The notes beneath the pieces were generated by a model that saw nothing but the letters and a program-made list of their open reading frames with translations, had not been told where the DNA came from and made no database searches. Positions 1 through 40,663 of a DNA stretch of 40,663 bases are shown piece after piece. Both the position numbers and the translations under genes were made by a program. Location of the stretch: the IMG/VR virus record IMGVR_UViG_3300031673_000175, positions 1 through 40,663 of that record; one strand, written 5' to 3'. The number at the start of each line of letters is the position of its first letter. Position 1 is the first letter of the stretch. The stretch comes from a virus.

Positions 1-39
1 CCCCGGCGACGCCGCAACTAAACTGGTAAAGCGCGTCAT
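1..39 (-). CDS. Mini-ORF B4 of coupled repeat array (partial, runs off window)
   Basis: Thirteen codons are visible, beginning MTRFTSLVAASPG. The start ATG overlaps the TGA of the preceding mini-ORF as ATGA, and a CGGAG ribosome site lies six bases upstream. The reading frame leaves the window at position 1. If the genome is circular it would continue at 40663; with one C removed from the junction it would read on to WESST and stop at the next ATGA. That would make this a hybrid unit that begins like the left array and ends like the right array. Function unknown. Confidence 0.45.
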   Translation of the reverse strand, partial: MTRFTSLVAASPG

Positions 40-269
40 TTGCTGCTCCGCGCCCACGACCGCGACGCCCACGACCTCGACGCCCACGACCCTGACGCCC
101 ACGACAGCGACACCCACGACCACGACGCCCACGACCTCGACGACCACGACCTCGACACCCACGACCACGACGCCCATGACATCGACACCCACGACCACGA
201 CGCCCATGACCCCGACACCCACGACCCCGACGCCCACGACGGCGCAACTAAAACGGTAAAGCGCGTCAT
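36..269 (-). CDS. Mini-ORF B3: Ser/Trp pentad-repeat protein
   Basis: A 77-residue frame starts MTRFTVLVAPSWAS and continues as an S-W-A/V-S-X pentad repeat, where X is G, R, W or M, ending in WARSSK. Its ATG overlaps the upstream stop (ATGA) and its own stop overlaps the next ATG, so translation is probably coupled along the array. CGGAG lies six bases before the start. All frames through this low-complexity DNA are open, so openness alone is weak evidence. The case for coding rests on the ribosome site, the ATGA junctions and the consistent frame. No known family was recognised. Confidence 0.5.
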   Translation of the reverse strand: MTRFTVLVAPSWASGSWVSGSWASWSWVSMSWASWSWVSRSWSSRSWASWSWVSLSWASGSWASRSWASRSWARSSK

Positions 270-583
270 TTGCTGCTCCGCGCCCACGACCTCGACACCC
301 ACGACCACGACGCCCACGACCACGACACCCACGACCTCGACGCCCAGGCCCGCGCCCACGGCCGCGACGCCCAGGCCCGCGACACCCACGACCACGACGC
401 CCACGACCCTGACGCCCACGACAGCGACACCCACGACCACGACGCCCACGACATCGACGCCCACGACCCCGACGCCCATGACCCCGACGCCCATGACCCC
501 GACGCCCACGACCGCGACCCCAACGCCCACGACCGCGACGACCACCCCGGCGACGCCGCAACTAAAGTGGTAAAGCGCGTCAT
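266..583 (-). CDS. Mini-ORF B2: Ser/Trp pentad-repeat protein
   Basis: The longest unit of the left array (105 residues). It starts MTRFTTLVAASPGWSSRSW, has many SWASX pentads (15-nt DNA period), and ends WARSSK at an ATGA junction with B3. The short hydrophobic N-terminal stretch (residues 4-10) recurs in every unit. Alternating Ser with Trp, Arg and Gly would put Ser on one side of an extended strand and Trp/Arg on the other. Function unknown; a membrane-active or surface peptide is only a guess. Confidence 0.5.
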   Translation of the reverse strand: MTRFTTLVAASPGWSSRSWALGSRSWASGSWASGSWASGSWASMSWASWSWVSLSWASGSWASWSWVSRAWASRPWARAWASRSWVSWSWASWSWVSRSWARSSK

Positions 584-708
584 TTGCTGCTCCGCGCCCA
601 CGACCGCGACGCCCACGACCCCGACGCCCACGACCCTGACGCCCACGACCGCGACACCCACGACCACGACGCCCACGACGGCGCAACTAAAACGGTAAAG
701 CGCGTCAT
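580..708 (-). CDS. Mini-ORF B1: first Ser/Trp pentad-repeat protein of left array
   Basis: A 42-residue frame starting MTRFTVLVAPSWAS and ending WARSSK. It is the first unit of the array and lies 37 bases downstream of the 746-1063 gene. The sequence before its ATG (GTGGGCGCGGAGCAGCAA) is the same unit tail found between later units, so each duplication carried the end of the preceding unit along with the ribosome site. The stop overlaps the ATG of B2. Confidence 0.5.
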   Translation of the reverse strand: MTRFTVLVAPSWASWSWVSRSWASGSWASGSWASRSWARSSK

Positions 709-745
709 TTGCTGCTCCGCGCCCACGACCTCGGCCGCAACGTTT

Positions 746-1063
746 TTATTTAAGCACGGGAACAGGGTGCCGCCATGAAAAAACTTCTACACACGCAGAT
801 GTGTTAACCCTATTTTCCCCCTCTATTGGCTCCGCTTTTACAACTTTGCCAGTTCGAAACATTGCACCGAACTCTCCGGAAGCCTCGACAGATATACAGG
901 GGTTTAGATGCAGCCAAACATTACCACTGCACTCGGATATCCGCACGATGCGGCCAATGGAGTGTGAAGTGACAGTGCGGCAAAACACACTCTCCCCAAC
1001 AACGAATGTAGAATTTTCGGCGGCGCCAACGGCGCTCGCGATATCGGATTTATTAACACTCAT
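746..1063 (-). CDS. Hypothetical protein, 105 aa
   Basis: A soluble-looking protein of ordinary composition, beginning MSVNKSDIASAVGAAENSTF and ending HPVPVLK. No domain recognised. The ATG at 1063 is supported by AAGGAG about ten bases upstream, inside the last codons of the metallopeptidase/VWA gene, so the two are co-transcribed and probably coupled. It is the last ordinary gene before the mini-ORF array. The stretch between Phe20 and Val50 (VVGESVFCRTVTSHSIGRIV) could be a small beta-barrel, but this is not enough to assign a function. Confidence 0.75.
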   Translation of the reverse strand: MSVNKSDIASAVGAAENSTFVVGESVFCRTVTSHSIGRIVRISECSGNVWLHLNPCISVEASGEFGAMFRTGKVVKAEPIEGENRVNTSACVEVFSWRHPVPVLK

Positions 1064-1066
1064 GAT

Positions 1067-2125
1067 TCATGACTCCTTGGTTGGATAGTTAACCCAACTG
1101 CCCCACGGCGGTTGAGTGGGCGATACCCAGATAATTCCCGGCTGTGGTGGCCCATACTCGCCACAACCATCGGTGATGTAGAGCGCGATATCCGGCGCGC
1201 GCCGCGCAATCTCGGCCAGTGCCGGCCGGAAATCCGTACCTCCTCCGCCCTTGGCGGCGTACACCAAACTGGCGGCGCACTGCACGTCCTCCACAACAGA
1301 CTGCACGGCGGCATCGGCGTAAATCACATCCAGGCGCGCAAGGCCGGTGACACCCAGCGCCAGCGAGATCGCGATGCGCACATCGGAGTCTCGCATCGAG
1401 CCGGACGTATCCACTGCAATCACGACGTAACCGTCTGGCCGCTCAACCGGCCCTGGCAGCAGCGCACAGCGCCGCGACGGCGGAGCCCACGTCTCGTTGT
1501 CGTAATCCAAGGCCAGTGCGACAACCTGCGATACCACATCTGCCAGGGTTGCGACCGGCTTAGGCTCGGCCAGCGTGCGCGCCAGGGCGGCGGGCAGTGT
1601 ACCCCACCGGCTCTGCGCACGCATCTGGCGCCAGCGCTGCGTCGCTTCCGAGAACGCCTGTGCCGGTGTCCGCCCTGGCTGCGGCGGCGCATCCTCGACA
1701 ACGCCCCACTGCGGCGCAGAGCCCCCAGGCGGCAGCAGATCATATATCTGCTCTGCGTTCATCACAGCCCACTTCGGCGGGCACACCAGGGCGCCGTCAG
1801 GTAGTACGTAGCCTGCGTCTGCGACGTATGGGTTGACCTCGTAATCGCACGCGATGTTCCATCGTCTCATCTCTCGCGTGCCGCGCCGAAGGTGATGGCC
1901 GAGCAAAACATGCAATATCTCGTGGACCCACACGCCCGCGCGCTCCGCGTCGCTCCATGCGGCCACCGCGACAGGATCGTACGCGATACGGCTACCGTCC
2001 GTTCCGCAGGTTCCGAGATCGGCCGCGACGACCAATTCTAGGCTAAGGAGCGCGCGACCGAGATAGGGCGAGTACAGCAAAATATCGTTACGCGCACGCG
2101 TCCACAACGGATGATCGCCAGTCAT
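1067..2125 (-). CDS. Zinc metallopeptidase-like / VWA domain protein (DUF2201-like)
   Basis: 352 residues. The N-terminal half carries a zinc-peptidase signature HEILHVLLGH at residues 68-77, as in VWA-like metallopeptidase (DUF2201) proteins. The C-terminal half is a von Willebrand A-like domain with an intact metal-ion site: DTSGSM at 239-244, Thr297 in GGTDF and Asp319 in YITDG. It overlaps the AAA+ ATPase stop (TGATG); a GTG three bases earlier is an alternative start. MoxR-type ATPases paired with VWA proteins commonly act together in metal insertion or complex remodelling. The phage role is unknown. Confidence 0.88.
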   Translation of the reverse strand: MTGDHPLWTRARNDILLYSPYLGRALLSLELVVAADLGTCGTDGSRIAYDPVAVAAWSDAERAGVWVHEILHVLLGHHLRRGTREMRRWNIACDYEVNPYVADAGYVLPDGALVCPPKWAVMNAEQIYDLLPPGGSAPQWGVVEDAPPQPGRTPAQAFSEATQRWRQMRAQSRWGTLPAALARTLAEPKPVATLADVVSQVVALALDYDNETWAPPSRRCALLPGPVERPDGYVVIAVDTSGSMRDSDVRIAISLALGVTGLARLDVIYADAAVQSVVEDVQCAASLVYAAKGGGGTDFRPALAEIARRAPDIALYITDGCGEYGPPQPGIIWVSPTQPPWGSWVNYPTKES

Positions 2126-3108
2126 CACAGTAGCTCACGATGATCGACTGCCCACCGCTGGAACTCGACTGTCTGTTTCAAGGCAGGCCAAACATCCGCT
2201 GCGCCGCTTACCAAGGCGATTTCCCATCCACCACCAAGCGCGGATGCGAGAGCCAGAACACGGCCCACCTGCTGCTGGACAGCGCGGGCAGCAATTACGG
2301 TGATCGCGTGGAGCAAATCCGGCTTTCCAGCGTATTTTTTGGCGGTTTTTTCTGGCGCGGCCAAAATATCAGTCAGCGACGGCAGTTTTGCGGCACTAGC
2401 TGCATACGCGGACAGATCGCTAGCTGCTGCTTCGCCAATCCAGCCGGCTAACAGCGAGATATCGGAGACGCCACGCTGCATCAGCCGCCCGGCCTGAGCT
2501 AGAGAGCGAGGGGTGCAATAAGCTGCCATCGGCGCGTCGGGCACCGTAGCTGCATAGCAGTCCGGCCTAAATCCGGGGTAAGCGGCGACGGCAGGATGAA
2601 TATCTGGTTGCACAAGCGCCCACTGGCGCCACGCATTGGGGTCAGCGGCAACCTCGCACATCTGCACGCGGCCGACGAGAGCCGCCAGCAGCGGGCGCAC
2701 GCCAGAACGATCCGTCACGCGATTCGTCGCAAGCACGATCAGCACGTCGTCACGCAGTGCCGCGTCGCCCAGGCGGCGTGCCCACACAAGCTGCATCAGC
2801 GCCGCCTGGACAGGCGCTGGGGCCTGGCCTACGTCGTCCAGGAGCAGCACGGCAGGCCTGTCAGACGGCTCGGTCAGGCGCCTCAGCGTCCCGAGAGGCA
2901 GCCAGTGTGCAGCGCCGTCGATCACCGCAGGCAGACCGCGATAATCGACGGATTGTGCGATCACAGGGTGATCCACGACTAGATCGTAGCCGTGATCAGC
3001 GGCCCACGATTCGGTCATTGCAGTTTTGCCGATGCCGGGCGCCCCTATCAGGCACACAGGATTCGAGGAAGACAGGCAGTCTAAAGCGGCTGTGATTGAT
3101 ACAGTCAT
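2125..3108 (-). CDS. MoxR-type AAA+ ATPase
   Basis: 327 residues. Walker A is GAPGIGKT (22-29), Walker B LLLDD (88-92), and a sensor-1-like LATN ends at Asn129. It is probably a ring-forming ATPase that remodels a partner. The adjacent metallopeptidase/VWA protein is the natural partner, because MoxR-VWA pairs are a recurrent arrangement. The ATG at 3108 is chosen because it overlaps the upstream stop (ATGA) and GGAG lies six bases upstream; a TTG at 3120 is less likely. Confidence 0.9.
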   Translation of the reverse strand: MTVSITAALDCLSSSNPVCLIGAPGIGKTAMTESWAADHGYDLVVDHPVIAQSVDYRGLPAVIDGAAHWLPLGTLRRLTEPSDRPAVLLLDDVGQAPAPVQAALMQLVWARRLGDAALRDDVLIVLATNRVTDRSGVRPLLAALVGRVQMCEVAADPNAWRQWALVQPDIHPAVAAYPGFRPDCYAATVPDAPMAAYCTPRSLAQAGRLMQRGVSDISLLAGWIGEAAASDLSAYAASAAKLPSLTDILAAPEKTAKKYAGKPDLLHAITVIAARAVQQQVGRVLALASALGGGWEIALVSGAADVWPALKQTVEFQRWAVDHRELL

Positions 3109-3437
3109 GGTGCTCTCCAAAATTCGGCGCGGCTCTCGGCAGCGCGTTCAGATTCGAGATCGCACGCCTCGGCACAAAAAACGTCAAGACGCGGATGCAG
3201 ATGGCTCACAATTAAGTGCGTGCCGGCCGGCATTTCGTCATCTTCGTCGGGCCAGCACTCGATGCGATACGGCCCCGGCCAATTGTAGCAGTAGCGATTA
3301 CCTACATAGACCTGAGCGAGCGCGAAAAGGGCTTCCCGCTCCGCATCCTCCCAATAGTCGGACTGGACCCAGGTTTCGATAGCTGTCCACCGTTCTTCGC
3401 GTGCGAAGTGGATTTTACGCTGTAACTGCAAGCGCAT
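3105..3437 (-). CDS. Hypothetical acidic protein, 110 aa
   Basis: Starts MRLQLQRKIHFAREERWTAI. Rich in Trp, Tyr and acidic residues (for example ECWPDEDDEMP near residues 60-70). No domain recognised. It overlaps the upstream gene by 23 bases and the ATPase gene by the ATGA at 3105-3108, so it is part of the coupled leftward operon. The ribosome site of the ATPase lies within its last codons. Confidence 0.72.
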   Translation of the reverse strand: MRLQLQRKIHFAREERWTAIETWVQSDYWEDAEREALFALAQVYVGNRYCYNWPGPYRIECWPDEDDEMPAGTHLIVSHLHPRLDVFCAEACDLESERAAESRAEFWRAP

Positions 3438-3627
3438 CGGCGTTCTCCTGGCGCAGGCGCGAGATTTCAGCGCGGCAGCGCAATTGATCGATCGGTTTCA
3501 TGCCAGCATATAGCCGGTTGAGCATCATGAGCCGCTCTTGAGATAGGTGCGGTTTCAGCGAGGCTTGGGCCAGCGCCACGGGCAGACTGCGCAGCGGCAT
3601 CTTGGCAGGGAGGTTCCAATCGCTCAT
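3415..3627 (-). CDS. Small hypothetical protein, 70 aa
   Basis: Starts MSDWNLPAKMPLRSLPVALA and is mostly helical, with a charged C-terminal half (RCRAEISRLRQENADAL). The ATG at 3627 has GGGAG seven bases upstream and overlaps the stop of the 29-codon frame before it (ATGA). An upstream in-frame extension to 3756 is rejected because it lacks a ribosome site and overlaps other genes. Function unknown. Confidence 0.7.
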   Translation of the reverse strand: MSDWNLPAKMPLRSLPVALAQASLKPHLSQERLMMLNRLYAGMKPIDQLRCRAEISRLRQENADALAVTA

Positions 3628-3713
3628 TTCTGGCTCCCTTTGGCTTTTTCGGCGGCGAGTTGCCGCAGAATCAGCATCCAATATTCGGCTGCATGGTTTA
3701 GAGGCAGAGTCAT
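3624..3713 (-). CDS. Tiny coupled protein, 29 aa
   Basis: The 29-codon frame starts MTLPLNHAAEYWMLILRQLA and ends GSQK. It is joined to both neighbours by ATGA overlaps: its start overlaps the stop at 3710 and its stop overlaps the ATG at 3627. Two perfect overlaps in a row are unlikely by chance and argue that it is translated. It could form one amphipathic helix. Function unknown. Confidence 0.55.
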   Translation of the reverse strand: MTLPLNHAAEYWMLILRQLAAEKAKGSQK

Positions 3714-4000
3714 TTCGCACCTGCCCATTCGCGCTCCACATCGACGCCATATTCACGTTCCAGTTGTGCCTCGATCAGGTCCGACCAGTGGATATCCAGA
3801 TCGTCAGGATACACGCTGGAGTAGTAATCTTCGGCCGCGTCAAGCTGGCTGTCATGCTCGCCAGCCTTGCCGCCACCAGCCCAGCAGGGCCAGCACATCA
3901 GACCATGATGCGGTTTGGCCTTTGCGCCGCAGATCACGCAATGAGACTGCGCGCGGCAGTGTGGATAGTCTTGGCGGCGGCGGTTCGGGTGGTTGGTCAT
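3710..4000 (-). CDS. Small zinc-finger-like protein, 96 aa
   Basis: Starts MTNHPNRRRQDYPHCRAQSH. A Cys/His-rich N-terminal half (HCVICGAKAKPHHGLMCWPC) resembles a treble-clef or zinc-ribbon metal site with two CxxC knuckles. The C-terminal half is acidic (AAEDYYSSVYPDDLDIHW). The ATG at 4000 overlaps the upstream stop by ATGA. Likely a small nucleic-acid or protein-binding accessory factor; no specific family recognised. Confidence 0.75.
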   Translation of the reverse strand: MTNHPNRRRQDYPHCRAQSHCVICGAKAKPHHGLMCWPCWAGGGKAGEHDSQLDAAEDYYSSVYPDDLDIHWSDLIEAQLEREYGVDVEREWAGAK

Positions 4001-4242
4001 TTCGCCACCCGCGCGCGCTTCGCCTTCTTTGCGGCTTCGTAATCGGCTGCGTCGCGTGCCCATTGGGCAATTCCCCGCTGGCGGTAGAGATCGTGCTGCA
4101 TGGCTTCAAGGTCCGGGTGGGCGTCCCAAGCGGCCTGCCAGCTTTTGGCGGACTCGGGATCGATCTTTTCAAGAGACTGCATCTTGGCGTGCAAATCATC
4201 AATCTTGCGGTCGATTTTGGCGATTTCTTGAACCGGCGTCAT
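3997..4242 (-). CDS. Small coiled-coil protein, 81 aa
   Basis: Starts MTPVQEIAKIDRKIDDLHAK. Heptad-like spacing of Ile/Leu/Met in residues 5-30 suggests a short coiled coil, and the C-terminus is basic (AAKKAKRARVAK). Both ends are ATGA overlaps with neighbours, placing it firmly in the operon. Function unknown. Confidence 0.72.
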   Translation of the reverse strand: MTPVQEIAKIDRKIDDLHAKMQSLEKIDPESAKSWQAAWDAHPDLEAMQHDLYRQRGIAQWARDAADYEAAKKAKRARVAK

Positions 4243-4907
4243 TTCTCAGCTCCTGCCATATTACCAATAGCGATTGCTGCCATGCGTTCGATGTAGTCCA
4301 AGCAAGCGTACGTCTCCGTAGCCTTCCTGGTAGCGGGGTACTCCCTTTCGATATGCTCCCTATAGTCTTCCGTAGTCATGGTACGGCACCCAGCGCGCAC
4401 TAGTATGGCTGCGGACCCTTGAAGGGAGAATGCCAAGAAAGCATAAGGGTCCGTTACCCTGTTACACGTACCTACGTAGGCGTGAAGGGTGAAACCACCA
4501 CACGTCGCACCCGCAAGGTCCGCACCCGCAAGGTTCGCACCCCGAAGGTCCGCATCCCCAAGGTTCGCACGCGCAAGGTTCGCACCCGCAAGGTCCGCAC
4601 CCCGAAGGTCCGCACGCGCAAGGTCCGCACCCGCAAGGTTCGCACCCCGAAGGTCCGCATCCCGAAGGTTCGCACCCGCAAGGCCCGCATCCCCAAGGTT
4701 CGCACGCGCAAGGTACGCACCCGCAAGGTCCGCACCCCGAAGGTCCGCACGCGCAAGGTCCGCACCCGCAAGGTCCGCACCCGCAAGGTTCGCACCCCGA
4801 AGGTCCGCATCCCAAAGGCTTTCCGCCTCCAATGCCACTAGTACCTTTGTGGGGTCCCAGCGTGAAACTATCTTGATTGTCATAGTAGGTTGCTCCTCAT
4901 TGGTCAT
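4239..4907 (-). CDS. Pentapeptide-repeat protein
   Basis: 222 residues. Residues about 33-137 are a run of A-D/N-L-x-x repeats (for example ADLRGANLAGADLAGADL), the signature of a right-handed quadrilateral beta-helix. A C-terminal segment (about 138-222) is non-repetitive and helical. Some members of the family mimic DNA and bind gyrase, others have unrelated roles; neither is shown here. The ATG at 4907 has GGAG eight bases upstream and overlaps the 44-codon gene before it; an internal ATG at codon 9 is possible. The coding DNA is itself a 15-nt repeat. Confidence 0.88.
   Translation of the reverse strand: MTNEEQPTMTIKIVSRWDPTKVLVALEAESLWDADLRGANLAGADLAGADLARADLRGADLAGAYLARANLGDAGLAGANLRDADLRGANLAGADLARADLRGADLAGANLARANLGDADLRGANLAGADLAGATCGGFTLHAYVGTCNRVTDPYAFLAFSLQGSAAILVRAGCRTMTTEDYREHIEREYPATRKATETYACLDYIERMAAIAIGNMAGAEK
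4493..4833. repeat. 15-nt tandem repeat inside pentapeptide gene
   Basis: Units of the type CGCAAGGTCCGCACC repeat with small changes through the pentapeptide region. The other reading frames stay open only because of this periodicity and are shadows. The 15-nt period equals that of the left mini-ORF array. Confidence 0.85.
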
Positions 4908-5038
4908 TTCAGTATCTCCGCCAATTCGAGCGCGCGCACTAGGCGACGAGCCCAGTCCGCAGCCTCAGCGTTTTTGCCGCACAACTTATACGCAATCGCT
5001 TTTGCGAGGCAGCGAGCAGTTTCGGACCTATCGATCAT
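4904..5038 (-). CDS. Small protein, 44 aa
   Basis: Starts MIDRSETARCLAKAIAYKLC and ends LELAEILK; probably two short helices. AGGAG lies eight bases before the ATG in the context AGGAGTCGCTGAC, nearly the same leader as the next gene upstream (AGGAGTCGCTAGC). Its stop overlaps the ATG of the pentapeptide gene. Function unknown. Confidence 0.65.
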   Translation of the reverse strand: MIDRSETARCLAKAIAYKLCGKNAEAADWARRLVRALELAEILK

Positions 5039-5049
5039 GTCAGCGACTC

Positions 5050-5259
5050 CTAGAGCAGGTTAAAAGCCGAACGGGTTTGGCGCGGATAGGCATTCAGCCG
5101 GCGCGTAATCTGTTCCGCGCGGTCAGAACTGGCGACCTCGCCGACGCTGTGATGTTGCACGCAATTTGTGGAGTACACGATGATATCATACCCTGTCTCC
5201 GTGCGCGCCGCGTAGGCACACGGGCCTTCCCAAAGCGGGAGATCAAGTGGCTTGGTCAT
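5050..5259 (-). CDS. Small hypothetical protein, first gene of leftward operon, 69 aa
   Basis: Starts MTKPLDLPLWEGPCAYAART and ends TRSAFNLL. The ATG has a good AGGAG in AGGAGTCGCTAGC. It is the first gene downstream of the regulatory region at 5260-5460, so it heads the leftward operon. No family recognised. Confidence 0.75.
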   Translation of the reverse strand: MTKPLDLPLWEGPCAYAARTETGYDIIVYSTNCVQHHSVGEVASSDRAEQITRRLNAYPRQTRSAFNLL

Positions 5260-5298
5260 GCTAGCGACTCCTGTTTGACGCGCACACTGTGAGCCTGA

Positions 5299-5308
5299 GT
5301 AACGTCAC
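5299..5308. promoter_or_regulatory. GTGACGTTAC element, leftward operon
   Basis: Read on the minus strand, the ten-mer GTGACGTTAC follows TTGACG, which resembles a -35 box. The same ten-mer occurs at 6005-6014 and 38103-38112, each just ahead of a first gene. No convincing -10 box was seen here. Confidence 0.5.
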
Positions 5309-5322
5309 CGTCAATCGCAAAC

Positions 5323-5345
5323 ACCTGATTTGGTTACTATCAGGT
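5323..5345. promoter_or_regulatory. Inverted repeat ACCTGAT-N9-ATCAGGT
   Basis: Perfect 7-bp arms with a 9-nt spacer, located in the non-coding region upstream of the leftward operon. Operator-like or a small hairpin; no binding protein is known. Confidence 0.4.
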
Positions 5346-5350
5346 AAAGA

Positions 5351-5363
5351 TGACGCCGCGTCA
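5351..5363. promoter_or_regulatory. TGAC-N5-GTCA palindrome
   Basis: TGACGCCGCGTCA in the divergent regulatory region. One of nine such boxes seen, all outside genes. Confidence 0.5.
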
Positions 5364-5725
5364 CGGAATACACTAATCCTATCAACGGTCACAAGTTAAT
5401 AACGCCTGCCTCTCTCTGTCTGCGATAGGCTCTCGATCATCCTTGCCTAGGACACTTGAGGTCACGCTTGCTGTGCCGGCGCCGCGCGGCCTCTTTTTTC
5501 GGTTGTCCGAGAAAACCTAGGCTTTCCGTGCGTTTCGCCCGTAGCTGCACCAAGATCACCTATAAGGCTATATACCTCCTCACTCCTCACTCTCTCCTCC
5601 GGCCTTGGGCCGGCTGAACGATGGCAGCGGGGAAGCTCGTTCAGCCTCGTCCTGCTAGGCTGCCTCGTCACAGGAGAGACAGATTGTTGCGCCATCCCAT
5701 TCACCTTCACTCCCACATCAAAACT

Positions 5726-5738
5726 GACAGTTTGTCAG
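5726..5738. promoter_or_regulatory. TGAC-N5-GTCA palindrome
   Basis: TGACAGTTTGTCA in the non-coding region between the two divergent operons. Confidence 0.5.
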
Positions 5739-5780
5739 TTCTGTATGATTGGACGGGACTGCGCGCCTCTCTCGTGCTGT

Positions 5781-5850
5781 GGATTGGGTTGGGTTGGTCG
5801 CTGTGTGGTGCTGGCTGGCTGGTTGGTTGGATGGTTGGATGGTTGGATTG
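5781..5850 (+). repeat. G-rich GGTTGG / GGATGG repeat
   Basis: Many closely spaced GG pairs (runs such as GGTTGGTTGGATGGTTGGAT) between two palindromic boxes. The pattern could form a two-tier G-quadruplex. It lies in a non-coding region. The rest of 5364-6055 contains no gene I can support. Confidence 0.55.
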
Positions 5851-5851
5851 C

Positions 5852-5878
5852 TGACAATCTGTCACTGACAATCTGTCA
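5852..5878. promoter_or_regulatory. Tandem pair of TGAC-N5-GTCA palindromes
   Basis: Two copies of TGACAATCTGTCA at 5852-5864 and 5866-5878, offset by 14 bp. The same 14-bp offset pair recurs at 10935-10961. Tandem palindromes of this kind usually bind a dimeric regulator; none was identified in the window. Confidence 0.55.
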
Positions 5879-6000
5879 GTCATGCGCAATGAGGCGCCGC
5901 GCAACCCGGAAAAGACCGGGGGTAGGCCGGGGCGGTGCCCGAGATCGACCGCGCCACGAATAAGTATACTCCCCTCTCTATTTCGCGACGCACGAAACAG

Positions 6001-6046
6001 TTGCGTGACGTTACCGGTTGTGTCATTATGGCGGAAAGCTTGGAGG
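6001..6046 (+). promoter_or_regulatory. Candidate late-operon promoter with GTGACGTTAC and RBS
   Basis: TTGCGT (6001-6006) and CATTAT (6024-6029) are 17 bases apart, a weak sigma70-like pair. The shared ten-mer GTGACGTTAC lies at 6005-6014. GGAGG (6042-6046) is the ribosome site of the first late gene. The boxes are far from consensus, so the promoter call is tentative. Confidence 0.4.
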
Positions 6047-6055
6047 ATTGACGAG

Positions 6056-6304
6056 ATGGCCGACCATGGGCCGCCGCTGTGCAAGGTCTGCGGGCACCGG
6101 CATAGGTGGGAAGACGAGCATGTGTGGGGACGGGCGCCTGTGAGCACGTTCATGCAGCGCTCTGCGGAGCGTAAAGTGAAGATTGTGCAGTCGGTTGGCC
6201 GGAAGAAGCGGGATGTCGAGGCGATCATTCTGCGGGAAGAGAGGCGGCTGGAGAAAGCACGGGCACGGACGGCGCGCTGGCGGGCGCGGCACAAGGGGAA
6301 ATAG
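6056..6304 (+). CDS. Small Cys/His protein, first gene of rightward operon, 82 aa
   Basis: Starts MADHGPPLCKVCGHRHRWED. The cluster CKVCGHRHRWEDEHVW suggests a bound zinc. The C-terminal half is strongly basic and helical (EERRLEKARARTARWRARHK). The ATG at 6056 is chosen because GGAGG lies nine bases upstream; a longer frame to 5882 would run back to the operator pair. Likely a nucleic-acid-binding accessory protein beside the terminase genes. Confidence 0.7.
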   Translation: MADHGPPLCKVCGHRHRWEDEHVWGRAPVSTFMQRSAERKVKIVQSVGRKKRDVEAIILREERRLEKARARTARWRARHKGK

Positions 6305-6313
6305 GGGGTCTGG

Positions 6314-6517
6314 GTGTTTGTGGGGCAGCGGTACTGGTGCTCGGTTTGCGAGATCAATCATGGTCTTGATGAGGTTTGCCGGGCGTCGAAGCCGCTGCGT
6401 CCGCGGCCGGTGGCGTGTTCGGATAATTCCGGGAATATCGTGAACATCCGGGTATGGAAGGACGACGCGGCCGAGGAAAAGCGGCTTGCGGCGAAGGGAC
6501 GAATCGTCCCACGTTAG
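6314..6517 (+). CDS. Small zinc-knuckle-like protein, 67 aa
   Basis: Uses a GTG start after AGGGGG. Begins MFVGQRYWCSVCEINHGLDE, with a CxxC followed by a third Cys, compatible with a metal site shared with the preceding small Cys-rich protein. It lies between that gene and the terminase small subunit. Function unknown. Confidence 0.6.
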   Translation: MFVGQRYWCSVCEINHGLDEVCRASKPLRPRPVACSDNSGNIVNIRVWKDDAAEEKRLAAKGRIVPR

Positions 6518-6549
6518 GACCGATTGGGACGTTGCGGGGCCGGGACAGC

Positions 6550-7194
6550 ATGTCAGAAGCGAAAAGGGTGCGGACAAAGCCGGGCTATAAGCTCAAGAAT
6601 GGCGAGACTCCGCTCATAAACCTGGACCCCGAGAGGAAATACGGTCCGGCGATGTCGCGGCTCACCGATGCGCGCAAGCGGTTCGTACTGGCCTATGTGA
6701 TGAAGGGCGGCCGGAATACCTCGGAATGCGCGCGCTGGGCCGGGTACAAGGACAGCAAAGAGATCAAGAAGACCGCCTATGGTCTGACGCACGATCCTTT
6801 CGTGCTGGAAGCCATCCGGGAAGAGGCGGACATTTTCTTTCGCGGGAGCGTGCTGCGGGCCGGTCATAAGCTGGACGAGCTTCTGGACAGCGATCAACCC
6901 AGGATTGCACTGGAGGCCGCCAAGGAACTGCTGAACCGGGGCGGCATGATCGTGGCGACCCAGCACAATGTGACCGTCGAGCACATAGAGACGCGCTCGA
7001 CCGAGGAGCTTCTGGAGATCGTACGCAAGTTCCAGGCGGATTCGCCGTTGCTGGCGGCTCCTGTGCCGAAACCACGGCAACTCGCCATCGATGCCGAGTT
7101 TACGGTTGTCGAACCGGACGTAGCCCAAGTACGCGAAAACGAACATTCTCAAATGTCAGCGGACGGTGACAGCGAGAAGGGCGAGAACGTATGA
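6550..7194 (+). CDS. terS: Terminase small subunit
   Basis: 214 residues. The N-terminal half has the helix-turn-helix layout of phage terminase small subunits (LTDARKRFVLAYVMKGGRNT, then SECARWAGY, near residues 37-75), used to recognise viral DNA for packaging. A charged C-terminal tail follows. Its stop overlaps the ATG of the large subunit (ATGA), the usual terS-terL arrangement. The ATG at 6550 is preferred; the in-frame extension to 6454 overlaps the previous gene. Confidence 0.85.
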   Translation: MSEAKRVRTKPGYKLKNGETPLINLDPERKYGPAMSRLTDARKRFVLAYVMKGGRNTSECARWAGYKDSKEIKKTAYGLTHDPFVLEAIREEADIFFRGSVLRAGHKLDELLDSDQPRIALEAAKELLNRGGMIVATQHNVTVEHIETRSTEELLEIVRKFQADSPLLAAPVPKPRQLAIDAEFTVVEPDVAQVRENEHSQMSADGDSEKGENV

Positions 7195-8669
7195 CAAAGA
7201 CAAAACTCTCCCACGAGGACGCTCTCGAAGCCGCCAAGGCCGTTGCCGAGATCGAGCGCCGCAAGCGCGAGAAGGCGCTGGAGTTCTATAGACCTTACCC
7301 AAAGCAAATAGAATTTCACAAACTCGGCGCGACGCGACATGAAATTGCTCTCGTCGCAGCGAATCGTGCTGGGAAATCATATTCGGCATCGGCTGAAGTC
7401 GCGATGCACCTTTCTGGACTTTATCCTGATTGGTGGTGTGGAAAACGCTTCGAGAAAGCCACGCGCGGCTGGGCAGCCGGCGCTACGGGAACCGCCGTAC
7501 GCGATATTGCCCAGCGCGCGCTGTTCGGAACGCCCGCCGTCGTGCAGGATCGCGGCACCGGCATGGTTCCCAAATCCTGCGTCAACTGGGACAAGGGCGT
7601 CACGCTGGCCCATGGCTATGCCGGGCTCTACGATACCGTGCAGGTCAAGCACAAATCCGGCGGCATCAGCACTGTCCGCTTCATGACCTATGAGCAGGGC
7701 CGGGAAAAGTGGCAAGGCGAAACGCTAGATTGGTGCTGGTGCGATGAGGAGCCACCCTTCGAACTCTACATCGAAGGGTTGACTCGCCTTGCCACCACGT
7801 CGGGCCTGATGCTCTGTACCTTCACGCCGCTGGCCGGGCGTACCGCTGTCGTCAATCGATTCCTGTCCGAACCTTCGCCGGATCGTGGCTGGGTCGGAAT
7901 GACGCTGGACGACGCCGAGCATATCTCGCCATCCGAGCGCGAACGCATCGTCGCCAGCTACCCGGCCTATCTGCGCGCCGCCAAAGCCCGTGGCGAACCC
8001 GCCATGGGTATTGGCCGTGTCTTCGAAACCGACGAAGATGTCATCACGGAAAAATCCATCTCGCCCGTGCCGCCGGAATGGCGCAAGCTCTGGGCCATCG
8101 ACATCGGCGTCGAACATCCCTTCGCCGCTGTGCTTCTGGCCTGGGACGCGGATTCGGACTGCATCCATGTCCTGCAAGCCTTCAAGATGCGCGAGTCCCG
8201 CCCCATCGATCATGCCAGCGCCATGAAACCCTGGGGCCGGGACATTCCCGTAGCATGGCCCCATGACGGCCATATCCGCGAGCGCGGCTCCGTGCAGCCC
8301 GTGATGCGTCTCTACAAGGACGCGGGGCTGCGCATCCTGCCATCGCACGCTGCCTTCCCCGATGGCTCTATCTCGACAGAGGCGGGCATCCTCGCCATGG
8401 ATGACCGCATGAAGTCCAATCGCTTCAAGGTCGCCTCGCATCTGGGAGAATGGCTGGAAGAGTACCGGCATTATCATAGGCGGCCGAAATCCGACGGCAG
8501 TTCCGAGATCGTCAAGGAACACGATGACTTGATGAGCGCCACCAGAATCGGTGTCATGGCGATCAGATATGCCCGTTCCGTGGATGCTGGCATGACGGCA
8601 CGTGAGGGCCGCAGTACGGGCATGGCGAAAGATGTAGACTTCGACGTACTCAACGTCAGCGAGGGGTAA
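7191..8669 (+). CDS. terL: Terminase large subunit
   Basis: 492 residues. ATPase motor: Walker A-like ANRAGKS at 57-63 and Walker B LDWCWCDE at about 179-186. C-terminal RNase H-like nuclease: Asp304 in WAIDIG and a late acidic pair in EHDDLM (about 445-446). It pumps DNA into the procapsid and cuts the concatemer. The length fits podovirus terminases. It follows terS with an ATGA overlap. No cos site was identified, so the packaging mode is unknown. Confidence 0.95.
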   Translation: MTKTKLSHEDALEAAKAVAEIERRKREKALEFYRPYPKQIEFHKLGATRHEIALVAANRAGKSYSASAEVAMHLSGLYPDWWCGKRFEKATRGWAAGATGTAVRDIAQRALFGTPAVVQDRGTGMVPKSCVNWDKGVTLAHGYAGLYDTVQVKHKSGGISTVRFMTYEQGREKWQGETLDWCWCDEEPPFELYIEGLTRLATTSGLMLCTFTPLAGRTAVVNRFLSEPSPDRGWVGMTLDDAEHISPSERERIVASYPAYLRAAKARGEPAMGIGRVFETDEDVITEKSISPVPPEWRKLWAIDIGVEHPFAAVLLAWDADSDCIHVLQAFKMRESRPIDHASAMKPWGRDIPVAWPHDGHIRERGSVQPVMRLYKDAGLRILPSHAAFPDGSISTEAGILAMDDRMKSNRFKVASHLGEWLEEYRHYHRRPKSDGSSEIVKEHDDLMSATRIGVMAIRYARSVDAGMTAREGRSTGMAKDVDFDVLNVSEG

Positions 8670-8670
8670 C

Positions 8671-8862
8671 ATGTCCGAGACATACTGTCCGGCGAACGGA
8701 AAGATGCGCTTCGCCACGCCGGGACAGGCCGAGCGCACAATGCGCCGGGACCGCAAGAAAAAAGGTCACATGTCGATCTATGTCTGCGGAACCTGCGGCG
8801 GCTATCATCTGGGGCGAGAACGCGAGCACAGGAAAACCAACTGGAGGCGCAACGGATGGTGA
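8671..8862 (+). CDS. Small zinc-ribbon-like protein, 63 aa
   Basis: Starts MSETYCPANGKMRFATPGQA. Cys6 and the CGTCGGYHLG knuckle (about 39-48) suggest a zinc ribbon of the kind often found as small phage proteins next to terL. The centre is basic (RRDRKKKGH). It begins one base after terL and overlaps the next gene by seven bases (ATGGTGA). Confidence 0.75.
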   Translation: MSETYCPANGKMRFATPGQAERTMRRDRKKKGHMSIYVCGTCGGYHLGREREHRKTNWRRNGW

Positions 8863-9245
8863 CGACCTATCGCCGCTTCGTCGCCGAGACCAAGCGCCTC
8901 GAAGGCTTGCAGGGCGTTCCGACAAAGCGCGAAATGTACGCACACAGCGCGTTCGCGTGCGAGTCTTTGACCGTAACATCTGTGCATCGTATCGCATTGG
9001 CGTTCTCCTTCCTGGACAATAACGTCGAGAATGCCAAGATCAAGTCCGCCATCTTCAAGACCCAACTCTTGACGCCGCGCGAGATTCACGATTGCTGTCT
9101 CCGGTCCAAACCTTTCGATCATGGAAACGGCATCTACGCCCGTGCCATGTGGCTGAGGATGATGGTACGTCTTGGCGCGGAAGATATCGCGCTGAAACGG
9201 GGATTTCTGGCCTCATTCTACCTGCCGCCGAGCGGCCCCGCATGA
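8856..9245 (+). CDS. Hypothetical protein, 129 aa
   Basis: Starts MVTTYRRFVAETKRLEGLQG. Predominantly helical, with no recognised motif. Its stop overlaps the ATG of the first mini-ORF of the plus-strand array (ATGA at 9242-9245), so that array begins coupled to it. Function unknown. Confidence 0.75.
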   Translation: MVTTYRRFVAETKRLEGLQGVPTKREMYAHSAFACESLTVTSVHRIALAFSFLDNNVENAKIKSAIFKTQLLTPREIHDCCLRSKPFDHGNGIYARAMWLRMMVRLGAEDIALKRGFLASFYLPPSGPA

Positions 9246-9463
9246 CGCCCGTGGCGGTCATCTATGTCGGGAGCCTGGGGTCGGGGTCGGGGTCGTGGTC
9301 GCGGTCGTGGTCGGGGTCGCGGTCGTGGTCGCGGTCGTGGTCGCGGTCGCGGTCGTGGTCGGGGTCGGAGTCGTGGTCGCGGTCGTGGTCGCGGTCGCGG
9401 TCGTGGTCGCGGTCGTGGTCGCGGTCGTGGTCGGGGTCGTGGTCGTGGGAGAGCAGCACATGA
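9242..9463 (+). CDS. Mini-ORF A1: Ser-X dipeptide-repeat protein
   Basis: 73 residues. Starts MTPVAVIYVGSLGSGSGS and then is almost wholly Ser alternating with W, R, G or E (SWSRSWSGSRSWSRS), ending WESST. The DNA period is six bases, and the variable base is the first base of every second codon. The start overlaps the previous gene's stop, and the stop overlaps the next ATG. The N-terminus parallels the left-array units (MTRFTVLVAP) in hydrophobic pattern although the DNA differs. Function unknown. Confidence 0.5.
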   Translation: MTPVAVIYVGSLGSGSGSWSRSWSGSRSWSRSWSRSRSWSGSESWSRSWSRSRSWSRSWSRSWSGSWSWESST

Positions 9464-9642
9464 CGCCCGTGGCGGTCATCTATGTCGGGAGCCTGGGGTC
9501 GGGGTCGGGGTCGCGGTCGTGGTTGTGGTCGCGGTCGTGGTCGGGGTCGGGGTTGTGGTCGCGGTCGTGGTCGTGGTCGTGGTCGGGGTCGTGGTCGCGG
9601 TCGTGGTCGGGGTCGCGGTCGTGGTCGCGGTCGTGGGAGAGC
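9275..9642. repeat. Plus-strand hexamer array (GGTCGN)n in two blocks
   Basis: Two blocks of six-base units GGTCGN, where N is mostly T, C or G, separated by a non-repetitive unit boundary at about 9448-9497. The boundary contains the stop, ribosome site and start of the next mini-ORF. All forward frames are open here. Confidence 0.9.
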
Positions 9643-9651
9643 AGCACATGA
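9460..9651 (+). CDS. Mini-ORF A2: Ser-X dipeptide-repeat protein
   Basis: 63 residues. It repeats the A1 start (MTPVAVIYVGSLGSGSGS), then a different order of SR, SW, SG and SL dipeptides, ending WESST. GGGAG lies eight bases upstream of the ATG and the ATGA junctions are intact on both sides. The changed order of dipeptides relative to A1 shows that the repeats diversify while frame is kept. Confidence 0.5.
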   Translation: MTPVAVIYVGSLGSGSGSRSWLWSRSWSGSGLWSRSWSWSWSGSWSRSWSGSRSWSRSWESST

Positions 9652-9734
9652 CGCCCGTGGCCGAATCATCCTATGTTCGCCGTCATGAGTGCAAAGGTTT
9701 CAGACAGCGAACGTGCGGCCATCGCGGCCTATAA
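9648..9734 (+). CDS. Mini-ORF A3: degenerate array end, 28 aa
   Basis: Shares the first 14 bases after the ATG junction with A1 and A2 (MTPVA), then diverges (ESSYVRRHECKGF) and stops at 9734 without repeats. It overlaps the start of the HTH gene. It probably marks the boundary where the array meets the neighbouring sequence, and may not make a functional product. Confidence 0.3.
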   Translation: MTPVAESSYVRRHECKGFRQRTCGHRGL

Positions 9735-10005
9735 AGGACCGATAGCGAGGTGTCAGGACGGCGAAGCACGCCATGTCCTGCATCTGGACGGATACTCGAT
9801 CTTTCCAGCGAAGGCGGCCGAGAAAGACGAGAAAATCGGCCTTATCGATATCGATTATGAATATCTGCCTGGGTTCTCTGTCGCATATAAACAGAGGAAC
9901 CAAAGGATTCGTAGTCTTATCGATGCTGGTATCTCGCGCGTCTCCGTCGCAGAGCGATTTGGTCTCTCGCCGCGTACAATTCCCGGCATTCTCAGGGCGG
10001 CTTGA
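9685..10005 (+). CDS. Helix-turn-helix protein, 106 aa
   Basis: Starts MSAKVSDSERAAIAAYKGPI (an ATG at 9673 is an alternative). The C-terminal part, IRSLIDAGISRVSVAERFGL, reads as a resolvase-like helix-turn-helix, so DNA binding is likely. It is the only small stand-alone HTH protein found, which makes it a candidate for binding the palindromic boxes of this genome, though no direct evidence links them. Confidence 0.75.
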   Translation: MSAKVSDSERAAIAAYKGPIARCQDGEARHVLHLDGYSIFPAKAAEKDEKIGLIDIDYEYLPGFSVAYKQRNQRIRSLIDAGISRVSVAERFGLSPRTIPGILRAA

Positions 10006-10037
10006 AGCCGCGCCCCGAATCAGGTCAGCATCCCGAT

Positions 10038-10271
10038 ATGGCAACCCTGATCCGCATCGACCTCGACGACCGCCGCGCCAGCCGCTACGAAGCCGGAGGT
10101 TCGGCCATCCGCAGGACGCACGAATACATCCACGATACCGAAGTCTCGGCCTTCGACTGGGACTGGATTCAATTCTTCCGCTGTGACCCGCCGGAGGAAT
10201 ATACCATCGAACCCGGACCTCGGCCGACCAATCCGCCGGCCGGTGCCGGAACAGCGAGGATTGCGGCATGA
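10038..10271 (+). CDS. Hypothetical protein, 77 aa
   Basis: Starts MATLIRIDLDDRRASRYEAG and ends GAGTARIAA. Acidic, with aromatic stretch FDWDWIQFF near the middle and a Pro-rich tail. The ATG at 10038 is preferred over a TTG at 10002. It overlaps the next gene by ATGA. No family recognised. Confidence 0.6.
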   Translation: MATLIRIDLDDRRASRYEAGGSAIRRTHEYIHDTEVSAFDWDWIQFFRCDPPEEYTIEPGPRPTNPPAGAGTARIAA

Positions 10272-10435
10272 ACGGCCTTGGCGAAATCCGGCTCTATGCC
10301 GTGCTGCTACGGGAAGAAGACCTCCACTGGCTCGACAAGTGGCTACAGGCAGGCGATTCGCCCGGCTCGGAACAGGCCCGCGTCATCTCGGCCATTCAGA
10401 ACGTACTCGAAACCATGCGCCGCAAGGAATCCTGA
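10268..10435 (+). CDS. Small protein, 55 aa
   Basis: Starts MNGLGEIRLYAVLLREEDLH and ends ETMRRKES. Helical, with WLDKWL in the centre. The start overlaps the upstream stop by ATGA, and the next gene begins two bases after its stop. Function unknown. Confidence 0.6.
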   Translation: MNGLGEIRLYAVLLREEDLHWLDKWLQAGDSPGSEQARVISAIQNVLETMRRKES

Positions 10436-10436
10436 T

Positions 10437-10589
10437 ATGACGTACCTGTTCGTGGCTCTTCTCAGTGTCATCGCCGGAGCCGTCGCAATGCACTTCCTCC
10501 ACAACGAACTGGAGAAGATCAGCGCCGAAGTCGCCCGCGACGAAGCCGCCGCCAAGGCCGTCATCGAGGATTTCGAGAAAGACCTGTGA
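10437..10589 (+). CDS. Small single-pass membrane protein, 50 aa
   Basis: Residues 3-20 (YLFVALLSVIAGAVAMHF) form one transmembrane segment, followed by a charged helix (LEKISAEVARDEAAAKAVIE) that could be a coiled coil. It resembles a very small spanin- or scaffold-like membrane protein in layout only; it lies far from the lysis genes, so no role is assigned. Confidence 0.6.
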   Translation: MTYLFVALLSVIAGAVAMHFLHNELEKISAEVARDEAAAKAVIEDFEKDL

Positions 10590-10592
10590 GCG

Positions 10593-10937
10593 ATGCGGAT
10601 CACGCCGGTCATGCTGGAGGCCACCTACGAGCTTCTGCTGGCGACGCCGCCATTCCGAGGCTGGCATTTGCCCGAAGCGGACGACGTGGAGTTTCACGTC
10701 ACACGGCATAAGGACCGTTGCGGCGATCATGTTTTCGACGGCAAGCGGCATATCATCAGGATATCCTCTACCCTCCACGGCAGGCTGATACCAATCCTAC
10801 AGACCATGGCGCACGAGATGTGCCACGTTCGCACGTCCTTGACCGCCCCATGGGAGCGCGGAGAACACGGCGAGCATTTCCGTCGCGCCGCTCGGTCAGC
10901 CTGCCGGGAGCACGGCTGGGACGTGGCGTCGTTCTGA
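10593..10937 (+). CDS. SprT-like zinc metalloprotease domain protein
   Basis: 114 residues. HEMCH at residues 74-78 is the zinc-protease motif, followed by further histidines in GEHGEHF (about 90-96), as in small SprT-like proteins. SprT and Spartan relatives cleave proteins bound or crosslinked to DNA. In a phage it might clear host DNA-binding proteins or assist head maturation; both are speculative. It ends just before a cluster of three palindromic boxes. Confidence 0.8.
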   Translation: MRITPVMLEATYELLLATPPFRGWHLPEADDVEFHVTRHKDRCGDHVFDGKRHIIRISSTLHGRLIPILQTMAHEMCHVRTSLTAPWERGEHGEHFRRAARSACREHGWDVASF

Positions 10938-11003
10938 CAATTTGTCAGTGACAATCTGTCATTGACCTTGCGCAGCGACTCAGGCAAAGTTGACAGTGCG
11001 TCA
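10935..11003. promoter_or_regulatory. Three TGAC-N5-GTCA palindromes
   Basis: Boxes at 10935-10947 (TGACAATTTGTCA), 10949-10961 (TGACAATCTGTCA) and 10991-11003 (TGACAGTGCGTCA). The first two are offset by 14 bp, like the pair at 5852. The third has arms extending to AAAGTTGAC and GTCAACTTT, a perfect 9-bp inverted repeat around five bases. They separate the small-gene block from the portal block. Confidence 0.6.
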
Positions 11004-11019
11004 ACTTTGGTGGGCCGCC

Positions 11020-11214
11020 GTGAGCCTTGCGCCTTCTACCCCCACATCCGCCGTGACCGACCTTGGCCTCGGCGGCTCCATGACCCCGGAACAGGAAGCC
11101 GAGCGGCGTAAGAAGCTCATGGCTGCGGCCGGCGGCAACCCGCTCCAGCGCTACGGCGAGGCCGCCATGAGCCTGCTTGGCTCGCAGGCGCCGTCCTATG
11201 GCGCGCGCCTCTGA
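11020..11214 (+). CDS. Small protein before portal, 64 aa
   Basis: GTG start 17 bases after the third palindromic box. Begins MSLAPSTPTSAVTDLGLGGS, with a conserved-looking charged helix MTPEQEAERRKKLMAAAGG, then NPLQRYGEAAMSLLG. Its stop overlaps the portal ATG (TGATG). Probably a small head-associated protein; the function is not known. Confidence 0.6.
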   Translation: MSLAPSTPTSAVTDLGLGGSMTPEQEAERRKKLMAAAGGNPLQRYGEAAMSLLGSQAPSYGARL

Positions 11215-12944
11215 TGGCAGACAAAGCCGCCCCCAAAACGGTCGCTGAGACGGCTCGGGAAATGACCATCGTGGAGGAAAGCCTCCGCGAATTTTCTGAG
11301 TTGCAGGCCTATCGCTCTCAACGGGCGCTGCAATGGGAAGAATCGGCCTCCTTGCTGATGCCGGTCATGAAAAATACGTTCTATTTCAGCAATTACAATT
11401 TCCCAGGAATCAAAAAAACACAACTCCAGGTCGATTCCACCGCCATGCTGGCGAACTGGAAATTCGCTGCGATCTGCGACGCCATCATCACGCCGTTCTC
11501 CAGCCAGTGGCACGCGCTGTCGTCGCCCGACCCGGAAATCAGCAAGGATCGCCAGTCCCGGCTTTATTTCGAGCGCGTCAGCCATATCCTGGCCGAAATG
11601 CGCAATGCTCCGACGGCGAGTTTCCGGCGCAACAACCAGACCATCTACCAGATGATAGGGGCTTTCGGGAACGCCCCGATGTTCGTAGATCAACTGGCCG
11701 ACCCGTTCGGGCGCCCAGCGCGCGGCATCCGCTACAAGGCCGTACCCGTCGGCCAAGTCTTCATCCGCGAGAACCATCAGGGCAATATCGACGGCTTCTG
11801 CCGCTGGTTCCGGCTCACCGGCTCGCAGGCCGTCAAGCAGTTCGGGGACGTAGTGCCGGAGGGCATCCGCAAGGCCGCCGAGATCGGTTCGCAGGCGCCC
11901 TTCGATTTCCTGCACCGTGTCGTTCCGAACGGTGAATATGATCCGCAGCGGCGTGACAGCAAGGGCAAGCCGTACGCCAGCTACTACATCAGCCTGACCG
12001 GGAAAACCCTGCTTTCCGAGGGCGGCTACCGTGTTTTCCCGATGCCCTATTGCCGCTACTCGCAGAACCCGGAAGACCCCTATTCGGACGGCCCGGCCCA
12101 ACTTGTGCTTCCGACGCTCAAGAGCCTCAACGCCGAGAAGAACATGTTCCTCAAGGTCGGCCACCGCACGGCCGATCCGATCCTGCTAGGGCCGGACGAC
12201 GGCCTTGTCGATCCGTCCCTGCGGCCGGGCGCCTACAATCGCGGCGGCGTCAGCCCCGAGGGCAAGCCCCTCGTTATCCCGCTTTCCTACGGCAGCCTTC
12301 CGATCACCAAGGAAATGATGGACGAGGAACGCGCCATCGTCGGGGATGCCTTCCTTACCAGCATCTTCTCTGCCCTGGTCGAGAATCCTCAGATGACGGC
12401 GACCCAGGTGGTCGAACTCATCAACCAGAAGGGCATTTTCCTCGCCCCCATGGCGGGCTCTATGGCCCCGGACTATCTGGGATCCTTGATCGAGCGTGAG
12501 ATCGATATCGCCGCCGATCTCGGCTTCCTGCCGCCCATGCCGCCGCTGCTTCAAGAAGCGCGCGGCCAATACAAGGTCGAGTATACCTCGCCGTTGTTCA
12601 AGGCCGCCCGTGCCGGAGACGCGGCTGGCTTCCTGCGCACCGTCGAGTCCGCGCTTGAAGTCGCCGGCCAAATGCAGGACCAATCTATCCTCGATTCGTT
12701 CGACTTCGAGACAGCCATCCCAGCCATCGCGGACATCCAGTCCGTGCCGGTGTCATGGATGGCATCGCCCGATCAGATCGCGGCCAAGCGTCAGGCCCGC
12801 GCGCAGGCGCAACAGCAGCAGCAGCAGGTCCAAGCCCTTCCGGCTCAAGCGGCCATGCTGAAAGCCCGTGCGGCCGTCGCCAAACAGGGCGGTGCACAGA
12901 TCGGCGGCCAGCCCGGCGGCCCACAGCAGGCGCCCCAGCAATGA
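11214..12944 (+). CDS. Portal (head-tail connector) protein
   Basis: 576 residues, matching the size and position (after terminase, before scaffold and capsid) of T7-type head-tail connectors, which form the dodecameric portal for DNA entry and tail attachment. Typical elements are an N-terminal helical region, the NNQTIYQMIGAFGNAPMFVD segment near residues 140-160, and a Gln-rich C-terminal tail (QAQQQQQQVQALPAQ). The ATG overlaps the upstream stop, and its own stop overlaps the next ATG. Confidence 0.88.
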   Translation: MADKAAPKTVAETAREMTIVEESLREFSELQAYRSQRALQWEESASLLMPVMKNTFYFSNYNFPGIKKTQLQVDSTAMLANWKFAAICDAIITPFSSQWHALSSPDPEISKDRQSRLYFERVSHILAEMRNAPTASFRRNNQTIYQMIGAFGNAPMFVDQLADPFGRPARGIRYKAVPVGQVFIRENHQGNIDGFCRWFRLTGSQAVKQFGDVVPEGIRKAAEIGSQAPFDFLHRVVPNGEYDPQRRDSKGKPYASYYISLTGKTLLSEGGYRVFPMPYCRYSQNPEDPYSDGPAQLVLPTLKSLNAEKNMFLKVGHRTADPILLGPDDGLVDPSLRPGAYNRGGVSPEGKPLVIPLSYGSLPITKEMMDEERAIVGDAFLTSIFSALVENPQMTATQVVELINQKGIFLAPMAGSMAPDYLGSLIEREIDIAADLGFLPPMPPLLQEARGQYKVEYTSPLFKAARAGDAAGFLRTVESALEVAGQMQDQSILDSFDFETAIPAIADIQSVPVSWMASPDQIAAKRQARAQAQQQQQQVQALPAQAAMLKARAAVAKQGGAQIGGQPGGPQQAPQQ

Positions 12945-13234
12945 GCATGAACGACGCCGTGCAGCGCACCATCGACTTTCTGGGCTGGCGAAAGCGCGCC
13001 TTTCAACTCCGCTTTCCCAAAGCCGAACGCCGGGAAGATGTGGTCCTGCGCGATCTGGCCCGCTTCTGCCACATCAATGAGGAATGCCCGTATTCCGATC
13101 CCTACAAGATCGGGGAATGGCTTGGGCGCCGGGCCGTGTTCCTCCGTATCCAACGCCATCTCTACTTATCCCCAGAAGAATTGTTCGAACTCTATTCCGG
13201 GGTTCGGCTTCAGAAACAGGAGAGTGAATCTTGA
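12941..13234 (+). CDS. Bbp19-like phage protein, 97 aa
   Basis: Starts MSMNDAVQRTIDFLGWRKRA. The pattern DFLGWRKRAFQLRF followed by VVLRDLARFCHI and an aromatic C-terminal half resembles the Bbp19 family, small proteins between portal and scaffold in podoviruses. It is coupled to the portal by ATGA and to the scaffold by a TTGA overlap. The molecular role is unknown. Confidence 0.78.
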   Translation: MSMNDAVQRTIDFLGWRKRAFQLRFPKAERREDVVLRDLARFCHINEECPYSDPYKIGEWLGRRAVFLRIQRHLYLSPEELFELYSGVRLQKQESES

Positions 13235-14112
13235 GCAGTGCAGGAGCAGCCCTTACCGAACCGGTAGCGGCGCCTGATGCGGGTCCGAGCCCCGCTCAGG
13301 TGCCTGCCCCGGCCCCCGCAGCGACTCCAGCGTGGTATTCCACGCGCAACGACGCCGAGTTCACCGGTTATCTCCAGAATCGGGGACTCGACAAAAAAGA
13401 CGCCGCCGAAGCGGCCTATGAGGCCTACAAAGCCCATAAGGCGGCCGAGAAGTTCGTCGGCGCCCCCGCCGAGGAACTGGTGCGCCTGCCGAAAGACCCC
13501 GTGAGCCAGGACTGGAACAAGGTCTATGAGCGCATCGGGCGTCCCGCCAACGAGGACGGCTACGACTTCAACGGCGTGAAGTTCCCGGACGGCACCGAGG
13601 TCGATGCCGACTTCGCCAAATTCGTTAAGGGGGCCGCCTTCAGGGCCAATGTGACCAAGGAAGGCGCCAACTCGCTCTTGCGCGAACTCGTCGCCCATAT
13701 GAGCAAGGCCGACGAAGCCGAAGCCGCCAATGGCGCCGCCGCGCTGGAGAACGAGCGCCGGGAACTGGCGAAGAACTGGGGTCCGAACTACGAAGCCAAC
13801 AAGTTCATCGCCCGGCAGGGCGCGGCCAAACTCGGGATTCCGGCCGAGGCCATCGAACACATGGAAGGCTTCGTCGGCTATCAGGCCGTCATGGAGGCAT
13901 TCCTCAAGGCCGGTTTGGCCTTCGGGGAGGACAAGTTCATCGCCAATCGGGCGCCCGGTAGTACCGGCGTGATGACGCGGGAACAGGCCATGGCGACCAT
14001 GAAGGAACGCCGCAACGATTCGGAATGGGGCAAGAAGCTCATGGCGGGCGATACCACCGTCACGAACGAGTTCAATGCCCTGACGGAGATGATCGCCGGG
14101 AGGAATGGCTAG
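13231..14112 (+). CDS. Capsid assembly scaffolding-like protein
   Basis: 293 residues, located directly before the capsid genes. The N-terminus is Ala/Pro-rich and disordered (residues 1-37), the rest is charged and helical, as in podovirus scaffolds. The TTG at 13231 is the likely start because AGGAG lies eight bases upstream and the codon overlaps the previous stop. No protease gene for its removal was recognised. Confidence 0.75.
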   Translation: MSSAGAALTEPVAAPDAGPSPAQVPAPAPAATPAWYSTRNDAEFTGYLQNRGLDKKDAAEAAYEAYKAHKAAEKFVGAPAEELVRLPKDPVSQDWNKVYERIGRPANEDGYDFNGVKFPDGTEVDADFAKFVKGAAFRANVTKEGANSLLRELVAHMSKADEAEAANGAAALENERRELAKNWGPNYEANKFIARQGAAKLGIPAEAIEHMEGFVGYQAVMEAFLKAGLAFGEDKFIANRAPGSTGVMTREQAMATMKERRNDSEWGKKLMAGDTTVTNEFNALTEMIAGRNG

Positions 14113-14285
14113 TGCCGAGCAAATCGAAGGCTCAGCACGCGCTCATGGCTATGGCTTCCACGGCACGGGGCCGTATGAAGCTCAAGGCCGATGGCATGAA
14201 GATGCCGCCACAGAGTGTTGCCCTTGAATTTCGACACGCAGATAAGGGCAAACGGTTTCACCAGAAACACGTCAGGGAGAAGTAG
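14112..14285 (+). CDS. Small basic protein, 57 aa
   Basis: GTG start overlapping the last base of the scaffold stop (TAGTG). Begins MPSKSKAQHALMAMASTARG and is rich in Lys, Arg and His throughout. It could bind DNA or the capsid interior. The frame continues upstream but would lie inside the scaffold gene. Function unknown. Confidence 0.6.
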   Translation: MPSKSKAQHALMAMASTARGRMKLKADGMKMPPQSVALEFRHADKGKRFHQKHVREK

Positions 14286-14286
14286 C

Positions 14287-14469
14287 ATGGCGAGCAAGAA
14301 ACGGTGGATTCAGGGGGCGATCAAGCATCCGGGAGTCGAGAAGAAAGCGGCTGCCGCTGCGGGCGAATCAACGCATCAGTACATGATGGAGCACGAGAAC
14401 GCCCCCGGCAAATCCGGTGCACGAGCACGCCTCGGGCTTCGTCTCTCGGCCATGGCGAAGCGTAAATAA
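14287..14469 (+). CDS. Small basic conserved-type phage protein, 60 aa
   Basis: Starts MASKKRWIQGAIKHPGVEKK. This N-terminal style (KRWIQxAIKxPG) is a recurring small phage protein found near structural genes, role unknown. GGGAGAAG precedes the ATG. It is followed by the hairpin/terminator at 14465-14510, so it is the last gene of this transcript. Confidence 0.75.
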   Translation: MASKKRWIQGAIKHPGVEKKAAAAAGESTHQYMMEHENAPGKSGARARLGLRLSAMAKRK

Positions 14470-14510
14470 AGCGAAAGCCGGTTCGCTTTATTAGCCGAAA
14501 GTTCGGTTTT
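14465..14510 (+). terminator. Hairpins and T-run between scaffold block and capsid gene
   Basis: A perfect 11-bp inverted repeat (AATAAAGCGAA, six-base loop, TTCGCTTTATT) at 14465-14492 is followed by a short hairpin CCGAAAGTTCGG (14495-14506) and TTTT. The second part looks like a rho-independent terminator, probably attenuating rather than absolute. Confidence 0.65.
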
Positions 14511-14586
14511 CGCGCCGTTACGGGCCAATTTATGCCCTTTCAGGGCCATTTAACCGTACGGAGCGATCAAAGTTTCCGTAGCGTCA

Positions 14587-14602
14587 TGTTTCACGTGAAA
14601 CA
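14587..14602. other. parS-like ParB-binding site, perfect consensus
   Basis: TGTTTCACGTGAAACA is a perfect 16-bp palindrome identical to the canonical bacterial chromosomal parS, bound by ParB/Spo0J. It lies in the non-coding leader between the terminator and the major capsid gene. No parA or parB gene is in the window, so any ParB would come from the host. Confidence 0.85.
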
Positions 14603-14607
14603 CCAAG

Positions 14608-14637
14608 TTGACACTGCGTCATTTTTCTGAGCATCAT
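14608..14637 (+). promoter_or_regulatory. Capsid-gene promoter candidate within TGAC-N5-GTCA box
   Basis: TTGACA (14608-14613) is a perfect -35 box and overlaps the palindrome TGACACTGCGTCA (14609-14621). CATCAT (14632-14637) lies 18 bases downstream as a possible -10. A regulator bound to the palindrome would cover the -35 box. It is the first promoter-like signal after the terminator. Confidence 0.5.
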
Positions 14638-14760
14638 AGATTCATCGGGCAACCGATTCGCTCCCACACCCGCACGTCGCGGCGGTGGCGACTAGAGCGG
14701 CCTCCCTCGGGGACACGGCCAACAGCAGGTCCGTAAACCCAACGAGGGATTGCCCCGCTC

Positions 14761-15684
14761 ATGGCCGACGCATACGAAATTGCCCTTGCCGAGACTCGCT
14801 TCTCGCAGATGCTGGAACTGGCGCTTCAGCAAATGGGCTCCAAGCTTCGCGGCACCGTTCGCGAGCAGGCGATTACCGGCGCCAAGCTGATGTCCCCGAT
14901 CCAGCAGATCGAACCCGTCCAGATGAAGGCGGTTACGGCGCGATTCGCGGACAAGAACTACGACGCCAACCAGTACACCCGCCGTTGGGTTGCGCCTACC
15001 GACTGGACCGGCGATACCCTGATCGACACCTTCGACCTGCTCAAGACGCAGATCGACCCGAAAGGCGAGACGGTGCGGTCGTGGGCCGAGGCGGCTGGCC
15101 GCACCTTCGATGACACTCTCATCGCGGCTGCGACCGGGACCAATTCCATCGGCACCGACGCCAACTCGCTGTCGTCGGAAACCTTCGACACCACGAAGTT
15201 CCAGGTCAGTGTGGACTTCGGCGGCACGGCTTCGGGCGCGCTCGTTGCCAAGCTGATCGAAGGCCGGCGCATCCTGCGTCATTACCACGTCGATCTGGAG
15301 GTTGAGCCCCCGACCTGGATCATCGGTTCGACCCAGGAAGCCGACCTGCTCAAACAGTCGCAGGTGTCGTCCAGCGAATTCAATCGCAACGGCGGCGTCG
15401 TGGAGAACGGCACCGTGACGCGGCTCTACGGCTGCAACATCAAGGTCATGGAGCGCCTCCCCGTCGTGACCACCAATACCCGTGGCACGCTGCTCTACGT
15501 CAAGAGCGGCCTCGTCCTCGGCATGTGGCAGGACATCAAGACGCAGATCGCCCAGATTTTCACCAAGGAGGGCAATCCGTGGAACGTTTCCACGGTGCTG
15601 TCGCACGGCGCGACGCGGACCCGTCCCGGCAAGGTCGTGCAGATTCTCTGCCACGATACCGCCGGCGCCGACATCACGCCGTAA
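14761..15684 (+). CDS. Major capsid protein
   Basis: 307 residues. Starts MADAYEIALAETRFSQMLEL. The position after portal and scaffold, the length, and the mixed alpha/beta composition fit an HK97-fold major capsid protein of podoviruses. Elements such as DWTGDTLIDTFDLLKTQIDP and GRTFDDTLIAAATG resemble the P-domain helix and nearby loops of such capsids. A leader of about 120 bases without genes precedes it. No delta-domain or protease site could be seen. Confidence 0.82.
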   Translation: MADAYEIALAETRFSQMLELALQQMGSKLRGTVREQAITGAKLMSPIQQIEPVQMKAVTARFADKNYDANQYTRRWVAPTDWTGDTLIDTFDLLKTQIDPKGETVRSWAEAAGRTFDDTLIAAATGTNSIGTDANSLSSETFDTTKFQVSVDFGGTASGALVAKLIEGRRILRHYHVDLEVEPPTWIIGSTQEADLLKQSQVSSSEFNRNGGVVENGTVTRLYGCNIKVMERLPVVTTNTRGTLLYVKSGLVLGMWQDIKTQIAQIFTKEGNPWNVSTVLSHGATRTRPGKVVQILCHDTAGADITP

Positions 15685-15744
15685 CGCAACTGAGCAACCG
15701 GCGGGGCTTCGGCTCCGCCGCGACCTCAAGAGGAACGAACAGAC

Positions 15745-16272
15745 ATGGCCACCGAAGCCCTCAAGTCCACAGTCATCACCGGTTACGATGCCTCGCCCCC
15801 GACCAAACCGGCTGGCGGCGCGGGCGGCGCGAACGGTCTTCAGGAGATTTCCGGGTCCGTCACGACCACGACCGGTGTCACGACCGGTTCGACCTATCAG
15901 CTTGTCCGCCTGCGTTCGGACGCTTACGTCAAGCGCGTCATCCTGGAATCGGCGGCCATGAGCACGTCGGCCAGCATGAATATCGGCCTGTACTACTCAG
16001 ATGCCAATGACGGCACCGCGAAGGCCAATCAGGGCACCGCTCTCTCTGCGGCTCTCTTTGCCTCTGCCGTCTCGGTCGCTTCGGCCGTGGTCGCCAGCGA
16101 TGTGACCAACCAGTCCGGCAGCTACACCATCGACAAGCGCGTACAGCCGCTCTGGCAGGCGGCCGGTCTGTCGTCCGATCCTGGCGGGTTCTTCGATGTG
16201 ACCGCCGTGGCGGCCTCGACCGTGACGGCCGGCGGCCTGATGGGTGTGTCCGTCGAGTTCACGACCGTCTGA
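15745..16272 (+). CDS. Capsid-adjacent structural protein, 175 aa
   Basis: Starts MATEALKSTVITGYDASPPT. Rich in Ala, Ser, Thr and Val with predicted beta-strands, and directly follows the capsid gene. A head decoration (cement) or capsid-vertex protein is plausible from position and composition, but no family was recognised. AAGAGGAACG lies upstream of the ATG. Confidence 0.7.
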   Translation: MATEALKSTVITGYDASPPTKPAGGAGGANGLQEISGSVTTTTGVTTGSTYQLVRLRSDAYVKRVILESAAMSTSASMNIGLYYSDANDGTAKANQGTALSAALFASAVSVASAVVASDVTNQSGSYTIDKRVQPLWQAAGLSSDPGGFFDVTAVAASTVTAGGLMGVSVEFTTV

Positions 16273-16284
16273 GGGAGATAGCCA

Positions 16285-16506
16285 GTGGCCGATACCTTCT
16301 TCGGAATCAATACCGGAGACCCGGAAATCGATTCGAGTGTTCAGGTCGGCGCGACCACCAACTCGACCGATGTGGAAGTGCGCGTCACCAACAACGATAT
16401 CGGCGTGACGGGCCAGAAGATCACGCGCCTTGAGGTCTATCGCAAACTGGAGGCGATCCGGGACTATATCACCAGCGCGATGAACACCACGTTCCCGGAG
16501 TTCTGA
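16285..16506 (+). CDS. Small structural-region protein, 73 aa
   Basis: GTG start with GAGGGAGA upstream. Begins MADTFFGINTGDPEIDSSVQ and ends with a helical stretch (LEVYRKLEAIRDYITSAM). Its stop overlaps the next ATG by one base. Probably a minor head protein; function unknown. Confidence 0.68.
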   Translation: MADTFFGINTGDPEIDSSVQVGATTNSTDVEVRVTNNDIGVTGQKITRLEVYRKLEAIRDYITSAMNTTFPEF

Positions 16507-16820
16507 TGCTACAGGACCGGATTCTCATCTCCAACGTCGCGGCCAGCACGCCATTCACCGTTATGGGCGGCCGGTACAACATCGCCGTGATCGGCTCGAC
16601 ATTCGGCACCGTCAAAATTCAGAAGCTCGGCCCGGACGGTACGACTTATCTGGATTTGTTTGGCGAGTTCAACAATGCCGGAACAGAAGCCGATCTCGTG
16701 ATTGGCACCTTCGCCGCCAATGGCGTCAAGACATTCGATCTCGCGCCGGGCGCCTATCAGGCGACGATTGCCTCTGCGACGGCCGTGTATGTCGAAATCG
16801 CGCGAGTGACCGTCATCTGA
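16506..16820 (+). CDS. Small beta-rich structural-region protein, 104 aa
   Basis: Starts MLQDRILISNVAASTPFTVM. Alternating Val, Ile, Thr and Gly (for example NGVKTFDLAPGAYQATI) suggests a beta-sandwich. Lying between capsid and tail genes, it may be a head-decoration or joining protein. No specific family recognised. Confidence 0.68.
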   Translation: MLQDRILISNVAASTPFTVMGGRYNIAVIGSTFGTVKIQKLGPDGTTYLDLFGEFNNAGTEADLVIGTFAANGVKTFDLAPGAYQATIASATAVYVEIARVTVI

Positions 16821-16838
16821 CGGCTCTGGAGTCGTCAT

Positions 16839-18053
16839 ATGGCCCTCTTGAATCCGACAGCAATCGCCAATAGAGCGCTCCAGCGTGTCGGCGCCGCATT
16901 GCTGGCGGCCGGGACTCTCTCGACAGCCACCAGCCGCGAAGCCACTCAAGTCAACACCTGCTATGACATGCTGCGCCAGTCCGAACTGCGCCGCAACGTC
17001 TGGACCTTCTCGACGCGGCGCACGGTGCTGCGCCCGTACAATACTCCGTCCAACATCGTGAACAGCGGCACGCCAAATCAGGCAGGCGTCACGCAGATGA
17101 TCACCTTCGGAACATGGGCGACGGGAACGACCTATGCCCAGAGCGATATCGCCGTGGGCTCCGACGGCCATCTCTACGTGTCGCTGCAAGCCTCCAATCT
17201 CGGTAAAGACCCGACGCTGGACACTTCCTATGCATGGTGGACGCTCTACTTCGGCCCCGATGTGGCCCAGGAGTTCGTGACCACCTACGTCTCGACGATC
17301 ACCTACGCTATCGGCAACAACGTCATCGGCAGCGACGGCAACCCGTATCAATCCATCGCCAACTCCAACACGGGCAACAATCCGGTCACGGATGGCGGCG
17401 TCCATTGGGCCACCGGAACGGCCGTGGCGACCAAGGTTGCGCTTCCGACCGGCTTCTATTCCGGCGAACTGATGTACGTCGGCAACAATCTCTATCTCTC
17501 GCTGGTCAACAACAACACTGTCGATCCGACCACCAACGTCGATTTCGTGTCCGGCAGCAGTTATACGAATGCCTGGATGCAGATGACGACGGCGGCGACA
17601 CTGTCGGCACTCAACTTCATCTATCCCATCGGCGCCGGGCCGCTCTCCGATACGTTGACCCGGAACGTCTATCGCCTACCGGTTGGTTTCTTGCGGGAAG
17701 CTCCGCAGATGCCCAAACAGGGTTCCTACACCGAACTCGGCGCCCCGACGAACCTGCCGTACAACGATTGGGAATATGACGGGCACTACATCCTGTCGTC
17801 CGGTACAGGCCCGCTGGTGCTGCGCTTCGCGGCCGACGTGCGCGATACTACCCTATTCGACCCCATGTTCGCGGAGGGATTTGCCTGCCGCATCGCCCTG
17901 GAGATTGCCGAGTCGCTGACGCAATCCGAGGCCAAGCTCCAGATCATCGGGCAGATGTACGCGAAGTTCATGGGCGATGCGCGGGAGGTCAACGCTATTG
18001 AGCAGGGGCCGATAGAGCAACCGCTCGACGATTTCCTCCAGGTGCGTTACTGA
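16839..18053 (+). CDS. Tail tubular protein A-like, with CBM-like inserts
   Basis: 404 residues. The N-terminus (NPTAIANRALQRVGAALLAA, then a helical segment to WTFSTRR at about 55-61) and C-terminus (EIAESLTQSEAKLQIIGQMY) fit T7 gp11-type tail tube or gatekeeper proteins that close the portal and connect the tail. Between them, residues about 90-245 hold two or three copies of an aromatic module (TTYAQSDIAVGSDGHLYVSL; NNVIGSDGNPYQSIANSNTG), resembling small carbohydrate-binding modules. The family is normally about 200 residues, so the insert explains the greater length. Confidence 0.78.
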   Translation: MALLNPTAIANRALQRVGAALLAAGTLSTATSREATQVNTCYDMLRQSELRRNVWTFSTRRTVLRPYNTPSNIVNSGTPNQAGVTQMITFGTWATGTTYAQSDIAVGSDGHLYVSLQASNLGKDPTLDTSYAWWTLYFGPDVAQEFVTTYVSTITYAIGNNVIGSDGNPYQSIANSNTGNNPVTDGGVHWATGTAVATKVALPTGFYSGELMYVGNNLYLSLVNNNTVDPTTNVDFVSGSSYTNAWMQMTTAATLSALNFIYPIGAGPLSDTLTRNVYRLPVGFLREAPQMPKQGSYTELGAPTNLPYNDWEYDGHYILSSGTGPLVLRFAADVRDTTLFDPMFAEGFACRIALEIAESLTQSEAKLQIIGQMYAKFMGDAREVNAIEQGPIEQPLDDFLQVRY

Positions 18054-18054
18054 G

Positions 18055-21000
18055 ATGCCGGGCGCATCCTTCGTTCAGACCAGTTTCCTCGGGGGTGCAT
18101 GGTCGCCGCCTGCACAGACACGCACAGACCTGCCCGGCTACAAAACCGCGCTCAAGGTGTGCACGAACGCCTATCCGCGCATCAACGGAGCTTGGACGCG
18201 GCGTCCCGGCTTCCAGTTCATGGCCCACACGCGCCAAGGCCAGCAAGGACGCCTGATCGGCCTAGAGTTCAGTTATCAGACACCGTTCCAGCTTGAACTG
18301 ACGAATGCCACAATGCGGGCCTATCTTGGACAGGCGCTCGTCCTGACCGGTGATAACAATGTCACGGTGAGCGCCATCAGCACGGCGACGCCTGCTGTCG
18401 TGACGGTCAATGGCGCGCTGCCGAGTACGTGGGCTAACGGCGACACTATCGTCTTTAATTTCGCGCAGCCGATGTCCACGCCGGTTCTGTCCGGCCGCCA
18501 GTTCACGATTTCCGCAATCACTGCCACGACGTTCGCGCTCAACGACGCGCTGACGGGGGCGGCCGTCAACGGTACTGGACTCGCCTACGCCGCTACCACC
18601 TTCGGGCTGGACTATATATACAAGGTTCAGGAATGGACGACGCCATACACGGCCGACGAATTGAACGATGTTCGGCTGGTGAAGAACGGCACGACGGGAC
18701 TTCTGCTCCACGCCAAGCATCAACCGCAATCTCTGACCTACGGCTCATCCGGTATCGTGATGGCGGCGCAGTCCTTCAGCGACGGCCCTTATCTCGACAT
18801 CAACGCCACGACCACGACGCTGACGCCGAGTGCGGCTTCCGGCTCGATCACGCTGACGGCCAGCAGCACGGCTGGGATCAACAATAACTACGGATTCGCC
18901 TCAAGCGATATCGGGCGCCTTGTTCGGTTTCAGTCGGCGCCTGCGGCTTATGCTAGCGGCACGACCTATGCCAAGGACGCCTTAGTTCTGGGTTCGGACA
19001 ACAATATCTATCAATCGGTGGCTGGAGCGAATATCGGCCACGATCCGACGACGGACGATGCCACACACTGGGTGCTGACCGGCCAGGCCGTGACCTGGAC
19101 ATGGCTGACCATCACGGCGTGGACTAGCACAACGGTTGTGACTGCTACCGTCAACGGCGACGCGTTGCCGTCGCTGGCCGCTTCAACCTCGTGGCAACTC
19201 GGCCTCTGGAGCGACACGACTGGGTGGCCGACCTGCGGAACGTGGTTTCAAGGGCGCTTCTGGCTCGGCAGCAAGACGGTTCCGAACCGGCTTGACGCCA
19301 GCGTTTCCAATGACGATTTCAACTTTGCGCCGACGGCGCCGGATGGCACCGTGGGAGACGCCAACGCCATCGCCGCGCCGTACAATGCTCCGGACAGCAG
19401 CCAACTTTATTGGATGCTGCCAGTCCAGGCGGGCGGTGTCACACTGGGAACCAACAGCGGCGAATGGCTGGTGCGCGCTTCCGCGCTGGGCGATCCGATC
19501 ACTCCGACCAGCATCCAGATTCAGCGCGTCTCGACCTATGGCTGCGCCAATATCGATCCGGTGAATGCACAACTGACTTCAGTCTTTGTGCAACGCGAGC
19601 GCCGTAAAGTGCTGGACTACGCCAACTATCCTTTCGGAGAGGCGACGGGCTGGTACGCGGCCGATCTGACGCTCTACAGCGATGACAAGAGCGCGGGCGG
19701 CATCGAGGAACTGCGCTATCAGGAAGAGCCTAACAAGCTGCTATGGGCGCGGCGCACCGATGGAACGCTGATTGGCAGCACATTCCAGCACGCACCGTAT
19801 GGAAGGGAAAGCTACAATGGCTGGCATGATCATCCTGTCGGCGGCAATCGCACTGTGGTTTCTATTTCCACCGGACCCTCCTTCGATGGCCTGAGCACCA
19901 CGCTCTTTGCCGTGTTGAAGAACGCCACGACCGGCTATTACGAATGCGTGGCGCTGACACAACCCTTCGAGGACGATACGGCGGCATGGGCCGCGAACTT
20001 CACGGACGGCACCGCGTCGCCCAGCGCGAGCTATATCATGCAGACGACCAATGGCGACCCGTTCGACGGCATCCGCATTTACGGCCTCTATGATATCGCC
20101 GGTCAGACGGTAACGCCGCAGATCGCCGGATACGATCTTGGCGACTTCACGGTCAACGGCTCTGGCTATGTAGATGTGCCGTTCACGACGACCTTCACCA
20201 AGGCGGTTGTGGAATCCTACAACAACGGAACAGATTACGGGCTGTTCGCGCTTCCCATGGCCGAGGCGCTTCCGGTCAGTTTCCAGAATGCAGGTCTTGG
20301 CGCCTATGTGGGCGAAACCACGAATCTAAGCGGGAATGGGATTTATCAGACATTCCTGGATGAGTCTCAGAATATTGTAGTGATGAATCAAGCCAACGGG
20401 TTGCGTGTATATAACGCAATAACGACAGATCAAATTCGAGACGCAACTGTCGCGCAGATTGGTGGCTTGGCATCCGGGTACACAGGATTCTATCTGACTA
20501 GCGGGAACATTAGCAATTCTGTGTACCATCCCGGCACCGGCTGCGTATATGCACATGTCGGCAGCAGCAATTATTCGCCAATCTGGAAGATAGATATTAC
20601 GACGCTGCGGCTGGTCCAGTCTTACGGCAAAGACAACGCGCTAGGTGGCGCAGGTTACTATCCGACCTCGATGGCGATGATTGCGCTTTCTATGGGCGGA
20701 CTGAATTTCATCGTTCAGGCGTCGCACGGAAACGGCGGCCCGACTTGGCCGGTCACGATGTTCAATGCGGATGTATTGGACTACGTCTCCCAATATAGCG
20801 GCAGCGATACCCATATCTTTATGTGCGAAGGCGCCTCGAATGCCGGTGTCTTCTTCGGCCTTGGCACACCAGCATACGAGAGTGGCTACAAATCGACTGC
20901 GGTGTCGATCTACAAGTTCGCCGTACAGGCTGCTCCCTTCTTCGGAATCGGTGCCGTCGATTTCACGACCGCGGTCATCGGGACGTTGACGCCTGCGAGC

Positions 21001-21903
21001 GTCGATTCGACTTGGACGAATATGACTGGGTTTGCCGGTTTTGCCTTCGACCCGACGGACGACAATCTGCTGGCGGTTGCTCAGAATACCTATGATGCCG
21101 TGACCAACAAGTACTACTGGCTCAAGATCAATTCCGCCACGGGTGCGGTTATATGGGCAACAGCAATCACATCCACGCAATACCCAGGAGCAGCGATCCA
21201 ATGGCCGCAGACGCGGCCGAAGAATGGTATTATTTGCTACAGTTTCGGCAGCACTTGGTATTCCCTGAATACCGCGACCGGCGTTCTGACGACGACTGCC
21301 ATCACGACAGGAGGCTATATTAACGGCGGTGTGCAACTTTATTGGCCGGAACAACACGCCATTGTGCTAAAAACGCAGGCCTTCTGGAATCCTGCCGACG
21401 TGACGCCGCTGGGTGCCTATGCCGTGTCCAATAACGGCGCAGGTTGGACCACGGAATGGTCGCTGTTGACCCTCAAGGCGCCTACACTCTCGGCCGATTG
21501 GCCGCCGCCGTCCAACTACAACTTCTCGCTGCCGGCGACCATTGGCGTGACCTATACCTCCAAGGGCCAGTTGCTCAAGCCGGACTTCGGCTATGAGAGC
21601 GGCGCCCGCAACGGTCCCGGCTTCGGCAAAATCCGGCGGCATCACTGGTATGGCGCCACCATGGTACGCTCCCAGACTTTCCAGATCGGCACCGATCCAG
21701 CCGGAACGCTCTACGACGTGCCGATGCTGGACTACACCACGAATCAGGTATCATCGCCGTCCCCGGCGCTTTACTCGGGAACCGTGAGTCAAACGCTTCA
21801 GGACGGCTATTCGTTCGATAACTCGATCTACTGGCAGGTTTCGCGCCCGACCCCGCTGACGATCAGCGCCATGGGCGGATTTTTGGAGACTCAAGACAAG
21901 TGA
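18055..21903 (+). CDS. Tail tubular protein B-like nozzle protein with large insert
   Basis: 1282 residues. The start MPGASFVQTSFLGGAWSPPA followed by LKVCTNAYPRINGAWTRRPG is the usual N-terminal pattern of large podovirus tail (nozzle) proteins. One CBM-like module lies at about 298-345 (GTTYAKDALVLGSDNNIYQS), as in the preceding tail gene. Residues about 745-1120 look like a beta-propeller-type insert with repeated blades, and part of its DNA (about 20290-20700) is AT-richer than the flanks. The C-terminal part (about 1150-1282) resumes the tail pattern. Confidence 0.8.
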   Translation: MPGASFVQTSFLGGAWSPPAQTRTDLPGYKTALKVCTNAYPRINGAWTRRPGFQFMAHTRQGQQGRLIGLEFSYQTPFQLELTNATMRAYLGQALVLTGDNNVTVSAISTATPAVVTVNGALPSTWANGDTIVFNFAQPMSTPVLSGRQFTISAITATTFALNDALTGAAVNGTGLAYAATTFGLDYIYKVQEWTTPYTADELNDVRLVKNGTTGLLLHAKHQPQSLTYGSSGIVMAAQSFSDGPYLDINATTTTLTPSAASGSITLTASSTAGINNNYGFASSDIGRLVRFQSAPAAYASGTTYAKDALVLGSDNNIYQSVAGANIGHDPTTDDATHWVLTGQAVTWTWLTITAWTSTTVVTATVNGDALPSLAASTSWQLGLWSDTTGWPTCGTWFQGRFWLGSKTVPNRLDASVSNDDFNFAPTAPDGTVGDANAIAAPYNAPDSSQLYWMLPVQAGGVTLGTNSGEWLVRASALGDPITPTSIQIQRVSTYGCANIDPVNAQLTSVFVQRERRKVLDYANYPFGEATGWYAADLTLYSDDKSAGGIEELRYQEEPNKLLWARRTDGTLIGSTFQHAPYGRESYNGWHDHPVGGNRTVVSISTGPSFDGLSTTLFAVLKNATTGYYECVALTQPFEDDTAAWAANFTDGTASPSASYIMQTTNGDPFDGIRIYGLYDIAGQTVTPQIAGYDLGDFTVNGSGYVDVPFTTTFTKAVVESYNNGTDYGLFALPMAEALPVSFQNAGLGAYVGETTNLSGNGIYQTFLDESQNIVVMNQANGLRVYNAITTDQIRDATVAQIGGLASGYTGFYLTSGNISNSVYHPGTGCVYAHVGSSNYSPIWKIDITTLRLVQSYGKDNALGGAGYYPTSMAMIALSMGGLNFIVQASHGNGGPTWPVTMFNADVLDYVSQYSGSDTHIFMCEGASNAGVFFGLGTPAYESGYKSTAVSIYKFAVQAAPFFGIGAVDFTTAVIGTLTPASVDSTWTNMTGFAGFAFDPTDDNLLAVAQNTYDAVTNKYYWLKINSATGAVIWATAITSTQYPGAAIQWPQTRPKNGIICYSFGSTWYSLNTATGVLTTTAITTGGYINGGVQLYWPEQHAIVLKTQAFWNPADVTPLGAYAVSNNGAGWTTEWSLLTLKAPTLSADWPPPSNYNFSLPATIGVTYTSKGQLLKPDFGYESGARNGPGFGKIRRHHWYGATMVRSQTFQIGTDPAGTLYDVPMLDYTTNQVSSPSPALYSGTVSQTLQDGYSFDNSIYWQVSRPTPLTISAMGGFLETQDK

Positions 21904-22385
21904 ACGACTGGTTCGGCGCAGCATCAGACCTGATCGGAGGCGTGACGGATTTTCTCTCCGGGAGCGCAAAGGCAGCGGGCTATGGGAAAGCGGCGGCCGG
22001 GTATGAGAGCGCGGCAGCTATTGCCGGCCAGCAAGCGGCCATCACTCAACGCAGCACGGCAATTCAGGAAACGCAGGCCAGCCGGAACGTCTATCGCGCT
22101 ATCAGCGGCGGTCAGGCGGCCGAGGCAGCGGCCGGTCTTTCGGGTGGTGGCAGCGCGCAGTACGTGCAGCGCGGTAGCGCGCAACAGGGCGGCCTGACCA
22201 AGGGCCTTATTGCCAATCAGGGCCTCATCACGCAGCAAGGTTATCTGGCCGAACAGCAGTCCGATATCGGCCAACAGCAGCAGACACAAGCCATGCAGAA
22301 GGCGGCGCAGGCCCGTGGCGGCGGCGGTCTTCTGGGCGGCATTATCGGGGCCATCGGCTCCGTCGGCTCCATATTCGGGTTATAG
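21900..22385 (+). CDS. Internal virion (ejection) protein A-like, 161 aa
   Basis: GTG start overlapping the preceding stop (GTGA). Begins MNDWFGAASDLIGGVTDFLS, followed by long Ala/Gln-rich helices and a glycine-rich hydrophobic C-terminus (GGGGLLGGIIGAIGSVGSIF). Size, composition and position match T7 gp14-type ejection proteins that enter the host envelope with the DNA. Confidence 0.72.
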   Translation: MNDWFGAASDLIGGVTDFLSGSAKAAGYGKAAAGYESAAAIAGQQAAITQRSTAIQETQASRNVYRAISGGQAAEAAAGLSGGGSAQYVQRGSAQQGGLTKGLIANQGLITQQGYLAEQQSDIGQQQQTQAMQKAAQARGGGGLLGGIIGAIGSVGSIFGL

Positions 22386-22388
22386 GCG

Positions 22389-24563
22389 ATGCCAAATATT
22401 CCGCAGTACGTCAGTAACGAACGGCCGCTCGAAGCCTCTAACATGGGCGTCGAGGCCATGCAGCAACTCGGCTATCATGCCGAACGCAATGCTCGGTCCT
22501 TGGGACAGGAGATTCAACACGTCGGGGGCATCGCACAGGGTCTCGTCAAACAGGCCGAACAGCAAACCGCCGATTCCGAGACGGCATCCATCTATAAGCA
22601 AATGTCCGACCTGACCGCACAGGCTCATCAGTCGATGACGCAAACGCTGAACACGGCAGACCCGAACGATCAGCAGACTTTACAGAAGTGGCAGGAAAGC
22701 TATCTCCAGCCGCAATTGGACAAGATCGGCGAGGGCTTGCTGACGCGGCAAGCGCAGAAGGAATTTCAGCGCACCAGCGCAGGGCTGACCTCATCGCTGC
22801 TAGACCGTGGCGAAGGCGAATGGAACCAGTTGCAGAAGGATCACGTCGCCAACAGCACGCAGCAGACGACGATCAATCTTGGCAATGCCGGTGTCTCTGA
22901 TCCGGCATCGCTGCCAGCCATTCTCGCGCAATCCGACTCTGGCATCGATGCGTTCGGGAAGGCCTCGAACGGCGCTGTTTCGTCCGAAGATGTGAGCAAG
23001 ATGAAGCTGAATGCCCGCAGTCACATTGCGGATGTTTCGGCCACGAGTCTTGTTGAAGGTGCCATCAAGAACCCGAACTTCACGCCGCAGATGGGCGTCC
23101 AGGTCGCGACGCAACTGAACACGCCATTGTTCACGCAGAACATGTCGCCAGAAATACGTGTGAAATTGTTGGCGCAACTCGCCAGCGCACATTCCACGCA
23201 ACTTGTAGCGCAATCCGCGATCTTCGAGAGCCGTTTACCGGCTCTGAATGAACAGGCGAAATTGACCGGAGACACACGCCATATCGAAGCGGGAATCGCG
23301 AACTACCAAGGCAAAACCGCAGAGGAAACCGTCGTTGCACGCCAGAAGATGACGGATCAGGTCGCCGAGGACCGCGCCTATTATCACGTCAGCCAGGATG
23401 CCGGACTCGTTCCGCAGTCGGAAGAACAGGGTTATCTCGCCCAGCGGGAAGAAGATTTACGTTATGCGTCTCCGGGTCAGGTGCGGGCTGCGAACGTTGC
23501 GCACACACAGGCGCGACAATTCTTCGCCGACCGCGACAAGGCCTTCAAGAGCGGCACGCAAGCGCAGTTCATGATCGATCATAACGAGACCATCAAAGCC
23601 TATGCGGAGACTTTCGCGCAGAACCCGACACCGGAGAATTTCCAGCGGTATGCCTCGTATTCCGCCGCTTCCCAACGCGCCATCTCTCCCGGCGTTGCAC
23701 CTCGCATTCTGACGCCGGAGATGACCTCGGATATCGGCACATCGATGTCCGCCATCAATGAAAGCGGTACGGGTGTTGCGCAAGCCGCCGGAACGCTACA
23801 GAAATGGGCGAAACTCAGCGGCGGCTATTGGCCGAACATGGACAAGGAACTACTGGAAAAGCACATCATCAACGGCGACCAGTTTGCGGCCTCTTTGCTG
23901 TACCAGGATGCCACGACGGCGCCCTTGGCCGCAACCTTGATGTCGGCATCCGCGATGACGAACGCGCAGCGGTTCACGGCACACGGCATTACGGAAAAGA
24001 AAGTCATGCCTCTGGCGGCAGCCGCATTCAACGAGTTCAACAAGACGCTAGCGAACATCCCCGAGGCCGCACAGGTCATGAATGCGCAGACAACTGCGCT
24101 GGCGCACCTGATGCAGGTGAGGGGCAACGATACCCAGGAACAAGCAAACACTCTTGCCAAGCAGATGTTGTTGAAGGAGTACGATATTCAGGACGGCGAC
24201 ACGCTGCGAATACCGGCGAAAGGCGTTGACGCTGGTGCCGTCAGAGCGGGGGCGGCGAAAATGCTGTCCGATCTCGGGCCTTATACCATCGACGTGCCGC
24301 CGAGCTATTCCGGCCTGAAAGGCCGCGTCCAATACGACAGCTATATCAACCAGATCGAATCCACCGGGAAATGGTACATGACGGCCGATCAGACAGGGGC
24401 GATCCTCTATCCATCGGCAGGCGCTTCCACTCCGGTCATGGCAGGAGGAAAGCCCATTACCATGACGTGGCAGCAACTGACCAAGATGGGGCAGTCCGCG
24501 CCACTCGATCTCTCCCATCCAACCCAATATAGTCCAGGCCTCAAACCCGTCGGGAGCCGCTAG
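22389..24563 (+). CDS. Internal virion (ejection) protein B-like, 724 aa
   Basis: Starts MPNIPQYVSNERPLEASNMG. Long, helical and Gln/Ala-rich, in the position of T7 gp15-type core proteins between the small ejection protein and a lytic core protein. It would be ejected to help form a channel across the periplasm. No enzymatic motif seen. Confidence 0.75.
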   Translation: MPNIPQYVSNERPLEASNMGVEAMQQLGYHAERNARSLGQEIQHVGGIAQGLVKQAEQQTADSETASIYKQMSDLTAQAHQSMTQTLNTADPNDQQTLQKWQESYLQPQLDKIGEGLLTRQAQKEFQRTSAGLTSSLLDRGEGEWNQLQKDHVANSTQQTTINLGNAGVSDPASLPAILAQSDSGIDAFGKASNGAVSSEDVSKMKLNARSHIADVSATSLVEGAIKNPNFTPQMGVQVATQLNTPLFTQNMSPEIRVKLLAQLASAHSTQLVAQSAIFESRLPALNEQAKLTGDTRHIEAGIANYQGKTAEETVVARQKMTDQVAEDRAYYHVSQDAGLVPQSEEQGYLAQREEDLRYASPGQVRAANVAHTQARQFFADRDKAFKSGTQAQFMIDHNETIKAYAETFAQNPTPENFQRYASYSAASQRAISPGVAPRILTPEMTSDIGTSMSAINESGTGVAQAAGTLQKWAKLSGGYWPNMDKELLEKHIINGDQFAASLLYQDATTAPLAATLMSASAMTNAQRFTAHGITEKKVMPLAAAAFNEFNKTLANIPEAAQVMNAQTTALAHLMQVRGNDTQEQANTLAKQMLLKEYDIQDGDTLRIPAKGVDAGAVRAGAAKMLSDLGPYTIDVPPSYSGLKGRVQYDSYINQIESTGKWYMTADQTGAILYPSAGASTPVMAGGKPITMTWQQLTKMGQSAPLDLSHPTQYSPGLKPVGSR

Positions 24564-24565
24564 AG

Positions 24566-26083
24566 ATGCCGCTGCCGGAATTTTCCTCCAATCAGATGGG
24601 CAACGAGACGCCCGAGCCGCTGGAATCGCTTCCGGCTCCCAGCAGCGGCGCGCTGGCTGCCGTAAAAGAAGGTGCCGTCCAAGGCATCATGGGGGGACTC
24701 GTCACCCGCGCCAGCGGTGCTTTGGGCGATCAAACCTACGTACCTTACGACGATGCCGCCAAAGAGATGAAGGCCAACGGCTTCGATCCGTCTGTGCTGC
24801 CAAAGGACGGCGTCTCGCGTGGCTATCTGGAGGCGCTTCAGGACCAGCAAGAATCCGTACAGAGGAACGAAGAAATTGCCAATCGTGCCGGGTTGGCTCA
24901 CAGATCGGGCTGGATGCCATCGATGCACGGCATCTATGAATTTGCGGGCGGAGCGGCAGCGGATTCGCCATTCTTCCTGTTGTCCGACGGTGCCGCTGGC
25001 ATGGGGGCAGAAGCAGCGGGCATCGGCGAAGCGGCGGAATTAGGTCGTGCCGGACGGATTGCCTACCGTGCGACGGAAGGTGCAGCGCTCGGCGCCGGCC
25101 AGGATGTTGCGCTCAAGGAAGCCGGAACGATGCCCGGCGACAAGGACATCGGCATTTACGATGTGGCGCACGATGCCATTCTCTATGGAGCTGTCGGGGG
25201 CATCCTAGGCGGAATCGCACGGGACACGCCCAAAGCCGGTTCCAAAGCGGCCATCGATCATGTCCTTCAGGAGGAAGGCGGTCAGACCGTCGATACCGGC
25301 GGCGAAACCAAGTTCGGGATTTCGGCCAAAGCCCATCCCGGATTGGACATCGCGAACTTGGATATCGGCACGGCGCGCAAAATCTACAAGGAAGAATACT
25401 GGGACAAGATCGACGGCGACAATCTGCCCGGACCGATGCAATTGACGGCCCTCGATTCGGCCGTCAATCAGGGTGTCGGAAAGACGGAGCAATGGCTCAA
25501 GGAAGCCAATGGCGATCCGCTCAAATTCAATGCCTTGCGCAAGGCCGATTACGAACGCTTGGCGCAGGAGGACCCTGAGAAATACGGGAAGTATCTGAAG
25601 GGCTGGCTGGCACGTCTCGGCCGGGTCGGCCTCTCCAACATCAATCCTTATGCTGCTCCCGAACTAGGTATGGCCGCACGGACACCAGAGGAAGACATCG
25701 CCGCGACGAAGCAGACAACCATGGCTGCGATGGCAGATCGCGTTCCCGATCCAAGCGAGCCGACAGGATTGCGGCCAGTCTGGAAAACGCCGGAGACGGA
25801 AGCCCAGATCGCGCGCGCGCAACATCTGCCCCAACCAGCAGAGTTACAGAGGAACGAGGTTGCCGGCGCGCAGGTGAGCCCGGAACTACATGAGATCACG
25901 ACTTCTTCTCAAAAGGCGCTCCAGGAAGCGCAAGCCTTGGCCCAGGCCAGCCGTCCCGAAGACGGCATAGAGGCGCTTGATACGCATATGGCCCAAGCCC
26001 AGAAGGAAATCGAGCCACAGATGGACTTCTACAAGGCATTAGAGGCCGCCGTGAAATGCGGAACGCTGAAAGGACTCGAATAG
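24566..26083 (+). CDS. Internal virion protein with GH108 muramidase-like domain
   Basis: 505 residues. The centre (about 230-345) matches GH108-type peptidoglycan hydrolases: an EGG motif (QEEGGQTVDTGGETKFGISA) supplies the expected catalytic Glu, followed by the characteristic LDIANLDIGTARKIYKEEYW and ALDSAVNQGVG. The flanking segments are helical and virion-like. It is probably delivered with the DNA to open peptidoglycan during entry, a role carried by a different fold in T7 gp16. Confidence 0.8.
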   Translation: MPLPEFSSNQMGNETPEPLESLPAPSSGALAAVKEGAVQGIMGGLVTRASGALGDQTYVPYDDAAKEMKANGFDPSVLPKDGVSRGYLEALQDQQESVQRNEEIANRAGLAHRSGWMPSMHGIYEFAGGAAADSPFFLLSDGAAGMGAEAAGIGEAAELGRAGRIAYRATEGAALGAGQDVALKEAGTMPGDKDIGIYDVAHDAILYGAVGGILGGIARDTPKAGSKAAIDHVLQEEGGQTVDTGGETKFGISAKAHPGLDIANLDIGTARKIYKEEYWDKIDGDNLPGPMQLTALDSAVNQGVGKTEQWLKEANGDPLKFNALRKADYERLAQEDPEKYGKYLKGWLARLGRVGLSNINPYAAPELGMAARTPEEDIAATKQTTMAAMADRVPDPSEPTGLRPVWKTPETEAQIARAQHLPQPAELQRNEVAGAQVSPELHEITTSSQKALQEAQALAQASRPEDGIEALDTHMAQAQKEIEPQMDFYKALEAAVKCGTLKGLE

Positions 26084-26084
26084 T

Positions 26085-28724
26085 ATGGCCCTTGACAATT
26101 GCAGCGGAAGCATCAGAACGGCTATCGGTCGCGATCTCACGAAAGATGAGAAAGTCGATGTGACGCGAGAAGCCAAGGCTATCATGGCACGTCTGGCCCA
26201 TGCTGGTGACGATCCGGCCGAGAAAGCCCGCATCATGCAGGAAGTCTCAGATCGGGGCGCCGTTCTGAAAGCGCGAACGCAGCGCGACGCCGCGCTTCAG
26301 TGGCAGAAGCTCGAAGCCCGCAATGCCCAGCGCCGCTCTGTCGCCTTCGCGGTCAAGAACCCAGCCGAATGGCTGAAAGGCTTTTTCCGAGGCAGCACCT
26401 TCAAGTATTTCGGCTCCAAGGACTCGCTCGCTGTCGATGTCCAACGCGAGGGCAATCGGCGCGCGGAAGGCTTGCACGCCGAACTCTACAAGAACGGCGT
26501 CCATGATTTTGCGGACTCGAAAAGCCTTAGCGTCAAACGGCAGATCAACAATGCCCTGTGGAATCTGCGCAACGGCAAATCTTTGGCCGAGGTCAAGGAA
26601 AAGTTCGGGAACGATGCTGCAATGGTCGCCGATATCTTCAACCGGCACAGCGAACTCACCCGGCGCGATCTCAATGATGCCGGCGCGTGGATTGGGCAGA
26701 ACAGCGACCGCACCTTCCGCCGCACGCATGACGGCAACAAGATCGCGAAAGCGGGTGGCGGCGATTACGGTTCCACCGCAAACCGGGACTACTGGGTTAC
26801 GCAGCAATACAAACGCATGAACTGGTACAAAGCTTTCGACGGTACCCTGGCAGGATCGACGGAGAAAGAACGCACCGACCTTCTCAGGAAGGAATGGGGC
26901 ACCATGGTTTCCGGACAGCATATCGATTTCACCAATGATTACGGGCATGGCGCGCGCGGCCGGGCGGGACAGCGGTTTTCCTACCAGCGGAAATTGGTCT
27001 TCAAATCGGCCGACGACGATCTGGCTTACAACGAGGAATACGGCAAAGGAAGCACGCTTCTGGAGAACAAGACCTCCGAAATGCGCGAGAGCGGCAAAGT
27101 GCTGGCTCTCCTTCAGAAACTCGGGCCACGTCCCGAGGAAAACTTGAAACGCTTCGTCAATCAGTGGATCGAAGAACTCAAGTCCACGGACCCAATAAAG
27201 GCGCAAGCCCTTGGCAAACGTCTTGACTCGGAGATGCGCAATACCTGGCGCCTGTTGACTGGACAGGTCGGCCATCCGAGCGACAGCTTCGTCAATCGGC
27301 TGGAGGCCAGTGCGCGCCACACATTGTCTACAGCCAAGACGGGCCTTAGCATCTTTTCGTTGCCAAGCGATCTTGGGCTGCGGGCGAGCCACCTAGCCGA
27401 TTACAGCGGCGGACGTTTGCGCGGTTCCGTTCTGGCGCAGATTGCGAATTTCGGTGATGCCGCTGCCAATTTGTCGAAGGAAGACAAGAAGTGGCTGATG
27501 GCACAAGTGGGTTCCCGTTGGGAAGATGCCACCCGCCCCATGGACCCGAACCTCGTGGATCATCAGGGTTTCGGAGCGCTTTATCATTACAACGGCATCG
27601 TCTCGAATCTGCAAGGTCATGCGGCCTTCGACAATACGTTCCGGACTGCCAGCCTTGCCAATGACGGCAATCTCTTTGCCCGCGAGATGGACCAGAAGTT
27701 CGCCAATGTCACGCTCAAAGAAGGATTGGAGCGATTCGGAATTGGGGACGCCGATTGGGAAGTTCTTCGCAAGATGGAGACTTCGAAGTTAGGCGACGGC
27801 CGCTCCGTTCTGATGCCCCAAAATATCCTCGATGCGCCATTGGAAAAATTCCAGACACTGACGAACATCAAGGAACCGTCGGAAGCGGCCCTTCGCCGGG
27901 TCCGCGCCGAACTGGCAGCCAAGTATCGCAATATCCTGGGCGAACTGTCGGAGCGTTCGAGTTCCGCGACCAGCCTAGAAAATCAAGCGCGGATGGGACT
28001 GGGCAACCTCAATCACGATTCGAAATATTTTATCCCCGTACGCTGGGCACTCCAGTTGAAGGGCTGGGGGATGAACTACATCTACAATCACCTGGATCGC
28101 GAACTGCGCGGGCACTACACGGACTATGTGACTGTGGGCCACGCCATGCGCGACATGATGCTGGGGCGTAACACGCAGGCAATCACAGGTCTTTCGAAGT
28201 TGATCGGCAAGGGCATGGCAATCGCCTATGTCACGAATGCGGCCCGTCAGATGGCAATGGGGCAGACCCCGGGAAATCCTTTCGATTTCGATAGCGAGAA
28301 GTACGGCGGGTTTTTCAAGACACCGGGCGCGGAAGCGGCGATGGGCGCTTTCGCCAAGCAGGGCTTGGGACTCTATTCCGACTGGATTCTCGCCCAAGGT
28401 GCTCCAAATGAGAACATCCAGGAAAAGGTCTTCGATATGCTTGGGCCGGTTCCCGAAACGGCTGCCAATATTGCCGACTTGGGGAGGCAAGCGTTTGGGC
28501 AAGATGCCAAGACAGGCGGCATGAGCGATGAACAGAAGGGTCGCGATCTCCAGCGGCTTTATGGTATCGGCTGGAAACTCATTCCAGGCACACAAAGTTG
28601 GTATTCCAAAGCCGCCGGGGACGCCTTGATCTATAATACGATGAGCGAATCTCTCAATCCCGGCTATAAGGACAGATTGCAGAAGCGCGCACAGGCGCGT
28701 GGCCAATCGTACTGGAACCAATGA
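26085..28724 (+). CDS. Large internal virion protein, 879 aa
   Basis: Starts MALDNCSGSIRTAIGRDLTK. Mostly helical and charged throughout, without a recognisable lytic domain. It lies between the muramidase-bearing core protein and the tail fibre, the position of the largest ejection proteins of podoviruses. Its stop overlaps the fibre ATG (ATGA). The split of lytic and channel functions between this and the preceding gene differs from T7 gp16. Confidence 0.75.
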   Translation: MALDNCSGSIRTAIGRDLTKDEKVDVTREAKAIMARLAHAGDDPAEKARIMQEVSDRGAVLKARTQRDAALQWQKLEARNAQRRSVAFAVKNPAEWLKGFFRGSTFKYFGSKDSLAVDVQREGNRRAEGLHAELYKNGVHDFADSKSLSVKRQINNALWNLRNGKSLAEVKEKFGNDAAMVADIFNRHSELTRRDLNDAGAWIGQNSDRTFRRTHDGNKIAKAGGGDYGSTANRDYWVTQQYKRMNWYKAFDGTLAGSTEKERTDLLRKEWGTMVSGQHIDFTNDYGHGARGRAGQRFSYQRKLVFKSADDDLAYNEEYGKGSTLLENKTSEMRESGKVLALLQKLGPRPEENLKRFVNQWIEELKSTDPIKAQALGKRLDSEMRNTWRLLTGQVGHPSDSFVNRLEASARHTLSTAKTGLSIFSLPSDLGLRASHLADYSGGRLRGSVLAQIANFGDAAANLSKEDKKWLMAQVGSRWEDATRPMDPNLVDHQGFGALYHYNGIVSNLQGHAAFDNTFRTASLANDGNLFAREMDQKFANVTLKEGLERFGIGDADWEVLRKMETSKLGDGRSVLMPQNILDAPLEKFQTLTNIKEPSEAALRRVRAELAAKYRNILGELSERSSSATSLENQARMGLGNLNHDSKYFIPVRWALQLKGWGMNYIYNHLDRELRGHYTDYVTVGHAMRDMMLGRNTQAITGLSKLIGKGMAIAYVTNAARQMAMGQTPGNPFDFDSEKYGGFFKTPGAEAAMGAFAKQGLGLYSDWILAQGAPNENIQEKVFDMLGPVPETAANIADLGRQAFGQDAKTGGMSDEQKGRDLQRLYGIGWKLIPGTQSWYSKAAGDALIYNTMSESLNPGYKDRLQKRAQARGQSYWNQ

Positions 28725-31267
28725 GCACGCCATCCTCGATCCTGAACGCCCTGAAAACGCTGACCGGGAAAACCGTACGCGGCATCCGCGACAGCATTCC
28801 GCAGGGCTACATCCTGGGACGGGCGGGGAGCGGCAACGGTCCTGTCGAACTGATCTCCATCGATTCGCTGTCCAAGAGCTTGCAGAATAGCGGGTTGGGC
28901 GGGACGACACGGTTTGCCAACCCGACGGCAACGGCGGCCGATACGGCTGTCAACGGCTCCGCAACAACCGCCATGCGCTCTGACGCTGCCCCGGCCGTGC
29001 AGAAGGCGAGCGCGACGGCTTTCGGCATCGTGAAGGTGGATGGTACGACGATCACGGCGACGGGGGGCGTCATCAGTAGCGGCTCGACAGGCGGCATCGC
29101 CAACGGCCCGAAGATATACAACAACGCCCCGCTCGGGACACCAGCGGCAATTACGGCCAACTTCATCTCTGCCGAGCCGATCCTGATCCCGGCGGGTCAG
29201 AAGATAGACACTATCGGCTTCCTGCCGACGGTCACAGCAGCCTCGGCAAGCTGGGTCGTCGGGCTCTATAACGACGACGGCACCGGCAATCCCGGTACGC
29301 TGTTCTCGCAGTCCACGACACAGACAGGCTGGACGGCTGGAACACACGCCGAGGCCAAGCTGGCGAGCACCTACACGGCTGCTTCCGAGGTGCTGGTATG
29401 GGTTGCGCTCTGGATCAATACCGGTCTCACCGCTTATATCACACCGGGAACACGCCGCTATCTGTCTTCGTCCAGTTCAACACTGGTGAGTCCACTCACG
29501 GGAACCTCGACTGCGACCGGCGGCGTGGCGATCTATGCCTACTACAGCGTCGGCGGCAGCGCGACGGGCCTGACGCTGGCTTCAGGAGACATCTTCGTCG
29601 GCAACGCGAGCAACGTCGCAACGGACGTTGCCATGTCCGGCGATGCCACAATCAGCAATACAGGGGCCGTGACAGTCACCAAGACAGGTGGAACGGCATT
29701 CGCAGCAAGTGCCACAACGGACACGACGAACGCTGCCAACATCACGTCTGGAACTCTTCCCAATGCGCGTATTTCTGGACTTCCCAATGCCAACCTTGCC
29801 AACTCTGCCATAACGATAGATGGCTCGGCCATTAGTCTCGGCTCGGCGGTCGGTACGAAGACCGCGAACTACGGCTACTTCGGCCCGGCGAGCGGCTCGG
29901 CTGCGGCTCCGACTTTCCGTCCGGCGGTCGCCAACGACATCCCAGGAACGCTGAACACGACGACAGCGCCTGCATTCATCCCGAGCAGCGCGACGGTGCC
30001 TGTGAACGGCATATTCCTGCCAGCGGCCAATGCCGTCGGGCTGGCGACGAACTCGCTTGAGCGCCTGCGGATTGACAGTTCCGGCAACGTCGGCATCGGG
30101 ACGGCGAGTCCAGGGGCGAAGTTGGATGTGAATGGTTCTACAGATAGCTGGCTTGGGTCGTATCACGATGGTGCTAACGGAGTATTGTTCCAAACTTATG
30201 CAGGAAACGCTGGTTTTGTTGGTTATAATACTTCGACAAGTACATATAATAGTTTAGATATTCGTTCTCAATCAGCGACAGGGACACAGTTATTTTTATC
30301 AACGACAGGCAACGTCGGCATCGGGACGGCGAGTCCCGTGAGCAAACTGAGCGTGGTGGGTGAATCAGCTCTGGCGGGAGGATTGAGTGTTGGGCTGGGG
30401 TACGCTGGGACGGCGGCTCCGAGCAATGGGTTAATCATTCAAGGCAACGTCGGCATCGGAACCACTTCACCCGCCTCAAAACTGCATGTCGGCGTCGCCC
30501 CAACCGCCATAGCCAACTACGGAACCCTCTCTCTAGGTGGCGGAGCGTTTGACGGCTCAACATCTGGACACTTTGTCGGCTCGTCAAGTGGAACATCTCT
30601 TGCGGTGAATGAAGTATCAGGCTATGCAGGAAATCTAATGGACTTGCAGGTGGCGGGGAGTAGTAAGCTTTCATTTTCGAGCATTGGTAATTTTACTCTA
30701 CACGTTACTGGAACAAACAGAGATATTTCATTTTATAATTCAAGTGGCAATGATAATATAGGAATCCTATCTATTTACCCAACTACTGGGACGAATGTGG
30801 GGTCATTCTGTGCAGTTATTCCACGCGGAACAGGATTTTCATCTACCCAAAAAGCACAATTTTCGGTATTCAATACTGATTATGTAGCCAGTCCAGTGAA
30901 TTACGAGAGTTTTGTTTTAGAAACACAAGGGACAAAATACGGATTATATTCTCGTAAGTACGGTACTGGAAGCTACAGACCGATAGATATTTATGCGAAT
31001 GGGACAAGTGGACAGTTATACCTTGATACTACGGGCAACGTCGGCATCGGGACGACGCCAGCGATTACATTAGACGTTGCCGGTCCCATCGGTGCCAAGG
31101 TCTACACAGTCGCGACGCTGCCGTCTGCGACGGCTCGCGCAGGGCAACTCGCCTTTGTGTCGGATGCCACACTGACCGCCATCACCGGCCTCGGCGTCAC
31201 GCCAACTGGCGGAGGTGCAAATTTTGTCCCCGTCTACTCTGACGGCACTGCCTGGAAGATGATCTAA
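28721..31267 (+). CDS. Tail fibre protein with GIGT repeat modules
   Basis: 848 residues. The N-terminus (MSTPSSILNALKTLTGKTVR) is likely the virion-attachment part. From about residue 454 there are four GNVGIGTxSPxxKLxVxG segments (about 454, 529, 574 and 771), typical of trimeric fibre and spike shafts. The sequence between them differs in base composition: about 30121-30300 and 30680-31030 are much richer in A/T. The C-terminus (PTGGGANFVPVYSDGTAWKM) resembles fibre tips. Receptor binding is the expected role. Confidence 0.88.
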   Translation: MSTPSSILNALKTLTGKTVRGIRDSIPQGYILGRAGSGNGPVELISIDSLSKSLQNSGLGGTTRFANPTATAADTAVNGSATTAMRSDAAPAVQKASATAFGIVKVDGTTITATGGVISSGSTGGIANGPKIYNNAPLGTPAAITANFISAEPILIPAGQKIDTIGFLPTVTAASASWVVGLYNDDGTGNPGTLFSQSTTQTGWTAGTHAEAKLASTYTAASEVLVWVALWINTGLTAYITPGTRRYLSSSSSTLVSPLTGTSTATGGVAIYAYYSVGGSATGLTLASGDIFVGNASNVATDVAMSGDATISNTGAVTVTKTGGTAFAASATTDTTNAANITSGTLPNARISGLPNANLANSAITIDGSAISLGSAVGTKTANYGYFGPASGSAAAPTFRPAVANDIPGTLNTTTAPAFIPSSATVPVNGIFLPAANAVGLATNSLERLRIDSSGNVGIGTASPGAKLDVNGSTDSWLGSYHDGANGVLFQTYAGNAGFVGYNTSTSTYNSLDIRSQSATGTQLFLSTTGNVGIGTASPVSKLSVVGESALAGGLSVGLGYAGTAAPSNGLIIQGNVGIGTTSPASKLHVGVAPTAIANYGTLSLGGGAFDGSTSGHFVGSSSGTSLAVNEVSGYAGNLMDLQVAGSSKLSFSSIGNFTLHVTGTNRDISFYNSSGNDNIGILSIYPTTGTNVGSFCAVIPRGTGFSSTQKAQFSVFNTDYVASPVNYESFVLETQGTKYGLYSRKYGTGSYRPIDIYANGTSGQLYLDTTGNVGIGTTPAITLDVAGPIGAKVYTVATLPSATARAGQLAFVSDATLTAITGLGVTPTGGGANFVPVYSDGTAWKMI
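30083..31050 (+). repeat. Four identical 17-bp blocks in tail fibre gene
   Basis: GGCAACGTCGGCATCGG occurs exactly at 30083, 30308, 30443 and 31034. The blocks are identical in DNA although the segments between them vary in sequence and base content, which suggests recombination points for exchange of fibre modules. Confidence 0.8.
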
Positions 31268-31278
31268 GGAGAAACCAC

Positions 31279-31533
31279 ATGCAGACCAAGACCATTCCAA
31301 ACGAAATCCTGATCCGCTACGACGACAGCGGCGTCTTCAAGGGTGCATCCTTTGCGACCCAGATGGTTGTCATCGCGGACGACGGCGTCACGATCATAAG
31401 TCGGACGGCAAGCAGTTTAGTACCCTACGCCTTGCCGGCCGATCCGGCCTTTGTTGCGGTCCTCGGGCAGGCGCTCTCCGACGCGCTGGCTGCCAATACG
31501 GCGCTCCAGGCGCAGGTGGGGGCACTACCGTGA
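31279..31533 (+). CDS. Small tail-fibre-associated protein, 84 aa
   Basis: Starts MQTKTIPNEILIRYDDSGVF after a strong AAGGAG. It lies directly behind the fibre gene, the usual place of a fibre chaperone or minor tail protein. Ends in an Ala-rich helix (LGQALSDALAANTALQAQVG). No chaperone family recognised. Confidence 0.68.
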   Translation: MQTKTIPNEILIRYDDSGVFKGASFATQMVVIADDGVTIISRTASSLVPYALPADPAFVAVLGQALSDALAANTALQAQVGALP

Positions 31534-31565
31534 TCGTCGTCTGGCAGAACTACAGGATATAAAGT

Positions 31566-31578
31566 TGACGCTGAGTCA
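31566..31578. promoter_or_regulatory. TGAC-N5-GTCA palindrome before lysis genes
   Basis: TGACGCTGAGTCA in the context AAAGTTGAC...GTCATCTTT, close to the boxes at 10991 and 14609. It is the first non-coding signal after the structural genes and precedes the lysis block. Confidence 0.5.
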
Positions 31579-31620
31579 TCTTTACGGGAAACTATCTGAC
31601 GGGCAGGAGCGATTCGTCGC

Positions 31621-31863
31621 ATGGAAAGCATTGTCACAAACGGCGGAGATGCGGCGTTGAACCATTTGGGGGCGTTCAAGTGGGCTGGTGACGGGTTGGC
31701 GCTGGCAGGTGTGGCGGCAGGTTGGGCGCAGATTCTGACGCCATACTCGACCATCCTGGCGTTCTTTTACCTCTGCGTACGGCTCTACGCGGAACGCGGG
31801 ACGGTTCTGGAGATGGGCCAGCGTGCCGTGGCAGCCGTGCGAAAGATTCCCGGCCTGTTCTAG
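31621..31863 (+). CDS. Small membrane protein of lysis region, 80 aa
   Basis: Starts MESIVTNGGDAALNHLGAFK. One clear hydrophobic segment (LALAGVAAGWAQIL, continuing through YSTILAFFYLCV) may form one or two membrane spans. AGGAG precedes the ATG by about 11 bases. A holin or antiholin role is possible from position and size. Confidence 0.65.
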   Translation: MESIVTNGGDAALNHLGAFKWAGDGLALAGVAAGWAQILTPYSTILAFFYLCVRLYAERGTVLEMGQRAVAAVRKIPGLF

Positions 31864-31901
31864 TGGCGTGGCTGATCTGGGTTGGCAGGGATGGAAATCT
31901 G

Positions 31902-32258
31902 ATGCTGTTGGCCTACTTCCTCTGCGCAATTCTCGCTGTCGATCTGATGGTCTGGACGGCCACCAAACGGTTGCTCCAGAAGCAGCACAGTAAGCATTCG
32001 CCCTTCATGGACCGCCTCATGGGTTGGCTTGGCTCCTGGTCGATGTTCTGGGGGGCAGCTTTTCTGACGATCAGTTGGGCCGCGTACGTGGTACTCGGCC
32101 ACCGGGGCGAGTCGTCGCTCGATCTAGTGATCTCCATCGCCACGGCCCTGTTCGACATCATCGTTCTGATCGGTGTGAATTACGCACGCCAGATCGATCA
32201 TCAGCTTTTGGCAGATATCCACAAGAAGGTGACAGGCGATGGCGACCAGGGCAGTTAG
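31902..32258 (+). CDS. Membrane protein with three predicted spans (holin-like), 118 aa
   Basis: Spans near residues 2-20 (LLAYFLCAILAVDLMVW), 45-67 (WSMFWGAAFLTISWAAYVVL) and 77-95 (VISIATALFDIIVLIGVNYA). Three spans in about 118 residues is a class I holin layout. Low-affinity phosphate- or transporter-like alternatives cannot be excluded. The ATG at 31902 is preferred; an in-frame GTG at 31863 lacks a ribosome site. Confidence 0.65.
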   Translation: MLLAYFLCAILAVDLMVWTATKRLLQKQHSKHSPFMDRLMGWLGSWSMFWGAAFLTISWAAYVVLGHRGESSLDLVISIATALFDIIVLIGVNYARQIDHQLLADIHKKVTGDGDQGS

Positions 32259-32670
32259 GAACAATAATCCCGGCAATCTGAATGCTGGCGATCACTGGCA
32301 AGGCTTGCTGCCCCGCGATCAGATGACGCCGGAGCAGCAGGCGGAGACCCGCTTCGCCGTCTTCAAGAGCCCGAAGTGGGGGTTCCGGGCGCTCGGCGTG
32401 ATCATTCGCAACTACTATCGTCTGCACGGGCTGGACACAGTTCGGACCATCATCGGACGTTGGGCACCTCCAGGCGAGAACGATACGGGGGCTTATGTCC
32501 GGGATGTCTGCCAGTCGGTGGGTGCCGACCCGGATACACGGCTCGATCTGAGTGACCGCAATATTCTGGCGAAGGTAGCGCGAGCCATCGCCGTGCACGA
32601 AAGCGGCGGCTGGTTTTTCTCTGCGGCCGATCTTCAGGTCGGGATCAGCATGGCCGAAACAGGAGTTTGA
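32239..32670 (+). CDS. P5-like lytic / structural protein
   Basis: 143 residues. The start RAVRNNNPGNLNAGDHWQGL is the hallmark RNNNPGN motif of phage proteins annotated as P5-like structural or lytic proteins. WAPPGENDT near residue 75 is also conserved in that group. A role in peptidoglycan degradation (endolysin) is likely given the holin and spanin neighbours, but the catalytic residues are not established from sequence alone. Confidence 0.78.
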   Translation: MATRAVRNNNPGNLNAGDHWQGLLPRDQMTPEQQAETRFAVFKSPKWGFRALGVIIRNYYRLHGLDTVRTIIGRWAPPGENDTGAYVRDVCQSVGADPDTRLDLSDRNILAKVARAIAVHESGGWFFSAADLQVGISMAETGV

Positions 32671-32671
32671 C

Positions 32672-32902
32672 GTGAAACTGCATCTCGTTTCCGATTGGAA
32701 AGACTGCTGGAAGTGGCTGTCGGTCCATTTCCTGATTGCGGCCGGCGCGCTTCAGGGCGCCGTCATGGCATTCCCCGCGACCCTCCAGCAATATTTGCCG
32801 GACTGGCTCATGCATATGGCGGCCATCGGATTGCTGATCGCAGCGGCGCTCGGGCGCCTCGTGGACCAAAAGGGAGCCCATCATGGGGACGATCCTCAGT
32901 AG
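32672..32902 (+). CDS. Holin-like protein, 76 aa
   Basis: GTG start directly after the lytic gene stop. Begins MKLHLVSDWKDCWKWLSVHF, with two hydrophobic segments (FLIAAGALQGAVMAF and MAAIGLLIAAALGRLV) and a charged tail. This WKxCWKWxS pattern followed by two spans is typical of a widespread small phage holin family next to endolysins. It overlaps the i-spanin gene by 20 bases. Confidence 0.78.
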   Translation: MKLHLVSDWKDCWKWLSVHFLIAAGALQGAVMAFPATLQQYLPDWLMHMAAIGLLIAAALGRLVDQKGAHHGDDPQ

Positions 32903-33290
32903 CCTTTTCGGGGCTGCCACGAACGCGCTGGGTGGCATCTATGGCTATCTGGCTGCTGCCGCCCTATCCGGCGCCGTGGCAGCCTATGGCTCATGGTACG
33001 TGACCCATGGCCTCGACGGGAATGCCTACAAGGCTCTCCAGCTTGCCGACGCGCAGGCAGTGATCGCCCAGCAGCAGGCCGATGCAAGCGCGCTGGCGGC
33101 GTTCCAGGAACGATCTGGAGCAGCGCAGGCCGCCGCTGAAACGGCCGTCCAGGCTTCTCGTGTGGCCTCTCAGGCAGAAGCAACAAAATTACAGGCGGAA
33201 TTGGCCGCTGCGGAGAAGAAAGATGCGCCGCTTGCTCATTGTCTCGCTCGCCGGCTCCCTGCTGGGGTGCTCGACAGCCTGCCACGTTGA
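32883..33290 (+). CDS. Rz-like inner-membrane spanin
   Basis: 135 residues. One membrane span near residues 20-43, then a periplasmic Ala/Gln-rich coiled coil (QLADAQAVIAQQQADASALA), as in i-spanins. It pairs with the lipoprotein spanin nested at its 3' end and disrupts the outer membrane at the end of lysis. The presence of spanins implies a Gram-negative host. Confidence 0.8.
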   Translation: MGTILSSLFGAATNALGGIYGYLAAAALSGAVAAYGSWYVTHGLDGNAYKALQLADAQAVIAQQQADASALAAFQERSGAAQAAAETAVQASRVASQAEATKLQAELAAAEKKDAPLAHCLARRLPAGVLDSLPR

Positions 33291-33483
33291 GATCGTGCAT
33301 ATCCCGACGCCGGTTCCGGTGCCCAGTGACCTAGTGGCTTACTGTGTCTCGGAACCCAGTGATGGCACGGTCGGCAGCGAACTGGCACGCCTGAGCGCGC
33401 TGGTCCGCTGCGAACGCGGTTCCAAGGACGGCATCAAGGCGTGGGAGAAGACGCTTCTTGCCGCTCCAATGTCCGCACAATAA
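33223..33483 (+). CDS. Rz1-like outer-membrane lipoprotein spanin
   Basis: 86 residues. Begins MRRLLIVSLAGSLLGC; LAGSLLGC is a lipobox with Cys16 as the lipidation site. It starts inside the i-spanin gene in another frame (overlap 68 bases), the classic nested Rz/Rz1 layout. GGAGAAG precedes the ATG. Its 3' end overlaps the convergent gene at 33434 by 50 bases. Confidence 0.8.
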   Translation: MRRLLIVSLAGSLLGCSTACHVEIVHIPTPVPVPSDLVAYCVSEPSDGTVGSELARLSALVRCERGSKDGIKAWEKTLLAAPMSAQ

Positions 33484-33715
33484 GCTGTGTATAACCGATG
33501 ATGTCCCGCCACGAGTCCATGTGATCCGGGTCGCCGTGCAGGATGCGTGCGATCTTCGTGAAGATCAGGTCCAGCGCCTCGCGCTGCGCCATGGATAGCT
33601 CTTCCCAATTGGGCGTCGCCGCTGCCAGAATCTTGAATCGCTGCGCGCAACTCGATTGGACTTCGTAGTCGCCGTAGCTGGCTTCGCGTTGCGCCAGCGT
33701 CGTTTCGATGTTCAT
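33434..33715 (-). CDS. DUF6378-like protein, 93 aa
   Basis: Starts MNIETTLAQREASYGDYEVQ. The pattern REASYGDY, then WEELSMAQREALDLIFTKIARIL and GDPDHMDSWRDIIGY matches the DUF6378-type phage proteins, small helical proteins of unknown function. The ATG at 33715 gives the usual family N-terminus; a longer frame to 33772 overlaps the metallophosphoesterase. It is the last gene of the leftward recombination operon. Confidence 0.8.
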   Translation of the reverse strand: MNIETTLAQREASYGDYEVQSSCAQRFKILAAATPNWEELSMAQREALDLIFTKIARILHGDPDHMDSWRDIIGYTQLIVRTLERQEASSPTP

Positions 33716-33716
33716 G

Positions 33717-34967
33717 TCAGGCTGCCCGCTTCGGGAGGTTGACCGGCCCCGCATAGGACCAGCGATTTTCATAGTAGCCCTTGTTGAAGTACCGGATCAA
33801 GGTCGGGCTGAACTGCACGATGGCGCCTGTCTCCGGGTCCTGCTTCATCCCGACAAGCGCGCCGCCGACATGAGCATCGATCTTGCGCTTGCGCATGAAC
33901 GGCGTCGCATCCTCGCAGGTGCCCGTCTGAAGCACCCAGACATTGCGGATATTCCCGGCCCAGAGCTTATGATAATGGCCGTAGAAGGCCACCGCAGGCT
34001 TCTCGCCGCCATCCAGAACCTCGATCAGCTTCTGGACAGAATAGCTGAGTGCGTAGGCCGAGCCCCCGCCAGGATGGCAGACAAGCAGGTACGAGAATTT
34101 CCCGGTGTTGTAATTCTGCAACTTCACGTATGATTCCATGTGACCGAGATGTACCCAGTCTGTGCGGCCCTCCTCACGCATGATGCGCTCGGCAAAGCGG
34201 CCGATATCGACGCCCTCGCGCTGGGAATACCAACCTTCGTGATCGTCTCCGGAAACGGCGTAGGTGACGATACCAGTGCGGCGCGGAAATGTCCGAGCCA
34301 GCTCGCGACATTGCGCCTCCATGCCATGGACAAGCAGGTCGTGTTTGTTGAAGCGCGCCTCGCCATCGATCCAGTTGCCGGTATTGTACACGGCCTGAAC
34401 GCCGGCTGCCTCGAACTGATCGTAGAGATCGATCAAGGTATCGGTGCGATGGTATTTGGAGCCGATGTGCTGATCGCCAGATGCCCCAACGAGAAACGTA
34501 TTGTCAGGCCGCGAAATCAAGACCGGAATGTCAGATTGTTCATGCGGTGCAGCAGGAAGCGGCGTTTCGGTGATCGCCCAATTGCCGCCGAACTCATTGA
34601 TGTTGAAGCCATCTGCGGCCAGATCGGACAAGATGCCTTTAACCGCACCCGCACCAAGTCCCGAGATATTCTGGAGTTCCTCGAGGTTGGCATTACCGCG
34701 TTTGAGGCGATTCCGGACCTTAAGAGCAATCTCTCCGAGCGCGGAACTCGCATCTCGCTGGGGTGTATGCTCGGGTGCGGGAATGTCTTTCGGTTCGCTC
34801 ATCGCCGTGATCCCGCGTTCCTTGGCGCGCTGGACTGTCTCCCGCAAAGTCTGCCGGGCGAGGCTCAGCCGCCGGGACGCCTCCGCCATGGAGGCACTCT
34901 CTCCGATAACTTTCAGCCTGCGGACAATTTCGATGTCGGAAACAGACTGTGCGGTCAACTTTGCCAT
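33717..34967 (-). CDS. Metallophosphoesterase with N-terminal HTH
   Basis: 416 residues. Residues about 1-130 include a helix-turn-helix-like start (MAEASRRLSLARQTLRETVQ) and a second helical winged-type segment (LEELQNISGLGAGAVKGILS). The C-terminal domain has calcineurin-like metal motifs: GDQH at 164-167, GDDHE at 240-244, CHPGG at about 297 and GHYH at 330-333. It may act on nucleic-acid phosphates during recombination. Start supported by GGGAG seven bases upstream. Confidence 0.88.
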   Translation of the reverse strand: MAKLTAQSVSDIEIVRRLKVIGESASMAEASRRLSLARQTLRETVQRAKERGITAMSEPKDIPAPEHTPQRDASSALGEIALKVRNRLKRGNANLEELQNISGLGAGAVKGILSDLAADGFNINEFGGNWAITETPLPAAPHEQSDIPVLISRPDNTFLVGASGDQHIGSKYHRTDTLIDLYDQFEAAGVQAVYNTGNWIDGEARFNKHDLLVHGMEAQCRELARTFPRRTGIVTYAVSGDDHEGWYSQREGVDIGRFAERIMREEGRTDWVHLGHMESYVKLQNYNTGKFSYLLVCHPGGGSAYALSYSVQKLIEVLDGGEKPAVAFYGHYHKLWAGNIRNVWVLQTGTCEDATPFMRKRKIDAHVGGALVGMKQDPETGAIVQFSPTLIRYFNKGYYENRWSYAGPVNLPKRAA

Positions 34968-35026
34968 GACGGCTCCCGAATGAACGGCGCGGCCAATGGC
35001 TCATGATTCGGGGGGTTCTGGCAACC

Positions 35027-35395
35027 TCAACGGGGCTCGACGGTGCCGTCCATGCGCTTGCGCCATTTGCTGCCACGAGAGCCGGGCAGCGGCGAGCGGC
35101 TTTGGGCAGCCCCAAGGTGCTTGGATCGTTTCCGGCCGATCTTGGCCTTTTCGGAGACATCGGCACCGGTCTTCTGGCGGTGCTTGTCCCGCAGGACAAG
35201 CCGCAGGTTGGACTCCCGGTTCTGGCCGCCGTTGCAGATCGCAACGATATGATCGATATCCCATTGATCGCCGGGCCTGATTTTGCGGCCGGAAATATTG
35301 CAGATTCCGCTGTAACGGTCGAAAACCCGAATACGCACATGGGGCGGAATTCGGCTATCATCGTTGGCGCCGATCCATTCATCCACCGCTCTCAT
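35027..35395 (-). CDS. HNH endonuclease
   Basis: 122 residues. DIDHIVAI (Asp48-His49) followed by NRESNLRLV (Asn59, Asn63) and the last His in DKHRQK (His72) gives the HNH nuclease arrangement; a Cys/Arg pair upstream may help fold it. The C-terminal half is basic. It overlaps the recT-like gene by ATGA. It may act in recombination or packaging, or be a homing-type nuclease. Confidence 0.85.
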   Translation of the reverse strand: MRAVDEWIGANDDSRIPPHVRIRVFDRYSGICNISGRKIRPGDQWDIDHIVAICNGGQNRESNLRLVLRDKHRQKTGADVSEKAKIGRKRSKHLGAAQSRSPLPGSRGSKWRKRMDGTVEPR

Positions 35396-36072
35396 TCGAG
35401 AATATCCGGCGCGGGCTCCGACGCTTCCAAGACCTCCGATTCATCGGCCAAAAGATCGGCCGGAACGGCGGCGGCAACCACGGGCGCCGGGATATCGCGC
35501 GCTTCCTCGGCAATGGCGAGGCCTTTCAGGTGATCCGAGAATCCATCGCGCAGGGCGAACGCGCGTGCACGATTGAAAAGCATCCGATTCGGGTACTCGA
35601 TCCATGGCCGCTTGCTGAGATTGGCCCATAGTTTTGCCCGCTTGGCATCACCAACCGAGAAGCGGCCCTCGTAGCAGTTCGGTTGTCCGACGCGCCATAT
35701 CTGATAGACCGCCGTGTAGCTGTCTGTGCCTTCCTCGCCTTCGAAAAAGCTCTGGTGCTTGGCGACAGCGCCTTTCGACTGGCAGAGTCCGACGGCGAGG
35801 TCACCCCAGACGGCAGGACGCCCGTTGATGATGGCGATCCCCGAGAGCGCCTGTAGCGGCGGCACACCGAGTTCCATCCCGGCCATGATACCGACCGTGA
35901 CCTTGTGCGGATCGTTCTTGTAGCTGTCCGGGGCCAATCCGGCCTGACAGATGCCTTGCGCCATGCGGAAGGCCTCGCCATGATCGGCGGGCACAATGGC
36001 CCGGATTTCATTGCCCGCCCGGATCGGCAGCTTCGGGACCGTAACGGCAGGCAGAGTTTCAGTATCACTCAT
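35392..36072 (-). CDS. recT: RecT-family single-strand annealing protein
   Basis: 226 residues. LPIRAGNEIRAIVPADHGEA followed by MAGMELGVPPLQALSGIAII and INGRPAVWGDLAV are hallmark RecT segments, and PNRMLFNRARAFALRDGFSD follows in order. It anneals single strands made by the exonuclease encoded upstream (RecE-like), giving phage homologous recombination. The ATG at 36072 is chosen for its strong AAGGAG; the in-frame extension crosses an inverted repeat. Confidence 0.9.
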   Translation of the reverse strand: MSDTETLPAVTVPKLPIRAGNEIRAIVPADHGEAFRMAQGICQAGLAPDSYKNDPHKVTVGIMAGMELGVPPLQALSGIAIINGRPAVWGDLAVGLCQSKGAVAKHQSFFEGEEGTDSYTAVYQIWRVGQPNCYEGRFSVGDAKRAKLWANLSKRPWIEYPNRMLFNRARAFALRDGFSDHLKGLAIAEEARDIPAPVVAAAVPADLLADESEVLEASEPAPDILE

Positions 36073-36089
36073 CGGTTTCTCCTTCGTTC

Positions 36090-36105
36090 CGTGCTTATCC
36101 GGTTG
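36090..36105. repeat. 16-bp terminal repeat, cassette 1 right side
   Basis: CGTGCTTATCCGGTTG, one mismatch from the consensus CATGCTTATCCGGTTG. It pairs as an inverted repeat with 36507-36522 and brackets the gene at 36119-36487. Confidence 0.75.
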
Positions 36106-36118
36106 TCGCCCATAGCTA

Positions 36119-36487
36119 CTAAATCCGCTCTCTATCGGAGATGTAGCCATCATCGGCATGTTCGGGGATGCCGCACTTCTGGCAGACATTACCGCGCTCG
36201 CTTCTGTCGTATTCCCAAACGTGGCCGGTCTCGCCATCAGGACTATTTGCGGTCTCGCAGCAGATTGGGCAAATCGCTAGGAATAGATTGAGCGGGTCAA
36301 ATGCCCCCACATGTTCTGCCTTCAGACACACACGACATGGCGGTGTCGTATGAGTGCTGCGAGCGGTTTCGATCAACGCGAAGTATTTTTCACGCTGTTC
36401 ATAGTTGGCAATCGCCTTCGACCGATCAGGCCCGAATGCCAGCGCGCATTCGCCACAATCCGAGGCGCCGCAATCATAAAGTGGCAT
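36119..36487 (-). CDS. Zinc-finger cassette protein 1, 122 aa
   Basis: Starts MPLYDCGASDCGECALAFGP. Many Cys in CxxC pairs (CPICC near 73-77, CQKCGIPEH near 102-110) suggest two zinc sites. AGGAG precedes the ATG. The gene is flanked by inverted copies of the same 16-bp repeat, and the next gene upstream has the same arrangement, so these look like two related mobile or exchangeable cassettes. Function unknown. Confidence 0.75.
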   Translation of the reverse strand: MPLYDCGASDCGECALAFGPDRSKAIANYEQREKYFALIETARSTHTTPPCRVCLKAEHVGAFDPLNLFLAICPICCETANSPDGETGHVWEYDRSERGNVCQKCGIPEHADDGYISDRERI

Positions 36488-36506
36488 ATCTAGCTCCTGT
36501 GGGTTT

Positions 36507-36522
36507 CAACCGGATAAGCATG
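36507..36522. repeat. 16-bp terminal repeat, cassette 1 left side
   Basis: CAACCGGATAAGCATG; the inverse copy is at 36090. The 36584-36606 and 36507-36583 intervals separate the two cassettes. Confidence 0.8.
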
Positions 36523-36567
36523 CTTCGTTCACGTCAGCCACCATCCCAGAATCGCCATAGTACTCCA

Positions 36568-36583
36568 CATGCCTATCCGGTTG
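36568..36583. repeat. 16-bp terminal repeat, cassette 2 right side
   Basis: CATGCCTATCCGGTTG, one mismatch from the consensus. With 36968-36983 it brackets the gene at 36597-36944. Confidence 0.8.
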
Positions 36584-36596
36584 TCACACACAGCCA

Positions 36597-36944
36597 CTAA
36601 CAATGGTCCGGGTGGCTGGTGCCGAGGTAGTAGGAAATCGGCTTCCCAATGCGTGCCTTGAGCCGCGTGAACGCGCGGCTAATCGCAAGTTTGGTTTGCC
36701 GTACCCCCTCAGACGACCACAGCGGCTCCGTGGTGGCGATTGTTTCAAACTCGGCCTCGCCCATTTGAAGGTCTCCACCAAGCAGGGCGAAGCCTGCGTT
36801 GCCGTCCACGCCCAATTCGGCGCGCTCAAGGTCGGGCGTCGTTTCTTTGCAGGAATCGCAGACGCGATCTTCAATCGCAACGTAAGCGTCAAACGGTTCG
36901 CCGCAGTAGCGACAGCAAGTGATCGGTTCATAGCCCATTTTCAT
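36597..36944 (-). CDS. Zinc-finger cassette protein 2, 115 aa
   Basis: Starts MKMGYEPITCCRYCGEPFDA. CCRYCGEPF and VCDSCKETT (residues about 10-38) form a two-CxxC zinc ribbon. The C-terminal half is mixed and mostly helical (VRQTKLAISRAFTRLKARIG). AGGAG lies close to the ATG at 36944, and an ATG at 36938 has better spacing, so either could be used. It is the second of two genes bracketed by the same inverted repeats. Confidence 0.75.
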   Translation of the reverse strand: MKMGYEPITCCRYCGEPFDAYVAIEDRVCDSCKETTPDLERAELGVDGNAGFALLGGDLQMGEAEFETIATTEPLWSSEGVRQTKLAISRAFTRLKARIGKPISYYLGTSHPDHC

Positions 36945-36967
36945 CAACTCCTAGTGTTTGTGTGCGT

Positions 36968-36983
36968 CAACCGGATAAGCATG
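36968..36983. repeat. 16-bp terminal repeat, cassette 2 left side
   Basis: CAACCGGATAAGCATG, inverse of the copy at 36568. Confidence 0.8.
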
Positions 36984-37006
36984 GATCGTCCAGTGCGGGC
37001 CTTGGC

Positions 37007-38062
37007 TCATGTGAGCGACCATGAAGGAAAATCTTCATCGGCAAAGGCTTCGATGGCCGTATCTTCGACCCAAGGATCATTGCCGAATTTCTCCAAACAG
37101 GCCCGATAGGTCTGTTTCATCGAGTCGATTTCGGCCTGCGCAGCCTGCATGGCGATCAACTGCGGCGGCAGAGTACGCCCAAGCGCGGCAGGCGCCACGC
37201 CTTTCACCTGGAAAACGAACAGGAATCCCTTGGGATGATCGGCTGAAAGTGCCTTGGCGGTGGGATCGTAATCCGGGCTTTTGCCATCGCTCAGGCCTTC
37301 CTTGATGAACCCCGAAACCTTGCTGGCCGCTTCGAGATAGAACGCCGCCTGGACCGAATAATGCCTCCGGGCAAATTCGAGAGCGACGGCCCGCGACAGC
37401 GGCATTCCCGGCATCGGCCTCAGGGTTTTCAGATCGACCACGGCGCGGGCTTTCAGATAATCGAGCCGGGCCTTGCAATTCACGCCGACGGTTTCGTCGC
37501 GCCAAAAGATCGAGACTTCCGGCACGCCGCCGCTGAAGGCCTTCGAAAGTTGTGGGTGACTTTCGATCATAGCCGCCGCGATTTCGATTTTGGAAATCCA
37601 TTTGGCCGACAGAAAGGTTTTGCCGTCATGCTTTTGGGCGTGCAAATCCGCCATCTGGGACCAGATTTGCACGGATGATCCGGTCGCCAAAATGCGGGCT
37701 TCCAATTCGTCTTTTTTCCCGGTCAGCGGCAGATCGTGCAGCCGCAGCCACGTCTTGAGATCATCGATGGTGCGCAGGGCATTCGGGTGATCGTCCTGTT
37801 CGAGTTTTTCCGCGTATCGCGCGTAAAATGGCTCACGCCCCTCGCAGATTCTTTTGTGAAAAGCGCGCCCTATCGAGCGCGCCTCACTGGAGGATTCCTC
37901 GTCAACCACAGCCTGACGATCCGGATTGTGCGGCGAGTGCACATAGCCGTTCAGGGTACTGACCTTGAGGTCTTTCATCATGCTAGCCGACAGCGCCGGA
38001 ACAGCATGATAATCTTCCTCGGGCATTCCGAAGAAGACGCCGGGCTGGAAGTCGAAGTTCAT
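37007..38062 (-). CDS. RecE-like exonuclease with SAP insertion
   Basis: 351 residues. PD-(D/E)XK motifs are present in order: Glu182 (PEVSIFW), Asp201 (RLDYL), Asp210-Leu-Lys212 (VVDLKT) and a downstream Gln in YSVQAAFY (238). A SAP-type DNA-binding segment (LKTWLRLHDLPLTGKKDELE) lies at 98-126, before the catalytic core. Such 5'-3' exonucleases produce single strands for the annealing protein RecT. It is the first gene of the leftward recombination operon. Confidence 0.85.
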   Translation of the reverse strand: MNFDFQPGVFFGMPEEDYHAVPALSASMMKDLKVSTLNGYVHSPHNPDRQAVVDEESSSEARSIGRAFHKRICEGREPFYARYAEKLEQDDHPNALRTIDDLKTWLRLHDLPLTGKKDELEARILATGSSVQIWSQMADLHAQKHDGKTFLSAKWISKIEIAAAMIESHPQLSKAFSGGVPEVSIFWRDETVGVNCKARLDYLKARAVVDLKTLRPMPGMPLSRAVALEFARRHYSVQAAFYLEAASKVSGFIKEGLSDGKSPDYDPTAKALSADHPKGFLFVFQVKGVAPAALGRTLPPQLIAMQAAQAEIDSMKQTYRACLEKFGNDPWVEDTAIEAFADEDFPSWSLT

Positions 38063-38102
38063 AGCGGAATCTCCTTGCTATTGCGAGCAAACAATCGTTC
38101 AT

Positions 38103-38112
38103 GTAACGTCAC
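38103..38112. promoter_or_regulatory. GTGACGTTAC element in recombination/replication divergent region
   Basis: Minus-strand reading TTGACGTGTGACGTTAC parallels the sequence ahead of 5259. It lies between the two divergent operons starting at 38062 and 38182. No clear -10 was seen for either direction. Confidence 0.5.
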
Positions 38113-38181
38113 ACGTCAAGCGTATTTTGCAGCGTAGTTAATATCTGGTAAACGGCAGATTGGAACTCGGGAGGGTGCCAA

Positions 38182-38484
38182 GTGGGAAAGTTCAGCCGCA
38201 GCAAGGGCAAAAGGTTTGAGACGGAAATCGTCCACCGGTTGAAGGATGGCGGCCTTCCTGCCGAGCGTGTACCGCTCTCGGGCGGCGCGGGCGGATCGTT
38301 TACCGGCGACGTGATCTTTCGGCATAACGGCGCTGATCTTAAGCTCGAAGCCAAAAAGCGCGCCACCGGCTTCACGCAGATTTACCAGTGGATAATCGGG
38401 AACTACGGCTTGGTGATCGGCCGCGACCGCAGCGAGCCGTTGGTCGTGCTCCGTCTTCAGGATTTCGTGAGGCTGCTGAAATGA
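38182..38484 (+). CDS. Holliday-junction-resolvase-like PDDEXK nuclease
   Basis: 100 residues. The layout RSKGKRFETEIVHRLKDGG, GDVIFRHNGADLKLEAKKR (Glu13, Asp43, Glu56, Lys58) fits small Hjc-type or VRR-type nucleases. It may resolve recombination intermediates produced by the neighbouring RecE/RecT module. GTG start with GGAGG upstream; the stop overlaps the methylase ATG. Confidence 0.8.
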   Translation: MGKFSRSKGKRFETEIVHRLKDGGLPAERVPLSGGAGGSFTGDVIFRHNGADLKLEAKKRATGFTQIYQWIIGNYGLVIGRDRSEPLVVLRLQDFVRLLK

Positions 38485-39017
38485 CCCGATACGGCGCCAT
38501 GCTTTGCGATCCGCCGTGGGCGTTCCGTACCTACAGCAAGAAGGATGTGACGCCGCATCGCAAGACCGTCGATCATTATACGACCATGGGCTTGCCGGCA
38601 CTCGAACGCATTCCTGTGCGTGACTGGGCCGCGCGGGACTGCGCGCTGTTTCTGTGGGCCGTAGACAGTCATCTCGACCAAGCTATTGCGCTCGGTCAGA
38701 CATGGGGATTTGAGTACAAGACAATCGCTTTCGTGTGGACCAAAGGCCACATCGGCATGGGCTATTGGACGCGGAAACAGGCGGAAATTTGCCTGTTATT
38801 CACGCGCGGAAAGCCGAAGCGCAAATCCTGCGGCGTGCCCCAGCATATCGCTGCGCCGCGCCGCGAACATAGCCGCAAACCCGACGAAATTTACACGCGG
38901 ATCGAGGGGCTCGTGAATGGTCCATATCTCGAAATGTTCGCCCGCCAGCGGTGGCTGCGCTGGGATCAATGGGGAAACGAAGTAGACCGGTTCGCGCCGG
39001 AATCGATATCCCCGTAA
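38481..39017 (+). CDS. MT-A70-family adenine methyltransferase
   Basis: 178 residues. DPPW at 10-13 is the catalytic motif of MT-A70-type N6-adenine methylases, followed by IRAC-like elements absent from other methylase classes; the tail (EMFARQRWLRWDQWGNEVDR) matches phage members. It probably protects phage DNA from restriction. It overlaps the preceding nuclease gene by ATGA. Confidence 0.88.
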   Translation: MTRYGAMLCDPPWAFRTYSKKDVTPHRKTVDHYTTMGLPALERIPVRDWAARDCALFLWAVDSHLDQAIALGQTWGFEYKTIAFVWTKGHIGMGYWTRKQAEICLLFTRGKPKRKSCGVPQHIAAPRREHSRKPDEIYTRIEGLVNGPYLEMFARQRWLRWDQWGNEVDRFAPESISP

Positions 39018-39090
39018 TTCTGCGAATCGGTTTATTGCGGCAGGTTTTCTCGGCGCGCCATATAGGCGCTCACTCGGGGACCTCGCAGCC

Positions 39091-39924
39091 ATGGCTCGTA
39101 TCCGCACAATCAAACCGGAATTTTGGACACATGCTCAAATCGTCGAATGTTCGACGAACGCTCGACTACTATTCATCGGCCTCTGGAATTTTTGCGACGA
39201 CGCAGGGCGTCATCCGTTGGCGCTGAAGCAAATCAAGGCGGAAGTATTTCCTGCCGATCCCTTCGAGCCCGAAACCATTCGTCGAATGATCGACGAACTA
39301 TCGTCGAATGATCTGATAACCATCTACACAGTTGAAAACAAAGAGTATTTGGCGGTCAACGGCTGGCATCATCAGAAGATTGACCGTGGAAATCCGGCGA
39401 AATATCCAGGCCCAAAGGAAGGGACTCGTCGAATGATCGTCGAACGTTCGTCGCGGGAGTCTATCAAGGAGTCTATCAAGGAAGGGAGTCTAATAGATAC
39501 CTCACTACGTTCGGTATCTATTGGCGACAAGTCGAAATCACGCGCTTCGCAAATCGGTGATTATCAGCCCGACGAAGAAGCTTTGAGCGCCGCTCTGGCG
39601 TACTGGCTTGGGAAGGGACGGCGCGATCTTGACGCGGCCGACCAAGCGGCGCGGTTCCGCGATCACCACTTGGCCCGAGGGTCCACGATGAAGGACTGGC
39701 GCGCAGCATGGCGAACGTGGTACAAAAACGCCGTCCAATTCACGAGGCCGGAAAATGGAACTGCCAGATCTGAACAATCTGCCCGTCGAGGATTCCTCGC
39801 AGCCGTTGAGGCCTACATCGCCGAGCCAGAAGCAGAAACATATCTCGATTCTGCTGGCGAAACTCGCCTTGCATTGCCCCCCGGCGAAGCTGGACGAAAA
39901 GCAATTCCGGGTTCTGATCGATGA
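39091..39924 (+). CDS. Replication initiator-like protein with internal iterons
   Basis: 277 residues. The N-terminus (MARIRTIKPEFWTHAQIVEC) is the usual start of phage replication-initiator or replisome-organiser proteins, with a winged-helix-type region to about residue 100. The coding DNA between 39140 and 39453 carries several copies of TCGTCGAA and its inverse, so the gene itself may contain the origin, as in lambda O. Its last 170 bases overlap the start of the next gene. It may recruit the host helicase. Confidence 0.82.
   Translation: MARIRTIKPEFWTHAQIVECSTNARLLFIGLWNFCDDAGRHPLALKQIKAEVFPADPFEPETIRRMIDELSSNDLITIYTVENKEYLAVNGWHHQKIDRGNPAKYPGPKEGTRRMIVERSSRESIKESIKEGSLIDTSLRSVSIGDKSKSRASQIGDYQPDEEALSAALAYWLGKGRRDLDAADQAARFRDHHLARGSTMKDWRAAWRTWYKNAVQFTRPENGTARSEQSARRGFLAAVEAYIAEPEAETYLDSAGETRLALPPGEAGRKAIPGSDR
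39140..39453. other. Iteron-like repeats, candidate replication origin
   Basis: Copies of TCGTCGAATG or its inverse occur at 39140-39157 (perfect 8-bp arms around TG), 39279-39296, 39301-39310 and 39426-39453. Similar spacing of inverted iterons inside an initiator gene is how several phage and plasmid origins are built. Confidence 0.6.
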
Positions 39925-40243
39925 AATGGCCTCCGATTTAGAGGCCTATACGGTTTTCGCAGTGGAGCAGACGTGCCGAATATGGCGCACGGGAACCGAG
40001 CCAGAGAACAGATTTTTCCCGACAAGCGGCCAACTCATAGGCGCGATGCCCAAAGCTCTCCCTGGCCGATTTACGTCTCGTTGGCAGGGAGAGGCAGACG
40101 ATGGGGTCGCGCGCAAATTCCCGAAATACCATCGTCCGTGGCGGGATATTCTACGGGAACATGGACGGCCGATACCGATGCCCGGCAGTCCTATGGCCCT
40201 ATCACTCGACGCTTTGCAGCCTGACACGGAACCACATGCGTAG
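39755..40243 (+). CDS. Replication-associated protein, 162 aa
   Basis: Starts MELPDLNNLPVEDSSQPLRP. The segment LLAKLALHCPPAKLDEKQFR followed by FFPTSGQLIGAMP resembles small phage proteins that follow initiator genes and may act as helicase loaders or accessory factors; no ATPase motif is present. It overlaps the initiator gene by 170 bases, so its true start may be further downstream. Confidence 0.65.
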   Translation: MELPDLNNLPVEDSSQPLRPTSPSQKQKHISILLAKLALHCPPAKLDEKQFRVLIDEMASDLEAYTVFAVEQTCRIWRTGTEPENRFFPTSGQLIGAMPKALPGRFTSRWQGEADDGVARKFPKYHRPWRDILREHGRPIPMPGSPMALSLDALQPDTEPHA

Positions 40244-40354
40244 ATTTCGATTCTCCGGGGTTGGAAGAGGGGCAGCACTGGCGATAATATTTTCCTGGGG
40301 TGAAGCTGTGCCTGAAATTTACGGCCGCCAGTGACCTTCCTGAACGATCTGACG

Positions 40355-40373
40355 ATATATCGATACGATATAT
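40355..40373. other. AT-rich inverted repeat between convergent genes
   Basis: ATATATCG, three-base loop, CGATATAT: perfect 8-bp arms just before the end of the right-hand mini-ORF. It may act as a weak bidirectional terminator; base pairs are mostly A-T. The surrounding 40244-40354 holds no gene I can support. Confidence 0.4.
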
Positions 40374-40636
40374 TAGATTGACCACGACCACGACTCCGAC
40401 CCCGACCACGACACCGACCACGACCACGACCGCGACCCCGACCCCGACCACGACACCGACACCGACCCCGACCCCGACCACGACCCCGACCGCGACCACG
40501 ACCCCGACCGCGACCACGACTCCGACCCCGACCACGACCGCGACCGCGACCGCGACCCCGACCGCGACCACGACCCCGACCACGACCACGACCGCGACCC
40601 CAGGCTCCCGACATAGATGACCGCCACGGGCGTCAT
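40373..40636 (-). CDS. Mini-ORF A-right: Ser-X dipeptide-repeat protein
   Basis: 87 residues. Begins MTPVAVIYVGSLGSRSWSWS, identical to A1/A2 for the first 14 residues, then Ser alternating with W, R, G, E or V, ending SWSI at a TAA. GGGAG lies eight bases before the ATG (GGGAGAGCAGCACATG). Unlike the other units it ends outside the repeat, making it the last unit of the leftward array if the map is circular. Confidence 0.5.
   Translation of the reverse strand: MTPVAVIYVGSLGSRSWSWSGSWSRSGSRSRSRSWSGSESWSRSGSWSRSGSWSGSGSVSVSWSGSGSRSWSWSVSWSGSESWSWSI
40379..40600. repeat. Right-end hexamer array
   Basis: Runs of the six-base unit CGACCN, the complement of the plus-strand array at 9275-9642. 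A unit boundary follows at 40601-40655, and the window ends within a further copy. Assembly of such repeats from short reads is unreliable, so copy number is uncertain. Confidence 0.85.
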
Positions 40637-40663
40637 GTGCTGCTCTCCCACGACCCCGACCAC

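Follow-up and report, generated by a model that had tools for sequence, protein, structure and literature searches.

The window analyzed here is the whole 40,663-base phage record IMGVR_UViG_3300031673_000175 of IMG/VR, whose genes include those for a terminase, a portal and a major capsid protein. Its array at 9242-9734 (denoted B) consists of overlapping genes on the plus strand, each encoding a short leader followed by a chain in which serine alternates with a variable residue, (Ser-X)n. Unit B1 (9242..9463) encodes 73 amino acids, MTPVAVIYVGSLGSGSGSWSRSW...WSWESST*, and starts with the leader MTPVAVIYVGSLGS, referred to below as leader B; unit B2 (9460..9651; 63 amino acids) has the same leader and the same WESST tail. 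B3 (9648..9734) is the remnant of a third leader, a 28-codon open reading frame that matches over the first 14 nt (ATGACGCCCGTGGC) only and diverges thereafter. ATGA junctions connect these units at 9460/9463 and 9648/9651, and a further one at 9242/9245 overlaps the start of B1 with the stop of a 129-residue gene (8856..9245, +), for which we found no Pfam or PHROGs match and which is not Sm-like in a profile search. Shine-Dalgarno-like GGGAG sequences can be read at 9447..9451, 8 nt 5' of the B2 ATG, and at 9635-9639, 5' of the B3 ATG (both +). The arrangement proposed in the first-pass annotation, with two units sharing leader, WESST end and ATGA junctions, coupling to the stop of the 8856-9245 gene and a degenerate third unit, is thus read directly from the sequence.

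A second set of such genes occupies the left end of the window on the minus strand. It comprises A1 (580..708; 42 amino acids, leader MTRFTVLVAP followed by S-W-A-S-X repeats), A2 (266..583; 105 amino acids), A3 (36..269; 77 amino acids) and A4 (1..39), which is truncated by the contig end; A2 and A3 each have an ATGA overlap. The repeat unit is 15 nt (S-W-A-S-X) in this left array (1-708, -) versus 6 nt (S-X) in the 9242 array. At the right end of the window, a unit of 87 amino acids with an identical leader B, MTPVAVIYVGSLGSRSW...WSI (40373..40636, -), is accompanied by the tail ...SGSWESST of a further unit (40633..40663, -), likewise truncated by the contig end. The left and right-end arrays may be continuous with each other, should the genome be circular. 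The first-pass annotation had overlooked the right-end array, the difference in repeat unit and the Sm-like gene described below.

The start context GAGCAGCA-N-ATGACGC, which had been proposed to be shared between the arrays, occurs at both internal junctions of the 9242 array and at all four left-array leaders. It is absent before B1, whose start sits inside the stop of the upstream gene. The context includes a Shine-Dalgarno sequence (GGAG or GGGAG) 6-8 nt 5' of the ATG, and is therefore at least in part a ribosome-binding site; ribosome binding alone can account for part of it.

Directly 5' of the left array lies a gene for a 105-residue Sm-like protein (746..1063, -), a member of the family denoted (a) below (profile E 3.8e-14, or 2.9e-24 when the profile includes that protein; AF2 model). 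This gene and the left array form the canonical module of the window, whereas the 9242-9651 array, which follows a gene that is not Sm-like, is an extra copy. Array copies can accordingly move within a genome; compare L255, in which two Ser-X genes with the leader MIHSEPAY lie at 7143 and 9314 (+), away from the Sm-like gene. One of the L255 genes is located directly 3' of a 707-residue DNA-polymerase-like gene. Other features of the window are a MoxR-type AAA ATPase and DUF2201 metallopeptidase/VWA pair (1067-3120, -), directly 5' of the Sm-like gene, and a pentapeptide-repeat protein whose gene has a 15-nt repeated DNA unit (4239-4907, -). The palindrome TGACANNNTGTCA occurs in five exact copies at 5725-5737, 5852-5878 and 10935-10961, of which four form two tandem pairs, and with up to one mismatch it has 8 matches in the window against 0.8 expected; these copies are candidate operators for a regulator of the phage. 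Rfam covariance models gave no match to the window at the gathering score.

A scan of IMG/VR for exact (GGTCGN)7 returned at least 120 stretches, from which 131 arrays were taken. A second scan, for GGTCHN, which leaves out TCG, added at least 120 stretches, most of them with similar leaders and a body written in TCT, TCA or TCC, and some monotonous or chance arrays. Together with the start and stop placement described below, at least 231 different (S-X)n stretches of mixed composition from IMG/VR contigs and a circular GenBank virome genome, MW202573.1, which encodes MNAAIIRAGLDASWSWSWSWSRSRSWSWSGSRSGSRSRSGSGS, bear out the earlier claim of a real gene family as opposed to random simple-sequence expansion. 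In that genome, UOF78858.1, annotated as a hypothetical protein, is a family member (MNAAIIRAGLDASWSWSWSWSRSRSW...) behind a family (a) gene. Unspecific matches of a scan with the short GAGCAGCANATGACGC served later as random controls, and no (S[RWG])8 run was present in any frame of 117 random IMG/VR stretches (1.1 Mb). The array-selected sets favor perfect arrays and short reads assemble repeat arrays poorly, so that the counts are lower bounds; they refer to raw contigs, with kinship ignored.

As to the metagenomic search suggested earlier, for the window's leader followed by (SX)n copies, Ser-X arrays occur in hundreds of contigs, whereas the window leaders have no exact copy elsewhere. 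The exact leader B 27-mer had no match in IMG/VR and the joint leader-plus-repeat pattern had none either; a pattern scan of genome contigs gave 29 stretches, none with an S-X run, and these were set aside as chance. Neither does the trait track the terminase, since none of the 31 loci of terminase relatives (L148-L178) had an S-X run. Searches of PHROGs and Pfam with the Ser-X protein or its partner gave no matches or scattered weak ones, and no description of a Ser-X/Sm-like pairing was found in the literature searched, which comprised few subscription papers and no preprints. Both contig ends lie inside arrays in L210/L260, L229/L309, L233/L256 and L244/L258. Arrays are hence a common assembly breakpoint, and a contig that ends in arrays may represent a whole, circular genome.

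The position of starts and stops identifies the frame that is read. Within the 131 (GGTCGN)n arrays, an ATG no more than 90 nt upstream was found for the S-X frame (TCG NGG) in 90 of 109 cases, compared with 25 and 15 for the other frames; a stop within 30 nt past the array end was found for the S-X frame in 88 of 105 cases, compared with 21 and 15. Moreover, NAG or NGA substitutions after N=T, which would make TAG or TGA, were absent (0/37, P about 4e-7). A GR frame, with N at a synonymous site, and a minus-strand PR frame were considered and rejected: N is silent there, yet starts, stops and stop avoidance favor S-X. A simple satellite with a uniform unit and no frame constraint was also rejected, the phage arrays being frame-constrained and mixed. 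The Ser-X arrays are thus genes that code for protein, and their family is widespread among phages.

Across 4,502 units of the IMG/VR arrays listed, the X position is taken by Arg, Trp and Gly with frequencies of.341,.312 and.347, respectively, and each stays near one third from a GC content below 0.36 to one above 0.6. The codons are far more uniform within arrays than between them. Among the 231 mixed arrays listed, the dominant Ser codon is TCG in 130, TCT in 60, TCA in 30, AGC in 8, AGT in 2 and TCC in 1; a single Ser codon is used in 205 and a single Arg codon in 203, the latter being CGG or AGG, with AGG mostly in AT-rich phages. Uniformity per array combined with differences between phages indicates that what is constrained is the composition of the protein and not a DNA motif. 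The first base of the X codon is saturated and the other positions are nearly fixed; in TCG arrays, the 5-mer GGTCG is constant, N is variable and the synonymous Ser positions vary least. This low variability at synonymous sites fits fast homogenization, although a nucleotide constraint inside an array could produce it as well. The order of X is near random, with identical neighbors slightly rarer (.308 versus.344). The longest repeated X word averages 6.3 versus 4.8 in shuffled arrays (23 of 98 arrays at p<=0.05), an excess expected from growth by duplication. Uniform synonymous codons together with saturation at X suggest that units turn over fast and in frame while selection favors balanced Arg, Trp and Gly.

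The gene 5' of the arrays repeatedly belongs to one of two related families, (a) and (b), which are homologous to each other (probability 96.8, E 2.7e-10). AF2 models reached a pLDDT of 88 for the window protein (family a) and 92 for family (b). Compared with Sm/LSm structures, the family (a) model gave a Z of 9.2 and an rmsd of 1.9 A over 69 residues and the family (b) model a Z of 10.9 and an rmsd of 2.3 A over 69 residues, and for both families the best 50 rows of the structural comparison were all Sm/LSm PDB chains; the Foldseek E values were only about 1e-2 to 1e-3. The partner protein is therefore predicted to have the Sm/LSm fold, a small, strongly bent beta barrel. At the sequence level, Pfam LSM matched none of 5 members at E<=1 and none of 63 members at E<=0.05, the partner proteins are not usefully recognized by any Pfam or PHROGs family, and profile searches of the PDB with these families returned nothing significant. 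Close to the last strands there is an RG.[IV] motif, which is no more than suggestive.

The association between the two genes holds from either side. In array-selected loci, 110 of 155 partner-family genes have an array within 120 nt; when loci were collected through the Sm-like protein alone, a Ser-X open reading frame lay no more than 600 nt downstream in 58 of 74, and the 16 loci without one include five near-identical contigs. About a fifth of family (a) genes lack a recognizable downstream array. In L460-L464, five near-identical contigs, the family (a) gene is followed by unrelated sequence, forming a lineage without a recognizable array. The Sm-like gene is present once per record in the 21 records searched, except for one record with two matches, and the Ser-X open reading frame is separate from it, with its own start and often an ATGA overlap.

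The leaders fall into several types, such as MNxAxxRxG[FY][DE], M..KQKY[RW], GNINT and YIGS, which sets aside the proposed MTxxxVxxV leader as a family hallmark; what is constant is the S-X body and, usually, the upstream Sm-like gene. MTPAIYIGS in L457, MITTTYIGS in L494 and MVASNYIGS in L499 resemble leader B. Leader type covaries with partner family: R.G[FY][DE] leaders occur 29 times with family (a) and never with family (b), and basic KQKY-type leaders twice with family (a) and 30 times with family (b) (Fisher P 2e-15, kinship ignored). This covariation may also reflect shared descent of linked genes. In 42 leaders of the commonest type, R.G[FY][DE], to which the window's leaders do not belong, pN/pS is 0.41 with pS saturated, and the Arg never changes although all six of its codons occur.

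The Ser-X/Sm-like module sits in an early DNA-metabolism region, where neighboring genes encode ParB-like, methyltransferase, exonuclease, DnaB-like helicase, Sak4 and HNH proteins. Four protein queries across collections found the partner gene in phage records only in two Manatee Spring virome genomes, in no cultured phage and nowhere in the plasmid collection, and the hosts are hence probably uncultured.

As the best joint explanation of these data we propose, at slightly less than even confidence, that a leader-docked, disordered Ser-X chain and the Sm-like protein form an early phage ribonucleoprotein or condensate. The leader would dock the chain on its cognate Sm-like protein, a step suggested by the way in which leader type tracks Sm-like subtype. 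The disordered cationic-aromatic chain would then act in trans as a nucleic-acid-binding, possibly condensing, tail of the kind that some Sm proteins have in cis, and the resulting particle would handle phage RNA or DNA. The body would lengthen and shorten via in-frame repeat duplication, with selection holding the balance of Arg, Trp and Gly. A more specific version, that in hundreds of uncultured phages a trans-acting natural random copolymer (Ser alternating with Arg/Trp/Gly 1:1:1), selected for composition and not for sequence, builds a ribonucleoprotein condensate with a dedicated Sm-like ring protein, its leaders being partner-specific docking tags, is offered tentatively and is the less probable of the two.

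Protamine-like compaction of DNA, in replication compartments or for packaging, with the Sm-like protein as a mere co-expressed regulator, would account for the Arg-rich body and for the early or terminase-adjacent position of the genes. We consider it unlikely, because one third Trp and one third Gly are unlike protamine, and because the steady Sm-like association and the leader covariation suggest a joint function. Slightly more doubtful is a membrane-active or toxic Arg/Trp peptide, controlled by the Sm-like protein and used in lysis, in rival exclusion or as the toxic half of a toxin-antitoxin gene pair. The small overlapping two-gene layout, the high Arg and Trp content and the extra array copies per genome are in line with such a peptide, but the neighbors are DNA-metabolism genes and not lysis genes (including the L329 annotation), and the partner fold is of the RNA-ring type and not that of a known antitoxin. 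To our knowledge, strict Ser alternation with one-third Gly is also atypical of lytic peptides.

An explanation at the nucleic-acid level, in which GGTCGN arrays are DNA or RNA binding sites and coding is incidental, is improbable. A DNA-motif role for GGTCG was favored at first on account of the constant third base of the Ser codon, with N varying and the synonymous Ser position least variable in TCG arrays, and was dropped on finding TCT, TCA, TCC and AGC arrays: the at least 120 further stretches, most with TCT, TCA or TCC and others with AGC or AGT, have no common DNA motif, and stops harmful to the S-X frame are avoided. Still less probable is a neutral satellite, a slippage by-product without function. 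Repeats do grow by duplication, and such hexamer arrays, including (GGTCGT)n and (GGTCTC)n satellites, are present in the DNA of 8 of 369 bacterial genomes of one class (that of a Hydrogenophaga genome); these are essentially monotonous, however, whereas the phage arrays are three-letter mixtures near 1:1:1 at every GC content, with leaders, Shine-Dalgarno sequences, stop avoidance and a constant partner gene. Targeted hypermutation of the X codon, as by a diversity-generating retroelement, would produce a saturated first base among nearly fixed positions, but is scarcely credible given that most arrays use just one of A or C, unlike random mutagenesis, and that no PF00078 reverse transcriptase was found in 21 records (the window and 20 array-bearing phage records, which may be fragments).

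If the ribonucleoprotein or condensate reading is true, a widespread phage protein class has been overlooked by standard annotation, being of low complexity, small and absent from the cultured-phage records searched. Selection would shape the composition of a near-random chain but not the order of its residues, which would make these genes a clean natural test of sticker-and-spacer ideas on disordered proteins. Sm/LSm biology would be extended to a phage two-gene module with its tail in trans, echoing the Sm-plus-repeat proteins of Borgs. Because Ser-X arrays break assemblies, they may also account for many contig ends.

Eukaryotic RNA-binding proteins have SR and RGG low-complexity domains, which combine Ser, Arg and Gly with aromatics and are expected to bind RNA and to phase separate. 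The Ser-X chain resembles these domains in residue content and expected behavior, and differs from them in its strict dipeptide alternation, its Trp and its lack of a folded RNA-binding domain. Rof/YaeO, an Sm-like inhibitor of Rho, is likewise a small Sm-like bacterial regulator (PMC11018626); it is not known to have a repeat partner. With Hfq, which has a disordered C-terminal tail (PMC5606850), and with archaeal and eukaryotic Sm-LSm proteins, the phage system shares the Sm fold, as judged by model comparison, and the idea of a disordered tail tuning a ring; the phage tail differs in being in trans and cationic-aromatic, not acidic, and its partner has no sequence-level LSM match. Borgs, too, are mobile genetic elements in which an Sm-fold protein is combined with a disordered, low-complexity chain of tandem repeats: in their Sm ribonucleoproteins, in-frame amino-acid repeats are fused in cis to the Sm protein (PMC9879509, Schoelmerich et al. 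2023). The phage Ser-X genes have neither the fused repeat nor the perfect unit of the Borg type: the Borg repeat is N-terminal, in cis and perfect or near-perfect, whereas the phage repeat is encoded by a separate, coupled gene as Ser plus a random mix of Arg, Trp and Gly, and it resides in phage-sized genomes across hundreds of contigs.

Follow-up and report, generated by a model that had tools for sequence, protein, structure and literature searches.

Introduction

ParB-CTP clamps have been well studied on chromosomes and plasmids. It is already established that mobile DNA can hijack ParB; the parS mimics of SGI1 hijack the ParABS system of IncC plasmids, which stabilizes SGI1 and displaces the plasmid (PMC10954446). 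It is also established that some phages carry parABS of their own (PMC7157519). On chromosomes, the parS of Pseudomonas aeruginosa is TGTTCCAC/GTGGAACA (PMC4368675), ParB of Caulobacter is reported to spread as far as approximately 2 kb away from a single parS (PMC5815017), and promoters beside the intergenic sites parS3 and parS4 are repressed by ParB in P. aeruginosa (PMC5521831). Among open-access full texts, we found no report of phages that use the chromosomal ParB of their host via parS.

Here we describe a chromosomal-type parS upstream of the major capsid gene of a virus. The stretch of DNA that was analysed, referred to below as the window, is the 40,663-bp IMG/VR record IMGVR_UViG_3300031673_000175. 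We compared this locus with its relatives, with parS-bearing loci from viral collections, and with the systems described above.

Results

A single perfect parS in the window

Positions 14587–14602 read TGTTTCACGTGAAACA, a 16-bp inverted repeat that matches the canonical chromosomal-type parS at 16 of 16 positions, as a first-pass annotation of the window had claimed. It is the only copy at one mismatch or fewer across the full 40,663-bp virus record. The annotation had also stated that such a site should occur far less than once by chance, and this agrees with the 4.8e-6 exact copies of TGTTTCACGTGAAACA expected from a first-order Markov model of the window. Dinucleotide shuffles contained a mean of 0.07 matches, even allowing three mismatches. 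The site is also the sole perfect 16-bp palindrome of the window, where 0.6 are expected for palindromes of any sequence. There was no clear excess of GTTTCAC half-sites in the window (7 versus 3.8 expected, two of the seven being parS itself). The features around the site are as follows.

14465–14492, plus strand: terminator-like hairpin with an 11-bp stem, a 6-nt loop and no T-run (RNA fold –13 kcal/mol, z = –2.6)
14587–14602, no strand assigned: proposed host-ParB nucleation site (perfect parS palindrome TGTTTCACGTGAAACA; exact match, single copy)
14608–14637, plus strand: sigma-70-like capsid promoter, with TTGACA at 14608–14613 and a weak –10 CATCAT at 14632–14637 (consensus scan; TTGACA/T of relatives)
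14699–14720, plus strand: conserved capsid-leader motif GGCCyCCN..GGAYACGGCC (alignment of the upstream regions of relatives)
14761–15684, plus strand: major capsid protein gene (phrog_3437 major head protein, E = 7e-47; homologues in Pelagibacter phage HTVC010P and relatives)

The palindrome lies within the 291-bp gap between the end of a small open reading frame (14469) and the start of the major capsid gene (14761). Just 5 bp separate it from the downstream –35 box of the capsid promoter, which is located between parS and the capsid gene and has a perfect –35 and a poor –10. The site had previously been placed between a terminator and a promoter. The promoter part of this description stands; the hairpin at 14465–14492 overlaps the end of the upstream open reading frame and has no T-run, so it is terminator-like only. 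Most close relatives have the leader motif GGCCCC..GGATACGGCC in common between the promoter and the capsid start, and this is possibly a leader RNA element. An Rfam search, which included the motif, gave no match. The motif has an equivalent location in the relatives L122, L126, L136, L144, L147 and others, and a short GGCC/GGCC hairpin is possible.

Gene content and lifestyle of the phage

Genes for capsid, portal, terminase, tail, RecT and exonuclease VIII identify the virus as a podovirus, whose distant relatives include Pelagibacter phage HTVC010P and its allies. Two further structural genes of the window are as follows.

7191–8669, plus strand: terminase large subunit (phrog_2, E = 3e-26)
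11214–12944, plus strand: portal / head-tail adaptor protein (phrog_332, E = 5e-100)

Three parS-bearing viral loci, L021, L022 and L091, carry distant homologues of the window terL (tblastn, 31–38% identity).

Domain searches detected neither ParB_N nor HTH_ParB in the window record, and AAA_31/ParA was likewise absent from it, which confirms the earlier statement that this phage has no ParA or ParB. The window thus encodes neither protein of a ParABS-carrying phage-plasmid, and the site was not classed as a resident ParABS centromere because the record is without ParB_N or HTH_ParB. No tyrosine integrase was detected in the record, the window has no tRNAs, and no regulator candidate was seen in it. 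The capsid profile recovered 52 viral relatives and no prophage relatives in bacterial genomes, in a scan that needs exact peptide words and is thus limited in sensitivity. This fits a lytic lineage, short of proof because a scan of this kind can miss bacterial relatives, and we consider the lineage to be probably lytic. The idea that parS segregates an extrachromosomal prophage, which had been raised before, is unsupported, there being no integrase, no par genes and no prophage relative by capsid profile.

A scan with the MT-A70 methyltransferase gene matched many taxa, with Rhizobiales/Alphaproteobacteria on top, which gives a weak hint that the host may be an alphaproteobacterium. The methyltransferase (38388–39014) has its closest bacterial matches in Rhizobiales and is 61% identical to positions 6023–6517 of L062, another parS-bearing viral contig. 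Host inference from the exonuclease and DUF2201 homologues was uninformative, the hosts being mixed. The minus strand of the window also encodes a pair consisting of a DUF2201 metallopeptidase/VWA-like protein and an AAA ATPase (1067–3120), the DUF2201 protein having distant homologues in 243 phage records, and a pentapeptide-repeat protein (4239–4907).

The capsid promoter in relatives of the phage

Almost every close relative (capsid identity of 45% or more) has TTGACA/T 73–269 bp upstream of its capsid gene, and this box is usually followed at 17 bp by a TANNNT-like –10. By contrast, none of the 54 capsid-defined relatives (29–53% capsid identity) has parS at two or fewer mismatches near the capsid gene. 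When 20 relative records were scanned in full, one 2-mismatch match to parS was found, away from the capsid gene. The 54 relatives have the promoter without parS, so the promoter does not need parS. Because parS is absent from relatives that share the promoter, the promoter looks ancestral and parS looks to have been gained in the lineage of the window.

The first-pass annotation had named conservation in related phages as a check on the site, and absence of the palindrome from close relatives as counting against it. The outcome was negative for the 54 relatives, and since there is no parS near their capsid genes, conservation gives the site no support in the capsid-defined family. These relatives are distant, so we interpret the absence of parS as a gain in one lineage rather than as a lack of function. 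Several relatives, for example L132, L147 and L172, have a different inverted repeat upstream of the capsid gene, and its loop contains or adjoins the –35 box. The capsid promoter of these relatives thus overlaps a terminator- or operator-like hairpin.

Enrichment of parS in viral collections

At least 120 parS loci are present in IMG/VR, compared with 1, 4 and 9 loci for three control palindromes with the base composition of parS. The control with 9 loci is GTTTTCACGTGAAAAC, a near-identical palindrome that keeps the TTCACGTGAA core. A scan of IMG/VR for parS followed by TTGACA returned 42 loci, 2 of which were shared with the 120 parS loci listed, and capture-recapture puts the total in IMG/VR at very roughly 2,500 parS loci. 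Among GenBank phages, a doubled-parS BLAST query matched 213 records versus 1 for a doubled control; these counts cover a subset, as BLAST needs slightly more than 16 matching bases, with limits that are equal for parS and control, and some of the records (e.g. Listeria contigs) may hold chromosomal DNA while many are isolated phages. There is usually one parS per fetched locus. These counts place the frequency of parS in viral DNA far above chance expectation. L199 (PQ006099.1) and other bajarodino inovirus records are filamentous phages of approximately 6 kb with several parS-like matches each.

Placement of parS in viral genomes

The palindrome was outside any open reading frame of at least 40 amino acids in 33% of cases, compared with 6.5% of random positions, a difference of approximately fivefold. 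About half of the parS loci contain a terL recognized by a terminase HMM. In 15 loci parS is 2–135 bp upstream of terL, and most of these are one lineage. Within this terL-linked lineage TerL identity ranges from 59% to 92%, and the flanks differ more than parS does. The loci were chosen for having parS, so what this shows is a constant position within the lineage and not the fraction of it that has parS. Loci with a terL of this lineage (phrog_38) and parS 17–135 bp upstream are L019, L027, L029, L042, L066, L083, L093, L097, L101, L111, L119 and L120. In L097, a second, Pseudomonas-type copy (TGTTCCACGTGGAACA) adjoins parS.

The arrangement seen in the window recurs in unrelated viruses. In 33 distinct loci, parS is followed after 2–14 bp by TTGACA, and 16 of these have TANNNT at the correct spacing versus 3 and 1 at wrong spacings. 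Around the 120 parS loci listed, which form an unbiased sample, promoters showed no positional enrichment, and promoter adjacency is therefore a recurrent minority layout and not the rule. In named phages, parS is often found among small genes of unknown function. With such settings and no promoter preference, control of a late promoter cannot be the general role of parS. In L288, L290, L297 and L316, which are phage genomes of 138–145 kb, exactly 14 bp separate parS from a sigma-70-like promoter downstream, although the flanks differ.

ParB-less carriers and host-type variants

Of the 47 parS-bearing viral records with a length of at least 18 kb, some of which are fragments, 3 have ParB_N above the family cut-off; a fourth match fell below it. 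ParB_N was found in none of 12 named parS phages, whose whole records were searched and which include lytic Herelleviridae (PatrickStar, DSS3P8, Bacchae, Woes, CMP1, OneinaGillian, JasmineDragon, BUCT627, vB_BcoS-136, bajarodino virus 69, Voltaire and Lpa804). The parS match in these 12 phages is mostly in a short intergenic gap, OneinaGillian excepted, and a few of the matches are imperfect. The window also carries parS without parAB of its own, as an SGI1-like mimic does.

The P. aeruginosa-type parS, TGTTCCACGTGGAACA, occurs in 99 phage records, including, among the matches listed, 12 from Pseudomonas, 13 from Stenotrophomonas and 26 from Mycobacterium phages. Among the matches listed, the Bacillus-type TGTTTCAC is mostly in phages of Microbacterium, Listeria, Gordonia, Lactobacillus, Arthrobacter and Bacillus. 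The Bacillus type, to which the site of the window belongs, predominates in Gram-positive phages and the Pseudomonas type occurs in Pseudomonas and Stenotrophomonas phages, an agreement with host type that is a trend, because it comes from the matches listed and not from a full host census. This agreement was seen across GenBank phages. In the Klebsiella jumbo phages (RaK2 and relatives), Pseudomonas-type parS is inside coding regions. Klebsiella hosts are not known to have a chromosomal ParB, and these copies are a possible chance counter-example to host matching.

Together, the viral enrichment, the ParB-less carriers and the host-type variants lend indirect, sequence-based support to the earlier proposal that host ParB is the likely ligand, and they suggest that many phages borrow a host chromosome-segregation protein. 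From the same comparisons, the palindrome of the window is probably a functional, cis-acting parS for host ParB on a virus that has no ParB.

Discussion

We consider it very likely that host ParB binds 14587–14602, and likely that ParB clamps spread from there over flanking phage DNA. In the mechanism we favour, host ParB-CTP would load at the palindrome and the clamps would slide over the flanking 1–2 kb. They would thereby cover the capsid promoter, which is 5 bp from the palindrome, with the ParB dimer on parS sitting at the upstream edge of this promoter. Of the possible consequences, the likeliest would be repression of late (capsid) transcription for as long as the ParB pool is divided among few phage genomes. 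Once replication has raised the number of sites, ParB per site would fall and repression would lift late in infection, although such titration is speculative. In addition, ParA or SMC may be recruited to the phage DNA by the bound ParB. The suggestion, made previously, that ParB spreading affects late transcription appears plausible because P. aeruginosa ParB represses promoters at parS3/parS4 (PMC5521831); in addition, the site abuts a promoter that is conserved in the family, and the layout recurs in unrelated viruses. That the transcriptional effect is the main function of parS is offered tentatively; recruitment of ParA or SMC and titration of ParB are close rivals.

Host ParB could bring ParA and/or SMC so that phage genomes are positioned, separated, compacted or kept in dividing cells as a carrier state, with any effect on transcription being incidental. 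On chromosomes and plasmids parS is known to serve in this way, and most phages have no fixed spacing between parS and a gene, as would be the case for a loading site and unlike an operator. However, with no integrase, par genes or prophage relatives long-term maintenance is unlikely, and the benefit to a lytic phage is not evident, so we view recruitment as the main function as somewhat unlikely. The position of parS also varies widely among phages, as it would if position were irrelevant and the replicating copies served as a decoy that titrates host ParB and disturbs segregation or division. A strong parS on a plasmid cuts Caulobacter viability 100–1000-fold (PMC5815017) and the SGI1 mimics destabilize their helper plasmid (PMC10954446), but there is usually one site per fetched locus, where several would serve a decoy better, and we regard this as unlikely.

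The palindrome is just upstream of a –35 box, and L132, L147 and L172 have other inverted repeats that overlap the capsid promoter, which is what would be seen if the site served as the operator of some regulator, either phage-encoded or an unrelated one of the host, and its likeness to parS were fortuitous. This is improbable; it leaves unexplained both the enrichment of the exact 16-mer over GTTTTCACGTGAAAAC (9 loci) and the Pseudomonas-type variant in Pseudomonas phages, and no regulator candidate was seen in the window. The absence of conservation among relatives is compatible with a perfect palindrome that arose at random where an intergenic gap tolerates it, yet about 5e-6 copies are expected in the window, and control palindromes occur 1–9 times in the whole viral collection versus at least 120 times for parS. 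From these counts, chance accounts for a few per cent of viral parS at most, and we consider it highly improbable as the origin of this site.

For phages more widely, we raise as a tentative possibility that many unrelated lytic phages whose hosts have ParB carry host-matched parS and use host ParB as an intracellular signal or as a titration target. As a signal, ParB could for example let late promoters sense how many phage genomes are present. If true, exploitation of the host segregation machinery would be a general part of phage biology that has largely escaped notice, and it would link chromosome segregation with phage gene timing or host takeover. The collection-wide counts turn one palindrome into a general claim that is testable in cultured phages, for which Lactobacillus plantarum Herelleviridae, Ruegeria phage DSS3P8, and Gordonia and Clavibacter phages are candidates.

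Comparison with known systems

As proposed here, the phage resembles SGI1 in being a mobile element with parS-like sequence that recruits the ParB of another replicon. The partner of SGI1 is a helper plasmid, whereas for the window the proposed partner is the host chromosome and the element is a phage, probably lytic, whose one site adjoins a late promoter. The chromosomal parS sites of P. aeruginosa (PMC4368675) and Caulobacter (PMC5815017) are the same type of 16-bp palindrome, but they are clustered near the origin of the replicon that encodes ParB, whereas the window has a single site on a virus without ParB. The phage-plasmids RedRock and Miko (PMC7157519) also have a centromere-like site on phage DNA. 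By contrast with the window, which has neither par gene, they encode their own ParA and ParB and are extrachromosomal prophages, and the RedRock centromere consists of arrays of short direct repeats (PMC7157519), unlike the single palindrome described here. The P. aeruginosa sites parS3 and parS4 differ in that they are at chromosomal genes with no phage involved, and resemble the proposed arrangement in that ParB beside a promoter changes its output at the native ParB level (PMC5521831).
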